From Phenylobacterium sp. Root1290 (GTDB taxonomy: Bacteria; Pseudomonadota; Alphaproteobacteria; Caulobacterales; Caulobacteraceae), in contig NZ_LMEE01000003.1 of assembly GCF_001425305.1 (NCBI RefSeq), forward strand, positions 372,001-436,000: a DNA stretch of 64,000 nt, written 5' to 3'. The position numbers and the translations under genes were made by a program. Position 1 is the stretch's first letter. The number at the start of each line of letters is the position of its first letter. Below, piece after piece: positions 1 to 64,000 of the stretch. The notes under the pieces were generated by a model. That model was not told the origin of the DNA. It saw nothing but the letters and a program-made list of their open reading frames with translations, and searched no databases.

Positions 1-771
1 ATGCTGGGAGATCCGCAGCCGCCGGCCGACGTCGGACCTCTCCAGGCCCTCGGCGACCAGGATGGCTGTGCGCGCCTGCCTGGGCGTCAGGCCGAACAGC
101 TCGATCAGCCAGTGGTCGACGTCGCCGTGGGGCATCGTCTCGCCGGCGTGAACGGCGACGCAGAGGGCGACGAACTCCCCCTGCCTGCGGACGCCGGCCT
201 TGCGCATCGCCGACTTGAGCGACTTGCGCGCGGTCTCATAGGCGACGCCGGCGGTCTGTGCGGCGAGCCGAAGGTCGCCGGTGCGAACCAGGCCGCCGGT
301 CACGCGCGCCTCGAGCCCGGTCAGGCCCAGGCGCTGGGTGAAGGCCGTACTGCGGGCGCCGAGCAGTCCGGCCGGCGCGCAGGCGACGACCACGTGGCTG
401 ACGGCGCCGGTCTCGATACGGCGGCGCACCGAGGCGGCGAGGGGCCAGCCGCGGGCCTGGTCGGCCGGCGCGGCGGCGACAGGGAAGACCCGGCCATCGG
501 CGTCGGCCGCCAGGCAGATCCGCGCCCCGCCCGCCGGCCGGGGCGTCAAGGCGCCTCCAGGTCCGGCGAGCTTCCAGGCCTCGAAGCGTTCGTCCACCAG
601 GTCGAGCGTCCCGTCGCGGCCGCAGGTCGCCGAGGCGAAGGTCTGGGGATCGATCACGATCGGTCCGCCGAGCGCCTTGGCGGGCGGGTCGCCCGGGCGG
701 CTCTCGACCGTGCTGAGCAGATCGGCCGGAAGATCGTGCTCGGCTGCCGGGCGTGCGGTGAGCGGGTTCAA
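1..771 (-). CDS. LuxR-type HTH transcriptional regulator, C-terminus cut by window edge
   Basis: The minus frame is open from position 909 down to the left edge, so the C-terminal end is missing. Near the edge it reads a LuxR-type helix-turn-helix, LFGLTPRQARTAILVAEG followed by GLERSDVGRRL. About 60 residues earlier there is a second similar segment (RLGLTGLEARVTGGLV, then a helix ending ETARKSLKSAMRKAGV), so the protein seems to carry two tandem HTH-like units. The N-terminal part resembles no sensor domain I know. No ATG lies in this frame; I chose a TTG at 771, preceded by a weak AAGG, and the true start could be a GTG or TTG further upstream. It is probably a DNA-binding regulator of unknown target. 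The plus-strand reading through this stretch is GC-rich shadow. Confidence 0.6.
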   Translation of the reverse strand, partial: MNPLTARPAAEHDLPADLLSTVESRPGDPPAKALGGPIVIDPQTFASATCGRDGTLDLVDERFEAWKLAGPGGALTPRPAGGARICLAADADGRVFPVAAAPADQARGWPLAASVRRRIETGAVSHVVVACAPAGLLGARSTAFTQRLGLTGLEARVTGGLVRTGDLRLAAQTAGVAYETARKSLKSAMRKAGVRRQGEFVALCVAVHAGETMPHGDVDHWLIELFGLTPRQARTAILVAEGLERSDVGRRLRISQH

Positions 772-955
772 GAATCCAGGCGCCTTCGATGTGTGGCGCC
801 CATGTCGCCAAGTCTTACCGCCCAACCGTCGCACAACACCGATCGCCGAGCCAAGCGGCGCGATCGCCCCCAAATGGGGAGGGGCGCCACGGAGGGTTGC
901 GCCTAGTCGTCATGGTGCGGCTTTCGATCGGCCGCGCTTCAGGGGGACGGCTGGC

Positions 956-1939
956 ATGGTTCAACTCAATCGGCGCAGGATTTCGCTCGGGCTGATCGCC
1001 TCGGGGCTGGCGCCTCCGGCCGCCGCGCGGGCGCAGGGCGTCAAGTCGCAGCAGGCCGCCGCGATGGCGGGGGTCAACAACGTCGCCATGGGCAGCTTCA
1101 CCATCGCGTTCCTCACCGACCGGACCGACACCGCCCGCGCCGGCGGCGGGTTGATGGGCGGCGGGTTCGGCGGACGATCCACGGCCCGCAGCGCCCTGGA
1201 GGGCGTCAGCGACGCCGATTTCCAGCGCGTCACGGACGCGGCCTACGAGGACTTCCTGGGCCAGCTGCGCAAAGCCGGCTACGCGCCTGGCGACCGAGCG
1301 GCGGTGGTGGAGGCGTTCGGACGCAGCAACGCCGCGCCGCTGGAGAACGGGCTGGAGCGCGACGTCATTCTGGCCAGAGACTCTCGGGCCAAGGCGAAGG
1401 TGTTCTCGCCAAGCGCGATCGGAGGCGTCTGGCTGCCGAGAGAGGTGCTCGGCCAGATCAGCGCGCCGGGCTTCGCCGGCAACCGCAGCGCCATCGGCAT
1501 CAGCATGGGCGGCGCCAGCTATGCGCGTTCGAGCGGGCAGGCGGTGGTCAACGCCTTCTACATCGTCGACTTCGCCAATGCCGAGACCTATGGCGGCTGG
1601 TTCCGGAACAGCTCGGCGGTCTCGGTCAAGGCGGGCCTGGCGATCGTCCCGGAAGTGTCGAAGGTGTTCGCCTATGCGCCCAGCGGCCGCATCGCGATGG
1701 CGACGCTGTCGGAGCCTGTGGCGGTGGGCGGCGATTTCGGCACCTTCGACGACAGCACCACCGGCGGCCACAAGGCCGCGGAGTTCGCGGCGAACGCCAT
1801 CGGCGTGCTTGGCGGGGTCGGGACCAACTCCACGCGCCGTTACACGATGCGGGCGGAGCCGGAACGCTGGTCCGCCGGGGCTGTCGAACTGTCCAGTTCG
1901 GCGAGCAAGGTCCTGATCCAGGGCATGGGCGGCCGCTGA
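956..1939 (+). CDS. exported protein of unknown function with Tat-like signal
   Basis: The 327-residue protein starts at ATG 956, with an AGGGGGA ribosome site 8 bases upstream. An in-frame upstream extension is rejected because it has no ribosome site and reads as low-complexity GC sequence. The N-terminus NRRRISLGLIASGLAPPAAARAQ looks like a twin-arginine signal peptide cleaved after ARA, so export to the periplasm is likely. The body is Gly/Ala/Ser rich, with a GGGLMGGGFGG stretch near residue 65 and no recognised catalytic motif. I do not recognise the family. It stands alone, facing away from the LuxR-type gene, and ends in a hairpin before the convergent J-domain gene. Confidence 0.7.
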   Translation: MVQLNRRRISLGLIASGLAPPAAARAQGVKSQQAAAMAGVNNVAMGSFTIAFLTDRTDTARAGGGLMGGGFGGRSTARSALEGVSDADFQRVTDAAYEDFLGQLRKAGYAPGDRAAVVEAFGRSNAAPLENGLERDVILARDSRAKAKVFSPSAIGGVWLPREVLGQISAPGFAGNRSAIGISMGGASYARSSGQAVVNAFYIVDFANAETYGGWFRNSSAVSVKAGLAIVPEVSKVFAYAPSGRIAMATLSEPVAVGGDFGTFDDSTTGGHKAAEFAANAIGVLGGVGTNSTRRYTMRAEPERWSAGAVELSSSASKVLIQGMGGR

Positions 1940-1944
1940 TCGCG

Positions 1945-1978
1945 GCGTCGGGCGGGAGGCGAACCTCCTGCCCGGCGC
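1945..1978 (+). terminator. intergenic hairpin between convergent genes
   Basis: The arms are GCGTCGGGCGGGAGG and CCTCCTGCCCGGCGC around a CGAA tetraloop: 15 pairs, two of which are G-U in plus-strand RNA. In minus-strand RNA those two become A-C mismatches, so the stem favours the plus transcript that ends at 1939. Only TT follows, so termination is probable rather than certain. Confidence 0.6.
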
Positions 1979-2629
1979 TTAGGCCATCTTGGCTTTCTTG
2001 AGCAGCTGATAGGCCTTGATGACGCGCTGGAGCTTGTTCTCGGCCGAGCGGTCGCCGCCGTTGGAGTCCGGGTGGGTGCGCTTGACCAGCTCGATATAGC
2101 GGGCGCGGATGGTCGGGCCGTCGGCGTCCTCGTCGAGGTCTAGGTCGGCCAGGGCGTTGCGCTCGAGCTTGCCGAGTCGGCGGGCCGGCTCGGCCTTGGC
2201 CTGCGGCCGCGAACTGGCGCCGAACAGGCTGAACGGGTCGGTGTAGCCCTCGCCCTTGCCGAAGTTGTGGGCCGCGGAGGCCGCTTCGCGGGAAAACTTG
2301 CTGGCCTTGAACTGCCAGGTCGGACGGTCGCCGGACGCGCTCTGGGCTTGGCGCTCACGGATCTCGCCTTCGCTCATGCCGGCGAAGAAGTTCCACTGCT
2401 TGTTATATTCGGCCGCGTGCGGCTGGCAGAACCAGTAGTGCTCGTTGAGCATCTCGCGGGATTTCGGCGCGCGCGCGGTCGCCACCGCCCGGCAGCCCGG
2501 ATGGTCGCAAGCCCGTTCACCGGGCTTCAGCGCAAAGACGTCGTCGTTGCGTTTCGCCTCCTCCTCCGAAGCGGGGGGGCGTACGCGGATATCGACGAAC
2601 TTAGGCTTGTATTGAAACGCGCCGGCCAT
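1979..2629 (-). CDS. J-domain protein with C-terminal J domain
   Basis: The 216-residue protein has the J domain at its C-terminus (about 155-216), with the HPD motif at 186-188 (VKRTHPDSN) and the following helix LQRVIKAYQLLKKA. Such domains stimulate the ATPase of DnaK-type Hsp70s. The N-terminal half carries Cys41, Cys46, Cys68 and His71 in contexts such as CDHPGCRAV and WFCQPH, which suggests a metal-binding knuckle. It lacks the Gly/Phe and zinc-finger regions of DnaJ, so it is a specialised co-chaperone. In many alphaproteobacteria a protein of this kind sits beside bolA, as here, where the two genes diverge with about 50 bp between them. The client is unknown. Confidence 0.8.
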   Translation of the reverse strand: MAGAFQYKPKFVDIRVRPPASEEEAKRNDDVFALKPGERACDHPGCRAVATARAPKSREMLNEHYWFCQPHAAEYNKQWNFFAGMSEGEIRERQAQSASGDRPTWQFKASKFSREAASAAHNFGKGEGYTDPFSLFGASSRPQAKAEPARRLGKLERNALADLDLDEDADGPTIRARYIELVKRTHPDSNGGDRSAENKLQRVIKAYQLLKKAKMA

Positions 2630-2681
2630 GGCCCAAGTATGAAGCTCCCAAAGTCCCTTTCAAGAATTGAACATCGAGCCA

Positions 2682-2957
2682 ATGGGCGCCATATTTGAGG
2701 CTATCCAACACAAACTCACCGCGACGTTTTCGCCCACCCGTCTGGAGATCGAAGACGACTCCGACCGGCACGCGGGCCATTCGGGCGCGAAGCCGGGCGG
2801 CGAGAGTCATTTCAACGTCCTGATCGAGTCCCCGGCCTTCGCCGGAGCGTCCAAGGTGGTGCGCCAGCGGCTGGTCTACAAGGCTTTGGCCGAGGAGCTG
2901 GCGGGTCCGGTTCATGCCTTGTCGCTAAAGGCGTTCGCGCCCGGCGAAAACAGCTAG
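2682..2957 (+). CDS. BolA family protein
   Basis: The protein is about 91 residues. It has the BolA pattern: an N-terminal helix (IFEAIQHKLTATF), SPTRLEIEDDSDRHAGHSG, then ESHFNVLIESPAFAGASKVVRQRLVYKALAEEL. The conserved GGESHFNV region and RQR are characteristic. BolA proteins partner with monothiol glutaredoxins in iron-sulfur cluster and iron handling, or act as regulators. I start at ATG 2682; an in-frame TTG at 2667 would add five residues, and neither has a strong ribosome site. It diverges from the J-domain gene. The monothiol glutaredoxin partner is not in this window: the glutaredoxin at 54.4 kb is dithiol CPYC. Confidence 0.85.
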   Translation: MGAIFEAIQHKLTATFSPTRLEIEDDSDRHAGHSGAKPGGESHFNVLIESPAFAGASKVVRQRLVYKALAEELAGPVHALSLKAFAPGENS

Positions 2958-3021
2958 AAAGCACGCAAGGACCGGAACGAGCGTTTGTACGTTCGTATCC
3001 GGGCCAGCATAATAACGAAGT

Positions 3022-3037
3022 ATGTGAGCGCTCACAT
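3022..3037. promoter_or_regulatory. perfect 16-bp palindrome, LacI-type operator candidate
   Basis: ATGTGAGCGCTCACAT is its own reverse complement. Its core TGTGAGCGCTCACA is identical to the core of the symmetric lac operator and has the central CG typical of LacI/GalR-family sites. It ends 14 bases before the start codon of the hydroxylase operon, where a bound protein would block transcription. No LacI-family gene lies in the window. Confidence 0.6.
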
Positions 3038-3051
3038 CAGGGGAGGTGGCG

Positions 3052-3558
3052 ATGCGGACAACGATCACGGTCAATGGGACGGCGCAGACGCTGGACGTCG
3101 ATCCGCGGACCACGCTGCTTGACGCCCTGCGCGAGCATCTGGGTTTGACCGGCTCGAAGAAGGGCTGCGACCACGGCCAGTGCGGCGCCTGCACCGTGCT
3201 GGTGAACGGCGTGCGAATCAACTCCTGCCTTTCGATCCTGGCGATGCACGACGGCGACCAGGTGACGACGATCGAGGGGCTGGGTCAGCCGGGCGCGCTG
3301 CATCCGGTGCAGCAGGCCTTCCTGGAGCGCGACGCCCTGCAGTGCGGCTACTGCACGCCGGGGCAGATCTGTTCGACAGTCGGGATGCTGCAGGAAGCGG
3401 CGGACGGCTGGGCGAGCCGGGAGACCGCCGACCTGACGGCCGGGATCTCGCTGACTGACGCCGAGATCCGCGAGCGCATGAGCGGGAACATCTGCCGCTG
3501 CTCGGCCTATCCGCAGATCCTGGCGGCGATCCGCGACCTGGCCGGAGAACCGGCATGA
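3052..3558 (+). CDS. molybdenum hydroxylase, [2Fe-2S] small subunit (PaoA-like)
   Basis: The 168-residue electron-transfer subunit belongs to the xanthine dehydrogenase / aldehyde oxidoreductase family. The N-terminal plant-type ferredoxin fold has [16 protein letters not shown]; the C-terminal all-helical domain has [11 protein letters not shown] and ICRCSAY. These give the eight cysteines for two [2Fe-2S] clusters. ATG 3052 was chosen because AGGGGAGG lies 5 bases upstream; a GTG at 3046 is inside that ribosome site. There is no Tat signal, unlike E. coli PaoA, so the complex is probably cytoplasmic. It is the first of three translationally coupled genes, and its stop overlaps the next ATG. 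Confidence 0.93.
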
Positions 3559-4502
3559 GGCCCTTCACCTACGAGCGGGCGACCGACGCCCAGGCGGCGG
3601 TGAAGGCCGTGGCCGAGAATCCCGGCGCGCGGTTCCTGGCCGGCGGCACCAACCTGCTGGACCTGATGAAGCTGGAGATCGAGGCGCCGACCCATCTGGT
3701 CGACGTCGGGCGGCTGCCGTTCGCCGGCATCGAGGAGACCGACGAGGGCGGTTTGCGGATCGGCGGGGCGATGACCAACGCCAGGCTGGCGGCGCACCCG
3801 AAGGTGCGCGAGCGCTATCCGGTGCTGACGCGCGCGATCCTGGCGGGCGCCTCAGGGCAGTTGCGCAACAAGGCGACCACGGCGGGCAATCTGCTGCAGC
3901 GGACCCGCTGCGACTACTTCTACGACACCACCAAGCCCTGCAATAAGCGCCAGCCCGGCTCGGGCTGCAGCGCGCTGGGCGGACCGACCGGCTATGGGGC
4001 GATCTTCGGGGCCAGCGAGGCCTGCATCGCCACCCATACCTCGGACATGGCGGTGGCGATGACGGCGCTGGACGCCAGCGTCGAGACCATGACCCCCGAC
4101 GGCGGCGTGCGGACCATCAAGGTCGAGGCCCTGCACCTGTTGCCGGAGGCGACGCCGCAGGTGGAGACCCAACTGGCCGCGGGCGAACTGATCACCGCGG
4201 TGGTGCTGCCGCCGCCGCCCCTGGGCGGGCAGGCCTACGCCAAGGTGCGCGACCGGGCTTCGTACGCGCACGGCCTGGCCATGGTGGCCGTGGCCGGCGG
4301 ACGCGTGGCGTTCGGTGCGGTGGCGCACAAGCCCTGGCGCGCGGCGCAGGCCGAGGCGGCCCTGGCCGCCGGCGCAAGCCCGGCCGAGGCCGCAGCCGCA
4401 GAAATGGCGGGCGCCGACGCCGACGACCGCCGGACCCACAAGATCGCCCTGGTCCGCCGCCTGGCGGCCGCGACCATCGAAGACGCCGGGAGCGCCCGAT
4501 GA
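3555..4502 (+). CDS. molybdenum hydroxylase, FAD-binding medium subunit (PaoB-like)
   Basis: The 315-residue FAD subunit is of the CO dehydrogenase / xanthine dehydrogenase flavoprotein type. The FAD site is visible in [12 protein letters not shown] (27-38) and in [15 protein letters not shown]. Cys119, Cys129, Cys138 and Cys157 lie in [20 protein letters not shown] and SEACIATH. That spacing matches the extra [4Fe-4S] cluster known in PaoB of the periplasmic aldehyde oxidoreductase PaoABC and 4-hydroxybenzoyl-CoA reductase relatives. The ATG lies inside the ATGA overlap with the previous stop, showing an operon. The substrate cannot be read from this subunit. Confidence 0.93.
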
Positions 4503-6763
4503 CCTCTGTTGCCGACTGGGCCGAGCCCAATCCCGTCACCGAGAACCGCAGCGGCGTGATCGGCAAGGGCGTCGACCGCTACGAGGGGGCGCTGAAGGTC
4601 AGCGGAACCGCGCCCTACGCCTATGACACCGTGGCGCCGTCGCCGCCGGCGATCGGCGTGCTGGTGACCGCCTCGATCCCGCGCGGGCGGGTGACGTCGG
4701 TGGATGTCGCCGCCGCCGAGGCCGCGCCCGGCGTGCAACTGGTCTGGAGCCACCTCAATGCGCCCAAGCAGGCGCCGCGGGGCGCGCGGGCCAATCCGCG
4801 CAGCCAGAGGGCCTCGAACCCGGCCCTGGCCAGCGACCGGGTCGAGTATTTCGGACAGACCATCGCCTTCGTGGTCGCCGACACCTTCGAGAACGCACGG
4901 GCGGCCGCCGACCTGGTGAAGGTCGAGTATGCGCCCGAGCCTGCGGTGGTCGACTTCCTGGCCAGCTTCGACCAGGCGACGCTGCCGCCGGACGAGGAGG
5001 ACGTGCATATCGGCGACTTCCCGGGCGCCTATGGCGCCGCGCCGGTGACCATCGACGAGACCTATTTCAGTCCGCTGCAGAACCACGTGCAGATGGAGCC
5101 CTGCGCCACCGTCGCGTGGTGGGAGGGCGACAAGGTCACGGTGCACACCTCGATCCAGATGGTGAAGGGCGGGCAGCACGCCCTGGCCGAGACGCTGGCG
5201 ATCCCCTCGACCGACGTCCACCTGCTGACCCGTTACATCGGCGGCGGGTTCGGCGGGAAGGGTCAGCCCTATGACGACCTGATCCTGTCGGCGCTGGCCG
5301 CGCGGGCGCTGGGGCGGCCGGTCAAGGTCGCCTACACCCGCCAGCAGATGTTCCACGGCACCATCCACCGTCCGGCGGTGAGCATGCGCGTGCGGCTGGG
5401 CGCCGAGCCGAACGGCCGGCTGACGGCGTTCGCGGTCGAGGCGGTCACGCACTGCGCACGGGCGGCGACCTTCACCGAGCACGCGGCCAACTTCTCGCGC
5501 AATCTCTATGCGGCGCCCAACCGGCTGACCGGGCACCGCCTGGTGCGGATGGACCTGCCGCACGCAGGTCCCATGCGCGCCCCCGGCGAGGCGCCGGGCA
5601 TGCTGAGCCTGGAATGCGCGATGGACGAGCTGGCCGAGAAGCTGGGCCTGGACCCCATCGAGCTGCGCATCCGCAACGAGCCCGACATCGATCCGGAGAC
5701 CGGCAAGCCGTTCTCGATCCGCCAACTGGTGCGCTGCATGACCGAGGGCGCGCAACGGTTCGGCTGGGAGCGGCGCAATCCGGTCCCGGGCCAGGTCCGC
5801 GACGGGCGCTGGATGGTCGGCATGGGCATGGCCGCGGCGATCCGCGGCAACTTCCTGCTGCCGGCCAAGGCGGGGGTGCGGATCGACGCCGACGGGACCA
5901 TCACCCTGCGCCAGGGCATGACCGACATCGGCACCGGCACCTATACGATCCTGGCCCAGATCACGGCCGAGACGATGGGCGTGCCGCTAAGCCAGGTGAA
6001 GGTGGAGATCGGCGATTCCGACTTCCCGCCGGCGCCGGGCTCGGGCGGGCAGTTCGGGGCGGCGACGGCCGGATCGGCCGCGTTCGAGGCCGGGATGAAC
6101 CTGCGTCGGGCGCTGACCGAGCTGGCGGTGGGCGATCCGAACTCGCCGCTCTATGGCGGGCCGGCCGAGTACGTGACCTTCGAGAACGGCGTCATCGCCA
6201 TCGAGAACCGCAGCGAGACGCTGGCCGCGCTGGTGGCCCGCGCCGCGCCCGACGGCGTCTATGTCGAGGGTTCGATCGCCCCGGCGGCCGACGCGCGCGA
6301 CTATTCCCAGCACACCTACGGCGCCCACTTCGCCGAGGTGGGGGTGAACATGGTGACCGGCGAGGTCCGTATGCGGAAGATGTTCGGCGTATTCGCGGCC
6401 GGGCGGATCCTCAACGCCAAGACCGCCAAGAGCCAGATCACCGGCGGGATGATCTGGGGCGTCGGCACGGCGCTGACCGAGTCCAACGCCGTCGATCCGC
6501 GCTTCGGCTCGTTCGTCGCCCAGGACATGGCCGAGTACCTGGCCCCGGTGCACGCCGACATCGTCGACCTGGACGCGATGTTCCTGGATGAGGCCGACGA
6601 CAAGGCCAACCCGATGGGCATCAAGGGCGTCGGCGAGCTGGGCATCGCCGGAGCCGGGGCTGCGATCGCCAACGCCATCTACAACGCCACCGGCGTGCGG
6701 CTGCGCGACTATCCGATGACCCCGGACAAGGTGCTGGCCGGGCTGATGGCGAAGGGGCTGTAG
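4499..6763 (+). CDS. molybdenum hydroxylase, molybdopterin-binding large subunit (PaoC-like)
   Basis: The 754-residue catalytic subunit binds the Mo-cytosine dinucleotide cofactor. Recognisable parts are the N-terminal a/b hammerhead ([19 protein letters not shown]), the cofactor-binding [14 protein letters not shown] near residue 250, the arginine-loop region [15 protein letters not shown], and the C-terminal [12 protein letters not shown] with the catalytic glutamate at about 713. The family oxidises aldehydes or N-heterocycles by hydroxylation. Cofactor-insertion partners (XdhC or PaoD type) are not next to it. The ATGA overlap with the FAD subunit gene shows coupling. Two palindromic repeats follow the stop codon. 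Confidence 0.93.
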
Positions 6764-6773
6764 AGGACTGAAA

Positions 6774-6811
6774 GTGTCATCCCGGAAGTCGCGGAGCGGC
6801 TGTCCGGGATC
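6774..6811. repeat. REP-like palindrome, GTCATCCCGG family
   Basis: GTGTCATCCCGG at 6774 is followed 18 bases later by CCGGGATCCC. The ATCCCGG / CCGGGAT arms define a family with other copies at 6868, 28231, 44754 and 57542. This copy follows the hydroxylase operon and has diverged outside the arms. Confidence 0.6.
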
Positions 6812-6867
6812 CCTTCGCGCGGGTAGCAGCCGAGTTTGGCGGGGCCGCGCTACAGCTTGCGAAATCT

Positions 6868-6910
6868 GGTGTTCATGGGTCCCGGTCTTGCTGCGCTAAC
6901 CGGGATGACA
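6868..6910. repeat. REP-like palindrome, GTCATCCCGG family
   Basis: TCCCGGT and ACCGGGA form the arms around a CTTGCTGCGCTA centre, with a GATGACA tail. The left flank GGTGTTCATG is shared almost exactly with the copy at 28231, so the repeated unit extends beyond the hairpin. It lies between the hydroxylase operon and the convergent response regulator gene and may stabilise or end either message. Confidence 0.65.
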
Positions 6911-6920
6911 GCTGTTGGTT

Positions 6921-7298
6921 CTAACCGACCCGCGGCAGCAGTTCGCCGAGGATGCGGGCGAGGTCGCCTTCGCGGAAGGGCTTTTGCAGGACCGGCGAGC
7001 CCTTGTCGGCGTCGCGCAGGCCAGCGTCGCCATAGCCGGTGGCGAAGGCGAAGGGGGCGCCGCGCTCACGGAGCAGATCGGCGAGCGGGAAGATCGGCTG
7101 GCCGCCGAGATTGACGTCGAGCACCGCGCAGTCGAGCTCGACGCTGTTGGCGAGCTCGATGGCCTCGTCCAGGCGCGAAGCGGGGCCGACGACCTTGCAG
7201 CCGAGGTCCTCGAGCATGTCCTCGATGAGCATCGAGACCATCATCTCGTCTTCCACCACCAGCACCCGCAGGCCGGCCAGCGCGTTCAGTCCGGTCAT
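6921..7298 (-). CDS. single-domain response regulator
   Basis: The 125-residue receiver domain has no output domain. The acidic pocket is VVEDE (15-17), the phosphoacceptor is Asp61 in VLDVNLGG, the switch threonine is Thr87 in FATGYG, and the lysine is Lys106 in LQKPF. A longer in-frame reading upstream lies within the kinase gene and is rejected: ATG 7298 overlaps the kinase stop as ATGA. It is almost certainly the partner of that HWE kinase. Receivers of this GYG / QKPF type usually pair with HWE kinases in alphaproteobacteria, where they relay phosphate or bind other proteins. Confidence 0.9.
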   Translation of the reverse strand: MTGLNALAGLRVLVVEDEMMVSMLIEDMLEDLGCKVVGPASRLDEAIELANSVELDCAVLDVNLGGQPIFPLADLLRERGAPFAFATGYGDAGLRDADKGSPVLQKPFREGDLARILGELLPRVG

Positions 7299-8545
7299 TC
7301 CGTGGGCTCCAAGACCTGTAGGGGGAGTTCCATGCGACAGGACAATCCCGTCGGATGATAGTCCAGTCGAACGCGGCCAGCGAGTTCTCCCGCCAGGCCG
7401 CGTTCCAGCAGCCGGCTGCCGAAGCCGCGGCGGTCGGGTTTGACCACCTCGGGGCCGCCGGACTCGGTCCATTCGATCACCAGGCGCCGGTCGGGCTGCT
7501 GGTCCTGCAGGCCCAGCCGCAGCGCGACGTGGCCGTTGGGCGTGGAGAGTGCGCCGTATTTGAGTGCGTTGGTCGCCAACTCGTGGATCGCCATGCCCAG
7601 CGCCACCGCCGCCTTGGGGCGCAGGCGCACGTCCTGATCGCCGTGCACCGTGAAACGGGCCCCGCCGCCCTCGCGCCCGCCGCCGTGCGGTCGCAGCTCG
7701 GCCGCCAGGATGTCGAGCAGGCTGGCGCCTTCCCAGTTCTGGGCGGTGAGCAGGTTATGGGTCTGTGACAGGGCCATCAGCCGGGCTTCGAACGCCTTGT
7801 GGTAGGTCTCGATATCCTTGGCGTTCAGCAGGCTCTGGCGGGCGATGGATTGTACTGAGGCCAGGGTGTTTTTGACCCTATGATTAAGCTCGTTCAGCAG
7901 CAGGCGCTGGCGCTCCTCGGCCAGGCTGCGTTCCCTGACCTCGGCGCGGGCCGACTGGTGCAGGCGCACATTGTCGATGGCGACTGCGGCCTGGGCGCCG
8001 ATGCCGGCCATCAGATGCTCCAGCCGCTCGGAGAAGCGCCCGGCCTCGGGGTGGCCGAACAGCAGGGCGCCCAGCACCTCGCCGGACCGGGAGATCACCG
8101 GCACCCCCAGATAGCTGCGCACCGGCAGGTGGCCGCGGGGCATGCCGTGGAAGGGGGCGCTGCGCCCATAGCGGGGGTCGGCGGTGATGTCGTCCGAACG
8201 CAGGATGCCTTCGCCGTTGAAGGTCGGGGCGAAGATCGCCGTCTTGCGCACCATCGGGAAGTGGTCGAAGGCCGACCGCGGCGCGCCTGACAGGCTGTAG
8301 AGGGTCAGCGTGTCGCCGTTGTCGTCGAAGGCCGTGTAGAAGAACGCGCCGAACGCGGCGCCCGTCAGTTCGACCCCGCCGTCGACGACGGTCTGCACCA
8401 CCTGCTCCAGATCGCCGCCGGCGCCGATGGAGGCGGCGATGCGATTGAGGGCGTCCGCGCGGACGGTTTCTTCGGCCAGCGCGGCGCGGGCGGCCGCAAG
8501 GCTCGCCTCAAGCGCCGCTATCTCGGCGGTAGTGGTGTTCGTCAT
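7295..8545 (-). CDS. GAF-domain HWE-family sensor histidine kinase
   Basis: The 416-residue soluble kinase has an N-terminal coiled coil (about 8-45), a GAF domain (about 45-195), the phosphoacceptor His222 in LLLNELNHRVKNTLASVQS, and an HWE-type ATPase domain with HELATNALKYGALS (321-334) and the WTE signature at 359-361. HWE kinases often sense light or general stress in this group, but no chromophore cysteine is evident here, so the signal is unknown. There is no membrane segment, so it acts in the cytoplasm. I start at ATG 8545; an upstream TTG at 8590 would add 15 residues. It is coupled by ATGA to the downstream receiver gene. Confidence 0.9.
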   Translation of the reverse strand: MTNTTTAEIAALEASLAAARAALAEETVRADALNRIAASIGAGGDLEQVVQTVVDGGVELTGAAFGAFFYTAFDDNGDTLTLYSLSGAPRSAFDHFPMVRKTAIFAPTFNGEGILRSDDITADPRYGRSAPFHGMPRGHLPVRSYLGVPVISRSGEVLGALLFGHPEAGRFSERLEHLMAGIGAQAAVAIDNVRLHQSARAEVRERSLAEERQRLLLNELNHRVKNTLASVQSIARQSLLNAKDIETYHKAFEARLMALSQTHNLLTAQNWEGASLLDILAAELRPHGGGREGGGARFTVHGDQDVRLRPKAAVALGMAIHELATNALKYGALSTPNGHVALRLGLQDQQPDRRLVIEWTESGGPEVVKPDRRGFGSRLLERGLAGELAGRVRLDYHPTGLSCRMELPLQVLEPTE

Positions 8546-8636
8546 GCTCACGACTGCACGGCGCCCCAACGGTGCGGAGGTCTGACGCAAACCAAGGTTG
8601 TTTTACCAGCTTGGTCAAGAGGCTACGCCCATGGGG

Positions 8637-9926
8637 CTAGTCTTCTTCGCGTTCCTTCGGCGGCGAGATCTTCAGAACGGTGATCTGGTTGCGCTCGCGG
8701 CGGACGACCTGGAAGCGGTGGCCGTAGAAGGTCCAGGTCTGGCCGACCTTGGGAATGGTCTGGGCTTCGTGGATGACCAGGCCGGCGACGGTGACGGCGT
8801 CATCGTCGGGCAGATCCCAATCGAGCGCGCGGTTGAGGTCGCGGATGGCGACCCAGCCGTCGACGACGACGGAGCCGTCGGTCTGGCGGCGCACGCCTTC
8901 GAGGGCGCTGTCGTGCTCGTCCTCGATCTCGCCGACGATCTCCTCGAGGATGTCTTCCAGGGTGATCAGGCCTTGCAGCGCCCCATATTCGTCGACCACC
9001 AGGGCGAAGTGGCTCTGGCGTTTCAGGAACGCGCTCAGCTGGCTGTTGAGGGACGTGGTCTCGGGAATGAACCAGGGCTCTCGGGCCAGGGCCGGGATGT
9101 CGATCGCCTCCAGCTTGCCGCCGCTGGCCGCCATCGCCGCCAGCACGTCCTTGGCGTGGAGCACGCCGACGATGTTCTCCGGATCGTCGCGGTAGAGCGG
9201 CACGCGGCTGTGCCCAGTCTCCAGAAGCTCGGCGAGCAGGTCCTTGGGACCCAGGGCGGCGTCGATCATCGAGATCGAGCGGCGATGGACCATGACCTGG
9301 GTGACGTCCATTTCCGACAGGTCCAGCACGCCGCCCAGCATGTGGCGGTCGCTGGAGGCCACCAGGCCCTCGGAGTGATGGTACTCGACCGCGCCGCGGA
9401 TCTCTTCGTGGGCGGCCAGGACGTCGGTCTCCATCGACAGCTTGATGCCGAACGGGCGCAGGGTCAGGCGCACGATCCACTGGGCGGCGTTGGCCAGCGG
9501 CCCGAAGATCCGCACCACCCAGTAGGTCGGGATCGACAGGGCGCGGGCGACGTCGTCGGCGCGGGCGATGGCCAGGGTCTTGGGCAGGATCTCGCTGAAG
9601 ATGACGATCAGGACGGTCATCAGCGCGGTGGCGATCAGGGCGCCGACCGGACCGGGGAAGGCCGTCGACAGCGCCACCGTCGTCAGGGCCGAGGCCCCGA
9701 TGTTGATGACGTTGTTCGAGAGCAGGATGGCCCCGATCATCTTCTCCTGATCGGTCATCATGCGGTTGATGCGCTTGGCGGCGCGATCGCCTTCGCGCTC
9801 AAGCTGATGCATCCGCGCGCGGCTGGCGGCGGTCATCGAGGTTTCGGCGGCGGAGATCAGGCCAGAGAGCGAGAGCAGGACGACCAGCGCGGGCGCCAGG
9901 CCCGCGAGGATGGCGATGATCGTCAC
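8637..9926 (-). CDS. CNNM/CorC (HlyC) family membrane transporter
   Basis: The 429-residue protein has an N-terminal DUF21 membrane domain (hydrophobic segments around 1-30, 60-85 and 90-110), then a CBS pair (about 205-330, with [28 protein letters not shown] text and [19 protein letters not shown]), then a C-terminal CorC_HlyC domain. The family is linked to magnesium or cobalt efflux; some members were first named hemolysins. The start is GTG 9926, which overlaps the aroB stop as GTGA; longer readings run into aroB and are shadow. It is the third gene of the aroK-aroB-CNNM operon. The ion is not determined. Confidence 0.9.
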
Positions 9927-11035
9927 GGCAGCGCACCGTCGGCGACCAGGAAGTCGCGGACGGCCTGCCCGTCGACGTTCTTGGCCACGAAGGCGTCGCC
10001 CAGGGCGCGGGCGAGAATGAAGGTCAGCTTGCCGCCCTCGGCCTTCTTGTCCTGGGCCATGTGGCGCACGAGCTTGCGCGCGTCGAACGCGCCTGAGCCG
10101 ACCTGGTCGAGGCGGGTCGGCAGGCCGGCGGCGGCGATGGCGGCCTCGGCGCGCTGGGCGTCCTGGCTGGCGCAGAGCCCCTGGGCGGCGGAGAAGCGGA
10201 AGGCGATGGCGCTGCCGGCGGCGACGGCCTCGCCATGCAGCAGGGCCTCGCCGTAACCGGTCTCGGCCTCCAGCGCGTGGCCGAAGGTGTGGCCAAGATT
10301 GAGCAGGGCGCGGCGGCCGGCTTCCTTCTCGTCCTCGGCGACGATCTCGGCCTTCATCTCGACCGAGCGTGCGACGGCGTAGGCCAGGGCGTTGGGATCG
10401 CGGGCGAGCACGGCGGCGGCGTTGGCCTCCAGCCACTCGAAGAACGCAAAGTCGCCGAGCAGGCCGTACTTGATGACCTCGGCGTAGCCGGCGCGCATCT
10501 CGCGGTCGGGCAGGGTGGCGAGCAGGTCGAGGTCGGCCAGCACCAGGCGCGGCTGGTGGAAGGCGCCGATCAGGTTCTTGCCGCGCGGAGTGTCGATGGC
10601 GGTCTTGCCGCCGACGGACGAGTCGACCTGGGCCAGCAGGGTGGTGGGGATCTGAACGAAGTCGATGCCGCGCTTGTAGATGGCGGCCGCAAAGCCCGCG
10701 AGGTCGCCGACCACGCCGCCGCCGAAGGCCACGATCAGGTCGCCGCGGTCCAGTTCAAGCGCCAGCAGGCGGTCGCTGACCTCGGCCAGGACCTCCCAGC
10801 TCTTGGAGGGCTCGCCGGCCGGGACGACGATCGCCTGGGACGAGATGCCGGCCGCCGCGAGCGCCTTGGTCAGCCGCTCGCCATGCAGGGCCCAGACCGT
10901 CTCGTCGCTGACGATCGCCGTGCGGCCCTGCTTCAGGAACGGAGCCAGGTGCACGCCGGCCTGGTCCAGCAGATCCCCTCCGACCACGACGTCGTAGGCC
11001 CGATCGCCGAGGCCAACGCGGACGGTGCGGCTCAT
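9923..11035 (-). CDS. aroB: 3-dehydroquinate synthase
   Basis: The 370-residue enzyme catalyses the second step of the shikimate pathway, cyclising DAHP to 3-dehydroquinate with NAD and a metal ion. Visible motifs are [20 protein letters not shown] (NAD binding), [32 protein letters not shown] and the metal-binding [11 protein letters not shown] with LHGEAVAAG. Its ATG overlaps the aroK stop as ATGA, giving the usual aroK-aroB pair. The product goes to chorismate and the aromatic amino acids. Confidence 0.97.
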
Positions 11036-11580
11036 TTGGCTTGTTCCTCGAGGTAGCTGGTCAGGGCCCGGATCACCTGTTCGACGGCGACGTGGTGGGC
11101 GGTGTCGCCGGTTTCGACGGTGACGTCGGCCTCGGCGTAGACGGGGTAACGCTTTTCGGCGAGCTCGGTCAGGACTTGGAGCGGGTCCTTGCCAGAGAGC
11201 AGCGGGCGGCTGTCCTTGCGCCCGACGCGCCGCACCAGCACCTCCAGGTCGGCCTTCAGCCAGACCGAGATCGAGCGCTCCTTGATGAGCTTGCGGGTCT
11301 CGTCGTTCATGAAGGCGCCGCCGCCGGTGGCGAGGACGTGGGGCGGATCTTCCAGCAACCGGGTGATCACGCGGCGCTCGCCTTCGCGGAAGGCCGGTTC
11401 GCCCATCTCGGCGAAGATATCGGGAATAGACCGGCCGGCGGCGGCCTCGATCTCGACATCAGCGTCCTTGAACGGGAGTTCAAGTGCGTTGGCGAGGCGG
11501 CGGCCGACGCTTGATTTGCCAACCCCCATCAGGCCCACAAGGGTGATGGTGCGGGCGCGCAGCGGTGTGTAACGGTCCAT
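11032..11580 (-). CDS. aroK: shikimate kinase
   Basis: The 182-residue kinase phosphorylates shikimate at the 3-position. The Walker A motif GLMGVGKS is at 16-23. The shikimate-binding region follows ([23 protein letters not shown]), then [17 protein letters not shown] and the lid [12 protein letters not shown] start at ATG 11580 because the protein then has normal length; a 22-residue longer reading has no family support. It is the first gene of the aroK-aroB-CNNM operon and faces away from the unknown exported protein, with 68 bp between the starts. Confidence 0.95.
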
Positions 11581-11648
11581 GAACGGGGAGGGTCTTACAC
11601 GAGCATGTGCCTCGACGCCAAGTTGACCGTACTGCAAAGCTGGCACCG

Positions 11649-12959
11649 ATGAGCCGTAAGCTTACCGTCCTGACGCTAGGCGCTTTCCTGATCGGCGCCG
11701 TTCCCGCCCTTGCGCAGCCGGCCGTGGAAGTGACGCCGCTGGCGGCGCCCGACTACTTCGCCAACGCCGGGCGAGACACGGGCCTGCCGCCCGATCTGTG
11801 GCGCGGGGCCTCGGTGGAGACAGCGCGCACCGTATTGCCGCTGCTGGCGGCCAAGCCTTTGTCCCCGGCCGCGGGCGCCCTGGCCCGGCGGGTGCTGGCC
11901 ACCGGCGCGGACGGTCCGCAGGGCGCGGGCCAGGATCGCGACCTGGCCGGCGCGCGGATCGCCGCCCTGATCGCCCAGGGGGCGGTGAAGGACGCCGGGG
12001 TGATCCTGTCGCGGACCTCTGGACTGGAGCAGAGCCCGGCCCTGGCCCAGGCCGGCGCGGAGGCGGCGCTGCTGGCGGGCGAAGATGAGCGCGCCTGCGC
12101 GATCGCCGCGCGGCTGCCGACTGGACGCGAAGAGATTTACTGGCTGCGGCTGCGGGCCTATTGCCAGGCGCGCGAGGGCCAGGCCGCAGCGGCCCAACTG
12201 ACCTTCGACCTGGCGCAGGGCGTGGCGCGCGACGCGACCTACGGCCGGCTGATGGGGGTCAAGCTGGCGGGCGCCGGAAGCCCTGGCGCGGCCTCGCTGC
12301 GGAACGGCCTGGACTATGCGCTGTCGCGGAGCCTTGGCCTCGATCTGGCGGCCGCGACGCCGGCGCCGGCGGTGGCCGCCGCGCTGGCGAGCGCCGAGCC
12401 CGGCGTCGCCGTCTGGAACATCGAAAACGGGCCGGGTCCGCTGAAGGCGGCGATGGCGGCGGTGGCCGCCGGCGACCTGGCCGGCGCGCAGGCGCTGCGG
12501 GCCGGACTGACCGCAGATGCGACGCCGGTCAACGACCTGGCGCTGCTGGACGCGTTGATCGCGGCGGCGAGCGGCAAGCCCGACGGCCCGACCCTGGACC
12601 GGCTGGTCGAACGCGGCGCGGTTTCGGACGCCAAGGCGCGCGGCAAGATGCAGAACGCGGCGATCCTGCTGGCGGCGCTGGGCGCGCCGATGGGACCGCA
12701 GGCGCGGGGCGAGTTCGCGAAGTTCGCGGCGGCCGAACCTGGCAAGGCGACGGTGGCGCGGGGCCTGGCTCTGGACCTGGCCGGCGAAGCCAGGCTGATG
12801 GGCGAGACCGCTTTGCTGGCGCTCTGGATCAGCGCCGACGCCGGTGCGGCCGGCCCGCCGATCGGTGACCGGGCGCGGATCGTGCGGGCGCTGCGGCTCG
12901 CCGGGCTGGAGCCGGACGCGCGCGCCTTCGCGGTCGAAGGACTGCTGGCGCAGAGATGA
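11649..12959 (+). CDS. exported Ala-rich protein of unknown function
   Basis: The 436-residue protein has a Sec-type signal peptide (MSRKLTVLTLGAFLIGAVPALAQ, cut after ALA). The mature part is a run of Ala-rich amphipathic helices of the kind seen in TPR or helical-repeat solenoids, with two cysteines near residues 140-170 (DERACAIAARL and RAYCQAREG). I recognise no catalytic motif. The stop overlaps the xerD start by four bases (ATGA), so the two are co-transcribed. It is divergent from aroK. I recall an uncharacterised gene at this place beside xerD in Caulobacter genomes, which makes the pair conserved but its role unknown. Confidence 0.75.
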   Translation: MSRKLTVLTLGAFLIGAVPALAQPAVEVTPLAAPDYFANAGRDTGLPPDLWRGASVETARTVLPLLAAKPLSPAAGALARRVLATGADGPQGAGQDRDLAGARIAALIAQGAVKDAGVILSRTSGLEQSPALAQAGAEAALLAGEDERACAIAARLPTGREEIYWLRLRAYCQAREGQAAAAQLTFDLAQGVARDATYGRLMGVKLAGAGSPGAASLRNGLDYALSRSLGLDLAAATPAPAVAAALASAEPGVAVWNIENGPGPLKAAMAAVAAGDLAGAQALRAGLTADATPVNDLALLDALIAAASGKPDGPTLDRLVERGAVSDAKARGKMQNAAILLAALGAPMGPQARGEFAKFAAAEPGKATVARGLALDLAGEARLMGETALLALWISADAGAAGPPIGDRARIVRALRLAGLEPDARAFAVEGLLAQR

Positions 12960-13864
12960 GCGGCGCCGGCTGGATCGAGGCTTTCCTGGAGATGATGGCG
13001 GGAGAACGCGCCAGCGCCAGGAACACCCTGACCGCCTATGGCAAGGACCTGGCCGACGCGCAGGCGTTCCTGAAAGGTCGCGGCGTCGATCTCAGCACCG
13101 CCGGGGCGACGCAGGTCGAGGCCTATTTCGCGGCCCTGAGCGATCGGGGCCTGTCGCCGGCGACGGCGGCGCGGCGGCGCTCGGCGGTGCGGCAGTTCTA
13201 CCGTTTCGTGCTGGGCGAGGGCTGGCGGGCGGATGATCCCTCGCGGCGGGTGGACGCGCCCAAGAAGGGGCGGCCGCTGCCCAAGGTGCTGAGCCGGGCC
13301 GAGATGGACGCGATCATCGCCGCGGCCGGGGGGCGTGACGGGGCGCAGGGTCTGCGGCTGGCCTGCATGGTCGAGCTGGCCTACGCCTCGGGTTTGCGGA
13401 TCTCCGAGCTGACCGCGCTGCCGCTGTCGGTGCTGGCGCGCGACCCTGCCTATCTGATCGTCAAGGGCAAGGGCGGCAAGGAGCGGCTGGCGCCGCTGAA
13501 CGACGCCGCCCGTGCGGCGGTGAAGGCCTATCTGGAGGTCCGCAAAGGCTTCCTGCCCAAGGGCGACGCGGCGAATCCCTGGCTGTTTCCGTCACGCAGC
13601 AAGGCCGGGCGCCTGACCCCGCGGCGGTTCGCGCAATTGCTGGACGAGGCGGCGGCCGACGCCGGGATCGATCCTGCCCGCGTCAGCCCGCACGTGCTGC
13701 GCCATGCGTTCGCGACCCACCTGCTGGAGGGTGGGGCCGACCTGCGCGTGGTGCAGAAGCTGCTGGGCCACGCCGACATCGCCACGACGCAGATCTACAC
13801 CCACGTCGCGGGCGATCGCCTTCGCGAGGTGGTGGAGACCAAGCACCCCCTGGCGAAGAAGTAG
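12956..13864 (+). CDS. xerD: site-specific tyrosine recombinase XerD
   Basis: The 302-residue recombinase resolves chromosome dimers at dif with XerC. The N-terminal core-binding SAM-like domain spans about 1-90. The catalytic residues are all present: Arg148 (YASGLRISEL), Lys172 (VKGKGGKERL), His246 and Arg249 (SPHVLRHAFATHLL), His272 (LLGHADIATTQIY) and the nucleophile Tyr281. The length and the AFATHLLEGGADLRVVQKLLGH block fit XerD rather than a phage integrase, and there is no phage context. I did not see a dif-like site nearby. The start is in the ATGA overlap with the upstream gene. Confidence 0.93.
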   Translation: MSGAGWIEAFLEMMAGERASARNTLTAYGKDLADAQAFLKGRGVDLSTAGATQVEAYFAALSDRGLSPATAARRRSAVRQFYRFVLGEGWRADDPSRRVDAPKKGRPLPKVLSRAEMDAIIAAAGGRDGAQGLRLACMVELAYASGLRISELTALPLSVLARDPAYLIVKGKGGKERLAPLNDAARAAVKAYLEVRKGFLPKGDAANPWLFPSRSKAGRLTPRRFAQLLDEAAADAGIDPARVSPHVLRHAFATHLLEGGADLRVVQKLLGHADIATTQIYTHVAGDRLREVVETKHPLAKK

Positions 13865-13890
13865 GCGGCGCTCTCAGAGTTCGCCGCGCC

Positions 13891-14844
13891 TCACCCCGTG
13901 ATCCGGTACCTGCCCGTGCCGTCGGGACAGACGCGGACATAGCGCTGCTCGCTGCCCGAGACCTGGGCCGGGGCCAGGCGGCACTGCATGCGGTCGTAGT
14001 CGCCATAGGCGTACTGGCCCGACTGCCGGCCGCGGTCGAAGTCGCTCTCGCGGTACGGGATGGTCTGGTCGTAGCTGTAATAGTAGCCGCGCTCGTCGCA
14101 CTTGGCCGAGGCGCGGCCGACGCCGAGGCCGATACCGCCGCCGACCAGGGCGCCCAGCACCGCGCCTTCGGTCCGCACGCCGCTGCCGGCGACATTGGAG
14201 CCGAGCGCGCTGCCGAGCAGGGCGCCGATGACGGCGCCGCCGATCGAGCGGTTGGTCTTGCTGTTGGTGCAGGACGGATCGTTGCTGATGTAGCTGGTGG
14301 AGGTCGAGGCGTCCTGGGCGTAAGTGTCGGCGCTCCACACCGGCGGCGGGCCATAGGCGCGCTGATAGGCGCCGGTTCCCCAACGACGGTCGTAGTCGGT
14401 GCGCGCGCGGTCATAGGCGGCCAGCCGCTGTTCGTAGTCGAACCGGCTCTGGCTGGAGCCTGGCGCACCGGTCGCGGGCTGATAGCTGGGCTCCGACCAG
14501 GTTGGGGCCGGGCCGTAGTTGCGGGCGTACGAGCCATAGCCGTACTGGCGGTCGTACTGCTCGCGCGAGCGTTCCCAGCGGGCGCGAGCGGCCTCGTAGT
14601 CCTGGCGGGACTGTTCGTAGGCGGCGCGGTCGGCCTGATAGCGGTTCTGGTCATACTGGTATTGCGGCGTCGGTCGCGGGTCGGAGTACGGGTTCGGCGC
14701 GGGGGACGGATACTGGCTCTCGTACTGGCCTTGGTACTGACCCTGGTACTGGCCCTGATAAGGGCCCTGATACTGGGCGAGGGCGGGCGTGGCGGCGGCC
14801 GCGATGACGGCGGCGGCGGCGATGACGGCTTTGGTGGCTTGCAT
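13891..14844 (-). CDS. exported Tyr/Gln-rich protein with glycine-zipper domain
   Basis: The 317-residue protein starts at ATG 14844, with AGGAG 7 bases upstream. A signal peptide (MQATKAVIAAAAVIAAAATPALAQ) is followed by tandem YQGQ-type units (about 24-42), then a region of D/R/Y-rich coiled text with two related blocks (YEQSRQDYEAARARWER and YEQRLAAYDRARTDYDRRWG). A glycine-zipper segment (about 208-250) runs from GGAVIGALLGSALGS to LVGGGIGLGVG. The C-terminal 65 residues are Tyr/Asp/Arg rich. Glycine zippers insert into or oligomerise at the outer membrane. An upstream in-frame extension runs into accA and is shadow. Function is unknown; an envelope role is inferred. Confidence 0.8.
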   Translation of the reverse strand: MQATKAVIAAAAVIAAAATPALAQYQGPYQGQYQGQYQGQYESQYPSPAPNPYSDPRPTPQYQYDQNRYQADRAAYEQSRQDYEAARARWERSREQYDRQYGYGSYARNYGPAPTWSEPSYQPATGAPGSSQSRFDYEQRLAAYDRARTDYDRRWGTGAYQRAYGPPPVWSADTYAQDASTSTSYISNDPSCTNSKTNRSIGGAVIGALLGSALGSNVAGSGVRTEGAVLGALVGGGIGLGVGRASAKCDERGYYYSYDQTIPYRESDFDRGRQSGQYAYGDYDRMQCRLAPAQVSGSEQRYVRVCPDGTGRYRITG

Positions 14845-15012
14845 GGGCGACTCCTGGACCGCAACAAAACGTGAGCGGGCCGCAGCAGTTGCAGTCGGCG
14901 CCGGGCGGCGGCTTGACGTGCGGGGCGCTATGGCTGTTCCTCGGGGTTGTGAGGCGCGCGCTTCGGGCCTAGTTTCCGCCGCTTCCGCAAACGGAAAGGG
15001 AAGATTCCTCGT

Positions 15013-15975
15013 ATGGCCGCGCACTATCTCGAGTTCGAGCGTCCGATCGCCGACCTCGAAGCGAAGATCGAGGAATTGTCCAAGCTGTCGGAGACGACCG
15101 GCTCTGGAACCCTGGACGCCGAGATCGAGGCGCTGCGCGCCCGCGCCCAGGAAGTTCGCCGCCAAGCCTATTCCAAGCTGGACGCCTGGCAGAAGACCCA
15201 GGTCGCCCGCCATCCCGACCGCCCGCACTTCATCGACTATGTGAGCGGCCTGATCGACGAGTTCGTCGAGCTGCGCGGCGACCGCAAGTTCGCCGACGAC
15301 CAGGCGCTGATCGGCGGCCTGGGCCGGTTCCGCGGCCAGCCGGTGGTGGTGATCGGCCACGAGAAGGGCCGCGACACCGTCAGCCGCGTGAAACACAATT
15401 TCGGCTATGCGCGCCCCGAGGGCTACCGCAAGGCCATCCGCCTGATGGAGCTGGCCGAGCGCTTCAATCTGCCGGTCATCAGCTTCGTCGACACCCCGGC
15501 CGCCTATCCGGGCGTGGGCTCGGAAGAACGCGGCGTGGCCGAGGCCATCGCCCGCTCGACCGAAAAGAGCCTGATGCTGGAAGTGCCGATGATCGCCATC
15601 GTCACCGGCGAGGGCGGCTCGGGCGGGGCGCTGGGCATCGCCTGCGGCAACCGGGTGCTGATCCTGGAGCACGCGATCTATTCGGTGATCCCGCCGGAAG
15701 GCGCCAACTCGATCCTGTGGCGCGGCGCGCGCACGGCCGAGGAAGCGGCCAAGGCGATGAAGATCACCGCCCAGGACCTGATCGGCATGAAGATTGTCGA
15801 CCGGATCATTCCGGAGCCGCCGGGCGGCGCTCACTCTGACAAGGAGGCGATGGTCGCCGCGGTCGGCGACGTGATCGCCGACGAGCTGGCGCAGATCGCC
15901 GACATGACCACCGAGCAGCTCAAGAAGCAGCGCGCCGACCGCTTCTACGCCATCGGCCGCAGCGGCCTGCAGTAA
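15013..15975 (+). CDS. accA: acetyl-CoA carboxylase carboxyltransferase subunit alpha
   Basis: The 320-residue subunit forms the carboxyltransferase with AccD, which moves the carboxyl group from biotin to acetyl-CoA to give malonyl-CoA, the first step of fatty acid synthesis. Typical blocks are FERPIADLEAKIEEL at the N-terminus, DRPHFIDYVSGLIDEFVELRGDR, FVDTPAAYPGVGSEERG, EGGSGGALGIACGNRVLILEHA and YSVIPPEGANSILWR. Length and motifs match AccA from alphaproteobacteria. About 170 bp separate it from the divergent glycine-zipper gene and hold no other gene; I could not fix a promoter there. accD is not in this window. Confidence 0.97.
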   Translation: MAAHYLEFERPIADLEAKIEELSKLSETTGSGTLDAEIEALRARAQEVRRQAYSKLDAWQKTQVARHPDRPHFIDYVSGLIDEFVELRGDRKFADDQALIGGLGRFRGQPVVVIGHEKGRDTVSRVKHNFGYARPEGYRKAIRLMELAERFNLPVISFVDTPAAYPGVGSEERGVAEAIARSTEKSLMLEVPMIAIVTGEGGSGGALGIACGNRVLILEHAIYSVIPPEGANSILWRGARTAEEAAKAMKITAQDLIGMKIVDRIIPEPPGGAHSDKEAMVAAVGDVIADELAQIADMTTEQLKKQRADRFYAIGRSGLQ

Positions 15976-16001
15976 GCTCCAGCGCTAAACGGCTTGCCTG
16001 A

Positions 16002-17048
<1,047 letters not shown>

Positions 17049-17075
17049 CCGCCGAACTGATCGCCGAAAAAGAAG

Positions 17076-17107
17076 AACCCGCCGGAGCGCGAGCCCCGGC
17101 GGGTTTT
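17076..17107. terminator. Rho-independent terminator, bidirectional
   Basis: AACCCGCCGG and CCGGCGGGTT form a perfect 10-bp stem with a 10-base loop. TTTT follows on the plus strand and a U-rich run (from AAAAAGAAG at 17067) on the minus strand. It ends both the nitronate monooxygenase message and the convergent receptor message. Confidence 0.9.
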
Positions 17108-17164
17108 CTATTGGCTATGCCTGTCGGCCGCCCGCCCGTGGGGTGGGCGGGCGGCCTCCCAGGC

Positions 17165-20107
17165 TTAGTAGCGCAGGGTCGCGCCCATGTAGAAGAAGCG
17201 ACCGCGGTTATCGAAGTTCGACGAGCCCGTGCCGACGCCCTGGAAGGTTTCCGGCAGGTAGGGAGGGTTCTCGTCGGTCACGTTCAGGATGCCGGCGCGC
17301 ATCGAGACCTGATCGTTCAAGGTGTAGGTCACCTTGATGTCGTGGTTGTAGTAGTCGCCCGTGTAGTACGGGGCGAGCTGGGTGTCGGTGAAGGCCGTCG
17401 TCGAGGCCATCGAGCCGATGTAGTGCGTGGTCCAGCTGACGCCCACGTCCTCGTAGGTCCACTGGATCGTGCCCTGGGCCTTCCACTCCGGCGTCGCGTT
17501 GGTGATGGTGTTCGCGAACTGGGTGTAGGCTTGGCCCGGCAGGCCCTGCTGGGCCCAGCGGTACATCCAGGTGCCGTCCAGACGCATGGCCAGCTGGCCC
17601 CACGGCTTGTTGATGGCGTCCTGGAGATCGAAGCCGTACTGGATCGAGGCGTCGTAGCCTTCGACCTTCACCTTGGCGACGTTCTGGTTGGTGAGGATGA
17701 CCTCGACCACGCCGCCGGGGACCGCGCCGCCGTTCGTGCCGGTCGGGTCACGAATGATGAGCGAGCAGAACGGGTTCGAGGCGTAGGCGTCCGTCGACTG
17801 GTAGCAGAGGTCCTGCAGCAGGGTGTTGATCGGGATCGTGCCGACCTGGTCCTCGATGTTGTACTTGAAGAAGTCGAGGGACATCTGCAGGCGCGGGATC
17901 CAGCGGGGCTGGATGACCACGCCGACATTGTAGGTGTTCGCCGTTTCCGGGCCGAGGTCCGGGTTGCCGCCTTGCAGCAGCGGCAGCGACGGGCGGCCGG
18001 TGCCGAAGTTCGAGACGAAGGTCGCCGGGTTGTAGTTGGCGATGGCGGCCGAGCAGGTCGCCAGGCGCAGGGCCTTGTTTGTGGCGCTGGCGACAGCGTA
18101 GCTGTCCTTGTCGCAGGGGTCGATGGCCGCGGTGGTGAAGTTGCGGCTCTGCGGCGAGTACAGCTCGACGATGTTCGGCGCGCGCACGGCGGTGCCTTGC
18201 GAGGCGCGGAAGCGGACGTCGTCCACAGGGGCCCAGTCCAGGCGGACCTGGTACTGGTCGGTCTGGCCGATCGAGGAGTAGTCGGCGACGCGGCCGGCGA
18301 CTTCGAAGGTCAGTTCCTTGGCGAACGGCAGGTCCTTCAGGATCGGAACGCGCAGTTCGGCGAAGGCTTCCTTGGTGTCGTACTCGCCCTGGCGGGTGCC
18401 GATGGCGTTGAAGAACAGCGCGCCGGAGGCGCCGAGGGCGTCCTGGGCGAAGAAGCTCTCTTCCTTGCGGTATTCGGCGCCGATGTTGACGCCGACATGG
18501 CCGGCCGGCAGCTCGAACAGGTTCGTGCCGATGTTACCGGCGACGACGGTCTGCTTCACTTCCTGGTCGGTGACCGAGCTGGCGTTGGTCCAGGCGACGG
18601 CGGCCTGGTTCGGGCCGTTGATCAGATCCCACGGCACGCAGCCCGCGGCGCGAGCGGCGACGTCGCGGCAGACGACCTGGCCGTTGACCAGCACCGCGTC
18701 GGTGGCTTGCTGCACGCGCGCCACGCGCGGGACGTTGTACGAGGTCGTCGTGCCCGTGGTCTTGCCGTACTGGGCGTACCAGTCCCAGTTGAACGTGCGG
18801 CCGACGGCCTCGAAGTCGCCTTCCATGCCGCCGAGGAGGCGGAGCGTTTCGCGCTCGGTCTTCACGTCACGGCCGCCGAACTCGGTCCAGAACTTGCCGA
18901 CCTGGGCGGTAGAGCCCTGGGTCAGGGTCTTGCCGGCCGCGAGCCATTCGGCGCGCAGGGCCGCAGCGGTCGAGCCAGAGCCGTTCAGGTAGGCGTTGTC
19001 GCCCTTCAGGGTGACCGGCATGGTGCCGCCGCCCTGGGCGTTGGAGAACGGCGGCTGGAAGAAGCCGAAGCCGTCGACCTTGGAATAGGTGACGTCCGCG
19101 AAGACCTTGATGTCGTCGGTGATGCGATAGTCGGCATAGCCGCGGATGGTGCCGCGTTGCGACTTGGCCTGCAGGGCGTTCAACGAGGCCGAGTAGAACA
19201 GGGCGTCGTCCTGGCAGGTCGGCTGGACGGCCGGGGTCGAGCAGGGGGCGCTGAGGCGGACGACCTGGGACGGATTGCGGTAGTCCAGGGTGACCGCGCG
19301 GGCCACTCCCACCGCGCCGGGCGTCAGCTGGAAGGTGGCGGTCGGGGTGGTGTTGGTCTTGCTGGCCGGGATCACCGTCTGCGGGTTGGCCAGGTTGTTG
19401 CGGCGGATGCCGGGATAGCCCCAGTCGCGGTCGACCTGGAAGATCGGCTCTTCGCGCGAGACTTCACCGCCGACCAGGATGTTGAGGCGGTCGTCCAGCA
19501 GCTTCGTGCCGTACATGCCCGAGATCCGGAAGGTCTCGCCGTCGCCTTCCTGCGAGGTCCCGACCTGGCCCTCGATCTGGAAGCCGTCGAACTCCTTCTT
19601 CATGATCAGGTTGACGACGCCGGCGATGGCTTCCGAGCCGTAGACCGCCGAGGCGCCGCCCGCGACGGTGTCGATGCGCTCGACCATCATGGCCGGCAGC
19701 AGGTTCAGGTCGACGGCGGGCGAGGACGCGTCCGAGAACACGATCCGGCGGCCGTCCTGCAGCACCAGGGTGCGCGTCGGGCCAAGGCCGCGGATGTCGG
19801 CGCGGGCCTGACCGGCGAGGAACAGCGTCGAGGACGTGTTCTGGCCGTTGCTGGCGGCGCTGATCATCGGGATGTCGAGCAGCATGTCGCCGATCGACAG
19901 ATTGCCGGAGGCGGCGATCTGCTCGGACGTCAGCACCGACACCGGAACCGGCGAGTTGAAGGTGTCGCGACGGATGCGCGAACCGGTGACGACGATCTCG
20001 TCAACGGCGACTTCCTGGGCGGAAGCGATAGCAGGCACGGCGAAACTGGTCGCCGCAACAGAGCCGAGCAATACGGCTCGAAGCGCGTTCTTCATTGGAA
20101 CTTTCAT
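17165..20107 (-). CDS. TonB-dependent outer membrane receptor
   Basis: The 980-residue receptor has a signal peptide (KNALRAVLLGSVAATSFAVPAIASAQ), a TonB-box-like VDEIVVTGSRI, a plug domain (about 40-180, with DIRGLGPTRTLVLQDGRRI and GGASAVYGSEAIAGVVNLI) and a large beta-barrel ending in FDNRGRFFYMGATLRY. It takes up an unknown ligand using energy from TonB. Its plug resembles the large Caulobacterales receptors used for plant oligosaccharides or peptides, but no substrate genes adjoin it. I start at ATG 20107; ATG 20095 four codons on is an alternative. The 300-bp upstream region has spaced GTCAC repeats. The long plus-strand reading opposite is shadow. Confidence 0.92.
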   Translation of the reverse strand: MKVPMKNALRAVLLGSVAATSFAVPAIASAQEVAVDEIVVTGSRIRRDTFNSPVPVSVLTSEQIAASGNLSIGDMLLDIPMISAASNGQNTSSTLFLAGQARADIRGLGPTRTLVLQDGRRIVFSDASSPAVDLNLLPAMMVERIDTVAGGASAVYGSEAIAGVVNLIMKKEFDGFQIEGQVGTSQEGDGETFRISGMYGTKLLDDRLNILVGGEVSREEPIFQVDRDWGYPGIRRNNLANPQTVIPASKTNTTPTATFQLTPGAVGVARAVTLDYRNPSQVVRLSAPCSTPAVQPTCQDDALFYSASLNALQAKSQRGTIRGYADYRITDDIKVFADVTYSKVDGFGFFQPPFSNAQGGGTMPVTLKGDNAYLNGSGSTAAALRAEWLAAGKTLTQGSTAQVGKFWTEFGGRDVKTERETLRLLGGMEGDFEAVGRTFNWDWYAQYGKTTGTTTSYNVPRVARVQQATDAVLVNGQVVCRDVAARAAGCVPWDLINGPNQAAVAWTNASSVTDQEVKQTVVAGNIGTNLFELPAGHVGVNIGAEYRKEESFFAQDALGASGALFFNAIGTRQGEYDTKEAFAELRVPILKDLPFAKELTFEVAGRVADYSSIGQTDQYQVRLDWAPVDDVRFRASQGTAVRAPNIVELYSPQSRNFTTAAIDPCDKDSYAVASATNKALRLATCSAAIANYNPATFVSNFGTGRPSLPLLQGGNPDLGPETANTYNVGVVIQPRWIPRLQMSLDFFKYNIEDQVGTIPINTLLQDLCYQSTDAYASNPFCSLIIRDPTGTNGGAVPGGVVEVILTNQNVAKVKVEGYDASIQYGFDLQDAINKPWGQLAMRLDGTWMYRWAQQGLPGQAYTQFANTITNATPEWKAQGTIQWTYEDVGVSWTTHYIGSMASTTAFTDTQLAPYYTGDYYNHDIKVTYTLNDQVSMRAGILNVTDENPPYLPETFQGVGTGSSNFDNRGRFFYMGATLRY

Positions 20108-20283
20108 CTGGCCCCCCGGCCTGAGTGAGGAAGAGGGCTCCGGATGGGTCGCCGGAGCCACGGTTTCTCAGCCGTACCGCGACGTCAGGTTGTTACGCTC
20201 GCTTGTGCGATTGTGACTCTTGAACGTCGCTCGGACGGCGAGCCGGGACGCTTCCATGCGTTCGTTACGCCTGCAACGAAAAA

Positions 20284-20359
20284 GTCACAGTTTCGCAACG
20301 GTGAAGTCACGTGTGTAACAGAAGGGTCATGTGTGCGGCGTATGCGTCACACTTGTGAC
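20284..20359. promoter_or_regulatory. spaced GTCAC direct repeats upstream of the receptor gene
   Basis: GTCAC occurs at 20284, 20306 and 20346, with GTCAT at 20326, giving spacings of 22, 20 and 20 bases, about two helical turns. The last copy pairs with GTGAC at 20355 as GTCACA-CT-TGTGAC. It lies about 180-250 bp upstream of the receptor start inside the 307-bp gene-free gap 20108-20414. Even spacing suggests sites for a regulator on one face of the DNA. Confidence 0.4.
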
Positions 20360-20379
20360 GGCGGGCCAGGCGCAGTCCG

Positions 20380-20406
20380 TCAGCCGGGCAGGCTTCGCCC
20401 GGCTGA
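20380..20406 (-). terminator. hairpin downstream of the threonine aldolase gene
   Basis: TCAGCCGGGC and GCCCGGCTGA form a perfect 10-bp stem with a 7-base loop, 8 bases past the aldolase stop. There is no U-run on the minus side, so it may be a weak terminator or a 3-prime stabiliser. Confidence 0.5.
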
Positions 20407-20414
20407 GTTTCGGC

Positions 20415-21422
20415 TCAGGCGATGGCCCTGAGCGCCGCGCCGAGCTCGTCGACGCTTTGCGGTGTGACCGCCCAGGAGCACATGAAGCGCACCGAGCCGT
20501 CCAGGAAACGATAGGCGAACCAGCCGGCGGCATGGAGGCGGCCAAGCGTCGCATCATCCATCTCGACGAACACCGCATTGGCTTCGACCGGGTGGGCCAG
20601 CGGAAAGGGCGACAGCGCCGCCAGCCTCCGGGCCATGGCGTTGGCGTGCTCGGCACGGGTGACGAAGGCGCCGCTCTCGAGCATGCCGATGAAGGGCGCG
20701 GCGTAGAACCGGCCCTTGGACGGCAACTGGCCTGACTGCTTAAGCCGGGCGTCGAAGCGCCGGGCCAGGGCGCGGTCGAAGATCACCACCGCCTCGGTGG
20801 CGGTCATGCCGGCCTTCGTCCCGCCGACCACGAGGATGTCGATCCCGAGCGAGCCGATCGCCTTGAGGTCGAAGCCGGCCGCTGCGGCGTTGGCGAGCCG
20901 CGCGCCGTCGAGGTGGACGCCGAGCCCCTTGGCCTTGGCCGGGGCGATCAGGGCGGCCATGTGCTCAAGCGAATAGACCGTGCCGTATTCGGTGGCGTTG
21001 GTTAGCGAGAGCGCGGCGGGCGACTGGCGGTGGGCCACGTCGGGCTGGCCGAGCGGCGCGGCGAGCGAGGCCGGATCGATTCGGCCCGAGGCGCCCGGCA
21101 GACCGACGAGGCCAAGTCCCTGGCCGAAGAACCCCGGGGCGCCGGTCTCGTCGGTGCAGACATGAGCGTGCTCGTGCGCCAGCACGGCCTCGAAGGGCCG
21201 GCAGAGCGTGGCCAGGGCGATGGCGTTGGCCGCGGTGCCGGAGGCGACGAAGCGGACCTCGGCGTCGGCGTCCAGCAGGGCGCGCACGGCGTCGGCGGCG
21301 CGGGCGCTGATCTGGTCGCTTCCGTAGCCGGAGGTGAAGCCGCTGTTGGCGGCGACGATCGCCTCGATGGCTTCAGGCGCGGCGGGGGCGGTGTTGTCGG
21401 AGGCGAAATCGTAGCGGGCCAT
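20415..21422 (-). CDS. ltaE: low-specificity L-threonine aldolase
   Basis: The 335-residue PLP enzyme cleaves L-threonine or allo-threonine to glycine and acetaldehyde. Signs are FASDNTAPAAPEAIEAI at the N-terminus, the PLP-phosphate GTAANAIA (62-69), HEHAHVCTDETGAP (83-96), HLDGARLANA with the PLP aspartate (172), and the Schiff-base lysine Lys203 in VVGGTKAGM. Length and motif order match the beta-eliminating lyase family used for LtaE. It is probably a single-gene unit followed by a hairpin, and diverges from the hybrid kinase gene 92 bp away. Confidence 0.9.
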   Translation of the reverse strand: MARYDFASDNTAPAAPEAIEAIVAANSGFTSGYGSDQISARAADAVRALLDADAEVRFVASGTAANAIALATLCRPFEAVLAHEHAHVCTDETGAPGFFGQGLGLVGLPGASGRIDPASLAAPLGQPDVAHRQSPAALSLTNATEYGTVYSLEHMAALIAPAKAKGLGVHLDGARLANAAAAGFDLKAIGSLGIDILVVGGTKAGMTATEAVVIFDRALARRFDARLKQSGQLPSKGRFYAAPFIGMLESGAFVTRAEHANAMARRLAALSPFPLAHPVEANAVFVEMDDATLGRLHAAGWFAYRFLDGSVRFMCSWAVTPQSVDELGAALRAIA

Positions 21423-21514
21423 GTCTCAGTCCTAGCCCGCGCCCCGGCGGAGGCGAAACCGCGTTTTTCGCTTTCTTCATAGAACCCCGGCAAGTTCGCC
21501 GTGGGGAGTATCGA

Positions 21515-23824
21515 ATGGGCGATTCCAGGGCGGCAGACCTTACGTCCCGATTGGCGAGCGTGGCCCGGCTGACACCGCATTCGGTGGTGCTGTGCGACCC
21601 GGCCGGCCGGATCGACTGGGTCAATGACGGCTTCACGGCGATGACCGGCTACAGCTTCGACGAGGTGAAGGGGCTCACGCTGGCCGAGGTTCTGCGCTGC
21701 CCGGACGCCGATCCCGAGACCTGGGCGATGATGGACACGGCGGCGGCGGCCGGCGAAGGCTTCCGCGCCGAGGTCGTCGACCAGACCAAGGATGGGCGGC
21801 GGATCCACGTCGACGTCGATATGCGGCCGAGCTTTGCAGCCGACGGCGCCCTGGACGGCTTCATCGTGATCACGGCCGACGTCTCGGCCGCGCACGCCAC
21901 CCGCGAGCGGCTCACGGCGGCGTCGCTGGCGCTGACCTCGGCCGGACGGCTGGCCAGGCTAGGCGGCTGGGAGGTCGATCTGCTCGAAGGCGTCGTCCGC
22001 TGGAGTTCCGAACTGACGGAGCTTTTCGGCCGTCCGACGCAAGTCGAGAACCACATGGAATCCATGGCGGTCTACGCCGAGGAAGAGCGAGAGTGGGTCC
22101 TGGAGCATGTGCGCGAGGCGATCTCGACCGGGGTGTCGATCGACTTCGAGGCCCAGGCGATCCGCGCCGACGGGGAACGGATCTGGCTGCGGGTCATGGG
22201 CGAGCCGCGCATGGTCGATGGGCGGTGCGTGGCGCTGCACGGCGCGAGCCAGGACGTCACCGCTCAGCGCGAGGCGACGGCGGAGCTGCGTGAGTCCGAG
22301 CGCTTCGGTCACGGGGTGATCGACGGCCTGGCCGCCTATCTGTCGGTGGTCGACGAGAAAGGGACGATCATCGCCGCGAACTCGGCGTTCAAGAAGCTGG
22401 GCGCGGAACTGGTGGGCGGCGCCTATCCGATGGGGCGCAACCTGTTCCGGGTGTTCGAGAGTTTGCCGAACGGACGCGGCAAATACCTGGTCCGCGGCGT
22501 GAAGTCGGTGATCGCCGGCGAGGTCGAGAGTTTCAACCGGGCCTATCAGGCGCGGGACGGCGAGTGGTTCCGTCTGACCGCCGCGCGGTTCCAGGGCGAG
22601 GGGCCGGTGCGCTGCGTGGTCATCACCCAGTCGATCGAGGACCTGAAGCGCTCGGAGCGGCGGCTGAAGGTGCTGAACAAGTCGCTGAAGCGGGCCCGCG
22701 ACCAGGCCAATGCGGCGAACGTCGCCAAGTCGGCCTTCCTGGCGACCATGAGCCATGAGATCCGCACTCCGCTGAATGGCGTGCTGGGCATGGCGCAGGC
22801 GATGGATCGCGACGAGCTTGCGCCGGTCCAGCGCGAGCGGCTGGGCGTGGTGCGGCAGGCCGGCGAGACGCTGCTGGCGCTGCTGAACGACCTGCTGGAC
22901 CTGTCGCGCATCGAAGCTGGGCGCATGGAGCTGGAAGACAGCGTCGTCGACATCTTCACGCTGATGCAGGGGGTGGAGTCGACGTTCGGGCCGCTGGCGG
23001 CCGAGAAGGGACTGACCCTGGAGCTGGAGGTCGAGCCGGCGCTGAAGGGGACGTGGACGGGTGATCCCACCCGCCTGAGGCAGGTGCTTCACAACCTAGT
23101 CTCCAATGCAGTGAAGTTTACCGCGCAGGGCAAGGTCTGCGTGCGGGCCTTGCGGCGCGCCGGCAAGCTGATCGTCGAGGTCTCGGACACCGGACCGGGG
23201 ATCGCGCGCGAACGGCAGGGCGCGCTGTTCCAGAAGTTCGTGCAGGAGGACGCCTCGACCACGCGGCGCTACGGCGGCTCGGGGCTGGGGTTGGCGATCT
23301 GCCTGGAGCTGACGCAGCTGATGGGCGGCAAGATCTCGGTGGCCTCGCAGCCGGGGGAGGGCGCGACCTTCACCGTGGCCCTGCCGCTGGCGCGCGCCAA
23401 GGCGCAGCTGGCGCCGGCGCCGGAAGCGGCCGCCCAGGTTCCGTCCGGCGACCTGCGGGTGTTGGCCGCGGAAGACAATCTGGTGAACCAGATGGTGCTG
23501 CGCACCTTGCTGGGGCAGCTCGGCGTCCAGGTGCGGTGCGTCGACGACGGTCAGGCGGCCATCGAGGCGGCGGCCGAGGGTGGCTGGGACGTCATCCTGA
23601 TGGACGTGCAGATGCCGGTCATGGACGGCCCTACGGCGGCGCGACGCATTCGCGCCCGCGAAGAGGCCGAGGGGCTGCCCCGCACGCCGATCATCGCGCT
23701 TACCGCCAACGCTATGGCCCACCACGAGGCCGAGTACCTGGCGGCGGGCATGGACGTCCTGGTGCCCAAGCCGCTGGAGGTGGAGCGGCTGATCGGCGCG
23801 ATCTCCGCGGTGGTCGGGGAATAG
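21515..23824 (+). CDS. PAS-domain hybrid sensor histidine kinase with receiver domain
   Basis: The 769-residue soluble protein reads from N to C: PAS (about 12-130, VVLCDPAGRIDWVNDGFTAM), a second PAS (about 140-255, with its PAC GERIWLRVMGEP), a third PAS-like domain (260-385), a coiled linker, HisKA with His414 in ATMSHEIRTPLNGVLGMAQ, HATPase_c with NLVSNAVKFT, DTGPGI and GGSGLGLAI, and a receiver with the phosphoacceptor Asp697 in DVILMDVQMPVMDG. It has no membrane segment, so it senses a cytoplasmic signal, possibly redox or a ligand in the PAS domains. No histidine phosphotransferase or output regulator is adjacent. It is preceded by GGGGAG. Confidence 0.93.
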   Translation: MGDSRAADLTSRLASVARLTPHSVVLCDPAGRIDWVNDGFTAMTGYSFDEVKGLTLAEVLRCPDADPETWAMMDTAAAAGEGFRAEVVDQTKDGRRIHVDVDMRPSFAADGALDGFIVITADVSAAHATRERLTAASLALTSAGRLARLGGWEVDLLEGVVRWSSELTELFGRPTQVENHMESMAVYAEEEREWVLEHVREAISTGVSIDFEAQAIRADGERIWLRVMGEPRMVDGRCVALHGASQDVTAQREATAELRESERFGHGVIDGLAAYLSVVDEKGTIIAANSAFKKLGAELVGGAYPMGRNLFRVFESLPNGRGKYLVRGVKSVIAGEVESFNRAYQARDGEWFRLTAARFQGEGPVRCVVITQSIEDLKRSERRLKVLNKSLKRARDQANAANVAKSAFLATMSHEIRTPLNGVLGMAQAMDRDELAPVQRERLGVVRQAGETLLALLNDLLDLSRIEAGRMELEDSVVDIFTLMQGVESTFGPLAAEKGLTLELEVEPALKGTWTGDPTRLRQVLHNLVSNAVKFTAQGKVCVRALRRAGKLIVEVSDTGPGIARERQGALFQKFVQEDASTTRRYGGSGLGLAICLELTQLMGGKISVASQPGEGATFTVALPLARAKAQLAPAPEAAAQVPSGDLRVLAAEDNLVNQMVLRTLLGQLGVQVRCVDDGQAAIEAAAEGGWDVILMDVQMPVMDGPTAARRIRAREEAEGLPRTPIIALTANAMAHHEAEYLAAGMDVLVPKPLEVERLIGAISAVVGE

Positions 23825-23849
23825 CGCCGATCAACGGGCGGCGGAGTTC

Positions 23850-24995
23850 TCAGCCGTGCTCCCGTCCCCAGGCCTGCACGTCGGCGACGAAGAGGTCGGG
23901 CTCCTCCATGGCGGCGAAGTGGCCGCCGCGGGGCTGGTCGCTCCAGCGCACGATGTTGTAGGCGCGCTCGGCCCAGGCGCGGGGCGGAGCGGTGTAGAGC
24001 GGCTCGCCGGGGAAGTTGGCGAAGGCCGTCGGGGTTTCGCAACGCTGGCCTTCGGCCAGGGCCAAGCCGCCCTCTTCGAGGAAGCCGCGATAGTACCAGG
24101 CGCCGGTCGTGAAGCTTCCGGTCATCACGTAGAGCATGATGTTGGTCAGCAGCGCGTCCTTGGGGTGGACCTGATCGAAGGGCTTGTCGCGCAGGTCCGA
24201 CCAGTCGTGGAACCGTTCGGCGATCCAGGCGGCCTGGCCGACCGGGTTGCCCGCGCCCATCCAGGCCAAGGACTGGGGCTTGGAGGCCTGGAGCCGGAAA
24301 TAGGCGCCCATCAGCTCCATCATCTGGCCCTGACGGGTCAGCCAGGCGACCTCGGCCTCGTCCTTGGGACCGCCGAACGGACGCAGGGCCATCATGTTCA
24401 GGTGGATCGCGCGGACGTAGGCGCCGTGCTCGTGTCCGAGCCAGGAGGTGACCATCGCGCCCCAGTCGCCGCCCTGGGCGAGATAGGTCGAATAGCCGAG
24501 CACCTGCGTCATCAGGGTGTTGAACAGCCGCGCGGTGGTGCGCTGGCCGATCGGGCGGACCGGCTTTGACGAGAAGCCGAAGCCGGGCAGGGACGGGATC
24601 ACCAGGTCGAAGGCGTCCTTTGGGTCGCCGCCGAAGCGGCTGGGGAAGGCGAGCTTCTCGATCGAGCCCCAGAACTCGTAGTGCGAGCCCGGCCAGCCGT
24701 GGGTGAGCAGCAGCGGCCGCTTGCCGCCGGCCTCGCCGACCACGTGCAGGAAGTGGATGTCGTAGTCCTCGACCTTGGCGGTGAACTGGGGGAAGCGGTT
24801 GAGGTCTGCCACCGCCGCGCGCCAGTCGTAGGCGCCGGTCCAGTGGGCGCAGAGGTCCTTGAGGTAGGCGCCGTCGCAGCCATAGGCCCAGCCGTCCGGA
24901 ACCTCAGGGGCGGGCGGCCAAGGATAGGCGCGGACCTGGTCCAGCACCGCCTGCACGGCCTCGTCGCTCCAGGCGACTTCGAACGGTTGAACCAT
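23850..24995 (-). CDS. epoxide hydrolase, microsomal (EHN) type
   Basis: The 381-residue alpha/beta hydrolase has the N-terminal EHN domain of microsomal-type epoxide hydrolases (PFEVAWSDEAVQAVLDQVR, W-rich). The oxyanion loop is LTHGWPGSHYEF, the nucleophile Asp177 lies in AQGGDWGAMVTSWLGHEH, and the catalytic His359 in QPRGGHFAAMEEPD. Such enzymes open epoxides to diols in detoxification or catabolism. Start ATG 24995 has GGGAGGGG upstream. It lies downstream of the TetR gene on the same strand with 70 bp between, so the two may be one message. Its neighbourhood with a carotenoid-type dioxygenase suggests catabolism of an unsaturated or aromatic compound. Confidence 0.88.
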   Translation of the reverse strand: MVQPFEVAWSDEAVQAVLDQVRAYPWPPAPEVPDGWAYGCDGAYLKDLCAHWTGAYDWRAAVADLNRFPQFTAKVEDYDIHFLHVVGEAGGKRPLLLTHGWPGSHYEFWGSIEKLAFPSRFGGDPKDAFDLVIPSLPGFGFSSKPVRPIGQRTTARLFNTLMTQVLGYSTYLAQGGDWGAMVTSWLGHEHGAYVRAIHLNMMALRPFGGPKDEAEVAWLTRQGQMMELMGAYFRLQASKPQSLAWMGAGNPVGQAAWIAERFHDWSDLRDKPFDQVHPKDALLTNIMLYVMTGSFTTGAWYYRGFLEEGGLALAEGQRCETPTAFANFPGEPLYTAPPRAWAERAYNIVRWSDQPRGGHFAAMEEPDLFVADVQAWGREHG

Positions 24996-25065
24996 GTTAC
25001 CCCTCCCAATCTTGTTGGGCGGAAAGATGCTCGCCTTACCCCAAGGGGCGTCAAGGGGGTGCGAG

Positions 25066-25668
25066 CTACGCTTCCGGCCGCAGGCCCTTGGCCAGGGCGT
25101 GGCCGAGCTGGCGGTTGAGGGTGCGGGCCATGCCCTTGGGCAGCTTGCCGGCCAGTTCGAGCGTCACCGCGCCGTGGGTGGCGGCCCAGAACATGCGGCC
25201 GATCTCCTCGGGGTCGCCTTCCATGACGCCGGCCTCGACCAGGCCCTTGATGTAGGCCGACTGCATGGCGTTGGCGCGGGCGGCGGCGGCGACCAGCTCG
25301 GGATAGTCCTTCTCGTGCGGCTGGTTGAGGTCGAACATCAGCTTGTAGGTCTGCGGGTGTTCGAAGGCGAAGTTCAGATAGGCCTCGCCGACAGCCGAGC
25401 TCTTGGCCTTGGCGCTGCCCTGGGTGGTCGAGAGCGCGGTCTCCAGCGCCTCGGCGAAGCGGTTGAAGCCGTTGGTGCGCACCGCCGCCAGGATGTCTTC
25501 CTTGTCGGTGAAGTAGCGGTACGGGGTCATCGGGCTGACCCCCAGTTCGGCGGCCAACTGGCGCATGGTCACCGCGTCCGGTCCCTTCTCGGCGAACAGC
25601 TTCTCCGCCGCGTCGCACAGGCGTTCGCGGAAGTCGGCGACATCGGACTCGGAGAGGACGCGGGGCAT
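25066..25668 (-). CDS. TetR family transcriptional regulator
   Basis: The 200-residue regulator has an N-terminal TetR helix-turn-helix (RERLCDAAEKLFAEKGPDAVTMRQLAAELGVSPMTPYRYFTDKEDIL, about 12-58) and a helical ligand-binding C-terminus with a TetR_C-like end (ALELAGKLPKGMARTL). It is divergent from the DUF2855 gene. A strong 24-bp dyad in the 82-bp gap between them (25712-25735) is the likely operator for self-control and for control of the DUF2855 / dioxygenase genes. The ligand is unknown. Confidence 0.9.
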   Translation of the reverse strand: MPRVLSESDVADFRERLCDAAEKLFAEKGPDAVTMRQLAAELGVSPMTPYRYFTDKEDILAAVRTNGFNRFAEALETALSTTQGSAKAKSSAVGEAYLNFAFEHPQTYKLMFDLNQPHEKDYPELVAAAARANAMQSAYIKGLVEAGVMEGDPEEIGRMFWAATHGAVTLELAGKLPKGMARTLNRQLGHALAKGLRPEA

Positions 25669-25711
25669 TGGTAAACTCGACCCAAAGAAAGTGCTTGTCC
25701 TGGGTTAGCTC

Positions 25712-25735
25712 TTACGTAATAAATTTACAACGTAA
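25712..25735. promoter_or_regulatory. 24-bp dyad, TetR operator candidate
   Basis: The outer arms TTACGT and ACGTAA and the central palindrome TAAATTTA are all exact; only two base pairs on each side of the centre break the symmetry. It is in an AT-rich island between divergent TetR and DUF2855 genes, 15 bases before the latter start, as expected for a TetR-family operator. Confidence 0.65.
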
Positions 25736-25750
25736 AAAGGCGAGGAAGCG

Positions 25751-26800
25751 ATGTCGGACTGGGATGTGCTCGTCGCGAAGGACGATCTGCGCAAGATCGA
25801 GGTGCGAAACGCCCCACCACGGGCGCCCTTGGCGGACGGCGAGGTCCGGCTGGAGGTCGAGCGTTTCTCGCTGACCGCCAACAACATCACCTACGGCCTG
25901 ATCGGCGAGGCCTTCGGCTACTGGAAGTTCTTCCCGGCGGGCGAGGGGCTGGGCCGCATTCCGGTCTGGGGCTTTGCCACGGTGGTGGAATCCAACGCCG
26001 CCGACGCGCCGGTCGGCCTGCGGGTGTTCGGCTATCTGCCGATGTCGAGCAGCTTCACGGCGCGGCTGGCGCGCAAGGGCGGCGGCTTCATCGACACCTC
26101 GGCGCACCGCGCCGAACTGCCGCCGACGTACAACGCTTACGCCGAGGCGCCGGAAGACGCCTCGGACGACCACCGGGCGCTGCTGCGGCCGCTGTTCATG
26201 ACCTCGTGGCTGCTGGACGATTTCCTGTCCGAGGACGCGGCGATCAAGACCCTGGTGCTGTCCAGCGCGTCGAGCAAGACGGCGATGGGCCTGGCCTGGT
26301 TCGCGCGGCGGCGCGGCGTGCCCGTGGTGGGGCTGACCTCGCCGGGCAATGCAGGGACCCTGGCGGGCCTTGGCCTCTATGATCGCATCGTGCCGTACGG
26401 CGAGGCCGGATCACTGAAGGTCGAAGGGCCGGCTGTGTATGTCGATTTCGCCGGCGACGCGCAGGTGAACCAGACGGTGCATGAGGCGCTGGGCGGTGAG
26501 CTGGCGCGCAGCATCATCGTCGGCGGCACGCACTGGAGCGGCGATCGCGCGCCGCGCGCCCTGGCCGGGCCGCAGCCGGTGCTGTTCTTCGCCCCCGACC
26601 AGATCCGCAAGCGCGCGGCCGAGTGGGGGCAGCAGGAGCTGGACCAGCGGTTCGTCGCGGCGCTGCACGAGTTCGTGGCCGACGCGCGCTGGCTGAAGCT
26701 CAAGCAATCGACGGGCCCGGAGGGCCTTCTGGCCGCCTATCGCGAGGTGCTGGAAGGCCGGGCCCGGCCCGACGAAGGACATATCATTCGACCGGCGTGA
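25751..26800 (+). CDS. DUF2855 family protein
   Basis: The 349-residue protein matches what I know of the DUF2855 family: an N-terminal region (ADGEVRLEVERFSLTANNITYGLIGEAFGYWKFFP), a middle LLRPLFMTSWLLDDFL, then LSSASSKTAMGLAW, a medium-chain-dehydrogenase-like Rossmann segment. The overall shape is that of a quinone reductase-like fold without a clear zinc site. No reaction is established for the family. A GAGGAAG ribosome site precedes the ATG. It is followed 24 bp later by the carotenoid oxygenase gene and is probably in one operon with it, controlled by the divergent TetR protein. Confidence 0.85.
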   Translation: MSDWDVLVAKDDLRKIEVRNAPPRAPLADGEVRLEVERFSLTANNITYGLIGEAFGYWKFFPAGEGLGRIPVWGFATVVESNAADAPVGLRVFGYLPMSSSFTARLARKGGGFIDTSAHRAELPPTYNAYAEAPEDASDDHRALLRPLFMTSWLLDDFLSEDAAIKTLVLSSASSKTAMGLAWFARRRGVPVVGLTSPGNAGTLAGLGLYDRIVPYGEAGSLKVEGPAVYVDFAGDAQVNQTVHEALGGELARSIIVGGTHWSGDRAPRALAGPQPVLFFAPDQIRKRAAEWGQQELDQRFVAALHEFVADARWLKLKQSTGPEGLLAAYREVLEGRARPDEGHIIRPA

Positions 26801-26824
26801 AGCCGGCCTAAGAGGAGGAAGACC

Positions 26825-28216
26825 ATGGACGGCGATGTTCGCATCAACCCCTACCTGTCCGGTAACTTCGCGCCGATCCGCAGCGAGGACGACTTCGAGC
26901 TGACGGTGACCGGGGAGATCCCCAAGGGCCTGCGCGGCACCCTCTATCGCACCGGCCCCAACCCGCAGTTCGAGCCGCGGGGCGAGTACCACTGGTTCTC
27001 GGGCGACGGCATGATCCACGCCTTCCACGTCGAGGACGGCAAGGTCAGCTATCGCAACCGCTATGTGCGCACGCCCAAATGGGAGGCTGAGAACCAGGCC
27101 GGCCGGGCGCTGTGGGGCGCGTTCGGCAATCCGGCGACCACCGATCCGAGCGTCTTGGGCAAGGACAGCGGCGGGGTGGCCAACACCAACATCGTCTTCC
27201 ACGCCGGCAAGCTGCTGGCCCTGGAAGAAGGGCATATGCCCTTCGAGATGCAGCCGCGGAGCCTGGAGTCGAAAAGCCCGGTCGAGCAGTACAAGGGACG
27301 TGTCACCGCGCACCCGAAGATCGACCCGAAGACCGGCGAGATGGTCTGGTTCGGCTATGGGATCGGGCCGATGCCGTTCGGCACGGGGATCAGCTATGGC
27401 GTCACCGACGCCAGCGGCAAGGTCGTGCGGCGCGACGACTTCGAGGCGCCCTATTCCTCGATGATCCACGACTTCCTGGTCACCGAGAACCACGTGCTGT
27501 TCCCGGTGCTGCCGCTGACCGGCAGCATGCAGAGGGCGATGAGCGGCCTGCCCGCCTACGCCTGGGAGCCGGACAAGGGCAGCCACGTGGCGGTGATGCG
27601 CCGTGACGCCGACGTCTCGACGATCCGCTGGTTCAACGCCCCGCCGTCCTATGTCTTCCACCCGATGAACGCCTGGGAAGAGGACGGCAAGATCATCGCC
27701 GACGTGTTCCGCTATGACAGCGCCCCGCTGTTTCCGAATGCGGACGGCTCGCCCGGCGCCAAGGCGGCCGCGCGGCTGGTGCGCTGGACCTTCGACCTGA
27801 CGGGGAACTCCGACGCCATCAAGGAAGAGGCGATCGACGACCTGGACGGCGAGTTCCCGCGGTTCGACGAGCGCCACGCGGGCCTGGCCTATCGCCACGG
27901 CTGGTACGCGGCCGATCCGGGCAACGCCAAGACCATCAAGCAGACCGCCATCGCCCACCTGGACCTCAAGACCGGCAAGCGTCAGGTCTACGAGCTGAGC
28001 GGCGGCGACATGACGTCGGAGCCGGTGTTCACGCCGCGCTCGGACAGCGCCGACGAGGGCGACGGCTGGGTGACCGCGGTGGTCTGGCGGGCGGCCGAGA
28101 ACCGCAGCGACTTCGTGGTGTTCGACGCCCAGGACATCGCCAAGGGCCCGATCGGGACCGCGCAACTGCCGCGCCGCGTGCCGTTCGGATTCCACGGCAA
28201 CTGGGTGGCGGAGTAG
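26825..28216 (+). CDS. carotenoid oxygenase / lignostilbene dioxygenase family protein
   Basis: The 463-residue seven-bladed propeller dioxygenase cleaves a C=C bond in carotenoids, apocarotenoids or stilbenoids with a non-heme Fe(II). The four iron-ligand histidines are His163 (TAHPKID), His215 (SMIHDFLVT), His279 (YVFHPMNAW) and His457 (FGFHGNWV). The N-terminus NPYLSGNFAPIRSEDDFELTVTGEIPKGLRGTLYRTGPNP is typical. Soluble, no signal peptide. AGGAGGAAG lies before ATG 26825. No carotenoid synthesis genes occur in the window, and the neighbours suggest catabolism, so a lignostilbene or related plant phenolic substrate is a reasonable guess. Substrate class is inference. Confidence 0.9.
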   Translation: MDGDVRINPYLSGNFAPIRSEDDFELTVTGEIPKGLRGTLYRTGPNPQFEPRGEYHWFSGDGMIHAFHVEDGKVSYRNRYVRTPKWEAENQAGRALWGAFGNPATTDPSVLGKDSGGVANTNIVFHAGKLLALEEGHMPFEMQPRSLESKSPVEQYKGRVTAHPKIDPKTGEMVWFGYGIGPMPFGTGISYGVTDASGKVVRRDDFEAPYSSMIHDFLVTENHVLFPVLPLTGSMQRAMSGLPAYAWEPDKGSHVAVMRRDADVSTIRWFNAPPSYVFHPMNAWEEDGKIIADVFRYDSAPLFPNADGSPGAKAAARLVRWTFDLTGNSDAIKEEAIDDLDGEFPRFDERHAGLAYRHGWYAADPGNAKTIKQTAIAHLDLKTGKRQVYELSGGDMTSEPVFTPRSDSADEGDGWVTAVVWRAAENRSDFVVFDAQDIAKGPIGTAQLPRRVPFGFHGNWVAE

Positions 28217-28230
28217 CGAACCCACCCATC

Positions 28231-28276
28231 CGGTGTTCATGAGTCCCGGTCTTCGGCTGCGCCGAAACCGGGATGG
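28231..28276. repeat. REP-like palindrome, GTCATCCCGG family
   Basis: GGTGTTCATGAGTCCCGGTC is nearly identical to the flank and left arm at 6868. Arms TCCCGGT and ACCGGGA enclose TTCGGC / GCCGAA, making a long near-perfect hairpin just after the dioxygenase stop. It may act as a terminator or message stabiliser. Confidence 0.65.
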
Positions 28277-28352
28277 CACCAGGGAGCGCGCCCTTCTTTT
28301 CCGCTCGGACCTCGCCTAGACCTGTCGCCCTCAACGAGGAGCGGGAGGCGTC

Positions 28353-29333
28353 ATGCGGGCGATCTGGTACGACCGGACGGGACCGGCGCGAGAGGTGCTG
28401 CAACTGGGCGACCGCCCGACGCCGCAGCCGGGGCTAGGCCAGGCGCTGATCCGGGTGCGAGCCTCCGGGGTCAATCCCTCCGACGCGGGCATGCGCGCGG
28501 GACCTGCGCCGATGGCCTATCGGCGCATCACCCCCAACAGCGACGGCGCCGGCGTGGTCGAGGCGGTCGGGCCGGGCGTCGCACAGGCCTGGGTCGGCAA
28601 GCGGGTCTGGTTCTACAACGGCCAGCGCAACGGCCGCGCCTTCGGCTCTGCGGCCGATTACATCGAGCTGGACGTCGATCTGCTGAGCGAACTGCCGGAC
28701 GCGGTGTCGTTCGCTGAAGGCGCGACCCTGGGCATCCCCTGCATGACCGCCCATCGCAGCCTGTTCCTGGCCGGGCCGGTGCAGGGCCGCACGGTGCTGG
28801 TCACCGGCGGCGCTGGCGCGGTGGGGCACTACGCCGTGCAACTCGCCGCCTGGGCGGGGGCGACGGTGATCGCCACGGTGAGCTCGGAGGAGAAGGCGGA
28901 GCGGGCGCGCCAGGGCGGGGCGCACCAGGTCATCGACTATCGCCGCGAGGACGTCGCTGCGCGGGTGCGCGAGCTGACGGGCGGCGAGGGCGTGCACCAC
29001 GTGGTCGAGGTGGACTTCGGCGGCAATCTGGCCTCGACCCTGGCCAGCGTGCGGCTGAACGGCTCGATCGCCTATTACGCAACCAAGGGCTCGCGCGAGC
29101 CGGTCTTTGCGGCCGGCGCGGCCATGGGCCTCAATCTGCAGATCAACAGCGTCTACCTGCCGGTCTCGCCGCACGAGGCGCGGCGCCGCGCGCAGGCCGA
29201 CATCACCCGCTGGATCGGGACCGGCGAGCGGATGCTGTCGGTGGCGGGGCGCTTCCCGCTGGAGGACTGCGCCGGGGCGCACGAACTGGTCGAGAGCGGC
29301 GGCAAGGTCGGCACGGTGGTGGTCGAGCCGTGA
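28353..29333 (+). CDS. NADPH:quinone reductase-like medium-chain dehydrogenase
   Basis: The 326-residue MDR protein has a GroES-like N-terminal domain (RVRASGVNPSDAGMRAG, NSDGAGVVEAVGPGV) and a Rossmann fold with GRTVLVTGGAGAVGHYAVQLAAWAGATVIAT. It has no catalytic or structural zinc cysteines, which fits the zeta-crystallin / quinone oxidoreductase branch. It reduces quinones or enones with NADPH. It is coupled by an ATGA overlap to the small SnoaL-like gene. A REP-like element separates it from the dioxygenase gene, so it may be its own transcript. Confidence 0.88.
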   Translation: MRAIWYDRTGPAREVLQLGDRPTPQPGLGQALIRVRASGVNPSDAGMRAGPAPMAYRRITPNSDGAGVVEAVGPGVAQAWVGKRVWFYNGQRNGRAFGSAADYIELDVDLLSELPDAVSFAEGATLGIPCMTAHRSLFLAGPVQGRTVLVTGGAGAVGHYAVQLAAWAGATVIATVSSEEKAERARQGGAHQVIDYRREDVAARVRELTGGEGVHHVVEVDFGGNLASTLASVRLNGSIAYYATKGSREPVFAAGAAMGLNLQINSVYLPVSPHEARRRAQADITRWIGTGERMLSVAGRFPLEDCAGAHELVESGGKVGTVVVEP

Positions 29334-29704
29334 CCGCGCCGGAAGACGCCATCCGCGCGCGGCGCAAGCTGACCAACAAGCTGATCGCCGCCCACGACGC
29401 GGCGCGGCTGAAGCCGTTCTTCGCGCCTGACGCCAACCTGATCTCGGGCGAGGGCGGGCTCCTGATGGGCGCGCCGGCGATCCTCGCCGCCTTCGAGGCG
29501 CAGTTCGCCGATCCGAGCTTCGTGACCTATCTGCGGACCACGGAAAGCGTGACTTTGGCGGCGGATGGGAACCGGGCCGCGGAGACCGGGACCTGGCTGG
29601 CGACCTGGAAAGATCAGACCGCGACCGGGCCTTATCTCGCGGCCTGGAAGAAGGTGGTCGGCCAGTGGGTGATCGAGAGCGAGACGTTCGTGACGGTGGG
29701 CTGA
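29330..29704 (+). CDS. SnoaL/DUF4440-like small protein
   Basis: The 124-residue protein has the cone fold pattern of DUF4440 / nuclear transport factor 2-like proteins: an N-terminal helix (AIRARRKLTNKLIAAHDAARLKPFFAPDANLIS), then strands ESVTLAADGNRAAETGTWLATW and TGPYLAAWKKVVGQWVIESETFVTV. Members are small enzymes or ligand-binding proteins of varied role. The ATG overlaps the stop of the quinone reductase-like gene, so the two are translated together. No catalytic residue can be assigned. The role is probably linked to the substrate of that reductase. Confidence 0.8.
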   Translation: MTAPEDAIRARRKLTNKLIAAHDAARLKPFFAPDANLISGEGGLLMGAPAILAAFEAQFADPSFVTYLRTTESVTLAADGNRAAETGTWLATWKDQTATGPYLAAWKKVVGQWVIESETFVTVG

Positions 29705-29883
29705 CGCGGCGCGGCGATTGAACAGCGCGCCGCCCACGGCTATGAAGGGGCATGGTCAGCGCTTTTGCAGCCCTTCGCACGCGACTTACCGGCGGCCGCC
29801 GGATCTAGACGGCTGTCCCGGCGGCGGCACGCCAGCCTCATCGACATTCCTGACTGCCCGCCTCCCAGAGAGAGCTGCAAACC

Positions 29884-31551
29884 ATGCTGCGCGACCCTTC
29901 CGTAAAGTACCGCCCGTTCCCCCAGGTCCAGCTGACCGACCGCCAGTGGCCGTCGAAGACCATCACCAAGGCGCCGCGCTGGCTGTCGACCGATCTGCGC
30001 GACGGCAACCAGGCCCTCGCCGACCCGATGAACGCCGAGAAGAAGCAGCGCTTCTTCGACCTGCTGGTCGGCATCGGGGCCAAGGAGATCGAGGTCGGCT
30101 TCCCTTCGGCCGGCGCCACCGAGTTCGACTTCATCCGCAGCCTGATCGAGCAGGGCCGCGTGCCCGATGACGTGATGATCCAGGTGCTGACCCAGTCGCG
30201 TCGCGACCTGATCGAGCGCAGCTTCGAGAGCCTGGAAGGTGCACGAGCGGCGACGGTCCATCTCTACAACGCCGTCTCGCCGGTCTGGCGCGAGGTGGTG
30301 TTCGGCCTGGACCGGGCGGGCGTGAAGGCGCTGGCCGTCGAGGGCGTCAGCATCATGCGCGAGCAGGCCGAGCGGCGGCCGGGCACGGACTGGCGCTATG
30401 AGTACAGCCCCGAGACCTTCTCGACCGCCGAGCTGGAGTTCAGCCTGGAGGTCTGCGAGGCGGTTCTGGACGTACTGCAGCCGACGCCCGAGAAGCCGGT
30501 GATCCTGAACCTGCCGGCGACGGTCGAGGCGTCGAGCCCGAACATCTACGCCGACCAGATCGAGTGGATGTGCCGCCACATCTCGCGGCGCGACAGCGTC
30601 GTGATCTCGCTGCATCCGCACAACGACCGCGGCACCGGGGTGGCGGCGGCCGAGCTGGGGCTGATGGCCGGCGCCGACCGCATCGAGGGCTGCCTGTTCG
30701 GCAACGGCGAGCGCACCGGCAATGTCGACCTGGTGACCCTGGCGCTCAATCTCTACACCCAGGGCGTCGATCCGGGGCTGGACTTCTCGGACATGGAAAC
30801 GGTCGTGAAGACCGTCGAGTACTGCAACCAGCTGCCGGTCCACCCGCGCCATCCCTATGCCGGCGAGCTGGTGTTCACGGCGTTCTCGGGCAGCCACCAG
30901 GACGCGATCAAGAAAGGCTTCGACGCCCAGGCCAAGCGCAATGACCAGCTGTGGGCGATGCCGTATCTGCCGATCGATCCGGCCGACCTGGGCGGCAGCT
31001 ACGAGGCGGTGATCCGGGTCAATTCGCAGTCCGGCAAGGGCGGCGTCGCCTGGGTGCTGCAGCAGGACAAGGGCTTGCGGTTGCCCAAGCCGATGCAGGC
31101 GCACTTCAGCCGCGCGGTGCAGCAGCTGGCCGACGAGACCAGCCGCGAGCTGGCGACGGCGGATATCTGGGAGGCGTTCCAGCAGGCCTATCACCTGACG
31201 CCGGGCCAGCGCTTCGAGTTGGTCAGCTTCGAGGAGTCCGGCGTATCGCGCGTCGATCACCAGCGGGTCTTCGTCGGCCAGTTGCGGCTGGACGGGCGCG
31301 AGATGACCATCCGCGGGCGCGGCAACGGGCTGATCTCGGGCCTGCTGGCGGCGCTCGCGGGCGACTGCGGGGTGAGGCTCGATGTCGCCGACTTCCAGGA
31401 GCACGCGATCGGGGCGGGCAGCGACGCCATGGCGGCGGCCTATGTCCAGTGCCGGACGCCGGACGGCCGCACGGTCTTCGGCGTAGGCATGGACGCCGAC
31501 GTGGCGACCGCCTCGGTGCGCGCGGTGCTCAGCGCGGCGAACGGGGTGTGA
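29884..31551 (+). CDS. leuA: 2-isopropylmalate synthase (long form)
   Basis: The 555-residue enzyme condenses acetyl-CoA with 2-oxoisovalerate in the first step of leucine synthesis. The catalytic barrel has [18 protein letters not shown] (metal-binding Asp), [14 protein letters not shown] and the metal-binding [39 protein letters not shown]. The C-terminal part (about 420-555) is the LeuA dimer regulatory domain for leucine feedback ([14 protein letters not shown]). Length and N-terminus ([24 protein letters not shown]) match the long LeuA type. AGAGAG precedes the ATG. The 179-bp leader region upstream has hairpin-forming sequence. Two complex palindromic repeats follow. Confidence 0.96.
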
Positions 31552-31557
31552 CGACAA

Positions 31558-31673
31558 TTGCTCCCCCACTGGGGGAGCTGTCAGCGAAGCTGACTGAGGG
31601 GGACTTCGGACTCAGCAGGCCCCCTCCGTCTCGCGGCGGCGTCGCGATCCACCTCCCCCAGTGGGGGAGGAAC
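31558..31673. repeat. compound palindromic repeat, CTCCCCCA-N-TGGGGGAG type
   Basis: Two near-identical self-complementary units (CTCCCCCACTGGGGGAG at 31561 and CTCCCCCAGTGGGGGAG at about 31653) bracket a GTCAGC-GAA-GCTGAC hairpin and GAGGGGG / CCCCCTC segments. The whole forms a nested inverted repeat after leuA. I recall similar sequences as common intergenic repeats in Caulobacterales. Confidence 0.7.
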
Positions 31674-31684
31674 TAAGGCTTGCC

Positions 31685-31778
31685 GCTCATCCGGGTGAAG
31701 GCCGGGGCCCAGCGCATCGACCGGGCCGGTGACCGACTCCAAGCACGGCCGTGGGCCCCGGCCTTCGCCAGGATGAGC
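31685..31778. repeat. 27-bp inverted repeat downstream of tonB
   Basis: Left arm 31685-31711 begins GCTCATCC and ends GGCCGGGGCCCA; right arm 31752-31778 is its reverse complement at 25 of 27 positions. The 40-base centre itself has GGCCGGTGACC text. It ends 2 bp from the tonB stop, so it would form a large 3-prime stem in the tonB message. Confidence 0.75.
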
Positions 31779-31779
31779 G

Positions 31780-32487
31780 TCAGCGGGTGAGGAAGAACTC
31801 CACGGGGGTGGAGACCTCGATCCGTTCGCCGCGCACGGTGTGCGGGGCGCCGGGGAAGGGGTTGGAGCGGTCCAGCATGGCCATGGCCTCGGCGTCGAGG
31901 CTGGCGTAGCCGGATGAGCGGGTGACGTCGCCGCCCAGCAGCCGGCCCTGGCGGTCGACCGAGAAGTGGACATGGACCACGCCCTCCTCCCGGCGCATGC
32001 GGGCGCGCTTGGGATAGGTCTTGTGGGCTTCCAGCCAGGCGCGCAGGCGCGAGGCGTAGTCGGGGCTGGCCCCGTTCCGGGCGTCGATGTCGAGGCCCTC
32101 GCGCGTTCCCAGGCGCTGGGGCTGTGCGGCCTGGGCCGGCGGTCCGGCGGCGGCGACCTGGACCTGCGCGGGCGAAGGCGCGGGCGCCTGGGCAGGCGCA
32201 GCCGACGGCGCCGCCGTGGCGACTTCCCGGACTTGGGACGGTGTCGGCTGGGCGGCGGAAGTCGTCGGCGCAGGCTCCCGAGGAGGGGAGGAAGGAGCCT
32301 GCGCCGACGCAGGGACCGGGGCGTTATTCGCGCCGCCCCGGACCTGAACCAGTTCCGCCAGGATCACGGTCTCGTCCCACACCGCAGGCGCCTCGGCCCC
32401 CGAGCGCATGACCAGGGCGATGAGCCCAAGGTTCAGCACCGCGGAGAACGCGAAGGCGACCGTTCGCGTGGGCGTGACCGCGATCAT
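31780..32487 (-). CDS. tonB: TonB family energy transducer
   Basis: The 235-residue protein has one N-terminal membrane anchor (VAFAFSAVLNLGLIALVM), a Pro/Ala/Gln-rich periplasmic linker (about 50-135) and a TonB C-terminal domain (about 140-235: YASRLRAWLEAHKTYPKRARMRREEGVVHVHFSVDRQGRLLGGDVTRSSGYASLDAEAM). It passes inner-membrane proton-motive energy from ExbB/ExbD to outer membrane receptors. ATG 32487 overlaps the receptor stop as TGATG, so it is translated from the same message and is likely dedicated to that receptor. exbBD are not in the window. Confidence 0.93.
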   Translation of the reverse strand: MIAVTPTRTVAFAFSAVLNLGLIALVMRSGAEAPAVWDETVILAELVQVRGGANNAPVPASAQAPSSPPREPAPTTSAAQPTPSQVREVATAAPSAAPAQAPAPSPAQVQVAAAGPPAQAAQPQRLGTREGLDIDARNGASPDYASRLRAWLEAHKTYPKRARMRREEGVVHVHFSVDRQGRLLGGDVTRSSGYASLDAEAMAMLDRSNPFPGAPHTVRGERIEVSTPVEFFLTR

Positions 32488-34529
32488 CAGAAGGTGCGCG
32501 CCAGGGTCAGCTTGAAGGTCCGGCCTTCGGCGTCGAGGGACGCCAGGTGGCGGCGGAACTGCTTGTCCAGCACGTTGTCGACCGCGGCGCGGACCTCCAG
32601 GCCCTCGAACGGACCCTGGTCCGGCGTCCAGGTCAGGAATAGGCCGTGCACGCCGTAGCCGCCTGTGCGGCGGCCGCCGGGCCCGATGTCGTCCTGGTCG
32701 GCGGCGAACTCACCGCGCCAGCCGGCGCTCAGGTTCTGGTCGGTGAAGCGCCAGCCGACGGTCATGTCGAGTTCGTCGGCGGGGATGGTGTTGAGCGGCA
32801 GGCCGGTCAGGCGGTTCTCGCCCTCGATCCGCGAGAGGCCGGCGCGGGCGAAGAGATTGCGCGAGGCGTATTCGGCCTCGATCTCGACGCCCTCGAACCG
32901 CGATTCGCCGACATTGACGAAGTAGGCCGAGTTGGCGGTGCCCCGGGTGATCAGATTGGACACGTCGTTGCGGAAGGCGGTGACCTTGGCGCGGACGGCG
33001 TCGCCCTGGTTCAGGACGTCGTCGAACGAGAGGGTGAAGCCGCCCTCGAAGTTGTCCGACTCCTCCGGCTTCAGGTTGAGGCTGAAGTTGGAGGCCGTGG
33101 CGCTGGTGCGGCTGTAGATCTCGTCCAGCACCGGCATGCGCACGGTGCGGGCGACCGAGCCGAACACCGCGAAGTTGTCGGTGAAGGAGTAGAGCACGGC
33201 CAGCTTCGGCGAGGCGGCGCTGTCTTCGACCTGCGTGCGGTTGGTGACGCCGGCGCCGGGCTTCAGCTTGGTCCAGTCGACGCGGACGCCCGGAATGATG
33301 GTCAGCTTGTCGGTCCAGATCAGCTCGGCCTGGGCGAACAGGCCGTACTTGTCCATGTCGCCTTCCGGGTGGGTCGCGGCGCCGGGCGTCGTGGTCCCGG
33401 CCGCGTTCATGCGCGGATTGCGCCGCTCCTGCTTGTAGGCCTGGGCGCCGAGGAACAGGAAGCCGGTCCAGTCGTCGCCCCAGTCGAAGCGCGAGGTGTT
33501 CTGCACGCGGCCCTGCCAGGTCTCGTACGAGAACTCGGAATAGACTACGCCGGGCAGGAAGGTGGTCTCGCGCTGCTCGACCTTGGAGTTGGCGTAGGAG
33601 AGCTGGGCTTCGAGGTCGAACAGCTTGGAGCCGCCGAAGTCGTTCTCGTAGCCGAGGGTGGCGGTGATGTCGTCGACCTTGCGGCGGACAGGGGTCGTGC
33701 CGAAGGCCTCGGCCTGGTCGTACATCTGGGTGCTGTCGGACAGCCAGTTCTGGTAGGTCGCCCAGACGCTGTGGTCCTTGTCGCCGCCGACATAGTAACG
33801 GCCCTTCAGCAGGTAGGAGCTGGAGGAGACGCCCGAGGGGACGACGGTCGTGCCGTCGCCGCTCTTGTAGTTGTCGGCCTCGCGGCGGGTGTACATCGCC
33901 AGCAGGTCGAGGTTCTCGGCCGGTTGGCCCGCGACGATGGCCGAGCCGGAGACGCCTTCGGCGTTGCTTTCGAAGCCGGCGCGCAGGCGCACGGCGAAGC
34001 GGTCGTCGCCGGTCAGGAAGTCGGAGGCGTCCTTGGTGGTGAAGTTGACCACGCCGGCCAGGGCGCCGGCCCCGTAGAGGGTGGACGAGGCTGGTCCGCG
34101 CAGGACCTCGACGCGCTTGTACATGTCCGGCTCGCTGAACAGCGCGCCCATCCGGTACTGCTCGTAGAACTTCGTCACCCCGTCGATCTGGGTGAGGATG
34201 CGGCTGTCGGAGTCGGCGATGCCGGTGCCCATGCCGCGGATGTTGAAGCCTTGGCCGAGGGCCGAGACGCCGCCGACGACGCTGACGCCGGGAATGGCCT
34301 CCAGCAGGTCGCCCATGGTGGTCGCCTGGGCGTTGTCGATGTCGTCCTGGTCGAGGGCGGTCACCGCCTGGGGCGTGTCGATGGCGACCTTTTCGGCGCC
34401 GGCGGAGACGACGATGCGGCCGAGCGACAGCTGCGAGGCCGCGCCTTCCGGCGCCTGCTGGGCGTTCGCCGCTCCGGCCAGCAGCAGGACCGAAGCCCCC
34501 GCCAGAAGTCCAATCCGTCTACGCCCCAT
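32487..34529 (-). CDS. TonB-dependent receptor, heme/hemoglobin-siderophore type
   Basis: The receptor is about 680 residues, with a signal peptide (GRRRIGLLAGASVLLLAGAANAQ), a TonB box-like SLGRIVVSAG, a plug (GDLLEAIPGVSVVGG, FNIRGMGTGIADSDSRILTQIDG, VLRGPASSTLYGAGALAGVVNF) and a barrel ending FKLTLARTF. The plug spacing and IRGMG / YGAGALAGVV text resemble the hemoglobin/transferrin/lactoferrin group. I start at ATG 34529, with GGGG 6 bases upstream; ATG 34541 would add four residues. Its gene-coupled tonB and two Fur-like boxes upstream suggest iron-controlled uptake of heme or a metal complex. The ligand is inferred, and copper or another metal remains possible. Confidence 0.9.
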   Translation of the reverse strand: MGRRRIGLLAGASVLLLAGAANAQQAPEGAASQLSLGRIVVSAGAEKVAIDTPQAVTALDQDDIDNAQATTMGDLLEAIPGVSVVGGVSALGQGFNIRGMGTGIADSDSRILTQIDGVTKFYEQYRMGALFSEPDMYKRVEVLRGPASSTLYGAGALAGVVNFTTKDASDFLTGDDRFAVRLRAGFESNAEGVSGSAIVAGQPAENLDLLAMYTRREADNYKSGDGTTVVPSGVSSSSYLLKGRYYVGGDKDHSVWATYQNWLSDSTQMYDQAEAFGTTPVRRKVDDITATLGYENDFGGSKLFDLEAQLSYANSKVEQRETTFLPGVVYSEFSYETWQGRVQNTSRFDWGDDWTGFLFLGAQAYKQERRNPRMNAAGTTTPGAATHPEGDMDKYGLFAQAELIWTDKLTIIPGVRVDWTKLKPGAGVTNRTQVEDSAASPKLAVLYSFTDNFAVFGSVARTVRMPVLDEIYSRTSATASNFSLNLKPEESDNFEGGFTLSFDDVLNQGDAVRAKVTAFRNDVSNLITRGTANSAYFVNVGESRFEGVEIEAEYASRNLFARAGLSRIEGENRLTGLPLNTIPADELDMTVGWRFTDQNLSAGWRGEFAADQDDIGPGGRRTGGYGVHGLFLTWTPDQGPFEGLEVRAAVDNVLDKQFRRHLASLDAEGRTFKLTLARTF

Positions 34530-34559
34530 GCCGCGCCCCATTTCCAAGATATATGCAAG

Positions 34560-34574
34560 TGCGAGTCAATCGCA
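34560..34574. promoter_or_regulatory. Fur-like box 1
   Basis: TGCGAGTCAATCGCA is a 15-bp imperfect palindrome (TGCGA / TCGCA arms) that fits the same TGCRAGTSA..YGCA pattern as the box at 34641. It lies 31 bp upstream of the receptor start. An overlapping TGCAAGTG lies just before it, so a multi-dimer site is possible. Confidence 0.55.
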
Positions 34575-34640
34575 TATGACTCGTGCGACGCCCCCCGTGG
34601 GCGCTCAATGAGGCCGCTAATGCAGCATCCGAAAGTCAAT

Positions 34641-34655
34641 TGCAAGTGACTCGCA
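34641..34655. promoter_or_regulatory. Fur-like box 2
   Basis: TGCAAGTGACTCGCA is a 15-bp imperfect palindrome centred on one base, pattern TGCRAGTSACTYGCA, similar to alphaproteobacterial Fur/Mur boxes (TGC-rich arms, A/T-rich inside). It lies 43 bp upstream of the DUF4198 gene start. With box 1 it sits between the divergent receptor and DUF4198 genes. Confidence 0.55.
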
Positions 34656-34697
34656 AGTGCATTAGTCGGCGAAGAACGAACTGATGAAGGGGACCCC

Positions 34698-35495
34698 ATG
34701 GGGCGTATCGGATTTGCGGCGTTGGCAGGCGCCGGTTTGCTGGCGGCAGCGCCGGGCATGGCGCAGGCGCACATGCCTTACATGCTGCCCAACCTGTTCG
34801 ACCTGACCGACCGTGATCATGTCACCGTCCAGGCGAGCTTCACCGAAGAGCCGTTCCAGGCCGAGGTGGTGATGAAGTCGGACGCCTGGCACGTGCGCGG
34901 CCCGGGCGGCGCCGTGACCCCGATCTCCGGCGTCACCTATCTGCGTGACCTGGCGGTGTTCGAGGCCCCGATCGCGGCCAAGGGCACCTATCGCGTGTCG
35001 TCAGGCGAGCGCTTCGGCCGCAAGGGCAAGATGTACCGCGACGCCAAGGGCCAGTGGATCATCAGCGAGGGCAAGGACAAGCCGGCCGACGCGCCGCTGG
35101 TCGAGGTCCAGAGCATGACCCTGGCCGAGGTCTACGTGACCCGCGGCGGCCCGACGCCCGACGCGCTGGCGCCGACCGGCAAGAGCCTGGAGCTGCGGCC
35201 GATCACCCATCCCAGCGAGATCTTCGCGGCCCAGCCGGCCAGCTTCGAGCTGCTGTTCGAGGGCAGGCCGGTCAGCGGCGCCCACGTCGAGGTGTTCCGC
35301 AGCGCCGGCGTCTATGACGGCAAGAAGCAGGTGGGCGGCCAGATCACCACCGACGCCGCCGGCAAGTTCGCGATCACGCCCCCCGACGCGGGCACGTACC
35401 TGGCGCTGATCCGTTACCGCACCGAAGCCCCGGCCGGCGCCGAGACGCCCTACCGCAGCTATTCCTACACCCTGACCTTCGAAGCGACCGAATAG
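34698..35495 (+). CDS. DUF4198 family periplasmic protein
   Basis: The 265-residue protein has a signal peptide (GRIGFAALAGAGLLAAAPGMAQA) and a mature start HMPYMLPNLF. DUF4198 proteins are periplasmic, NikM-like carriers of the beta type linked to metal uptake; the His-Met after cleavage could bind metal. The C-terminal half has a beta-sandwich-like block (ASFELLFEGRPVSGAHVEVFRSAGVYDGKKQ, TTDAAGKFAITPPDAGTYLALIRYR). AAGGGGA lies 7 bases before ATG 34698. It diverges from the receptor and shares the Fur-like region. The EF-hand gene follows 8 bp later, so the two form one operon. The bound metal is not determined. Confidence 0.85.
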   Translation: MGRIGFAALAGAGLLAAAPGMAQAHMPYMLPNLFDLTDRDHVTVQASFTEEPFQAEVVMKSDAWHVRGPGGAVTPISGVTYLRDLAVFEAPIAAKGTYRVSSGERFGRKGKMYRDAKGQWIISEGKDKPADAPLVEVQSMTLAEVYVTRGGPTPDALAPTGKSLELRPITHPSEIFAAQPASFELLFEGRPVSGAHVEVFRSAGVYDGKKQVGGQITTDAAGKFAITPPDAGTYLALIRYRTEAPAGAETPYRSYSYTLTFEATE

Positions 35496-35503
35496 GACCG
35501 ACC

Positions 35504-35968
35504 ATGACCAGCTTTCGTCTTCCCCTTGCCGTGACCGCCGCGCTGCTGGCGCTGGGCGCCGCCTCGGCGCAGGCCGCGCCGCACGAGCACTCGGCCTTCA
35601 TCACCGACTACGACCAGGACAAGGACGGCAAGGTGACCGCCGCCGAGTTCAAGACCGTCCGCGACCAGCGCTTCGCCGCCATGGACGCCGACAAGGACGG
35701 CGTCCTCACCGAGGCCGAGTACGTCGGCGAGTACGAGGGCCGCCTGACCGCTCAGCTCGCCGCCTCCAGCGAGAGCGCCGAGCGCAAGGAAGAACAGCGC
35801 GTGCGGCAGATGCGTCAGGCGCATGTGCGCTTCGGCGTTCTCGACTCCAACAAGGACGGCAAGATGACGCCGGCCGAGTTCGAGGCCTCCGGCGTCCGCG
35901 CCTTCGCCGAGCAGGACGGCGACGGCGACGGCGTGGTCACCGGCGGTGAGAAGAAGAAGGGCGGCTAG
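35504..35968 (+). CDS. exported EF-hand calcium-binding protein
   Basis: The 154-residue protein has a signal peptide (FRLPLAVTAALLALGAASAQA) and four EF-hand loops: DYDQDKDGKVTAAEF (about 35-49), DADKDGVLTEAEY (about 61-73), DSNKDGKMTPAEF (about 115-127) and DGDGDGVVTGGE (about 137-148). The first three keep the canonical D-x-D-x-D-G and a final Glu; the fourth ends the protein. Between pairs there is a charged helix (ESAERKEEQRVRQMRQ). It would bind calcium in the periplasm. It is co-transcribed with the DUF4198 gene next to a TonB receptor, which suggests a role in an uptake complex, but that is inference. Confidence 0.88.
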   Translation: MTSFRLPLAVTAALLALGAASAQAAPHEHSAFITDYDQDKDGKVTAAEFKTVRDQRFAAMDADKDGVLTEAEYVGEYEGRLTAQLAASSESAERKEEQRVRQMRQAHVRFGVLDSNKDGKMTPAEFEASGVRAFAEQDGDGDGVVTGGEKKKGG

Positions 35969-35993
35969 GGCGCTTAGCGCGTTCTAGGCCCGA

Positions 35994-36031
35994 GGGCTGG
36001 GGCGGCGCGTACGGGCGCGTCGCCTCAGCCC
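35994..36031 (+). terminator. long hairpin between convergent genes
   Basis: A 16-bp stem pairs 35994-36009 with 36016-36031 around TACGGG. Two pairs are G-U in plus-strand RNA and would be A-C mismatches in minus RNA, so it favours the EF-hand operon message. It overlaps the last codons of the convergent serine hydrolase gene. No U-run follows. Confidence 0.5.
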
Positions 36032-37164
36032 AACGCCTCCCACATGGCCATGGCCAGGCTGAAGGCGCGCATGTCGCCCGTGGTGGTGCCGGCCATCTTG
36101 TTCATCGCGTAGGCGAAGGTGGTGTGGGCGTCCATGTCGATGATCACCAGCGAGCCGCCATAGCCGCCCCAATAGATGGTGTTGGGGTTGGGCATCGGGA
36201 CCGCGCCGCCGGCCAGGCCAAAGCCCATGCCGAAGCGCGCGGGGATGCCGAGGATGAGGTCGGTGCCCTCGATCTGCAGCTCCAGGGCCTTGCGGCAGCC
36301 GGCTTCCGACAGGATGCGCTTGCCCTTGGCGACGCCGCCGTTGGCGAGCACGGCCTGGATCTCGGCGACCGAGCGCGCATTGCCGGTGCCGCCCGCGGCC
36401 GGGATCTCCGCGCCGCGCCAGGCGCGGGTGCGGGTCTCAGAGACCTCAAGCGGCGGGTTGTCCGACATGTTGGCCTGCAACTCGCTCTGCGCGCCGGCGC
36501 CCAGACCAGCTTCCGTAGGCGGCGGCGGGATCAGCTCGGCGACACGGGCGTCCTCAGAGGCCGGCAGGCCGATGTGGAAGTCGGCCCCCAGCGGCTGGGC
36601 GATCTCCTCGCGGAACACCGTGCCCAGGGTCTTGCCGGTGATGCGGCGGACGACCTCGCCGACCAGGTAGCCCTGGGTCAGGCCGTGATAGCCGGGCGCC
36701 GTGCCGGGCTCCCAGAACGGGGCCTGGGCGGCGAGCAGCGACGTGGCCTTGTCCCAGTCGTAGAGATCTTCCTTGGCGAGCGGCTCCTTCCAGCCCGAGA
36801 GGCCGGCCGAGTGGCTCATCAGGTGGCTGACCTTGACCGCTTCCTTGCCGTTCGCGGCGAACTGCGGCCAGTAGCGGGCGACCGGCGCGTCGAAGTCCAG
36901 CTCTCCGCGGTCGGCGAGCAGCAGGGCGGTCAAGGCGGTCATCGTCTTGGTCGTGGAGTAGACGTTGACGATGGTGTCGCGCTCCCAGGCGCGGGTGCGG
37001 GCTTCATCGACAAAGCCGCCCCAGAGGTCGACGACCGTCTCGCCCTCGACCGTGGCGCAGAATGAGGCGCCGATGTCCGCGCCGCTGGAGAGATTGGCTT
37101 CGAACGCCTCGCGGGCGCCGGCGTACTTGTCGTGCACAAGACCCTGAACTGAACCGTCGGCCAT
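36025..37164 (-). CDS. serine hydrolase, class C beta-lactamase/esterase family
   Basis: The 379-residue enzyme has the penicillin-binding-protein fold of EstB-type esterases and D-aminopeptidase relatives. The nucleophile motif S-x-x-K is STTK in NVYSTTKTMTALTALLLAD (about 69-72), the Tyr motif is PGYHGLTQGYLVGE, and the third motif region is GGYGGSLVIID near the C-terminus. It lacks a signal peptide, so it is cytoplasmic and probably an esterase rather than a beta-lactamase giving resistance. It is a single gene whose end overlaps the hairpin at 35994. The substrate is unknown. Confidence 0.88.
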   Translation of the reverse strand: MADGSVQGLVHDKYAGAREAFEANLSSGADIGASFCATVEGETVVDLWGGFVDEARTRAWERDTIVNVYSTTKTMTALTALLLADRGELDFDAPVARYWPQFAANGKEAVKVSHLMSHSAGLSGWKEPLAKEDLYDWDKATSLLAAQAPFWEPGTAPGYHGLTQGYLVGEVVRRITGKTLGTVFREEIAQPLGADFHIGLPASEDARVAELIPPPPTEAGLGAGAQSELQANMSDNPPLEVSETRTRAWRGAEIPAAGGTGNARSVAEIQAVLANGGVAKGKRILSEAGCRKALELQIEGTDLILGIPARFGMGFGLAGGAVPMPNPNTIYWGGYGGSLVIIDMDAHTTFAYAMNKMAGTTTGDMRAFSLAMAMWEALG

Positions 37165-37210
37165 TGGCTGGCTCCTCTCTGTTCAGGGGCACCCTAGCAG
37201 CAGGTTGCGA

Positions 37211-38017
37211 TCAGCCGAAGAGCTTGCCGAGGAGACCTTTGCGCGGCGTCGGCGCAGGCGGCGGGTAGGGCGCCGCGTCGCCCGCCAGGTCGGGCAGGCC
37301 GGCTTTGCGCGAGACAAGCACCTCGATGTACTCGGCCTGGATGCCGCGGCTGAGGTCCTCGATCGTCCAGATGGTGGTCGAGAGGCCGCTGACGGCGTCC
37401 CAATAGGCGGCGATGTCGTAGCCCCAGTCGATCGTGACCAGGGAGCCGTTCGGGTCCATCGGATTGCCGTGATAGACCGGCTCGAGCAGGTGCTCGATCT
37501 CGCCGTCGGCGCGGCGACCGGCGCGGCGCACCGAGGGTTTCTCCTTGTTGACGATCGGCACGGTGCAAACGTGCAGGCCGCCCGGCTTCAGGGTGCGGGC
37601 GATCTCGCGCAGCGCCAAGTCGGGCGAGAAGACGTGCTCCATGACGTCCTGGGTGACGACAAGATCGAAGCTCTCGTCGTCGAAGGTCTGGCGCTCCAGG
37701 TTCTCCGACCGCCAGCCGCCGGTAGGGTGCAGCGTGCCCCACGGGATCGACGGATCGTATTGGCTGGAGACGTAGGCCGGGGCCTGGTCCGCGAGCCGCC
37801 GGCTGGCGGCGAGGCCGGGCGAGCTCTCGTGGATCACGAGCTCACGCCAGCGCGGCCGCAGCTGCGTCAGCACCGAGAACATCGCCCGCTCGCGCGGCTG
37901 GGCGTTGCACGACTGGCAGAGGAAGTGATCCCGCAGCCATTCGTCCCTGGACCGGAAGGTGGTCTGCTGTTCGCAGACCGGACAGAAGCCGTCGACCTCG
38001 AGAAGGAAGCCGGCCAT
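37211..38017 (-). CDS. SAM-dependent methyltransferase with N-terminal zinc ribbon
   Basis: The 268-residue protein starts at ATG 38017, with GGGGGG 7 bases upstream. Residues 12-40 hold two CxxC pairs (CPVCEQQ and CQSCNAQPRERA), a zinc ribbon. A class I methyltransferase domain follows: the acidic post-motif is in DESFDLVVTQDVMEHVFSPDLALREIARTLKPGG, with VTQDVMEHV typical of Methyltransf_11. The usual motif I glycine loop is poorly preserved (HESSPGLAASRRL). It begins 12 bp after the secA stop on the same strand and may be read through from secA. The target is unknown; the ribbon suggests an RNA or protein substrate. Confidence 0.82.
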   Translation of the reverse strand: MAGFLLEVDGFCPVCEQQTTFRSRDEWLRDHFLCQSCNAQPRERAMFSVLTQLRPRWRELVIHESSPGLAASRRLADQAPAYVSSQYDPSIPWGTLHPTGGWRSENLERQTFDDESFDLVVTQDVMEHVFSPDLALREIARTLKPGGLHVCTVPIVNKEKPSVRRAGRRADGEIEHLLEPVYHGNPMDPNGSLVTIDWGYDIAAYWDAVSGLSTTIWTIEDLSRGIQAEYIEVLVSRKAGLPDLAGDAAPYPPPAPTPRKGLLGKLFG

Positions 38018-38028
38018 CCGTCGCCCCC

Positions 38029-40791
<2,763 letters not shown>

Positions 40792-40885
40792 GGAAATCGT
40801 TCCGGATTTGCGGGAGGGCCTGGCGGCGGCGCCTCTAAGCCTGCTCGCCTGCCCGGAAATTCCGCTCTTTTCAGGGCGCGCGAGA

Positions 40886-40912
40886 CTTAAGCAGCGGTCA
40901 TGCCAGTGTCAA
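40886..40912 (-). promoter_or_regulatory. candidate housekeeping promoter of secA
   Basis: Read on the minus strand: TTGACA at 40912-40907, a 15-base spacer, then CTTAAG at 40891-40886 preceded by G. This is close to the Caulobacter sigma-73 pattern (TTGAC, then GCTANAWC). It would give a leader of roughly 90 bases before the secA ATG. Confidence 0.45.
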
Positions 40913-40957
40913 CGCGGCGAGGTCGCATGCGCCGCTAACGTCTGCGTGCGCCAAACG

Positions 40958-40984
40958 AAAAAGGCCCTCCCGCGAGGGAGGGCC
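40958..40984 (-). terminator. Rho-independent terminator of the thiolase gene
   Basis: GGCCCTCCC and GGGAGGGCC form a perfect 9-bp stem with a GCGA tetraloop, followed on the minus strand by TTTTT (AAAAA at 40958-40962). It lies 22 bp past the thiolase stop and insulates secA. Confidence 0.9.
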
Positions 40985-41006
40985 TGATCCTTAGGCAAAG
41001 TCGAAA

Positions 41007-42179
41007 TCAGTAAATTTCGATCAGGCCGGCCGCGCCCATGCCGCCGCCGATGCACATGGTGACGACGCCCCACTTGGCGCCGCGACGCTTGCCTTCCTGC
41101 AGGATGTGGCCGGTCAGACGCGCGCCGGTCATGCCGTAGGGGTGGCCGATGGCGATGGAGCCGCCGTTCACGTTGTACTTTTCCGGGTCGATGCCGAGCT
41201 TGTCGCGCGAATAGAGGCACTGCGAGGCGAAGGCTTCGTTCAGTTCCCACAGATCGATGTCGTCGATCTTCAGGCCATGACGTTCCAGCAGGCGCGGCAC
41301 GGCGAAGACCGGGCCGATGCCCATTTCGTCCGGCGCGCAGCCGGCGACGGCCCAACCGCGGAAGGCGCCGAGCGGCTCAAGGCCGGCCTTGGAGGCGGCC
41401 TTGGCTTCCATCAGCACCACGGCGGCGGCGCCGTCGGACAGCTGCGAGGCGTTGCCGGCGGTGATGAACTTGCCTTCGCCGCGGACCGGCTGGAGCTTGG
41501 CCAGGCCTTCGATGGTGGTGTCCGGACGGTTGCACTCGTCGCGATCGACCACGTAGTCGACGATGCTCTCTTCCTTGGTTTCCTTGTTCACGACCTTCAT
41601 CTTGGTCGCCATCGGGACGATTTCGTCCTTGAACTTGCCGGCTTGCTGCGCGGCGGCCATGCGGCGCTGCGATTCCAGGCTGTACTCGTCCTGGGATTCA
41701 CGGCTGACCTTGTAGCGGTCGGCCACGATGTCGGCGGTGTCGATCATCGGCATGAAGAGGGCCGGGTACTGGGCGCTGAGGTTGCGGTCAAAGTTGTCGC
41801 CGCCGCCGCCGCCGCCCGGGAAGGACAGGGATTCGACGCCCGCGCCGATGGCGACTTCAGCGCCGTCGTTGCGGATGTAGTTGGCGGCCGTGGCGATGGT
41901 CTGCAGGCCCGACGAGCAGAAGCGGTTCACGGTCACGCCCGAGGTCGTGATCGGCAGGCCGGCCAGCAGGCCGGCTTGACGGCCCAGGTTGCCCGCGCCG
42001 TGCGCGACGTTGCCGAGGATCACGTCTTCGACGGCGGCCTTGTCGACGCCCGAGCGCTCGACCGCATGCTTGATCGCATGGGCGGCCATGGTGACGGTCG
42101 GGGTCATGTTGAACCCACCGCGTTGGGACTTGGCCAGGCCAGTCCGAGCGTAGGAGACGATTACGGCTTCACGCGTCAT
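41007..42179 (-). CDS. acetyl-CoA C-acyltransferase (thiolase)
   Basis: The 390-residue thiolase cleaves 3-ketoacyl-CoA, or runs in reverse. The acylated cysteine lies in [19 protein letters not shown] (about residue 86); the C-terminal catalytic text is [25 protein letters not shown] (His) and [19 protein letters not shown] (Cys). Residues 118-123 are an unusual run of six glycines ([11 protein letters not shown]) in the loop before the active site. It is a single gene with its own terminator. It is more likely a degradative thiolase (FadA/FadI type) than a biosynthetic PhaA, judging by the absence of phb genes, but this is inference. Confidence 0.92.
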
Positions 42180-42330
42180 GAAATGATTCCTCCGAAAAAA
42201 TTGAGACCGCGCCGGCTGTTATCCGGTCCGGGCGGCGTTAGATCGGGCGCGACCTTTGCATCCCCGCGCCGAGTTGGCTAGGGACGGGCAAGCGCCTGCG
42301 GGCGGTTTTCGCATACGAGGTACGTCGACA

Positions 42331-43323
42331 ATGACGAACTCCGCCTTCCGTCGCGTTCCAAACGCGTTGGCGCGGGCCGCGGTCCTGCTGGCCGCGGCCA
42401 CGCTGCTGGTCGCCTGTGGTGATCGCGGCGGGACCGAGGGCGCCCCTGCGCCCGGCGACACCGCGGTGGCCAAGGTCGACGGCAAGACCGTCTGGGTCTC
42501 GGACGTCAAGCGCGAGGCGGTGGCCCAGGGCCTGATCGGCGAGGGCGAGCCGCTGGACGTGTCGTCCGACCTGTTCCGCCGCGTGCTGGACGAGGTGGTC
42601 GACCAGAAGCTGCTGGCCGCCGAGGCGCTGAACCGCAAGCTCGACAAGGATCCGGTCGCGCAGAAGCGGCTGGCCGCGGCGCGCGAGCGCATCCTGGGCG
42701 ACATGCTGGTGGAAAGCGTCGTGTCGGACGCCGTCAACGACAACGCGATCCGCGGCCTCTACCAGGAACAGCTGAAGCTGGCGAAGCAGTCGGAGGAGAT
42801 CCGCGCCCGTCAGATCGTGCTGGCCAGCGAAGCCGAGGCCCAGGCGGTGCAGAAGCTGCTGGCCGCCGGCGCGTCGTTCGACGCCCTGGCGATGGAACGC
42901 TCCACCGATGTCGCCACGCGCTTCAACGGCGGCGACCTCGGCTACTTCACGGTCGACGTCATGCCGGAAGCCTACGCGGCCAACCTGAAGACCTCGAAGG
43001 TCGGCGACATCGTCGGCCCCTTCGCGATCGAGGGCGGCTGGGCGATCCTGAAAATCGAGGACCGGCGGCTGGAACAGCCGATCACCTTTGACGCAGCGCG
43101 GCCGCAGATCGTGCGTTTCCTGACCTATGATCAGGTTCGCGACTTGCTGGAGAAGCTCCGAAGCCGGGCGAAGGTCCAGACCCTGATCGGCGCGCAACAG
43201 GACGTGCCGGGTCAGCCCAAGGAACCCGCCGACGCCCCGAAAGCCGCTCCTGCTCCGCAAGCTCCCGCGACGAAGGCCCCGCCGGCCGCGTCCGCCGCCC
43301 CAGCCAAGGCCGCCCAGCCATGA
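42331..43323 (+). CDS. PpiC-type peptidylprolyl isomerase lipoprotein
   Basis: The 330-residue protein has a lipoprotein signal with lipobox LLVAC (Cys29, then Gly-Asp). A SurA-like N-terminal helical region follows (VSDVKREAVAQGLIGEGEPLDVSS to DKDPVAQKRLAAARERILGDML), then a parvulin rotamase-like core (IRARQIVLASEAEAQAVQKLLAAGASFDALAMERSTD, NGGDLGYFTVDVMPEAY, VGPFAIEGGWAILKIEDRR). It helps fold exported proteins. The last 35 residues are Pro/Ala/Lys-rich (about 295-330). An upstream in-frame reading to 42256 is rejected for lack of a signal. The ATG of argJ overlaps its stop. The secA neighbour fits an export role. Confidence 0.87.
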   Translation: MTNSAFRRVPNALARAAVLLAAATLLVACGDRGGTEGAPAPGDTAVAKVDGKTVWVSDVKREAVAQGLIGEGEPLDVSSDLFRRVLDEVVDQKLLAAEALNRKLDKDPVAQKRLAAARERILGDMLVESVVSDAVNDNAIRGLYQEQLKLAKQSEEIRARQIVLASEAEAQAVQKLLAAGASFDALAMERSTDVATRFNGGDLGYFTVDVMPEAYAANLKTSKVGDIVGPFAIEGGWAILKIEDRRLEQPITFDAARPQIVRFLTYDQVRDLLEKLRSRAKVQTLIGAQQDVPGQPKEPADAPKAAPAPQAPATKAPPAASAAPAKAAQP

Positions 43324-44741
43324 CCAAGATTCCCGCCGCGCCGAAGAAGGCCGCGAAGTCCACCGCCGAGAAGGCGCTCGAAGTCGCCGCCAAGCCCGTC
43401 GAGGCGCTGGCCGGCGCGCTCGACCCGCTGACCACCGCCATCAAGCGCGCCACCAAGAAGAGCGAGCCGGCCGCCAAGGCCGAGGAGCCCAAGCCAGCCA
43501 AGGGCGCGCTGCCGGTCTCGCCGCTGGCGGTTGCGTTCCCCGACATGCCGCCGATCCCGGGCGTGCAGCTGGCGACCGGCCGGGCCGGTTTCTACAAGCA
43601 CGATCGCGAGGACCTGCTGGTCATGCGCTTCGCCAAGGGCACGGCGGGAGCCGGGGTGTTCACCCGCCACGGCATCGGCTCGGCGCCGGTCGACTGGTGC
43701 AAGAAGCACCTGGAGATGACCAAGGGGGCCGATGTGCGCGCGCTGGTCGTCAACGCCGGTTGCGCCAACTCCTTCACCGGAAAGCCGGGCGCCGACGCCG
43801 TGCGGCGGGTGGCTTCGGCGGTGGCCAAGCGGTTCGACTGCCGCCAGCGCGATGTGATGGTCGCCTCCACCGGCGTGATCGGCGTGCTGCTGGACGACGC
43901 CAAGATCACCCACCGGCTCCCAGACGTCGAAGCCAAGCTGACCGACGACGGCTGGGCCGGCGCAGCGCGGGCGATCATGACCACCGACACCTTCCCGAAA
44001 GGCGCCTACGCTGAGGCGGTGATCGATGGGGAAAAGGTGCGTATCGGCGGCATCGCCAAGGGCTCGGGGATGATCGCGCCGGACATGGCGACGATGCTGG
44101 CCTTCGTGGCCACCGACGCCAAGATCTCGTCCACGGCGCTGCAGACCCTGGCCAGCCTGTACACCCGCAACAGCTTCAATGCGGTTACGGTGGACGGCGA
44201 TCGCTCGACCAACGACACCTTGCTGCTGTTCGCCACCGGCCAGTCGGGCGCGCCGAACATCACCCGCGCCGGCGACCGGCGCCTGGCCGACTTCCGCGAG
44301 AAGCTGGAGGCGGTGCTGATGGATCTGGCGCTGCAGCTGGTCCGCGATGGCGAGGGCGCCAGCAAGTTCGTGAAGGTGACGGTGAGCGGAGCGGCCAGTT
44401 CGGCCAGCGCCCGCAAGATCGCTCGGACGATCTGCGAGAGCCCGCTGGTCAAGACCGCCTTCGCCGGCGAGGACGCCAACTGGGGCCGGATCGTCATGGC
44501 CGTGGGCCGTGCGGACGAGCCGATCGACCGCGACCGTGTGAAGGTGCAGTTCGGGCCGCTGGTCGCCGCGCAGGACGGTCTCATCTCGCCGACCTACGAC
44601 GAGGCCAAGATGAGCGCCTACATGAAGAACCAGGAGCTGGAGGTGTCGGTGGATGTCGGCGTCGGCCGCGCCTCGGCGACCATGTGGACCTGCGATCTGA
44701 CCAAGCAGTACGTCGCGATCAACGGGGACTATCGATCCTAG
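43320..44741 (+). CDS. argJ: bifunctional glutamate N-acetyltransferase / amino-acid acetyltransferase
   Basis: The 473-residue ArgJ moves the acetyl group from N-acetylornithine to glutamate in the cyclic arginine pathway. The self-cleavage site is Ala257-Thr258 in MIAPDMATMLAFVATD, with Thr258 becoming the nucleophile of the beta chain. Other family blocks are GVFTRHGIGSAPVDWCK, VVNAGCANSFTGKPG and SFNAVTVDGDRSTNDT, and the C-terminus ends INGDYRS. About 65 residues precede the usual ArgJ start and are Lys/Ala/Pro-rich (EKALEVAAKPVEALAGALD, KKSEPAAKAEEPKPAK), an unusual extension. It overlaps the upstream PpiC gene by four bases. Confidence 0.95.
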   Translation: MTKIPAAPKKAAKSTAEKALEVAAKPVEALAGALDPLTTAIKRATKKSEPAAKAEEPKPAKGALPVSPLAVAFPDMPPIPGVQLATGRAGFYKHDREDLLVMRFAKGTAGAGVFTRHGIGSAPVDWCKKHLEMTKGADVRALVVNAGCANSFTGKPGADAVRRVASAVAKRFDCRQRDVMVASTGVIGVLLDDAKITHRLPDVEAKLTDDGWAGAARAIMTTDTFPKGAYAEAVIDGEKVRIGGIAKGSGMIAPDMATMLAFVATDAKISSTALQTLASLYTRNSFNAVTVDGDRSTNDTLLLFATGQSGAPNITRAGDRRLADFREKLEAVLMDLALQLVRDGEGASKFVKVTVSGAASSASARKIARTICESPLVKTAFAGEDANWGRIVMAVGRADEPIDRDRVKVQFGPLVAAQDGLISPTYDEAKMSAYMKNQELEVSVDVGVGRASATMWTCDLTKQYVAINGDYRS

Positions 44742-44753
44742 CCGCTAGAACGA

Positions 44754-44791
44754 GTGTCATCCCGGTCAGCGCGCGGCTGAAACCGGGATGG
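44754..44791. repeat. REP-like palindrome, GTCATCCCGG family
   Basis: GTGTCATCCCGGTC at 44754 and ACCGGGATGGC at its other end form the arms, with CAGC / GCTG inside. It follows argJ at 13 bases and comes before a second hairpin at 44801. Confidence 0.65.
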
Positions 44792-44800
44792 CGTGGATGG

Positions 44801-44825
44801 GTTGCTCCCCCAGAGAGGGAGCAAC
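44801..44825. repeat. hairpin, possible terminator for the convergent genes
   Basis: GTTGCTCCC and GGGAGCAAC form a perfect 9-bp stem with a 7-base CCAGAGA loop. The GCTCCCCCA text is like the repeat at 31558. It sits 14 bases past the end of the minus-strand helicase gene with no U-run on either side. Confidence 0.5.
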
Positions 44826-44838
44826 TCCTCGACGTTTG

Positions 44839-46335
44839 TTAGTCCAGCGGGGTCCAGCGCTTGGCCGCGCCGCCTTGGACGGCTTGGGCCTTGTCGCGCT
44901 TGGGGCCCTTGAACTGCGACTGGTCGATCGGCTTGGTCGACGCGCGATCGCCCTGGACGCGGGCGCCGTGCGGGTGGCGGTCGCCGCCGCCGGCGGCCTT
45001 GGCCGGACGGTTGCGCTGCTTGCGCAGGCCGGGGGGAAGCTCGCTGCGGCCTTGCGGCTTGCGTCCGCCGCCACCGCTGCTGCGGTCCGCGTTCTTGCGG
45101 CCGGCTTCGGCGCGTTCGGCCGCCACTTCCGGCATCGCCTGGGTCATGACGTGCAGGCCGCGGTCGTTGCGACGGTCGAAGGCGGGAATCGTCTGACGCG
45201 TGACCTTCTGGATGTCCTTCAGCAGGTTGCGCTCGTCGTCGGCGCAGAACGCCACGGCCGAGCCTTCGGCGCCGGCGCGTGCGGTCCGCCCGATGCGGTG
45301 GACATAGGCTTCCGGCACGTTGGGCAGTTCGTACTGGATGACGTGGCTGACCGCGTCGATGTCGATGCCGCGGGCGGCGATGTCGGTGGCCACCAGGGCG
45401 CGGACTTCACCGGCCTTGAAGGCGGCTAGAGCGCGTTCGCGCTGGCCCTGGCTCTTGTCGCCGTGGATGGCGGCGGCTTCGACGCCGGCCGCTTCAAGCG
45501 ACTTGGCCACGCGGTCGGCGCCGCGCTTGGTGCGGGTGAAGACGATCACGCGCTTGAAGTCGCGCTCGGCGAACATCTCGCACAGCAGGGCGCGCTTGCG
45601 GGCGGTCTCGACGAAGATGACCTGCTGCTTGATGCGCTCGACCGTGGTGGCCTGCGGGGTCACCGAGACCTTGGTCGGGTTGGGGCGCAGCAGCTCGCTG
45701 GCCAGCTTCTCGATCTCGCTCGGCATGGTGGCCGAGAAGAACAGGTTCTGACGCACGCGCGGCAGGTGCTTCTGGATCTGCCGGATCGGAACGATGAAGC
45801 CCATGTCGAGCATCTGGTCGGCCTCGTCGAGGACGAACATCTCCACGCCCTGGAGCGTGATGGTCTTCTCTTGCAGGTGGTCGAGCAGGCGGCCGGGCGT
45901 GGCGACCAGGACATCGACGCCCGGAGCCATGGCGCGCATCTGGCCGCCGTACTTCACGCCGCCGAAGATCACGGTGACGCTGAGGTTCATGTGCTTGCCG
46001 TAGGCCTTGAAGCTTTCGGCGATCTGGGTCGCCAGCTCGCGGGTCGGCGAGAGCACCAGCACGCGGCAGCCGCGACGCGGCGCAGGCTTCTTGTCGGCGG
46101 CCAGGCGATGGATGATCGGAAGCGCGAAGGCGGCGGTCTTGCCGGTGCCCGTCTGGGCGATGCCGAGCAGATCCTTGCCGGCCAGCACGCCGGGGATGGC
46201 CTGGGCCTGGATCGGGGTCGGCTTCTCATAGCCCTCGTCGTTGAGGGCCTTGAGCAGCATCTTGTCGAGGCCGAGGTCGGTAAATTTGGTCAAACGAGTG
46301 TCTTTCACGGATGCGCCGAGTGCGGCCGCTCGCAT
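44839..46335 (-). CDS. DEAD-box RNA helicase
   Basis: The 498-residue ATP-dependent RNA helicase (RhlE-like) has the Q motif ([14 protein letters not shown] and PTPIQ), motif I AQTGTGKT, Ia [18 protein letters not shown], motif [15 protein letters not shown], motif III SATMP, motif [10 protein letters not shown], motif [12 protein letters not shown] and motif [12 protein letters not shown]. The last 110 residues are Arg/Gly/Lys-rich ([19 protein letters not shown]), a typical RNA-binding tail. The start is uncertain: ATG 46335 is listed, while GTG 46308 or TTG 46293 would begin close to KFTDLGL, as most homologues do. The 215-bp gap upstream has no gene and may be a long leader. Confidence 0.92.
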
Positions 46336-46550
46336 GCAGCGAGGGTCGCGAAGACGCGGGTCATTTGTGGAAAGCCCCCGCGTGGCGGGGCGATCTATGC
46401 GATCTCTTCAGGGCGCTCGACAGCTGGGTCCGTAGGTGCGGAACCATCACGCGGCTGGAGCGCCGATAGCGCCACGAATGTTGCGGCGCAGCAGGGATAT
46501 GACTGGCGGCGCGTGGAAAGTCAAGTTTGGCAAGGGATTTGGGGCTGGCG

Positions 46551-47066
46551 ATGATCGAACTGCCGGATGATCTGCCGCTGACGGAGCGTAGCGTGGTGCG
46601 GGTGGTGGTGCGCGATTCCGAGGGGCGGATCCTGTTGTTCCTCACCCGCGACGTCACCGAGCCGGAGCAGGGGGAGTGGTGGGAGCTGCCCGGCGGAGGG
46701 ATCGATCCGGGCGAGACCCATCTCGACGCGGCGATCCGCGAGCTGCGGGAAGAGACCGGAATCGTGGCGCTGCCTGATCAGGTGGGACCGCCGCGCTGGC
46801 GGCGCACGGCGACCTTCCGATACCGGCAGGCCCGGCGGCTGCAGCATGAGGTGGTGGTCGAGGTCGCCCTGGACGAAGCCGGGCCCGCGATCGATGAGGC
46901 CGGCCGCCTGGACTACGAGAAGGAGGACTACACAGACTTCCGTTGGTGGCCGCCGGCCGAGATCAAATCGCATGCGGGCCGATTCTATCCCGGGCGGCTG
47001 CCGACGCTGCTGGCGGCGTTCCTGGCCGGCGAGGAAATCGACGAGCCATTCGAAGTCTGGTCCTGA
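46551..47066 (+). CDS. Nudix hydrolase
   Basis: The 171-residue protein has a complete Nudix box (GGGIDPGETHLDAAIRELREETGI) at about 54-76, which binds the metal and the diphosphate of a nucleoside diphosphate-X substrate. The start is ATG 46551 (MIELPDD) with a GGGGC stretch 6 bases upstream; an in-frame TTG at 46527 is not needed. The C-terminal part YEKEDYTDFRWWPPAEI is typical of NUDIX proteins of the MutT/ADP-ribose branch, but the substrate is not clear. It faces away from the helicase gene and comes 42 bp before mutT on the same strand, so the two may be co-transcribed. Confidence 0.9.
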   Translation: MIELPDDLPLTERSVVRVVVRDSEGRILLFLTRDVTEPEQGEWWELPGGGIDPGETHLDAAIRELREETGIVALPDQVGPPRWRRTATFRYRQARRLQHEVVVEVALDEAGPAIDEAGRLDYEKEDYTDFRWWPPAEIKSHAGRFYPGRLPTLLAAFLAGEEIDEPFEVWS

Positions 47067-47108
47067 ACACCGCTTGCCTTTCCGCGCGCATCCCGCAAGG
47101 AAGCGGGC

Positions 47109-47519
47109 ATGTCCGAACCCAAGCGCATGGTCCTCGTCGCCGCCGCGGCGCTCATCGATTCCGATGGTCGGGTGCTGATCTGCCAACGGCCGCCAGGCAA
47201 GCAGTTGGCGGGGCTCTGGGAGTTTCCGGGCGGCAAGGTCGAACCGGGCGAGACGCCTGAGCAATGCCTGATCCGCGAGCTGGACGAGGAGCTGGGAATT
47301 CAGGTCTCGCACGCCTGCCTGGCGCCCTTCGTGTTCGCCAGTCACACCTATGAGGACTTCCATCTGCTCATGCCGCTGTACCTGGTGCGGCGCTGGGACG
47401 GCGTCGTCACCGCCAAGGAGCACTCCGGCCTCGCCTGGGTGACGCCGATGAAGTTGGCCGACTATCCCATGCCGCCTGCCGATGCGCCGCTGGTGGCGTG
47501 GCTTCGCGATCTGATTTGA
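47109..47519 (+). CDS. mutT: MutT-like 8-oxo-dGTP diphosphatase
   Basis: The 136-residue Nudix enzyme removes 8-oxo-dGTP from the nucleotide pool and prevents AT to CG transversions. The Nudix box is GGKVEPGETPEQCLIRELDEELGI (about 42-65). The text RVLICQRPPGKQLAGLWEFPGGKVE and HTYEDFHLLMPLYLVRRWDG are typical of MutT in alphaproteobacteria, and the argJ-mutT order is one I recall from that group. Length matches. A helicase and another Nudix gene lie between it and argJ here. It is close to oxyR, so oxidative-stress genes cluster at this point. Confidence 0.9.
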   Translation: MSEPKRMVLVAAAALIDSDGRVLICQRPPGKQLAGLWEFPGGKVEPGETPEQCLIRELDEELGIQVSHACLAPFVFASHTYEDFHLLMPLYLVRRWDGVVTAKEHSGLAWVTPMKLADYPMPPADAPLVAWLRDLI

Positions 47520-47535
47520 CGGGCGGGCGGGCACG

Positions 47536-47571
47536 AAAAAGGCCCGCGGTGAGCTCGGATCACCGCGGGCC
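47536..47571 (-). terminator. strong Rho-independent terminator on the minus strand
   Basis: GGCCCGCGGTGA and TCACCGCGGGCC form a perfect 12-bp stem with a 7-base loop. A U-run (TTTTT, from AAAAA at 47536-47540) occurs only on the minus side; the plus side continues TCTCGGGG. No minus-strand protein gene lies upstream of it, so it probably ends a non-coding transcript. Confidence 0.8.
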
Positions 47572-47734
47572 TCTCGGGGCCGAAGCTAGCTAGCCTCCGA
47601 CCGGGTCCAAGACGGGTTGCGAACTGGACGCTCTCAGGTTGAACCCGAGTCCATGCTCAACGCCAGCGCCATGTCGCCCACGGAGTTGGGGCGAAATGTC
47701 GCACCAATCGGGCCGATCCAGCAGGCTGGGGCGC
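47536..47734 (-). ncRNA. candidate small RNA opposite oxyR (OxyS-like position)
   Basis: The gap 47572-47791 has no credible ORF on either strand. A minus-strand transcript starting in the oxyR promoter would run about 200 bases to the strong terminator at 47536. Inside it, CTCGGGT-TCA-ACCTGAG forms a 7-bp stem-loop (GU allowed), flanked by GGAC / GTCC. The placing is that of E. coli OxyS: divergent from oxyR, OxyR-operator in between. The 5-prime end is a guess based on a possible CTTATC -10 at 47746-47741. There is no transcript evidence and no sequence likeness to OxyS is claimed. Confidence 0.35.
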
Positions 47735-47740
47735 GGGTGC

Positions 47741-47788
47741 GATAAGGCTTGTTCCGGTTGCGGGCGCATTCAGTAAGACTAACTTATC
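47741..47788. promoter_or_regulatory. candidate OxyR binding region
   Basis: GATAAG at 47741 and CTTATC at 47783 are inverted 36 bases apart, and the right one lies in TAAG-ACTAA-CTTA (47774-47786), a LysR-type dyad just before the oxyR ATG. On the minus strand this reads GATAAGTTAGTCTTAC, partly matching the OxyR ATAG-type half-site. It would allow self-control and activation of a divergent minus-strand promoter. Confidence 0.4.
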
Positions 47789-47791
47789 TGC

Positions 47792-48661
47792 ATGCCGACC
47801 CTGAGACAGCTGCGATACCTGACCGCCCTGGCCGACGAGCGGCACTTCGGGCGGGCGGCGGCGGCCTGCCACGTCACCCAGCCAGCGCTTTCCATGCAGA
47901 TCCGCGACCTGGAGGCCGAGCTGGACCTGGTGCTGGTCGAGCGCGGGCGCAGCGGGGCGGTGCTGACCGAGGAGGGGGCGGCCCTGGCCGAGCGGGCGCG
48001 GGCCCTGACGGCGGGTGTGAAGGATCTTGAGGACTTCGCGCGCGAGAGGCGCGGCGCCCGCTCGCGGCGGCTGTCGTTGGGAATGATCCCTTCGGTCGCG
48101 CCCTACCTGCTGCCCAGGGTCCTGCCGATGCTGCAGGCGGCGATCCCGGAGCTGGACCTGAAGGTCCGGGAGACTCAGACGGCGCAACTGATGACCGAAC
48201 TGGCGGCTGGCGAGCTGGACGCGGTGATCGCGGCGCTGCCGCTGGCGACCGAAGGAATCGAGGCGGTCCCGCTGTTCGACGACCCGTTCCTGCTGGCCAG
48301 TCCGGCCGACGCGCCGATGGCGGCGAGCGACCCGCGCAGCCTGCCGGCGGACAGGCTGCTGTTGCTCGAGGAGGGCCATTGCCTGCGCGACCACGCGCTG
48401 GGCGTCTGCGAGATCAGCGACCTGTCGACCTTCGGCGCCACCAGCCTGACGACGTTGCTGCAACTGGTGGCGCATGGGCAAGGGGTGACCCTGCTGCCGC
48501 AGATGGCGGCGGCCGACATCAGCGACCCCCGGATTTCGCTGGCTCGCTTCCCCGAGCCGCAGCCTCGCAGGACGATCGCGATGGCCTGGCGCGGCGCCTC
48601 GGCCCGCAAGCGTCAGCTGAAGGACATCGCCGCCCGGATCGGAGCTGCCCATGACGGCTGA
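47792..48661 (+). CDS. oxyR: hydrogen peroxide-sensing regulator OxyR
   Basis: The 289-residue LysR-type regulator has the N-terminal winged HTH (LRQLRYLTALADERHFGRAAAACHVTQPALSMQIRDLE) and the OxyR redox pair: Cys197 in LEEGHCLRDHALGV and Cys206 nine residues on, the same spacing as Cys199 and Cys208 of E. coli OxyR. Further agreement is IPSVAPYLLPRVLPML, ATSLTTLLQLVAHGQGVTLLP and EPQPRRTIAMAWR. Peroxide oxidises the pair to a disulfide and activates transcription of catalase and similar genes. No ribosome site is clear upstream. Its end overlaps the glycerate kinase gene by 11 bases. No catalase or ahpC gene lies nearby. Confidence 0.93.
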   Translation: MPTLRQLRYLTALADERHFGRAAAACHVTQPALSMQIRDLEAELDLVLVERGRSGAVLTEEGAALAERARALTAGVKDLEDFARERRGARSRRLSLGMIPSVAPYLLPRVLPMLQAAIPELDLKVRETQTAQLMTELAAGELDAVIAALPLATEGIEAVPLFDDPFLLASPADAPMAASDPRSLPADRLLLLEEGHCLRDHALGVCEISDLSTFGATSLTTLLQLVAHGQGVTLLPQMAAADISDPRISLARFPEPQPRRTIAMAWRGASARKRQLKDIAARIGAAHDG

Positions 48662-49520
48662 GACGTGGCTGGCGCAGTTCATGGCTCGGGAGCGGCTGCC
48701 GCAGAGCTATGGGCGGGTCGTTCAGGATGTCGCCTTGCCGCTGGCCGATCAGATCGTCGCCGCAAGCAAGCCAGGCGGCATCGTGGTTGGGATCTGCGGC
48801 GCGCAGGCCAGCGGCAAGTCGACCTTGACCGCGGTGCTGGCGCGGCTGGTGGAGGACAGGGGCCTGAAGACGGCCTTGTTCTCGCTGGACGATCTCTACC
48901 TGACGCGGGCCGAGCGACAGGCGCTGGCGGAAGGCGTCCATCCGTTGCTGGCGGTGCGCGGGGTTCCGGGCACCCATGACGTGGCCCTGGGCGTTCGGTT
49001 GCTGGCGGACCTGCGCCGGCCCGGGGCTCACGAACTGCCGGTGTTCGAGAAGGCGCGCGACGATCGGCGCGCCGAGGGCGCGGTTTTCGATGGGCCGGCG
49101 GACGTGGTGCTGTTCGAAGGCTGGTGCGTGGGCGCGCGGCCGCAGCCGCCGGGAGAGCTGGCGGCCCCGATCAATGCGCTGGAGGCGCAGGACGACCCCG
49201 ACGGGATCTGGCGGACTTACGTCAATACGGCCCTGGCCGGGCCGTATCAGGCGATGTTCGGTGCGCTGAACATGCTGGTGCTGCTGCAGGCGCCGAGTTT
49301 CGAGGTGGTGCTGGCCTGGCGGATCGAGCAGGAGCGCAAACTGCGCGAGCGGCTGGCGCGCGAGGGCGCGGATACGTCACGCACCATGAGCGATGCGCAG
49401 GTCGGGGCCTTCATCGCCCACTACGAGCGGCTCACGCGGTGGATCCTCGAAGAAATGCCGGGCCGGGCCGATGTCGTGGTCGGGTTGGACGCGGAGCGGC
49501 GGCCGAGCCTGCGGTCATGA
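48651..49520 (+). CDS. D-glycerate 3-kinase family (P-loop kinase)
   Basis: The 289-residue P-loop kinase resembles plant-type glycerate 3-kinase (GLYK) and phosphoribulokinase-like enzymes. The Walker A motif is GICGAQASGKST (47-58); ALFSLDDLYLTRAERQALA, HPLLAVRGVPGTHDVAL, PVFEKARDDR and DVVLFEGWCVGARPQP follow in family order. It phosphorylates glycerate to 3-phosphoglycerate, the end of a glyoxylate or photorespiration-like route. The start overlaps the oxyR end, so both are probably on one message, an odd partner for oxyR. There are no other glyoxylate genes nearby. Confidence 0.87.
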   Translation: MTAETWLAQFMARERLPQSYGRVVQDVALPLADQIVAASKPGGIVVGICGAQASGKSTLTAVLARLVEDRGLKTALFSLDDLYLTRAERQALAEGVHPLLAVRGVPGTHDVALGVRLLADLRRPGAHELPVFEKARDDRRAEGAVFDGPADVVLFEGWCVGARPQPPGELAAPINALEAQDDPDGIWRTYVNTALAGPYQAMFGALNMLVLLQAPSFEVVLAWRIEQERKLRERLAREGADTSRTMSDAQVGAFIAHYERLTRWILEEMPGRADVVVGLDAERRPSLRS

Positions 49521-49553
49521 AAAAGGCCGCCCCGGCGAACCGGAGCGGCCTTT
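49520..49553 (-). terminator. Rho-independent terminator of the DUF4168 gene
   Basis: GGCCGC-C-CCGG pairs with CCGG-A-GCGGCC around CGAA. On the minus strand the odd pair becomes U-G, so the stem is complete there, and it is followed by a U-run (AAAAA at 49520-49524 on the plus strand). It thus serves the minus-strand DUF4168 gene; the plus side has only TTT. Confidence 0.8.
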
Positions 49554-49574
49554 CAAGCGGCTTAGCCTAAAGGC

Positions 49575-49964
49575 TTAGGCGGCCGGTTCGGCGTTGAGCA
49601 CCGTGGTCAGGCGCGCGCGCAGGGCGGCGTCCTTCTGCACGGCGGCCGACATGTCGTTGTACTTTTGCGGCGAGAGGCCGCTGGCCTGCACGGCCGCGCC
49701 CATCTTGCCGATCATTTCCTTCTGGACCTCGGCCTTGGTCGGGCCATCGGCGCCGGCCATCTTCGGGGTGTATTCGCCGTTGATCTTCTGGATCTCGGTC
49801 ATCGCCGAGCCAAAGGCCTTGAGGTCGGCGTCGGAGAAACCGCCCGCCGCGGGGGCTTCGGCGGCGGGGGCGGCGGCCGGAGCCGTCTCAGCAGTCTGGG
49901 CCTGGACGGAAGTGGCGGCGACAGCGGCGCTGAGCAGGCCGGCGGCCAGGATAGCAATACGCAT
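49575..49964 (-). CDS. DUF4168 family exported protein
   Basis: The 129-residue protein starts at ATG 49964 (MRIAILAAGLLS), with AGGAA upstream; a longer reading to 50030 is not supported. A signal peptide (to about AQA) is followed by an Ala/Pro-rich stretch and the DUF4168 domain (FSDADLKAFGSAMTEIQKINGEY, then GLSPQKYNDMSAAVQKDAALRARL). Proteins of this family are small, helical and periplasmic; their function is not established. It has its own terminator and diverges from the lipoprotein operon. Confidence 0.85.
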   Translation of the reverse strand: MRIAILAAGLLSAAVAATSVQAQTAETAPAAAPAAEAPAAGGFSDADLKAFGSAMTEIQKINGEYTPKMAGADGPTKAEVQKEMIGKMGAAVQASGLSPQKYNDMSAAVQKDAALRARLTTVLNAEPAA

Positions 49965-50125
49965 AAAGGGGGGTTCCTGTAGTCGTTTTGGGGTCGAGCC
50001 AAGGCCGACATAAAACGCGCAGATGGCCAAAAAGCGACCCGGCTTGGCCGTTTAATCTCTCGAGCGCGCGCCGGCGCCCGCGTTTGACGCATATTTTCCA
50101 AGGGTTGCTGGCGAAGAAATCTACA

Positions 50126-50153
50126 TCGACAGGTAATATTTTTCGCGTATAGA
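50126..50153 (+). promoter_or_regulatory. candidate sigma-70 type promoter of the lipoprotein/M48 operon
   Basis: TCGACA (50126) and TATAGA (50148) are separated by 16 bases, in an AT-rich patch unusual for this region, 44 bases before the first gene start. Confidence 0.45.
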
Positions 50154-50196
50154 TTGCGGCTGCTCCTGCATGCAGCCGGGGCCGCTGGGGGGCGTC

Positions 50197-50883
50197 ATGA
50201 GACTTTGGGGTGTAATCGCAGCCGCCTGTCTGCTTTTGGGCGCGTGCACGACGACCAACACGAAGCTGGCTGCGAATCCGACGAAGCCGCCCGCTGGCGC
50301 CCGCATCATTCTCGTTGAACCTGACATCGAGCTCGCTGTCCTGACCGCATCGGGTGTGCAGGAGCCGCGGGCCGACTGGACCGAGCAGGGCCGCGGCAAT
50401 GTCGCCGCAGAGGTCGAGCGCCAGATGAAGGCGCGCGCGCATACCTATCGGATGATCGATCCCAACGAAGCCATGGGCGGGCGCACCGGCCAGCTGCTGC
50501 GTCTGCACGAGGCGGTCGGCCAGTCGATCATGATGTTCAACTACGGCTATGTCAGCCTGCCGACCAAGGCCGCGTCCTTCGATTGGACCCTGGGCGAGGG
50601 GGCGCAGGCGTTGGGAACGGCTTACGAGGCCGACTACGCTCTCTTCGTGCACGGCCGCGGCAACTACGCCAGCGGCGCGCGGGTGGCGACGGCCGTGGGG
50701 CTGGCGATCCTGGGCGTTGGCGTGCCGGTGGGCGGACAGCAGTGCTTCGCCTCGCTGGTCGATCTGAAGACCGGACGCGTCGTCTGGTTCAACGTCGCCA
50801 ACACCGGTCCCAACGACGACATGCGCAAGCCTGATGGCGCGGCGCAGCTCGTCCAGGCGGTGCTCAAGGACGCGCCGCTCTAG
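50197..50883 (+). CDS. lipoprotein of unknown function
   Basis: The 228-residue protein has a lipoprotein signal (MRLWGVIAAACLLLGAC, lipobox LLGAC, Cys17) followed by TTTNTKLAANPTKP. I start at ATG 50197, with GGGGGG 4 bases upstream; an ATG at 50170 is not supported. The mature part has a mixed alpha/beta core (ARIILVEPDIELAVLTASGVQEPRADWTE) and ends in a Gly-rich segment (AVGLAILGVGVPVGGQQCFASLVDLKTGRVVWFN). I do not recognise the family. It sits 3 bp before the M48 protease gene and is the first gene of an envelope operon. Confidence 0.78.
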   Translation: MRLWGVIAAACLLLGACTTTNTKLAANPTKPPAGARIILVEPDIELAVLTASGVQEPRADWTEQGRGNVAAEVERQMKARAHTYRMIDPNEAMGGRTGQLLRLHEAVGQSIMMFNYGYVSLPTKAASFDWTLGEGAQALGTAYEADYALFVHGRGNYASGARVATAVGLAILGVGVPVGGQQCFASLVDLKTGRVVWFNVANTGPNDDMRKPDGAAQLVQAVLKDAPL

Positions 50884-50886
50884 GCC

Positions 50887-52116
50887 ATGGCCGGACGCGC
50901 GGTTTCAGCACTGGCCCTGGCGGCGGCGTTGGCCTCTGCCCCGGCGGTGGCGCAGGAGCGGGCGGCGGGCCTGCGTCCTGACGTGACATCAGCCGAAGCC
51001 GGCTTCTGGTCGGTGATGGATGACGCCGAGGCCGAGGCCAAGACGCGCGCCGATCTCAACACCGACCCGGCACTCAACGCCTATGTGCGGGGGGTCATGT
51101 GCAAGGTGGCCGCGGCGCACTGTCCCGATCTGCGCGTCTATGTGATGGACCGGCCGTTCATGAACGCCAGCATGGCGCCGAACGGATATTCGGAAGTCTG
51201 GTCCGGCCTGCTGCTGCGCGCGACCGACGAGGCCGAGCTTGCCTATGTGCTGGGCCACGAGGTCAGTCACTTCACCGAAAATCACACCATCGAGGCGCAC
51301 AGGGCCAAGAAGGTTCGGGCCAATGTGGCGCTGGCCGCGACCGTTGTCGTCGCCGTTGCAGGCGCCGCCTCGGCCGCCAGCGCCGGCACCGCCAGCGAGG
51401 CGCAGTCCATCATGGACGCGACCGGCAACACCATCGACCTGATCTACTATGCGCAGATCGCCTCCTACTTCCGCTTCAGCCGCGAGCAGGAGGCGGAAGC
51501 CGATCTGCTGGGACAGCGAAAGCTGGCCGCCGCGGGCTATGATCCGGCGGCCGCCCCCGAGAGCTGGCGGGGACTGATCACCGAGACCGAGGGCTCTGAC
51601 TTCAAGCGGGTGCGCGACTCCGGGACGCGGAACAGCGTCTTCTCCAGCCACCCGCTCAGCAGCGACCGGATTGCGGCGCTGGATGGCCAGGCGAAGACCC
51701 TGACGGCCGGCGGAGACAGGGGGCGCGAGCGGCATCGCGCCGCGATCCGGCCCCACCTGGGCGTCTGGCTGCGCGACGACCTGCGCAAGCGTGACTTCGG
51801 GCAGACCCTGGTGGTGATCGACCGGTTGGCCGTCAGCGGCGAAGACCTGGGCGTGCTGAACTACTATCGCGGCGAGGCCTATCGCATGCGGCGGGGGGAC
51901 GGTGATCTGCCGCGGGCCCGCGAAGCCTATCTGGTCGCCGCCGTGCATGCCGACGCGCCGCCCGCCACCTGGCGCGAGCTGGGCGACATCCGACGTCGGG
52001 ACGGCGACTTGGCCGGAGCCAGGACGGCCTACGAATCCTATCTGGCCAAGGCGCCGCAGGCCGAGGACGCCTGGCTGGTGCAGGACAGCCTCTCCAGCCT
52101 TCAACAGGGACAATGA
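50887..52116 (+). CDS. M48 family metalloprotease with TPR-like C-terminus
   Basis: The 409-residue protein has a signal peptide (to about AVAQE) and an M48 zinc protease domain with HEVSH (His124-Glu-Val-Ser-His128) in YVLGHEVSHFTENHTIE and the third ligand in FSREQEAEADLLGQRKLAAAGYDP. It resembles BepA/LoiP-type periplasmic proteases that act on outer membrane proteins or LptD. The C-terminal 130 residues are TPR-like helices (RRGDGDLPRAREAYLVAAVHAD, RRRDGDLAGARTAYESYLAKAP). It is between two lipoprotein genes, with ATGA coupling to the next, so the three likely work together at the envelope. Confidence 0.9.
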   Translation: MAGRAVSALALAAALASAPAVAQERAAGLRPDVTSAEAGFWSVMDDAEAEAKTRADLNTDPALNAYVRGVMCKVAAAHCPDLRVYVMDRPFMNASMAPNGYSEVWSGLLLRATDEAELAYVLGHEVSHFTENHTIEAHRAKKVRANVALAATVVVAVAGAASAASAGTASEAQSIMDATGNTIDLIYYAQIASYFRFSREQEAEADLLGQRKLAAAGYDPAAAPESWRGLITETEGSDFKRVRDSGTRNSVFSSHPLSSDRIAALDGQAKTLTAGGDRGRERHRAAIRPHLGVWLRDDLRKRDFGQTLVVIDRLAVSGEDLGVLNYYRGEAYRMRRGDGDLPRAREAYLVAAVHADAPPATWRELGDIRRRDGDLAGARTAYESYLAKAPQAEDAWLVQDSLSSLQQGQ

Positions 52117-52706
52117 CCATGCGGACGATCTTCCGGGCGCTTGCGCCGCTGGCCGCCTGCCTTGCGCTCGCCGCCTGCGCCACCGTCACCTCGGCGCCAG
52201 CCGGCGCGATGAAGGTGGGCGCGGCCTACGAGGTGGCGCTGGGCCGCGATTGGTCGGACATCAGCAAGATCATGAACGGGCGCACTGACAAGGTGCGACT
52301 GCTGTCGATCGACGGGCCGCTGCTGAACCGGCTCTATCTGAGCGACGGTCTGGAGCCGGGCGAGTATCTGATCAAGCCGGCGGCGAAGGAAACGCCGACG
52401 CCGGTGATCCGCAGGGACATGAGCGCGAGCGAGCGGCTGGAGTTCGTCACCGACAGCGTCGTGGCCCTGGAGTACCAGCGTGTCCAACTCGTCCGCCCGC
52501 GCCCGGCCAAGCTGGGCCAAGGCAGTGGCGTGCGCTTCGACCTGACGGCCCAGACCAAGTCCGGCCTCGACGTGAAGGGAACGGGCGTGATCAGCGAGCA
52601 GGGCGGCAAGACCTATGTCCTGCTCTATCTGGCGCCGGCCGAACACTACTTCGACGCCAACCTCGCTGAAGTTGAGGCGATCATCGGCTCGGCGAAGCTC
52701 GGCTAG
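52113..52706 (+). CDS. lipoprotein of unknown function
   Basis: The 197-residue lipoprotein has a lipobox LALAAC (Cys22, from the first ATG) followed by ATVTSAPAGAM. The first ATG at 52113 overlaps the protease stop (ATGA); ATG 52119 two codons on is equally possible. The body is about 170 residues with no recognised motif (YEVALGRDWSDISKIMNGRTDKVRLLSIDGPLLNRL, then a beta-rich C-terminus). It may be a partner or regulator of the M48 protease. Its last bases overlap the stop of the convergent methyltransferase gene. Confidence 0.78.
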   Translation: MTMRTIFRALAPLAACLALAACATVTSAPAGAMKVGAAYEVALGRDWSDISKIMNGRTDKVRLLSIDGPLLNRLYLSDGLEPGEYLIKPAAKETPTPVIRRDMSASERLEFVTDSVVALEYQRVQLVRPRPAKLGQGSGVRFDLTAQTKSGLDVKGTGVISEQGGKTYVLLYLAPAEHYFDANLAEVEAIIGSAKLG

Positions 52707-53614
52707 TCCTCTTCCCGCGGCAGGGGGTTTTCGACGACCCCGAGGGCGTCGGCCAGCCGCATCTTGGCCGATCCCGGCTTGAGCGGCTTCTGCTGGCTGG
52801 GATCGGGCGCCCAGCCGGTCAGGGTCAGGATCTCGAAAGTCGCGGGGATGCGGCCGTCCGGCTCGGCGAAACGCTCGACATAGATCTCGAAGGCGCGGGC
52901 CAGGACCTGGCGCGTGAGCGGCTTGGGGTGGCGTTCGGCCAGCACGCTGGTCTCGCCCATGGCCCGCAAGTCGGCGAGCAGCTTCAGCGGATGGGCGTAG
53001 CGGACGGTCAGACGGTCGACGTCGGCCACCGGCAGGGCGAACCCCGAGCGCTGCAACAGACCCGCCGCATCGTAGGGATCGGCGAAGGGCGAGACGCGAG
53101 GTCCGGCGCCGCCGGTGAGCTCGGCCTCCGCGGCCAGCAGCGACTGGCGCAGCTCCGTCAGGGTGGCGCCGCCCAGCAGCGAGCCGATGAACAGGCCGTC
53201 GGGCTTCAGCGCGCGGCGGATCTGAATCAGGGCGCCGACCACATCGTTTGCCCAGTGCAGGGCGAGGGTCGAGACGATCAGGTCGAGGCTGCCGGGGGCG
53301 AAGGGCAGGCGTTCTTCGTCGGCGACCAGGCGCAGGCTGTCGCGGCCGGCCAGCATGCGCGACGAGAGGTCGGCCTCGACCAGAAGGCCGACGCGGGCGG
53401 CGGCGTCGCTCTCGGCCAGGAACCTGGCGAAATGGCCGTTGCGCGCGCCCAGATCGACGGCGCGCGGGAAGTCGCGCATGATCGCTTCCAGGCGAACGAC
53501 CGCGTCCTCGGCGGCGCGGGCCTTCAGGAAGTCGGCGGCGGCGTAGCCGGGGGCTGCGCGGTCCAGACGGGCGCGGAGCAGGTCGCGGTCGAAGATGCGG
53601 GGCGGGGCGGACAT
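52703..53614 (-). CDS. SAM-dependent methyltransferase, BioC/NDUFAF5-like
   Basis: The 303-residue class I methyltransferase has motif I VDLGARNGHFARFLAES, the post-I acidic loop, and LDLIVSTLALHWANDVVGALIQIRRALKPDGLFIGSLLGGATLTELRQSLLAAE. That last block (ALHWANDV, GSLLGG..TL.ELR) is shared with BioC and with mitochondrial NDUFAF5-type proteins, which hydroxylate or methylate complex I subunits. There is no biotin gene nearby, so the NDUFAF5-like role is favoured. Its ATG (53614-53612) shares the CATG with the comF start, an extreme divergent overlap. The stop overlaps the lipoprotein stop by two bases. Confidence 0.85.
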   Translation of the reverse strand: MSAPPRIFDRDLLRARLDRAAPGYAAADFLKARAAEDAVVRLEAIMRDFPRAVDLGARNGHFARFLAESDAAARVGLLVEADLSSRMLAGRDSLRLVADEERLPFAPGSLDLIVSTLALHWANDVVGALIQIRRALKPDGLFIGSLLGGATLTELRQSLLAAEAELTGGAGPRVSPFADPYDAAGLLQRSGFALPVADVDRLTVRYAHPLKLLADLRAMGETSVLAERHPKPLTRQVLARAFEIYVERFAEPDGRIPATFEILTLTGWAPDPSQQKPLKPGSAKMRLADALGVVENPLPREED

Positions 53615-54398
53615 GGGCTTTCTAGATGGCGATGCGGACGCCCGGTGGAAGCCCGGGCCGCGCGCGAAGGCGGCGGTTCGTACCGCGCTGGACCTGCTTT
53701 TCCCACCCCAATCGCTCGACGGCGGCGCCCTGGCGATGAGCGAAGGCCTGAGCGCGGAGGCCTGGAGCCGCATCCCGTTCATCGACGGACCGCTGTGCGA
53801 CGGTTGCGGGACGCCGTTCGAGTACGACCTGGGCGCGGGGGTGCGCTGCGCCGATTGTTCGGCCAAGCCGCGGGCGTTCGCCCGGGCGCGCGCGGCGTGC
53901 CTCTATGACGAGACCTCGCGCGGGCCGATCCTGCAGCTCAAGCACGCCGATCGCACGGACCTAGCGCCGCTGTTCGCGCGCTGGATCAGCCGTTCGGCGC
54001 GCGACCTGCTGGAGGAGGCCGACGCCATCGTGCCCGTGCCGCTGCACCGCTCGCGGCTGCTGGGCCGGCGCTACAATCAGGCGGCCGAGATCTGTCGCCC
54101 GCTCAGCCGGTTGTCGGGCGTCGGCTATCTGCCGGACAGCCTGGCGCGGGTGCGCGCGACCCAGACTCAGGGCGGCAAGTCCGGCGCCGGGCGACGCCGC
54201 AACGTCGCGGCGGCCTTCGCCGTGCCGCCTGCAAGATCCAGGTTGGTCGCCGGCAAGACGATCCTGCTGATCGATGACGTCATGACCACTGGCGCCACTT
54301 TGGAAGGCTGCGCCCGCGCTTTGCTCGCCGCAGGAGCGCTGCGCGTGAATGCCGCAGTGGTGGCGAGGGTTAAAGAAACCACAAGTCGATCCATATAG
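53613..54398 (+). CDS. comF: ComF family phosphoribosyltransferase-like protein
   Basis: The protein has about 261 residues. The N-terminal zinc finger is LCDGCGTPFEYDLGAGVRCADCSAKPRAF, and the PRTase domain contains the PRPP-binding ILLIDDVMTTGATLEGCARALL with a flexible loop TQTQGGKSGAGRRRN. ComF proteins are tied to DNA uptake for transformation, but in many bacteria without competence the role is uncertain. GGGGCGG lies before ATG 53613, and the ATG overlaps the divergent methyltransferase start. It is followed 35 bp later by grxC, probably in the same operon. Confidence 0.88.
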   Translation: MGFLDGDADARWKPGPRAKAAVRTALDLLFPPQSLDGGALAMSEGLSAEAWSRIPFIDGPLCDGCGTPFEYDLGAGVRCADCSAKPRAFARARAACLYDETSRGPILQLKHADRTDLAPLFARWISRSARDLLEEADAIVPVPLHRSRLLGRRYNQAAEICRPLSRLSGVGYLPDSLARVRATQTQGGKSGAGRRRNVAAAFAVPPARSRLVAGKTILLIDDVMTTGATLEGCARALLAAGALRVNAAVVARVKETTSRSI

Positions 54399-54433
54399 AA
54401 CCGAACCCCGTCGCAACCCGTTTCAGTTGAGCC

Positions 54434-54691
54434 ATGGCCGAGATCACCATCTATACGAAGCCCTACTGCCCCTACTGCATCCGCGCGGTGTCGCTGCTGG
54501 AGAAGAAGGGCGTCGAGTTCACCGAGATCGAGGCGTCGTTCGATCCGGAGAAGCGCCAGGAGATGATCCAGCGCGCCAACGGCCGGGCGACCTTCCCGCA
54601 GATCTTCATCGGCGAGCGCCATATCGGCGGCTGCGACGACATGATGGCGCTGGAATACGACGGCAAGCTGGACGCCTTGCTGGCCGCCTGA
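54434..54691 (+). CDS. grxC: glutaredoxin 3
   Basis: The 85-residue dithiol glutaredoxin has the active site CPYC at residues 12-15 and the GSH-binding TFPQIFIGERHIGGCDDMMAL. It reduces protein disulfides and glutathionylated proteins using glutathione. It is in a row with comF, the nitrilase-family gene and the DUF1178 gene, an order I recall from Caulobacter and Rhizobiales genomes. The monothiol partner for BolA is not this protein. Confidence 0.95.
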   Translation: MAEITIYTKPYCPYCIRAVSLLEKKGVEFTEIEASFDPEKRQEMIQRANGRATFPQIFIGERHIGGCDDMMALEYDGKLDALLAA

Positions 54692-54703
54692 GGCTTGATC
54701 TTT

Positions 54704-54774
54704 CCGCTCACTCCCGCGAAAGCGGAAGCCTAAGCTGAGCATGGCTTGGATCCCCGCCTGCGCGGGGTGAGCGG
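54704..54774. repeat. REP-like inverted repeat pair
   Basis: CCGCTCACTCCCGCG at 54704 and CGCGGGGTGAGCGG at its right end are inverted copies around a 40-base centre that contains CCCCGCCTGCGCGGGG. The outer and inner palindromes nest. It lies between grxC and the nitrilase-family gene and ends 8 bp before that ATG. Confidence 0.6.
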
Positions 54775-54782
54775 AGTATCTG

Positions 54783-55616
54783 ATGACCCTGCGCGTCGGA
54801 CTGATCCAGACGAGAACGCCCGCCACTCACGCCGCGGCGCTGGCCCACGTGACGCCATTGGTCCGGCAGGCGGCGAGTGAGGGCGCGAGCTTCATCGCCA
54901 CGCCCGAGGGGACGAACATCCTGCAGCGCGACAAGGCCGCGCTGCTGCCGCAGCTGACCCTGCTGGAAGACGATCCCGTAGTGCGGGGGCTGCAGGCCCT
55001 GGCCGCCGAGCTCTCCGTCACCATCCTGATCGGTTCGGCGCTGGTGAAGCGGCAGGACGGCAAGGCGGCCAACCGTGCGGCGCTGATCACGCCGCAGGGC
55101 GAGATCGTCGCGACCTACGACAAGCTGCACATGTTCGACGTGAACCTGCCGACCGGCGAGACGGCGCGCGAGAGCGAGACGTATGAGCCGGGCGCAGAGG
55201 CGGTGGCCGCGCGGGCCGGCGAGCTGAAGCTGGGCCTGACCATCTGCTACGACGTGCGTTTCCCGGCGCTGTACCGCGCCCTGGCGCTGGCCGGGGCGGA
55301 GGTGATCGTGACGCCGGCCGCCTTCACCCGGCCGACCGGCGAGGCGCACTGGGAGACGCTGCTGCGCGCCCGGGCGATCGAGACCGGGTCGTTCGTGCTG
55401 GCGCCCGCCCAGGGCGGGCTTCATGAGGACGGTCGCGGCACCTGGGGGCGGACCCTGGCCATCGGCCCCTGGGGCGAGGTGCTGGGCAAGCTGGATCACG
55501 ACGAGCCGGGCGTGCTGATCGCCGATCTCGACCTCGCCGCCGTGGCCAAGGCGCGTGCGGCGATTCCGGCCCTGCCCAATGCGCGGAGCTTCAGCGCACC
55601 TATATCTCTCCTATGA
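54783..55616 (+). CDS. carbon-nitrogen hydrolase (nitrilase superfamily, NIT1/Nit-like)
   Basis: The 277-residue amidase has the Glu-Lys-Cys catalytic triad: Glu42 (TPEGTNIL), Lys114 (TYDKLHMFDVNLP) and Cys155 (GLTICYDVRFPALYRALALAGAEVI). Text such as ALLTP-like ITPQGEIVATYDKLHMFDV is close to the Nit1/Nit2 omega-amidase branch, which hydrolyses deaminated glutathione or 2-oxoglutaramate. Location after a glutaredoxin fits glutathione metabolism, but this is inference. The stop overlaps the DUF1178 ATG (ATGA). Confidence 0.9.
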   Translation: MTLRVGLIQTRTPATHAAALAHVTPLVRQAASEGASFIATPEGTNILQRDKAALLPQLTLLEDDPVVRGLQALAAELSVTILIGSALVKRQDGKAANRAALITPQGEIVATYDKLHMFDVNLPTGETARESETYEPGAEAVAARAGELKLGLTICYDVRFPALYRALALAGAEVIVTPAAFTRPTGEAHWETLLRARAIETGSFVLAPAQGGLHEDGRGTWGRTLAIGPWGEVLGKLDHDEPGVLIADLDLAAVAKARAAIPALPNARSFSAPISLL

Positions 55617-56044
55617 TCCGTTATGCGCTCAGCTGCGAGAACGCCCACGAGTTCGAGGGCTGGTTCGGGTCGTCGGGCGACTTCGACGATCAGTCCGCGC
55701 GCGGGCTGATCTCCTGCCCCGTCTGCGAGACCAAGGCGGTTGAAAAGCAGATCATGGCTCCGTCCGTGGCGGGCACGAAGAAGAGCGCCGCCGCCGACCT
55801 GTCGCCGCAGATGCGTTCGATGGTGATGGAGGCGATGGGCAAGGTCCGCGCCCACGTCGAGGAGAACTTCGACTATGTCGGCGACGCCTTCGCCGGAGAG
55901 GCGCGGGCCATCCACGAGGGGCGCTCCGAAGATCGCGGCATCTATGGCGAAGCGACGCCGTCCGAGATCAAGGCGCTGAAGGAAGACGGGGTCCAGATCG
56001 CCCCCCTGCCGCCGGCGCCGCCCAAGAAGTCGGACGTGAACTAA
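55613..56044 (+). CDS. DUF1178 family protein
   Basis: The 143-residue protein is typical of DUF1178: it begins MIRYALSCENAHEFEGWFGSSGDFDDQSARGLISCPVCET, with a Cys pair (SCPVC) that suggests metal binding, and ends EATPSEIKALKEDGVQIAPLPP. The family has no set function. The start overlaps the nitrilase-family stop as ATGA, so the two are translated together. In many alphaproteobacteria the same pair follows grxC, so a common role is likely. Confidence 0.88.
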   Translation: MIRYALSCENAHEFEGWFGSSGDFDDQSARGLISCPVCETKAVEKQIMAPSVAGTKKSAAADLSPQMRSMVMEAMGKVRAHVEENFDYVGDAFAGEARAIHEGRSEDRGIYGEATPSEIKALKEDGVQIAPLPPAPPKKSDVN

Positions 56045-56125
56045 GCCTGCCGCCGGCGGGCGGCGGGGCCATTGCGGCGGCGCTTGGCTGCCCATAGGCT
56101 CGCTCCCAGTTCATGGGGAGCGTCA

Positions 56126-57535
56126 ATGATCCGTACCTTCACCGCCGCCGCCTTGGCGGTCGTCGCCTTTACTTCGCCTGCGATGGCGCAGAGCCCGCGT
56201 CCTGACCAGCTGGCGTTCCGCGACCTCTACAAAGAGCTGATCGAGATCAACACCACCCTGTCGGTGGGCAGCTGCACCGCGGCGTCTGAGGCGATGGCCG
56301 CGCGGCTGAAGGCCGCCGGGTTCGCCGACGAGGACCTGAAGATCATCGTCTCGCCCGATCGCCCCAAGGACGGCAATCTGGTGGCGACCCTGAAGGGGAC
56401 CGACGCCAAGGCCAAGCCGATCCTGCTGCTGGCGCACATCGACGTGGTCGAGGCCAACCGCGCCGACTGGGAGCGCGATCCCTTCAAGCTGGTCGAGGAA
56501 GACGGCTTCTTCTACGCGCGCGGCGCTGCCGACGACAAAGCCCAGGCGGCAGTCTGGGTCGATACCCTGGTCCGCTACAAGACCGAAGGCTTCAAGCCGC
56601 GCCGGACCCTGCGCATGGCGCTGACCTGCGGCGAGGAGACGCCCGACACTTTCAACGGCGTCCAGTATCTGATCAAGAACCACCGCGACCTGATGGACGC
56701 CGCCTTCGTGCTGAACGAGGGCGCGGGCGGACGGCTGGACAGCAAGGGCGAGCGGGTGTCGCTGGGCATCCAGGCCGGGGAAAAGGTCTACCAGGACTAT
56801 ACGTTGGAGGTCACCAATCCGGGCGGCCACTCGTCGGCCCCGGTGCGCGACAACGCCATCTATCACCTGTCGCAGGCCCTGGCGCGGCTGGGCGAGTACG
56901 ACTTCCCGGTGAAGCTGAATGACGCAGTACGCGGCAACTTCGTGCAGATGGCGAAGATCGAGGGCGGGCCCATGGGCGAGGCCATGGCCGCCGTCGCCAA
57001 GGACCCGTCCAATGCTGCGGCGGTCGCCACCGTCGCGCGCGACGCGGGCCGCAACTCGATGATGCGGACCACCTGTGTGGCGACCATGGTCAACGCCGGT
57101 CACGCGCCGAACGCCCTGCCGCAGCGGGCGCGGGCCAACGTCAATTGCCGGATCCTGCCGGGCGAGAGCGTCGAGGCGACGCGCGAGGCGCTGGTCAAGG
57201 TGCTGGCGGATCCCGCGATCAAGGTGACGACAGTCGGCGAGCCGAGCCCGGTCACCCCGCCGCCGGTGCTGACCAAGCAGATCATGGGGCCGGTCGAGAC
57301 CGTCTCAGCCAAGCTGTGGCCGGGCGTGCCGGTGGTTCCGGTGATGGCGACGGGCGCGACGGACGGCCGTTTCCTCAACGCGGTCGGCGTGCCGACCTAC
57401 GGCCTGACCGGCTTCTTCAGCGAGTCGGCCGGCAACGGCGCGCATGGCCTGAACGAGAAGATGCGGGTGCGCTCGCTCTACGAGGGCCGCGACTTCCTCT
57501 ACGAGGTGGTGAAGATCTACGCGAACCAGAAGTGA
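56126..57535 (+). CDS. M20/M28-type exported metallopeptidase
   Basis: The 469-residue protein starts at ATG 56126, with GGGGAG before it; a longer reading to 56072 is not supported. A signal peptide (IRTFTAAALAVVAFTSPAMAQS) is followed by the M20 peptidase core: HxD in LLLAHIDVVEANRADWERDPF, the bridging Asp in GAADDKAQAAVW, the general base pair in CGEETPDTF, and C-terminal MATGATDGRFLNAVGVPTYGLTG. It has the dimerisation domain (about 225-360) of dipeptidases. It is secreted and probably cleaves short peptides. A REP-like repeat follows. Confidence 0.9.
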   Translation: MIRTFTAAALAVVAFTSPAMAQSPRPDQLAFRDLYKELIEINTTLSVGSCTAASEAMAARLKAAGFADEDLKIIVSPDRPKDGNLVATLKGTDAKAKPILLLAHIDVVEANRADWERDPFKLVEEDGFFYARGAADDKAQAAVWVDTLVRYKTEGFKPRRTLRMALTCGEETPDTFNGVQYLIKNHRDLMDAAFVLNEGAGGRLDSKGERVSLGIQAGEKVYQDYTLEVTNPGGHSSAPVRDNAIYHLSQALARLGEYDFPVKLNDAVRGNFVQMAKIEGGPMGEAMAAVAKDPSNAAAVATVARDAGRNSMMRTTCVATMVNAGHAPNALPQRARANVNCRILPGESVEATREALVKVLADPAIKVTTVGEPSPVTPPPVLTKQIMGPVETVSAKLWPGVPVVPVMATGATDGRFLNAVGVPTYGLTGFFSESAGNGAHGLNEKMRVRSLYEGRDFLYEVVKIYANQK

Positions 57536-57541
57536 CCCAGA

Positions 57542-57577
57542 TGTCATCCCGGTCTTGCTTCGCAAACCGGGATGACA
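57542..57577. repeat. REP-like palindrome, GTCATCCCGG family
   Basis: The clearest copy: TGTCATCCCGGT at the left and ACCGGGATGACA at the right are exact inverse complements, with TTGC / GCAA inside. It lies between the convergent peptidase and OmpP1/FadL-type genes. Confidence 0.75.
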
Positions 57578-57594
57578 CTTCGTGCGTCGTCCGC

Positions 57595-58905
57595 TCAGAA
57601 CGTCTTGCGCAGGCCCAACGACATCACATAGCCGGCGCCCTCGACGTCGCCGCGCAGGCGGGTCGTCGTAGCCGCGGCGGTGCCGCCGTAGAACACCGTG
57701 TCGTGGTGGATCTCCGACTCGTCGAAGGCGATGTAGGCCAGGGCCGCGTCCAGCTTCATGCCCCAGGGGACGTTGGCCGTCGCGCCGACGCCATAGAGCC
57801 AGCGGTCGCCGTCCGGCACGCGGGCGGTGCGGTCGCCGTCCGGGGTCGGGGTCGGGTCAAATTGCACGCCGGCGCGCAGGGTCAGGTCGGGGTTCACGGC
57901 ATAGTCCAGTCCGACGCCGCCTGAGGTCACGTCCTCGTAGCCCTGATACAGGGTCTCGCCGCCGCCATTGGCGAAGCTGACCTCGATGGCCTCGAACTCG
58001 CTCCATCCGATGCGCTGGACCTGGGCGTTGAGGGTCAGCTTGTCGGTCGCCTGCCAGCGCGCGCCGAGCGTGGCGATCCAGGGGGTGCTGAAGTTGGCTG
58101 CGCCCTCGACCTCGCGATTGACCGGGGCGAGCGGGCCGACGAGGCCGGCGACGAGCACGCGGCCGTCGAGGTCGTGCTCCATCTTCGAGCGATAACTTGC
58201 GCCGACGGTCACAGCCGACCCGAGCTTGGCCTGGGCGCCGAGCGTCCAGCCGAAGTCCCAGCCGTCGCCGCTGAGCTGCGAGACGCCGTCGGCCAGCAAC
58301 GGCGAGAGGTTCGGATAGGCGGTCTGCAGCTTGGCGTCGGCGTACTGGGCGTTGAGGCCGAGACCGACATCGAGCCAGTCAGTGACCTCCATCGCCCCGG
58401 TCAACTGGAAGTCGGCGGTGGTCAGGCGCGAGGTCAGGGCGTCGTAGCGGGCCCAGGAGTTGCGGCGGTACTCGGTCGTGAAGTTGAACGGAGCGGCCAC
58501 CGACAGGCCGACCGCGAACCGGTCGCCGACCGGCATGGAAATGGCGAAGTTCGGCGCGACGCCGCTCTGGATGGGATTGAAGGCGCGGGGCTCGCCGCGC
58601 ACCGGCAGGGTGGTCCCGCCCGGATAGGTGATGGTCGATCCGTCGTCCGACACCTTGGCGTCCACGAACACCGCATGCAGGCCGACATAGGCCTCGGGAG
58701 CCTTGGTCCCGTCTTCACCGGGGCCGGCGATCGCGGCCGGATTCCACCATAGCGAGGCCGCGCCTTTGTCGGCGACCTCTCCTGAATAGGCCCGGCCGGC
58801 GCCCTTCACCGACTGTTCCTGCAGGTAGTAGCCTGCGGCCTGGGCCTGGGTGGACAGGAGGGCGGCGGCGGCCGTGGTCGCCGCCAGAATCGTCAGCCGG
58901 GTCAT
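57595..58905 (-). CDS. OmpP1/FadL family outer membrane transport protein
   Basis: The 436-residue protein starts at ATG 58905 and has a signal peptide (TRLTILAATTAAAALLSTQAQA), then the FadL N-terminal hatch-like start GYYLQEQSVKGAGRAYSGEVADKGAASLWWNPAAIAG. Alternating hydrophobic strands form a beta-barrel ending GYVMSLGLRKTF. FadL-type channels take up long-chain fatty acids or aromatic hydrocarbons through a lateral opening. The longer reading upstream is not supported. It stands alone, divergent from the sulfatase gene. The substrate is inferred from the family. Confidence 0.9.
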   Translation of the reverse strand: MTRLTILAATTAAAALLSTQAQAAGYYLQEQSVKGAGRAYSGEVADKGAASLWWNPAAIAGPGEDGTKAPEAYVGLHAVFVDAKVSDDGSTITYPGGTTLPVRGEPRAFNPIQSGVAPNFAISMPVGDRFAVGLSVAAPFNFTTEYRRNSWARYDALTSRLTTADFQLTGAMEVTDWLDVGLGLNAQYADAKLQTAYPNLSPLLADGVSQLSGDGWDFGWTLGAQAKLGSAVTVGASYRSKMEHDLDGRVLVAGLVGPLAPVNREVEGAANFSTPWIATLGARWQATDKLTLNAQVQRIGWSEFEAIEVSFANGGGETLYQGYEDVTSGGVGLDYAVNPDLTLRAGVQFDPTPTPDGDRTARVPDGDRWLYGVGATANVPWGMKLDAALAYIAFDESEIHHDTVFYGGTAAATTTRLRGDVEGAGYVMSLGLRKTF

Positions 58906-59060
58906 GGAGATACTCGTCTTTCGGGGAGGAAAGGTCCGCGCGCGGATCGGTTGCCGCACAAACACGGCAGGTCCGCCTTGAGTTGCAGGGCGACCATCAA
59001 GCGCTTGCCAAGGCGTGGCGTCCGGGCCACAAATAATTAAATTGGCATGGAGTCTGTCAT

Positions 59061-61301
59061 ATGTCTGGATCGCATGACGCGGCGAAGGTTGGGCGCACCC
59101 TGGCGGACTCGGTCCCCCATTGGCCGCCACAAGTGAAGCCGCCTGCGGGCTCGCCGAACATCCTGGTCGTGCTGTTCGACGATGTCGGGTTCTCGGACTT
59201 CGGGTGCTACGGCTCGCCGATCAGGACGCCGACCATCGACAGGCTGGCGGCGGACGGCCTGCGCTACACCGGCTTCCACACCACGGCGATGTGCTCGACC
59301 ACACGCGCGGCGCTGCTGACGGGCCGCAATCACCACTCGGTCGGCATGGGCTGCCTGGCCAATTTCGATTCAGGCTTTCCCGGCTATCGCGGCAAGATCG
59401 CCAAGGAGGCGGGCGTCCTGCCCGAGATCCTGCGCGGCCAGGGCTATGGGACCTATATGGTCGGCAAGTGGCATGCGACGCCGGTCAACCAGACGGGAGC
59501 CGCCGGTCCCTATGACGGCTGGCCGCTGGGCCGCGGCTTCAACCGCTTCTACGGCTTCATGGACGCCGAGACGGACCAGTTCTCGCCGGAGCTGGTGCGG
59601 GACAATACGCCGGTGGATCCGCCGGGCGGCTATGGCGACGGCTACCACCTGACCGAGGACCTGGTGGACGAGAGCATCCGGTTCGTCGCCGACCACATCG
59701 CTGACGCGCCCGATCAGCCCTGGCTGCTCTGGCTGGCCTTGGGCGCCTGTCATGCGCCGCACCAGGCGCCGATGGACATCATCCGAAGCTACGACGAGGT
59801 GTTCGCGGACGGCTGGGACGTCGAGCGTGAACGGCGGCTGGAGCGCCAGAAGGCGATGGGCGTCGTGCCGGCCGACACCGAGCTGCCGCCGCGCAACGAC
59901 GGGGTGAAGGCCTGGGCGGACCATTCGCCGGACGAGCAGCGGGTGTTCACGCGGTTGCAGAGCGCCTTCGCCGGCATGCTGGACCACGCCGACCGGCAGC
60001 TGGCCCGGCTTGTGGCGTTTCTGGAAGAGGCCGGGGTGAAGGACGACACCCTGATCCTGGTGCTGTCGGACAACGGCGCAAGCCAGGAGGGCGGGCCGCT
60101 CGGCTTCGTCAACGCCATGGGCCCGTACAACATGAAGTTCGAACCGATGGCCGAGAAGCTGGCCCGGATCGAGGACATTGGCGGTCCCGACAGCCACTCG
60201 AACTTCCCGCACGGTTGGGCGCAAGCATCGAACACGCCGCTGCGCCGCTACAAGCAGAACACGCACGGCGGGGGCATCCGCGACCCGCTGGTGATCAGCT
60301 GGAAGAACGGTATCGCCGCGCGCGGCGAGACCCGGGGCCAGTTCGCCCATGCCTGCGACCTGACGCCGACGTTGCTGGAATTGCTGGGCATGTCCTCGCC
60401 CGAAACCATCGCGGGGGTGGCGCAGATGCCGATGGAGGGCGAGAGCTTCGCCGCCTCGCTGGTCGATGCGAGCGCGCCGGCCAAGGCCTCGCCGCAGTAC
60501 TTCGAGATGTTCGGGCACCGCGGGCTTTGGAAGGGCGGATGGAAGGCCGTGGCCTTCCATCCGCCGGGCGCGCCCTTCGAGAAGGACGTCTGGGAGCTCT
60601 ACCATCTGGACGCCGACTTCTCGGAAACCAGGGACCTGGCGGCGGCCGAGCCTGAGCGGCTGAAGGCGCTGGTGGACGAGTGGTGGGCGCAGGCCGAGCG
60701 CTGCAACGTCCTGCCGCTGGATGACCGGTTCGGTCCGCGGTTCGCCGAGAACGCCCTGCGCCACCAGGGCGCGCGCAAGCAGTTCGTTTTCCACAAGGGC
60801 ATGGGCCACGTGCCCGGCGACTGCGCGCCGGACGTGCGCTCGCGTTCGTACTTCATCGAGGCTGACGTGAACCTGGCCGACGGCGACGAGGGCGTGCTGA
60901 TCGCGCATGGCGACGCCACCAGCGGCTACTCGCTGTTCGTCCGCGACGGACGGCTCCATCACACCCTGAACGTCGGCGGGTTGCGCGCCACGGTCAGTTC
61001 CGAGGTGGCGGTTCCGGCCGGGCGCCGCAGGTTGGGCGTGCAGTGCCTGCAGGGCGACGGTCGTCGCTTTATCCTCAGCATCGACGGCCAGCCGGCCGGC
61101 GAGATGGCGACCCACCTGGGGTTCATGACCCTGATCTCTTGGTCGGGGCTGGACATCGGCCGCGACCGCGGAAGCGCCGTGGGCGACTACGCAGAGCCGT
61201 TCAAGTTCACCGGCGCGCTGCGGACGGTGACGGTGACCATGGACGCCGACCAGGCGCTGGACGGCGACGCCGTCGGCGCAGCGGAGCTGGCGCGCCAGTA
61301 G
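59061..61301 (+). CDS. arylsulfatase (type I sulfatase family)
   Basis: The 746-residue sulfatase has metal ligands Asp40-Asp41 (NILVVLFDDVGFSDFG) and the formylglycine site Cys78 in MCSTTRAALLTGRNHHSVGMG. The usual C-x-P-x-R is C-x-T-x-R here, which still keeps the essential Cys and Arg. Other conserved parts are HATPVNQTGA-like GKWHATPVN, the second metal site DNGASQEGGP, and a C-terminal LamG-like region from about 600 (LNVGGLRATVSSEVAVPAGRRRLGV, FILSIDGQPAGE). There is no clear signal peptide, so it may act in the cytoplasm or use another export route. No formylglycine-generating enzyme gene is nearby. Confidence 0.9.
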   Translation: MSGSHDAAKVGRTLADSVPHWPPQVKPPAGSPNILVVLFDDVGFSDFGCYGSPIRTPTIDRLAADGLRYTGFHTTAMCSTTRAALLTGRNHHSVGMGCLANFDSGFPGYRGKIAKEAGVLPEILRGQGYGTYMVGKWHATPVNQTGAAGPYDGWPLGRGFNRFYGFMDAETDQFSPELVRDNTPVDPPGGYGDGYHLTEDLVDESIRFVADHIADAPDQPWLLWLALGACHAPHQAPMDIIRSYDEVFADGWDVERERRLERQKAMGVVPADTELPPRNDGVKAWADHSPDEQRVFTRLQSAFAGMLDHADRQLARLVAFLEEAGVKDDTLILVLSDNGASQEGGPLGFVNAMGPYNMKFEPMAEKLARIEDIGGPDSHSNFPHGWAQASNTPLRRYKQNTHGGGIRDPLVISWKNGIAARGETRGQFAHACDLTPTLLELLGMSSPETIAGVAQMPMEGESFAASLVDASAPAKASPQYFEMFGHRGLWKGGWKAVAFHPPGAPFEKDVWELYHLDADFSETRDLAAAEPERLKALVDEWWAQAERCNVLPLDDRFGPRFAENALRHQGARKQFVFHKGMGHVPGDCAPDVRSRSYFIEADVNLADGDEGVLIAHGDATSGYSLFVRDGRLHHTLNVGGLRATVSSEVAVPAGRRRLGVQCLQGDGRRFILSIDGQPAGEMATHLGFMTLISWSGLDIGRDRGSAVGDYAEPFKFTGALRTVTVTMDADQALDGDAVGAAELARQ

Positions 61302-61380
61302 ATTGCAGTCTCCAACTTCGGGTTGCGGACTGGGGCCGGCTCGGCCACAGTTTCCGTGATCCGGGGGGAGGAACTACATC

Positions 61381-63291
61381 GTGCTTATCAGAGTAATGGC
61401 GCTCGCCGCTGCGTGGCTGGCGTCGGCGTCCGTGGCCATGGGCGCGCCGCTTGAGGCCTATGGCAAGCTGCCCAGCATCGAGGCGGCCGCCATGTCGCCG
61501 GACGGCGAGCGGTTCGCCGTCATCACGACGACAGGCGAGGCGCGCCAGATCGTCGTCAAGGAGATCGCCACCGGCAAGGCGAACGTTATCAACGCCGGCG
61601 CCGCAAAGGTCCGCGATCTCGATTGGGCCAGCCCCCAGCATCTGCTGATCACCGCCAGCGTCACCGCCACGATCGCCAACGTGATCGCGCCGCGCCAGGA
61701 GTACACGACCGTCGTGCTGTACGACGTCGTGGCCAACCGGCAGACGCGGTTGATGCACGACGCCAAGAGCAGTCTCAACATCGTGCTCGGCACGCCGTTT
61801 CGGCGGATGGTGGACGGCAAGCCGGCGGTCTTCGTGCAGGGCGTCAGGTTCGACAGCACCGGTCGCGGACGGGTGGCCCTCTACCGCATCGACCTCAAGA
61901 GCGGCTCCTCCAAGGTGATCCACGAGGGTTTCCCGAACACCGAGCAGTGGTTGGTCGGCGGCGACGGCCAACCGGCGGCCGCCTCTGTGTTCGACCACAC
62001 GACCGGGACCTGGACGCTCAAGGTCAAGGTCGCCGGCGGCTGGAAGGACGCCATGCGCTCGGAAGGCTACCTGGACCGGCCGAGCCTGGCAGGACTGGGC
62101 CGGGACGGACGTTCGATCCTGCTGTTCGACGAGGTGGATGACGAGCGGGTGCTGCGGGAACTCAACGCCGACGGCACGTTCAGCGAGGCTATCGCGACCA
62201 AGGGTGGCGATCAGCTGCTGTTCGATCCGGGAGGGCATCACCTGATCGGCTCGCGGTCCCTGGTGGGGGACGAGTTCCGCTACGACTTCCTGGGGCCTGC
62301 CGATCAGAAGGTCTGGCGCTCAATCGAGGCGGCGTATCGCGGCCAGCACGTGCAGTTGCTCTCGTGGTCGAACAACCGCGAGCGGATTCTGATCCGGGTG
62401 GATTCCCCGACCGAGGGGCCAGGGATCGCCTACGTGGACTGGAAGACCAAGCGCTCGGACTGGGTCGGCGCGATCTACCGCGACCTGACCGAGCGGGACC
62501 TCGCGCAGGTCAAACCGGTGAAGTTCAAGGCCGCCGACGGGCTGGAGCTCAGCGGCTACCTCACCCTGCCGCATGGCCGGGATGCCAGGAAACTGCCGCT
62601 GGTGGTCCTTGCGCACGGCGGACCGGCGGCGCGCGACAGGCCGACGTTCGACTGGTGGTCGCAGGCGCTGGCGTCACGCGGCTATGCGGTGCTGCAGGTC
62701 AACTTCCGCGGCTCGGCCGGGTTCGGCGCGAAGTTCCTGGAGGCCGGCTATGGCCAATGGGGGCGCAAGATGCAGACCGACCTGTCGGACGGGGTCCGGC
62801 ATCTGGCCGGCCAGGGGATTGTCGATCCGGCGCGGGTCTGCATCGTCGGGGCGAGCTACGGAGGCTATGCGGCGCTGGCCGGGGCCACTCTGGACCGCGG
62901 CGTCTATCGCTGCGCGGCCTCGGTCGCCGGGGTCTCGGATCTGCAGCGCATGGTGGCCTGGTCGAAGACCAACAAAGGACGCACGGCCCAGAAATACTGG
63001 ATCCGCTTCATGGGCGCCGACGACCCCAACGACCCGGTGCTGAGGGAGCTGTCGCCCGCGGCGAAGGCGGACGGCGTCACGACGCCGATCCTTCTGGTGC
63101 ATGGCCGTGACGACACCGTGGTGCCGATGGAACAGAGCGCGATCATGGAGCGCGCGCTGAAGAAGGCCGGCAATCCTGCCGAAATGGTGGTCATGAGCGG
63201 CGAGGATCACTGGCTCTCTCGGGGCGAGACCCGATTGCGAATGCTCAATGCCGTGGCGATCTTCCTGGAGAAGAACAACCCGCCGAGCTGA
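61381..63291 (+). CDS. S9 family prolyl oligopeptidase-like serine peptidase
   Basis: The 636-residue exported peptidase begins at GTG 61381, with GGGGGAGGAA 8 bases upstream; ATG 61396 would be the alternative. A signal peptide (VMALAAAWLASASVAMGAP) is followed by a beta-propeller (about 25-370) and an alpha/beta hydrolase domain. The catalytic triad is Ser492 (IVGASYGGYAALAG), Asp578 (HGRDDTVVP) and His610 (SGEDHWLSR). The family contains DPP-like exopeptidases and acylaminoacyl peptidases that clip small peptides in the periplasm. It stands between the sulfatase and clpB and is followed by a perfect 20-bp palindrome. Confidence 0.9.
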   Translation: MLIRVMALAAAWLASASVAMGAPLEAYGKLPSIEAAAMSPDGERFAVITTTGEARQIVVKEIATGKANVINAGAAKVRDLDWASPQHLLITASVTATIANVIAPRQEYTTVVLYDVVANRQTRLMHDAKSSLNIVLGTPFRRMVDGKPAVFVQGVRFDSTGRGRVALYRIDLKSGSSKVIHEGFPNTEQWLVGGDGQPAAASVFDHTTGTWTLKVKVAGGWKDAMRSEGYLDRPSLAGLGRDGRSILLFDEVDDERVLRELNADGTFSEAIATKGGDQLLFDPGGHHLIGSRSLVGDEFRYDFLGPADQKVWRSIEAAYRGQHVQLLSWSNNRERILIRVDSPTEGPGIAYVDWKTKRSDWVGAIYRDLTERDLAQVKPVKFKAADGLELSGYLTLPHGRDARKLPLVVLAHGGPAARDRPTFDWWSQALASRGYAVLQVNFRGSAGFGAKFLEAGYGQWGRKMQTDLSDGVRHLAGQGIVDPARVCIVGASYGGYAALAGATLDRGVYRCAASVAGVSDLQRMVAWSKTNKGRTAQKYWIRFMGADDPNDPVLRELSPAAKADGVTTPILLVHGRDDTVVPMEQSAIMERALKKAGNPAEMVVMSGEDHWLSRGETRLRMLNAVAIFLEKNNPPS

Positions 63292-63310
63292 TTTCGGGGC
63301 CATCCCTGTT

Positions 63311-63330
63311 GTGTGGCGAATTCGCCACAC
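63311..63330. promoter_or_regulatory. perfect 20-bp palindrome between the S9 peptidase and clpB genes
   Basis: GTGTGGCGAATTCGCCACAC is fully self-complementary. With one mismatch per side it extends to TGT and ACA further out (63307-63334). It starts 20 bases after the peptidase stop and 70 bases before the clpB ATG. It could be an operator, or a hairpin at the end of the peptidase message; no U-run follows. Confidence 0.5.
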
Positions 63331-63355
63331 TACATCCCGTCGAGGCGAGGCCGTG

Positions 63356-63380
63356 CTTGATGAAGGCGGCCGCGCCAATC
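63356..63380 (+). promoter_or_regulatory. possible heat-shock promoter of clpB
   Basis: CTTGAT (63356), 13 bases, then CCAATC (63375) loosely resembles the RpoH pattern (CTTGAA, then CCCCAT). The match is weak; it is offered because clpB is a heat-shock gene in this group. Confidence 0.2.
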
Positions 63381-63399
63381 CGCCTATCGAGGGGAACGC

Positions 63400-64000
63400 A
63401 TGAACATTGATCTCTACTCCGACCGCGCCAAGCAGGCGATCCAGTCGGCCCAGAGCCTGGCGCTGGCGCGCCGCCACCAACAGCTCGCGCCCGAGCACCT
63501 TCTGAAGGTGCTGCTTGAAGAAAAGGACGGCCTCAGCGGCGCACTGATCCAGAGCGCCGGCGGACGTCCCGACGCGGCCGACAAGGCCGCCGACGACCTG
63601 CTGGCCAAGCGGCCGAAGGTCGAGGGCGGCTCTGGCCAGCTCTACATGGCGCCTGAGACCGCGCGCATCTTCGCCGAGGCCGAAGCCGGGGCGAAGGCCG
63701 GCGGCGACGCCTTCGTCACCACCGAGCGGCTGCTGATCGCCATCGCCAAGGAAGGCGGGGATGCGGCCAAGGCCCTGAAGGATGCTGGCGTGAGCGCTGC
63801 GGCGCTGGAGGAAGCCGCCAAGGCGATGCGCAAGGGCAAGACCGCCGACAGCGCGTCGGCTGAGGAAGGCTATGACGCGCTCAAGCGCTATGCCCGCGAC
63901 CTGACCCAGGCCGCGCGCGACGGCAAGCTCGACCCAGTGATCGGGCGCGACGAGGAAATCCGTCGCACGATCCAGGTGCTGAGCCGCCGCACCAAGAACA
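63400..64000 (+). CDS. clpB: ATP-dependent disaggregase ClpB, N-terminal part cut by window end
   Basis: The first 200 codons are present, starting at ATG 63400, which GAGGGG precedes. The Clp N-terminal domain has the double repeat ([37 protein letters not shown] and [34 protein letters not shown]). The text [41 protein letters not shown] marks the start of the first AAA+ domain of ClpB. With DnaK it rescues aggregated proteins after heat shock. The remainder lies outside the window. Confidence 0.95.

Follow-up and report, generated by a model that had tools for sequence, protein, structure and literature searches.

The gap beside a second-copy oxyR gene is very probably the scar of a deleted catalase gene

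The gap that separates two plus-strand genes, one mutT-like and the other oxyR-like (positions 47520-47791 of the window, the whole 64,000-nucleotide stretch analysed here), is very probably the scar of a deleted catalase gene, and the hairpin kept within it is most likely a stop between transcription units that face each other. In the ancestor, oxyR and katA would have been transcribed in opposite directions out of a common promoter region, an arrangement seen in many Rhizobiales. A deletion, of an estimated 1.4 kb judging from where the gaps match in a catalase profile, would have removed the catalase gene from its leader to about codon 446, leaving the final ~37 codons together with the terminator and the operator on the oxyR side. 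The hairpin would be the old katA terminator, now acting as a transcription stop between facing units: it may close off the rightward gene at its 3' end (this gene is mutT in the window and rsgA in the sister clade), and its T-run may keep leftward transcripts from entering that gene antisense. The homology, the anatomy, the conservation and the differing fates of the locus are demonstrated by the comparisons below; that the deletion was single, how long it was and what the hairpin does now are inferences. What appears to be an orphan terminator would then be explained as a gene scar, a stop signal that outlives its gene. The features concerned are collected in Table 1.

Table 1. Position, strand and principal support of the features in and around the gap (positions in the window).
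Feature	Position	Strand	Support
mutT-like Nudix gene, convergent to the presumed lost katA	47109..47519	+	TIGR00586 101.0 bits, cut-off 97.9
T-run 3' of the hairpin	47536..47540	- (AAAAA on +)	4-6 T in the 8 bases past the stem in 11/11 scars
Terminator-like hairpin, 12 bp stem, loop TCCGAGC	47541..47571	-	132/132 pair cells standard, 11 genomes
Probable katA 3'-end relic (catalase C-terminus), broken frame, plus spacer to the hairpin	47572..47705	-	DNA profile 41.6 bits
Poorly conserved stretch from relic to dyad, with the proposed -10 CTTATC (47746-47741)	47706..47771	-	Pairwise difference 0.22-0.79
LysR-type dyad in the oxyR promoter, probable OxyR operator (predicted)	47772..47788	.	First half-site core kept in 11/11
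oxyR second copy, 289 aa, cysteine motif GHCLRDHALGVC	47792..48661	+	NCBIfam OxyR model 235.8 bits, cut-off 329

An earlier note on this DNA had described the gap as holding no credible protein gene and as ending in a perfect 12-bp stem whose U-run faces the minus strand, and both descriptions were borne out. Neither the 59-aa minus-strand ORF nor the 45-aa plus-strand ORF of the gap had a Pfam match. Pairing within the hairpin was perfect over its 12 pairs (47541-47552 with 47560-47571) around a loop of 7, with an extra outer A-T pair, and the mutT-like gene ended 21 bases before the stem. Past the stem, the minus-strand tail contained 6 T in 8 bases vs 2 of 8 in the plus-strand tail, and across the 11 genomes with a scar the minus tail had 4-6 T of 8 and the plus tail 2-4. 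The hairpin at 47541-47571 was not listed by a terminator scan of the window, at a guess because the T-run was swallowed by G-T pairs. At up to 3 mismatches the hairpin was observed once in the 64-kb window and in none of 100 shuffles. A dispersed repeat was rejected as its source: at the same tolerance 10 of 101 genomes had the hairpin, one copy each, and the copy of an additional genome, G204, has 4 mismatches. Elsewhere in the window, a second perfect hairpin of 10 bp was observed at 40962-40985; it follows an A-run on the plus strand, so that here too the T-run is on the minus strand.

We compared the window with 101 genomes of the same genus, and at locus level with the ten others that carry the window's type of oxyR. 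This type was found in 11 of the 101 genomes at E 1e-90, the window's own genome counted, and the other ten copies were 78-85% identical to it. Three of the 11 (G240, G160, G241) carry an intact katA divergent from this oxyR, encoding 484 aa with a Pfam Catalase match of 618 bits, and a similar hairpin follows it. The earlier note had seen only a non-coding transcript as a client for the terminator, a view these three relatives contradict, as they show a likely client, the divergent catalase gene, of which the gap would be the remnant. All eight genomes with the oxyR and without katA, the window's included, kept the hairpin and T-run, in keeping with an expectation of the earlier note, that the terminator is conserved in relatives that keep oxyR there; from oxyR to the T-run end of the hairpin these eight loci (the window and seven relatives) measured 230-256 bases. 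Counting loci without oxyR as well, a scar consisting of katA-derived minus strand followed by the hairpin was present in 11 of the 101 genomes, the window's included. The rightward gene ahead of the hairpin is mutT in the window's clade (A) and rsgA in clade B, as identified in G088 by TIGR00157 (162.1 bits, cut-off 100). The window's genome also keeps two large catalases, at G000:C4:111634-113082 and G000:C1:801585-803042, with open frames of 721 and 730 aa, so catalase has not been wholly lost from it.

To measure homology of the gaps to the catalase 3' end, we built a profile from the C-terminal 90 residues of 12 catalases and searched ten gaps with it in all six frames. Four of the ten were matched, all in clade B, all on the minus strand and near the end of the profile, at 11-26 bits (E values of 3e-8 in G088, 2e-6 in G242, 2e-5 in G237 and 1e-3 in G236), and the best of 3000 shuffled frames reached 4.6 bits. 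The other six gaps, including that of the window, stayed below 4.6 bits with this profile, at noise level. Local DNA alignment to katA exceeded all 200 shuffles in three of eight gaps (G088, G242, G237); for the window's gap the score of 31 was no better than its shuffles, which had a mean of 28.1. Since the relic of the window is not directly recognisable as catalase, a link through its relatives was needed. A DNA profile built from the four clade-B relics, with the hairpin excluded, found all six other gaps (G216 58, G190 51, G098 45, G123 42, the window 41.6 and G207 29 bits), and the best of 600 shuffles scored 7.1 bits. We count it against the scar reading that the window's relic is known as catalase through relatives only. 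The hairpin itself probably goes back to the end of the lost katA.

A covariance model of the scar matched relic plus hairpin in 11 of the 101 genomes. Among these is G204, whose scar was found by this model at 101 bits and in which one frame resembles the catalase C-terminus. Six more genomes were matched at E 0.001 (G230, G227, G233, G240, G250, G231); the matches in G230, G227 and G233 are to the hairpin, with a different loop, and that in G240 is to the katA terminator. Because further genomes match in the hairpin, the stem itself is a common terminator type in the genus.

The window's genome has two oxyR genes, of which the one in the window is a second copy with a restricted distribution. 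The other (G000:C1:1665324-1666196, L214) lies at a different locus and is 43% identical to the window copy, and its type was matched in 193 of 199 genomes of the family at E 1e-40. It resembles the window copy in matching the same NCBIfam OxyR model and in having a cysteine motif of its own, GHCLRDHALAAC, and both copies fall under the equivalog cut-off of that model (Table 1; 217.9 bits for the other copy). The motif GHCLRDHALGVC, which we take to be the cysteine pair of the OxyR redox switch, is present in the window copy. As the earlier note had placed it, a LysR-type dyad is centred at 47780. Its minus-strand sequence is GATAAG-N5-CTTACT, and all 11 genomes with this type of oxyR kept AT[AC]AG, the core of the first half-site. 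The dyad is probably the OxyR operator. Downstream of oxyR and overlapping it by 11 bases is a kinase-like gene (48651-49520), which had no Pfam match and weak NCBIfam kinase matches.

The history of the locus was followed in an rpoB tree, for which 25 genomes were queried; five gave no match and two partial sequences were left out, so that 18 are in the tree. Four clade-A and two clade-B scar genomes formed one clade with a support of 100, and the katA-bearing G160 was placed outside it, with a sister-group support of only 59. The oxyR tree was unrooted, and this point and the low sister-group support are counted against the scar reading. Both clades have this hairpin and relic in common, which fits a single deletion, and we infer one event. 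Its junction may lie in or near the poorly conserved stretch between relic and dyad, where pairwise differences among eight genomes exceed the 0.05-0.39 observed in the relic (Table 1). Past the dyad, GTGAACTG is common to the three katA-bearing genomes and clade B and is not found in clade A. In three further genomes, G236, G204 and G207, the window's type of oxyR has been lost and the scar kept, with the hairpin still there. A short piece of each oxyR end is retained in G236. In G204 and G207, two genomes whose placement in the kinase tree is weakly supported, the interval from the scar to the next gene yielded no oxyR. As the hairpin is kept in the absence of this oxyR and its operator, an OxyR-controlled transcript need not be involved in what it does now.

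The hairpin and T-run are under strong selection. In eight genomes they showed 2 changes at 35 sites vs 167 changes at 121 fourfold sites of oxyR, a rate as low as which was reached in none of 20,000 resamplings, and no change was observed at the four aligned T columns. None of 500 shuffles reached the complete set of standard stem pairs seen in 11 genomes (Table 1), and the loop was identical in all 11. Compensatory changes were observed in three stem pairs, of which two are in G204 and the third in G207; neither genome has the window's type of oxyR. Retention of the T-run on the minus-strand side suggests that there is still a need to halt leftward transcription.

These observations also bear on a second explanation, in which the hairpin would serve the rightward gene alone (mutT or rsgA), as its 3' end, and the minus strand would be silent. 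It differs from the scar reading only in the role of the hairpin, so that the probabilities we attach to the two overlap, and we regard it as possible without favouring it. The hairpin lies ~9 to 53 bases past the stop of the rightward gene, and its retention, with compensatory changes, in G204 and G207 without oxyR and operator agrees with such a role; the T counts past the stem speak against it, being 2-4 of 8 on the plus side vs 4-6 on the minus side in all 11 genomes. The retained minus-facing T-run, which a plus-strand gene does not need, is also counted against the scar reading.

Selection on the catalase-derived core was mixed. It showed 138 changes at 129 sites vs 1.38 changes per oxyR fourfold site (P 0.001; eight genomes), and its maximum-likelihood speed of 1.31 was about a third of that of the oxyR fourfold sites (3.60). 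Measured against kinase fourfold sites, the core differed by 0.71-1.23 times as much in 32 pairs of genomes and by 0.31-0.34 times in two (34 pairs listed out of 55). It was clearly slow among G242, G237 and G236, with a ratio of 0.31-0.34 and, in a separate comparison, values of 0.05 vs 0.19. Depending on the yardstick, the core evolves at a third of the silent-site rate up to the full rate, a weak to moderate constraint. A core slower than a pure relic needs to be is a further point counted against the scar reading.

The slow core is among the points that favour a putative young OxyS-like RNA, in which the deletion would have joined an OxyR-controlled promoter to the katA terminator, giving a peroxide-induced regulatory RNA of ~200 nt on the minus strand. 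We consider this unlikely. Dyad, relic and terminator stand in the same order in eight genomes, the hairpin and its minus-facing T-run are strongly constrained, and the core changes less than oxyR fourfold sites do and is slow within the three clade-B genomes; however, 32 of the 34 listed pairs (of 55) had a core that diverged about as fast as kinase fourfold sites. With the hairpin, the window's minus strand folded better than shuffles (z -2.82), but without it there was no excess folding (z -0.33). Outside the hairpin, covariation was mixed when scored on a structure taken from the alignment itself. The number of paired cells was reached by 1 of 500 shuffles and the covariation score by 7 of 500, but 145 of 500 shuffles had as many as the 4 pairs that changed on both sides. 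By title, a 2022 paper of Krieger et al. reportedly derives a peroxide-responding small RNA from a peroxidase mRNA.

Other parts of the OxyS-like proposal fared unevenly. The -10 suggested by the earlier note is present as a sequence, reading CT[TC]ATC in the five oxyR-keeping genomes of clade A; it is absent at that place in clade B and so not common to both scar clades, and the -10 of katA may be gone with the deletion. The place opposite oxyR stands, and the hairpin best suits minus-strand transcripts, but Rfam gave no OxyS match over 46400-49200 at E up to 5 and nothing near a gathering score over the gap, and the hairpin is kept in three genomes without oxyR. Rfam models also gave nothing at gathering score on three related loci. 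We judge just as unlikely a scenario in which deletion of the catalase gene next to oxyR shortened its peroxide-induced mRNA to a small RNA that peroxide still induces. The genus would then be repeating, independently and still in progress, the route proposed for OxyS, with its intact, scarred and oxyR-less loci as the stages.

A frame starting at a conserved GTG (ATG in G204) is open for ~37-41 codons in six of the 11 relics (G098, G088, G242, G237, G236, G204), which is also counted against the scar reading. In the other five it is broken in different ways, by different stops in G190 and G216 and by shifts in the window, G123 and G207. That the relic still encodes a short catalase C-terminal protein is highly improbable, as the six open frames are offset by the stops or frameshifts of the other five, the window's included, and the relic pieces tried had no Pfam match.

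The scar reading places the locus beside known oxyR-catalase modules. Divergent oxyR-catalase pairs are described for Rhizobiales in PMC11975290, where the catalase gene is called a bifunctional catalase-peroxidase, whereas the katA of the relatives studied here is a Pfam Catalase. The same paper places the oxyR of C. crescentus upstream of an alkyl hydroperoxide reductase gene. The best 80 of 576 loci with OxyR relatives (45-56% identical) were by title mostly from Rhizobiales. In 25 of them the flank contained a divergent katA of 64-79% identity; given this frequency, the module looks Rhizobiales-like. The window resembles the Rhizobiales pair in its similar OxyR and, in its relatives, the divergent katA, but its own catalase would have been deleted, with only the 3' end and the terminator left. 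None of the papers listed in our literature searches reports a catalase scar or small RNA at this place. The small RNA of Krieger et al. 2022 is OxyS, according to a citing sentence in PMC11975290. With OxyS of E. coli the window shares a gap element opposite oxyR that is closed by a predicted intrinsic terminator; it differs in that its gap has no Rfam match, holds a catalase relic, lies beside a second-copy oxyR and is known from sequence alone. If a transcript exists, one genus would hold the stages from an enzyme gene to a small RNA, and the proposal on the origin of OxyS would be directly testable.
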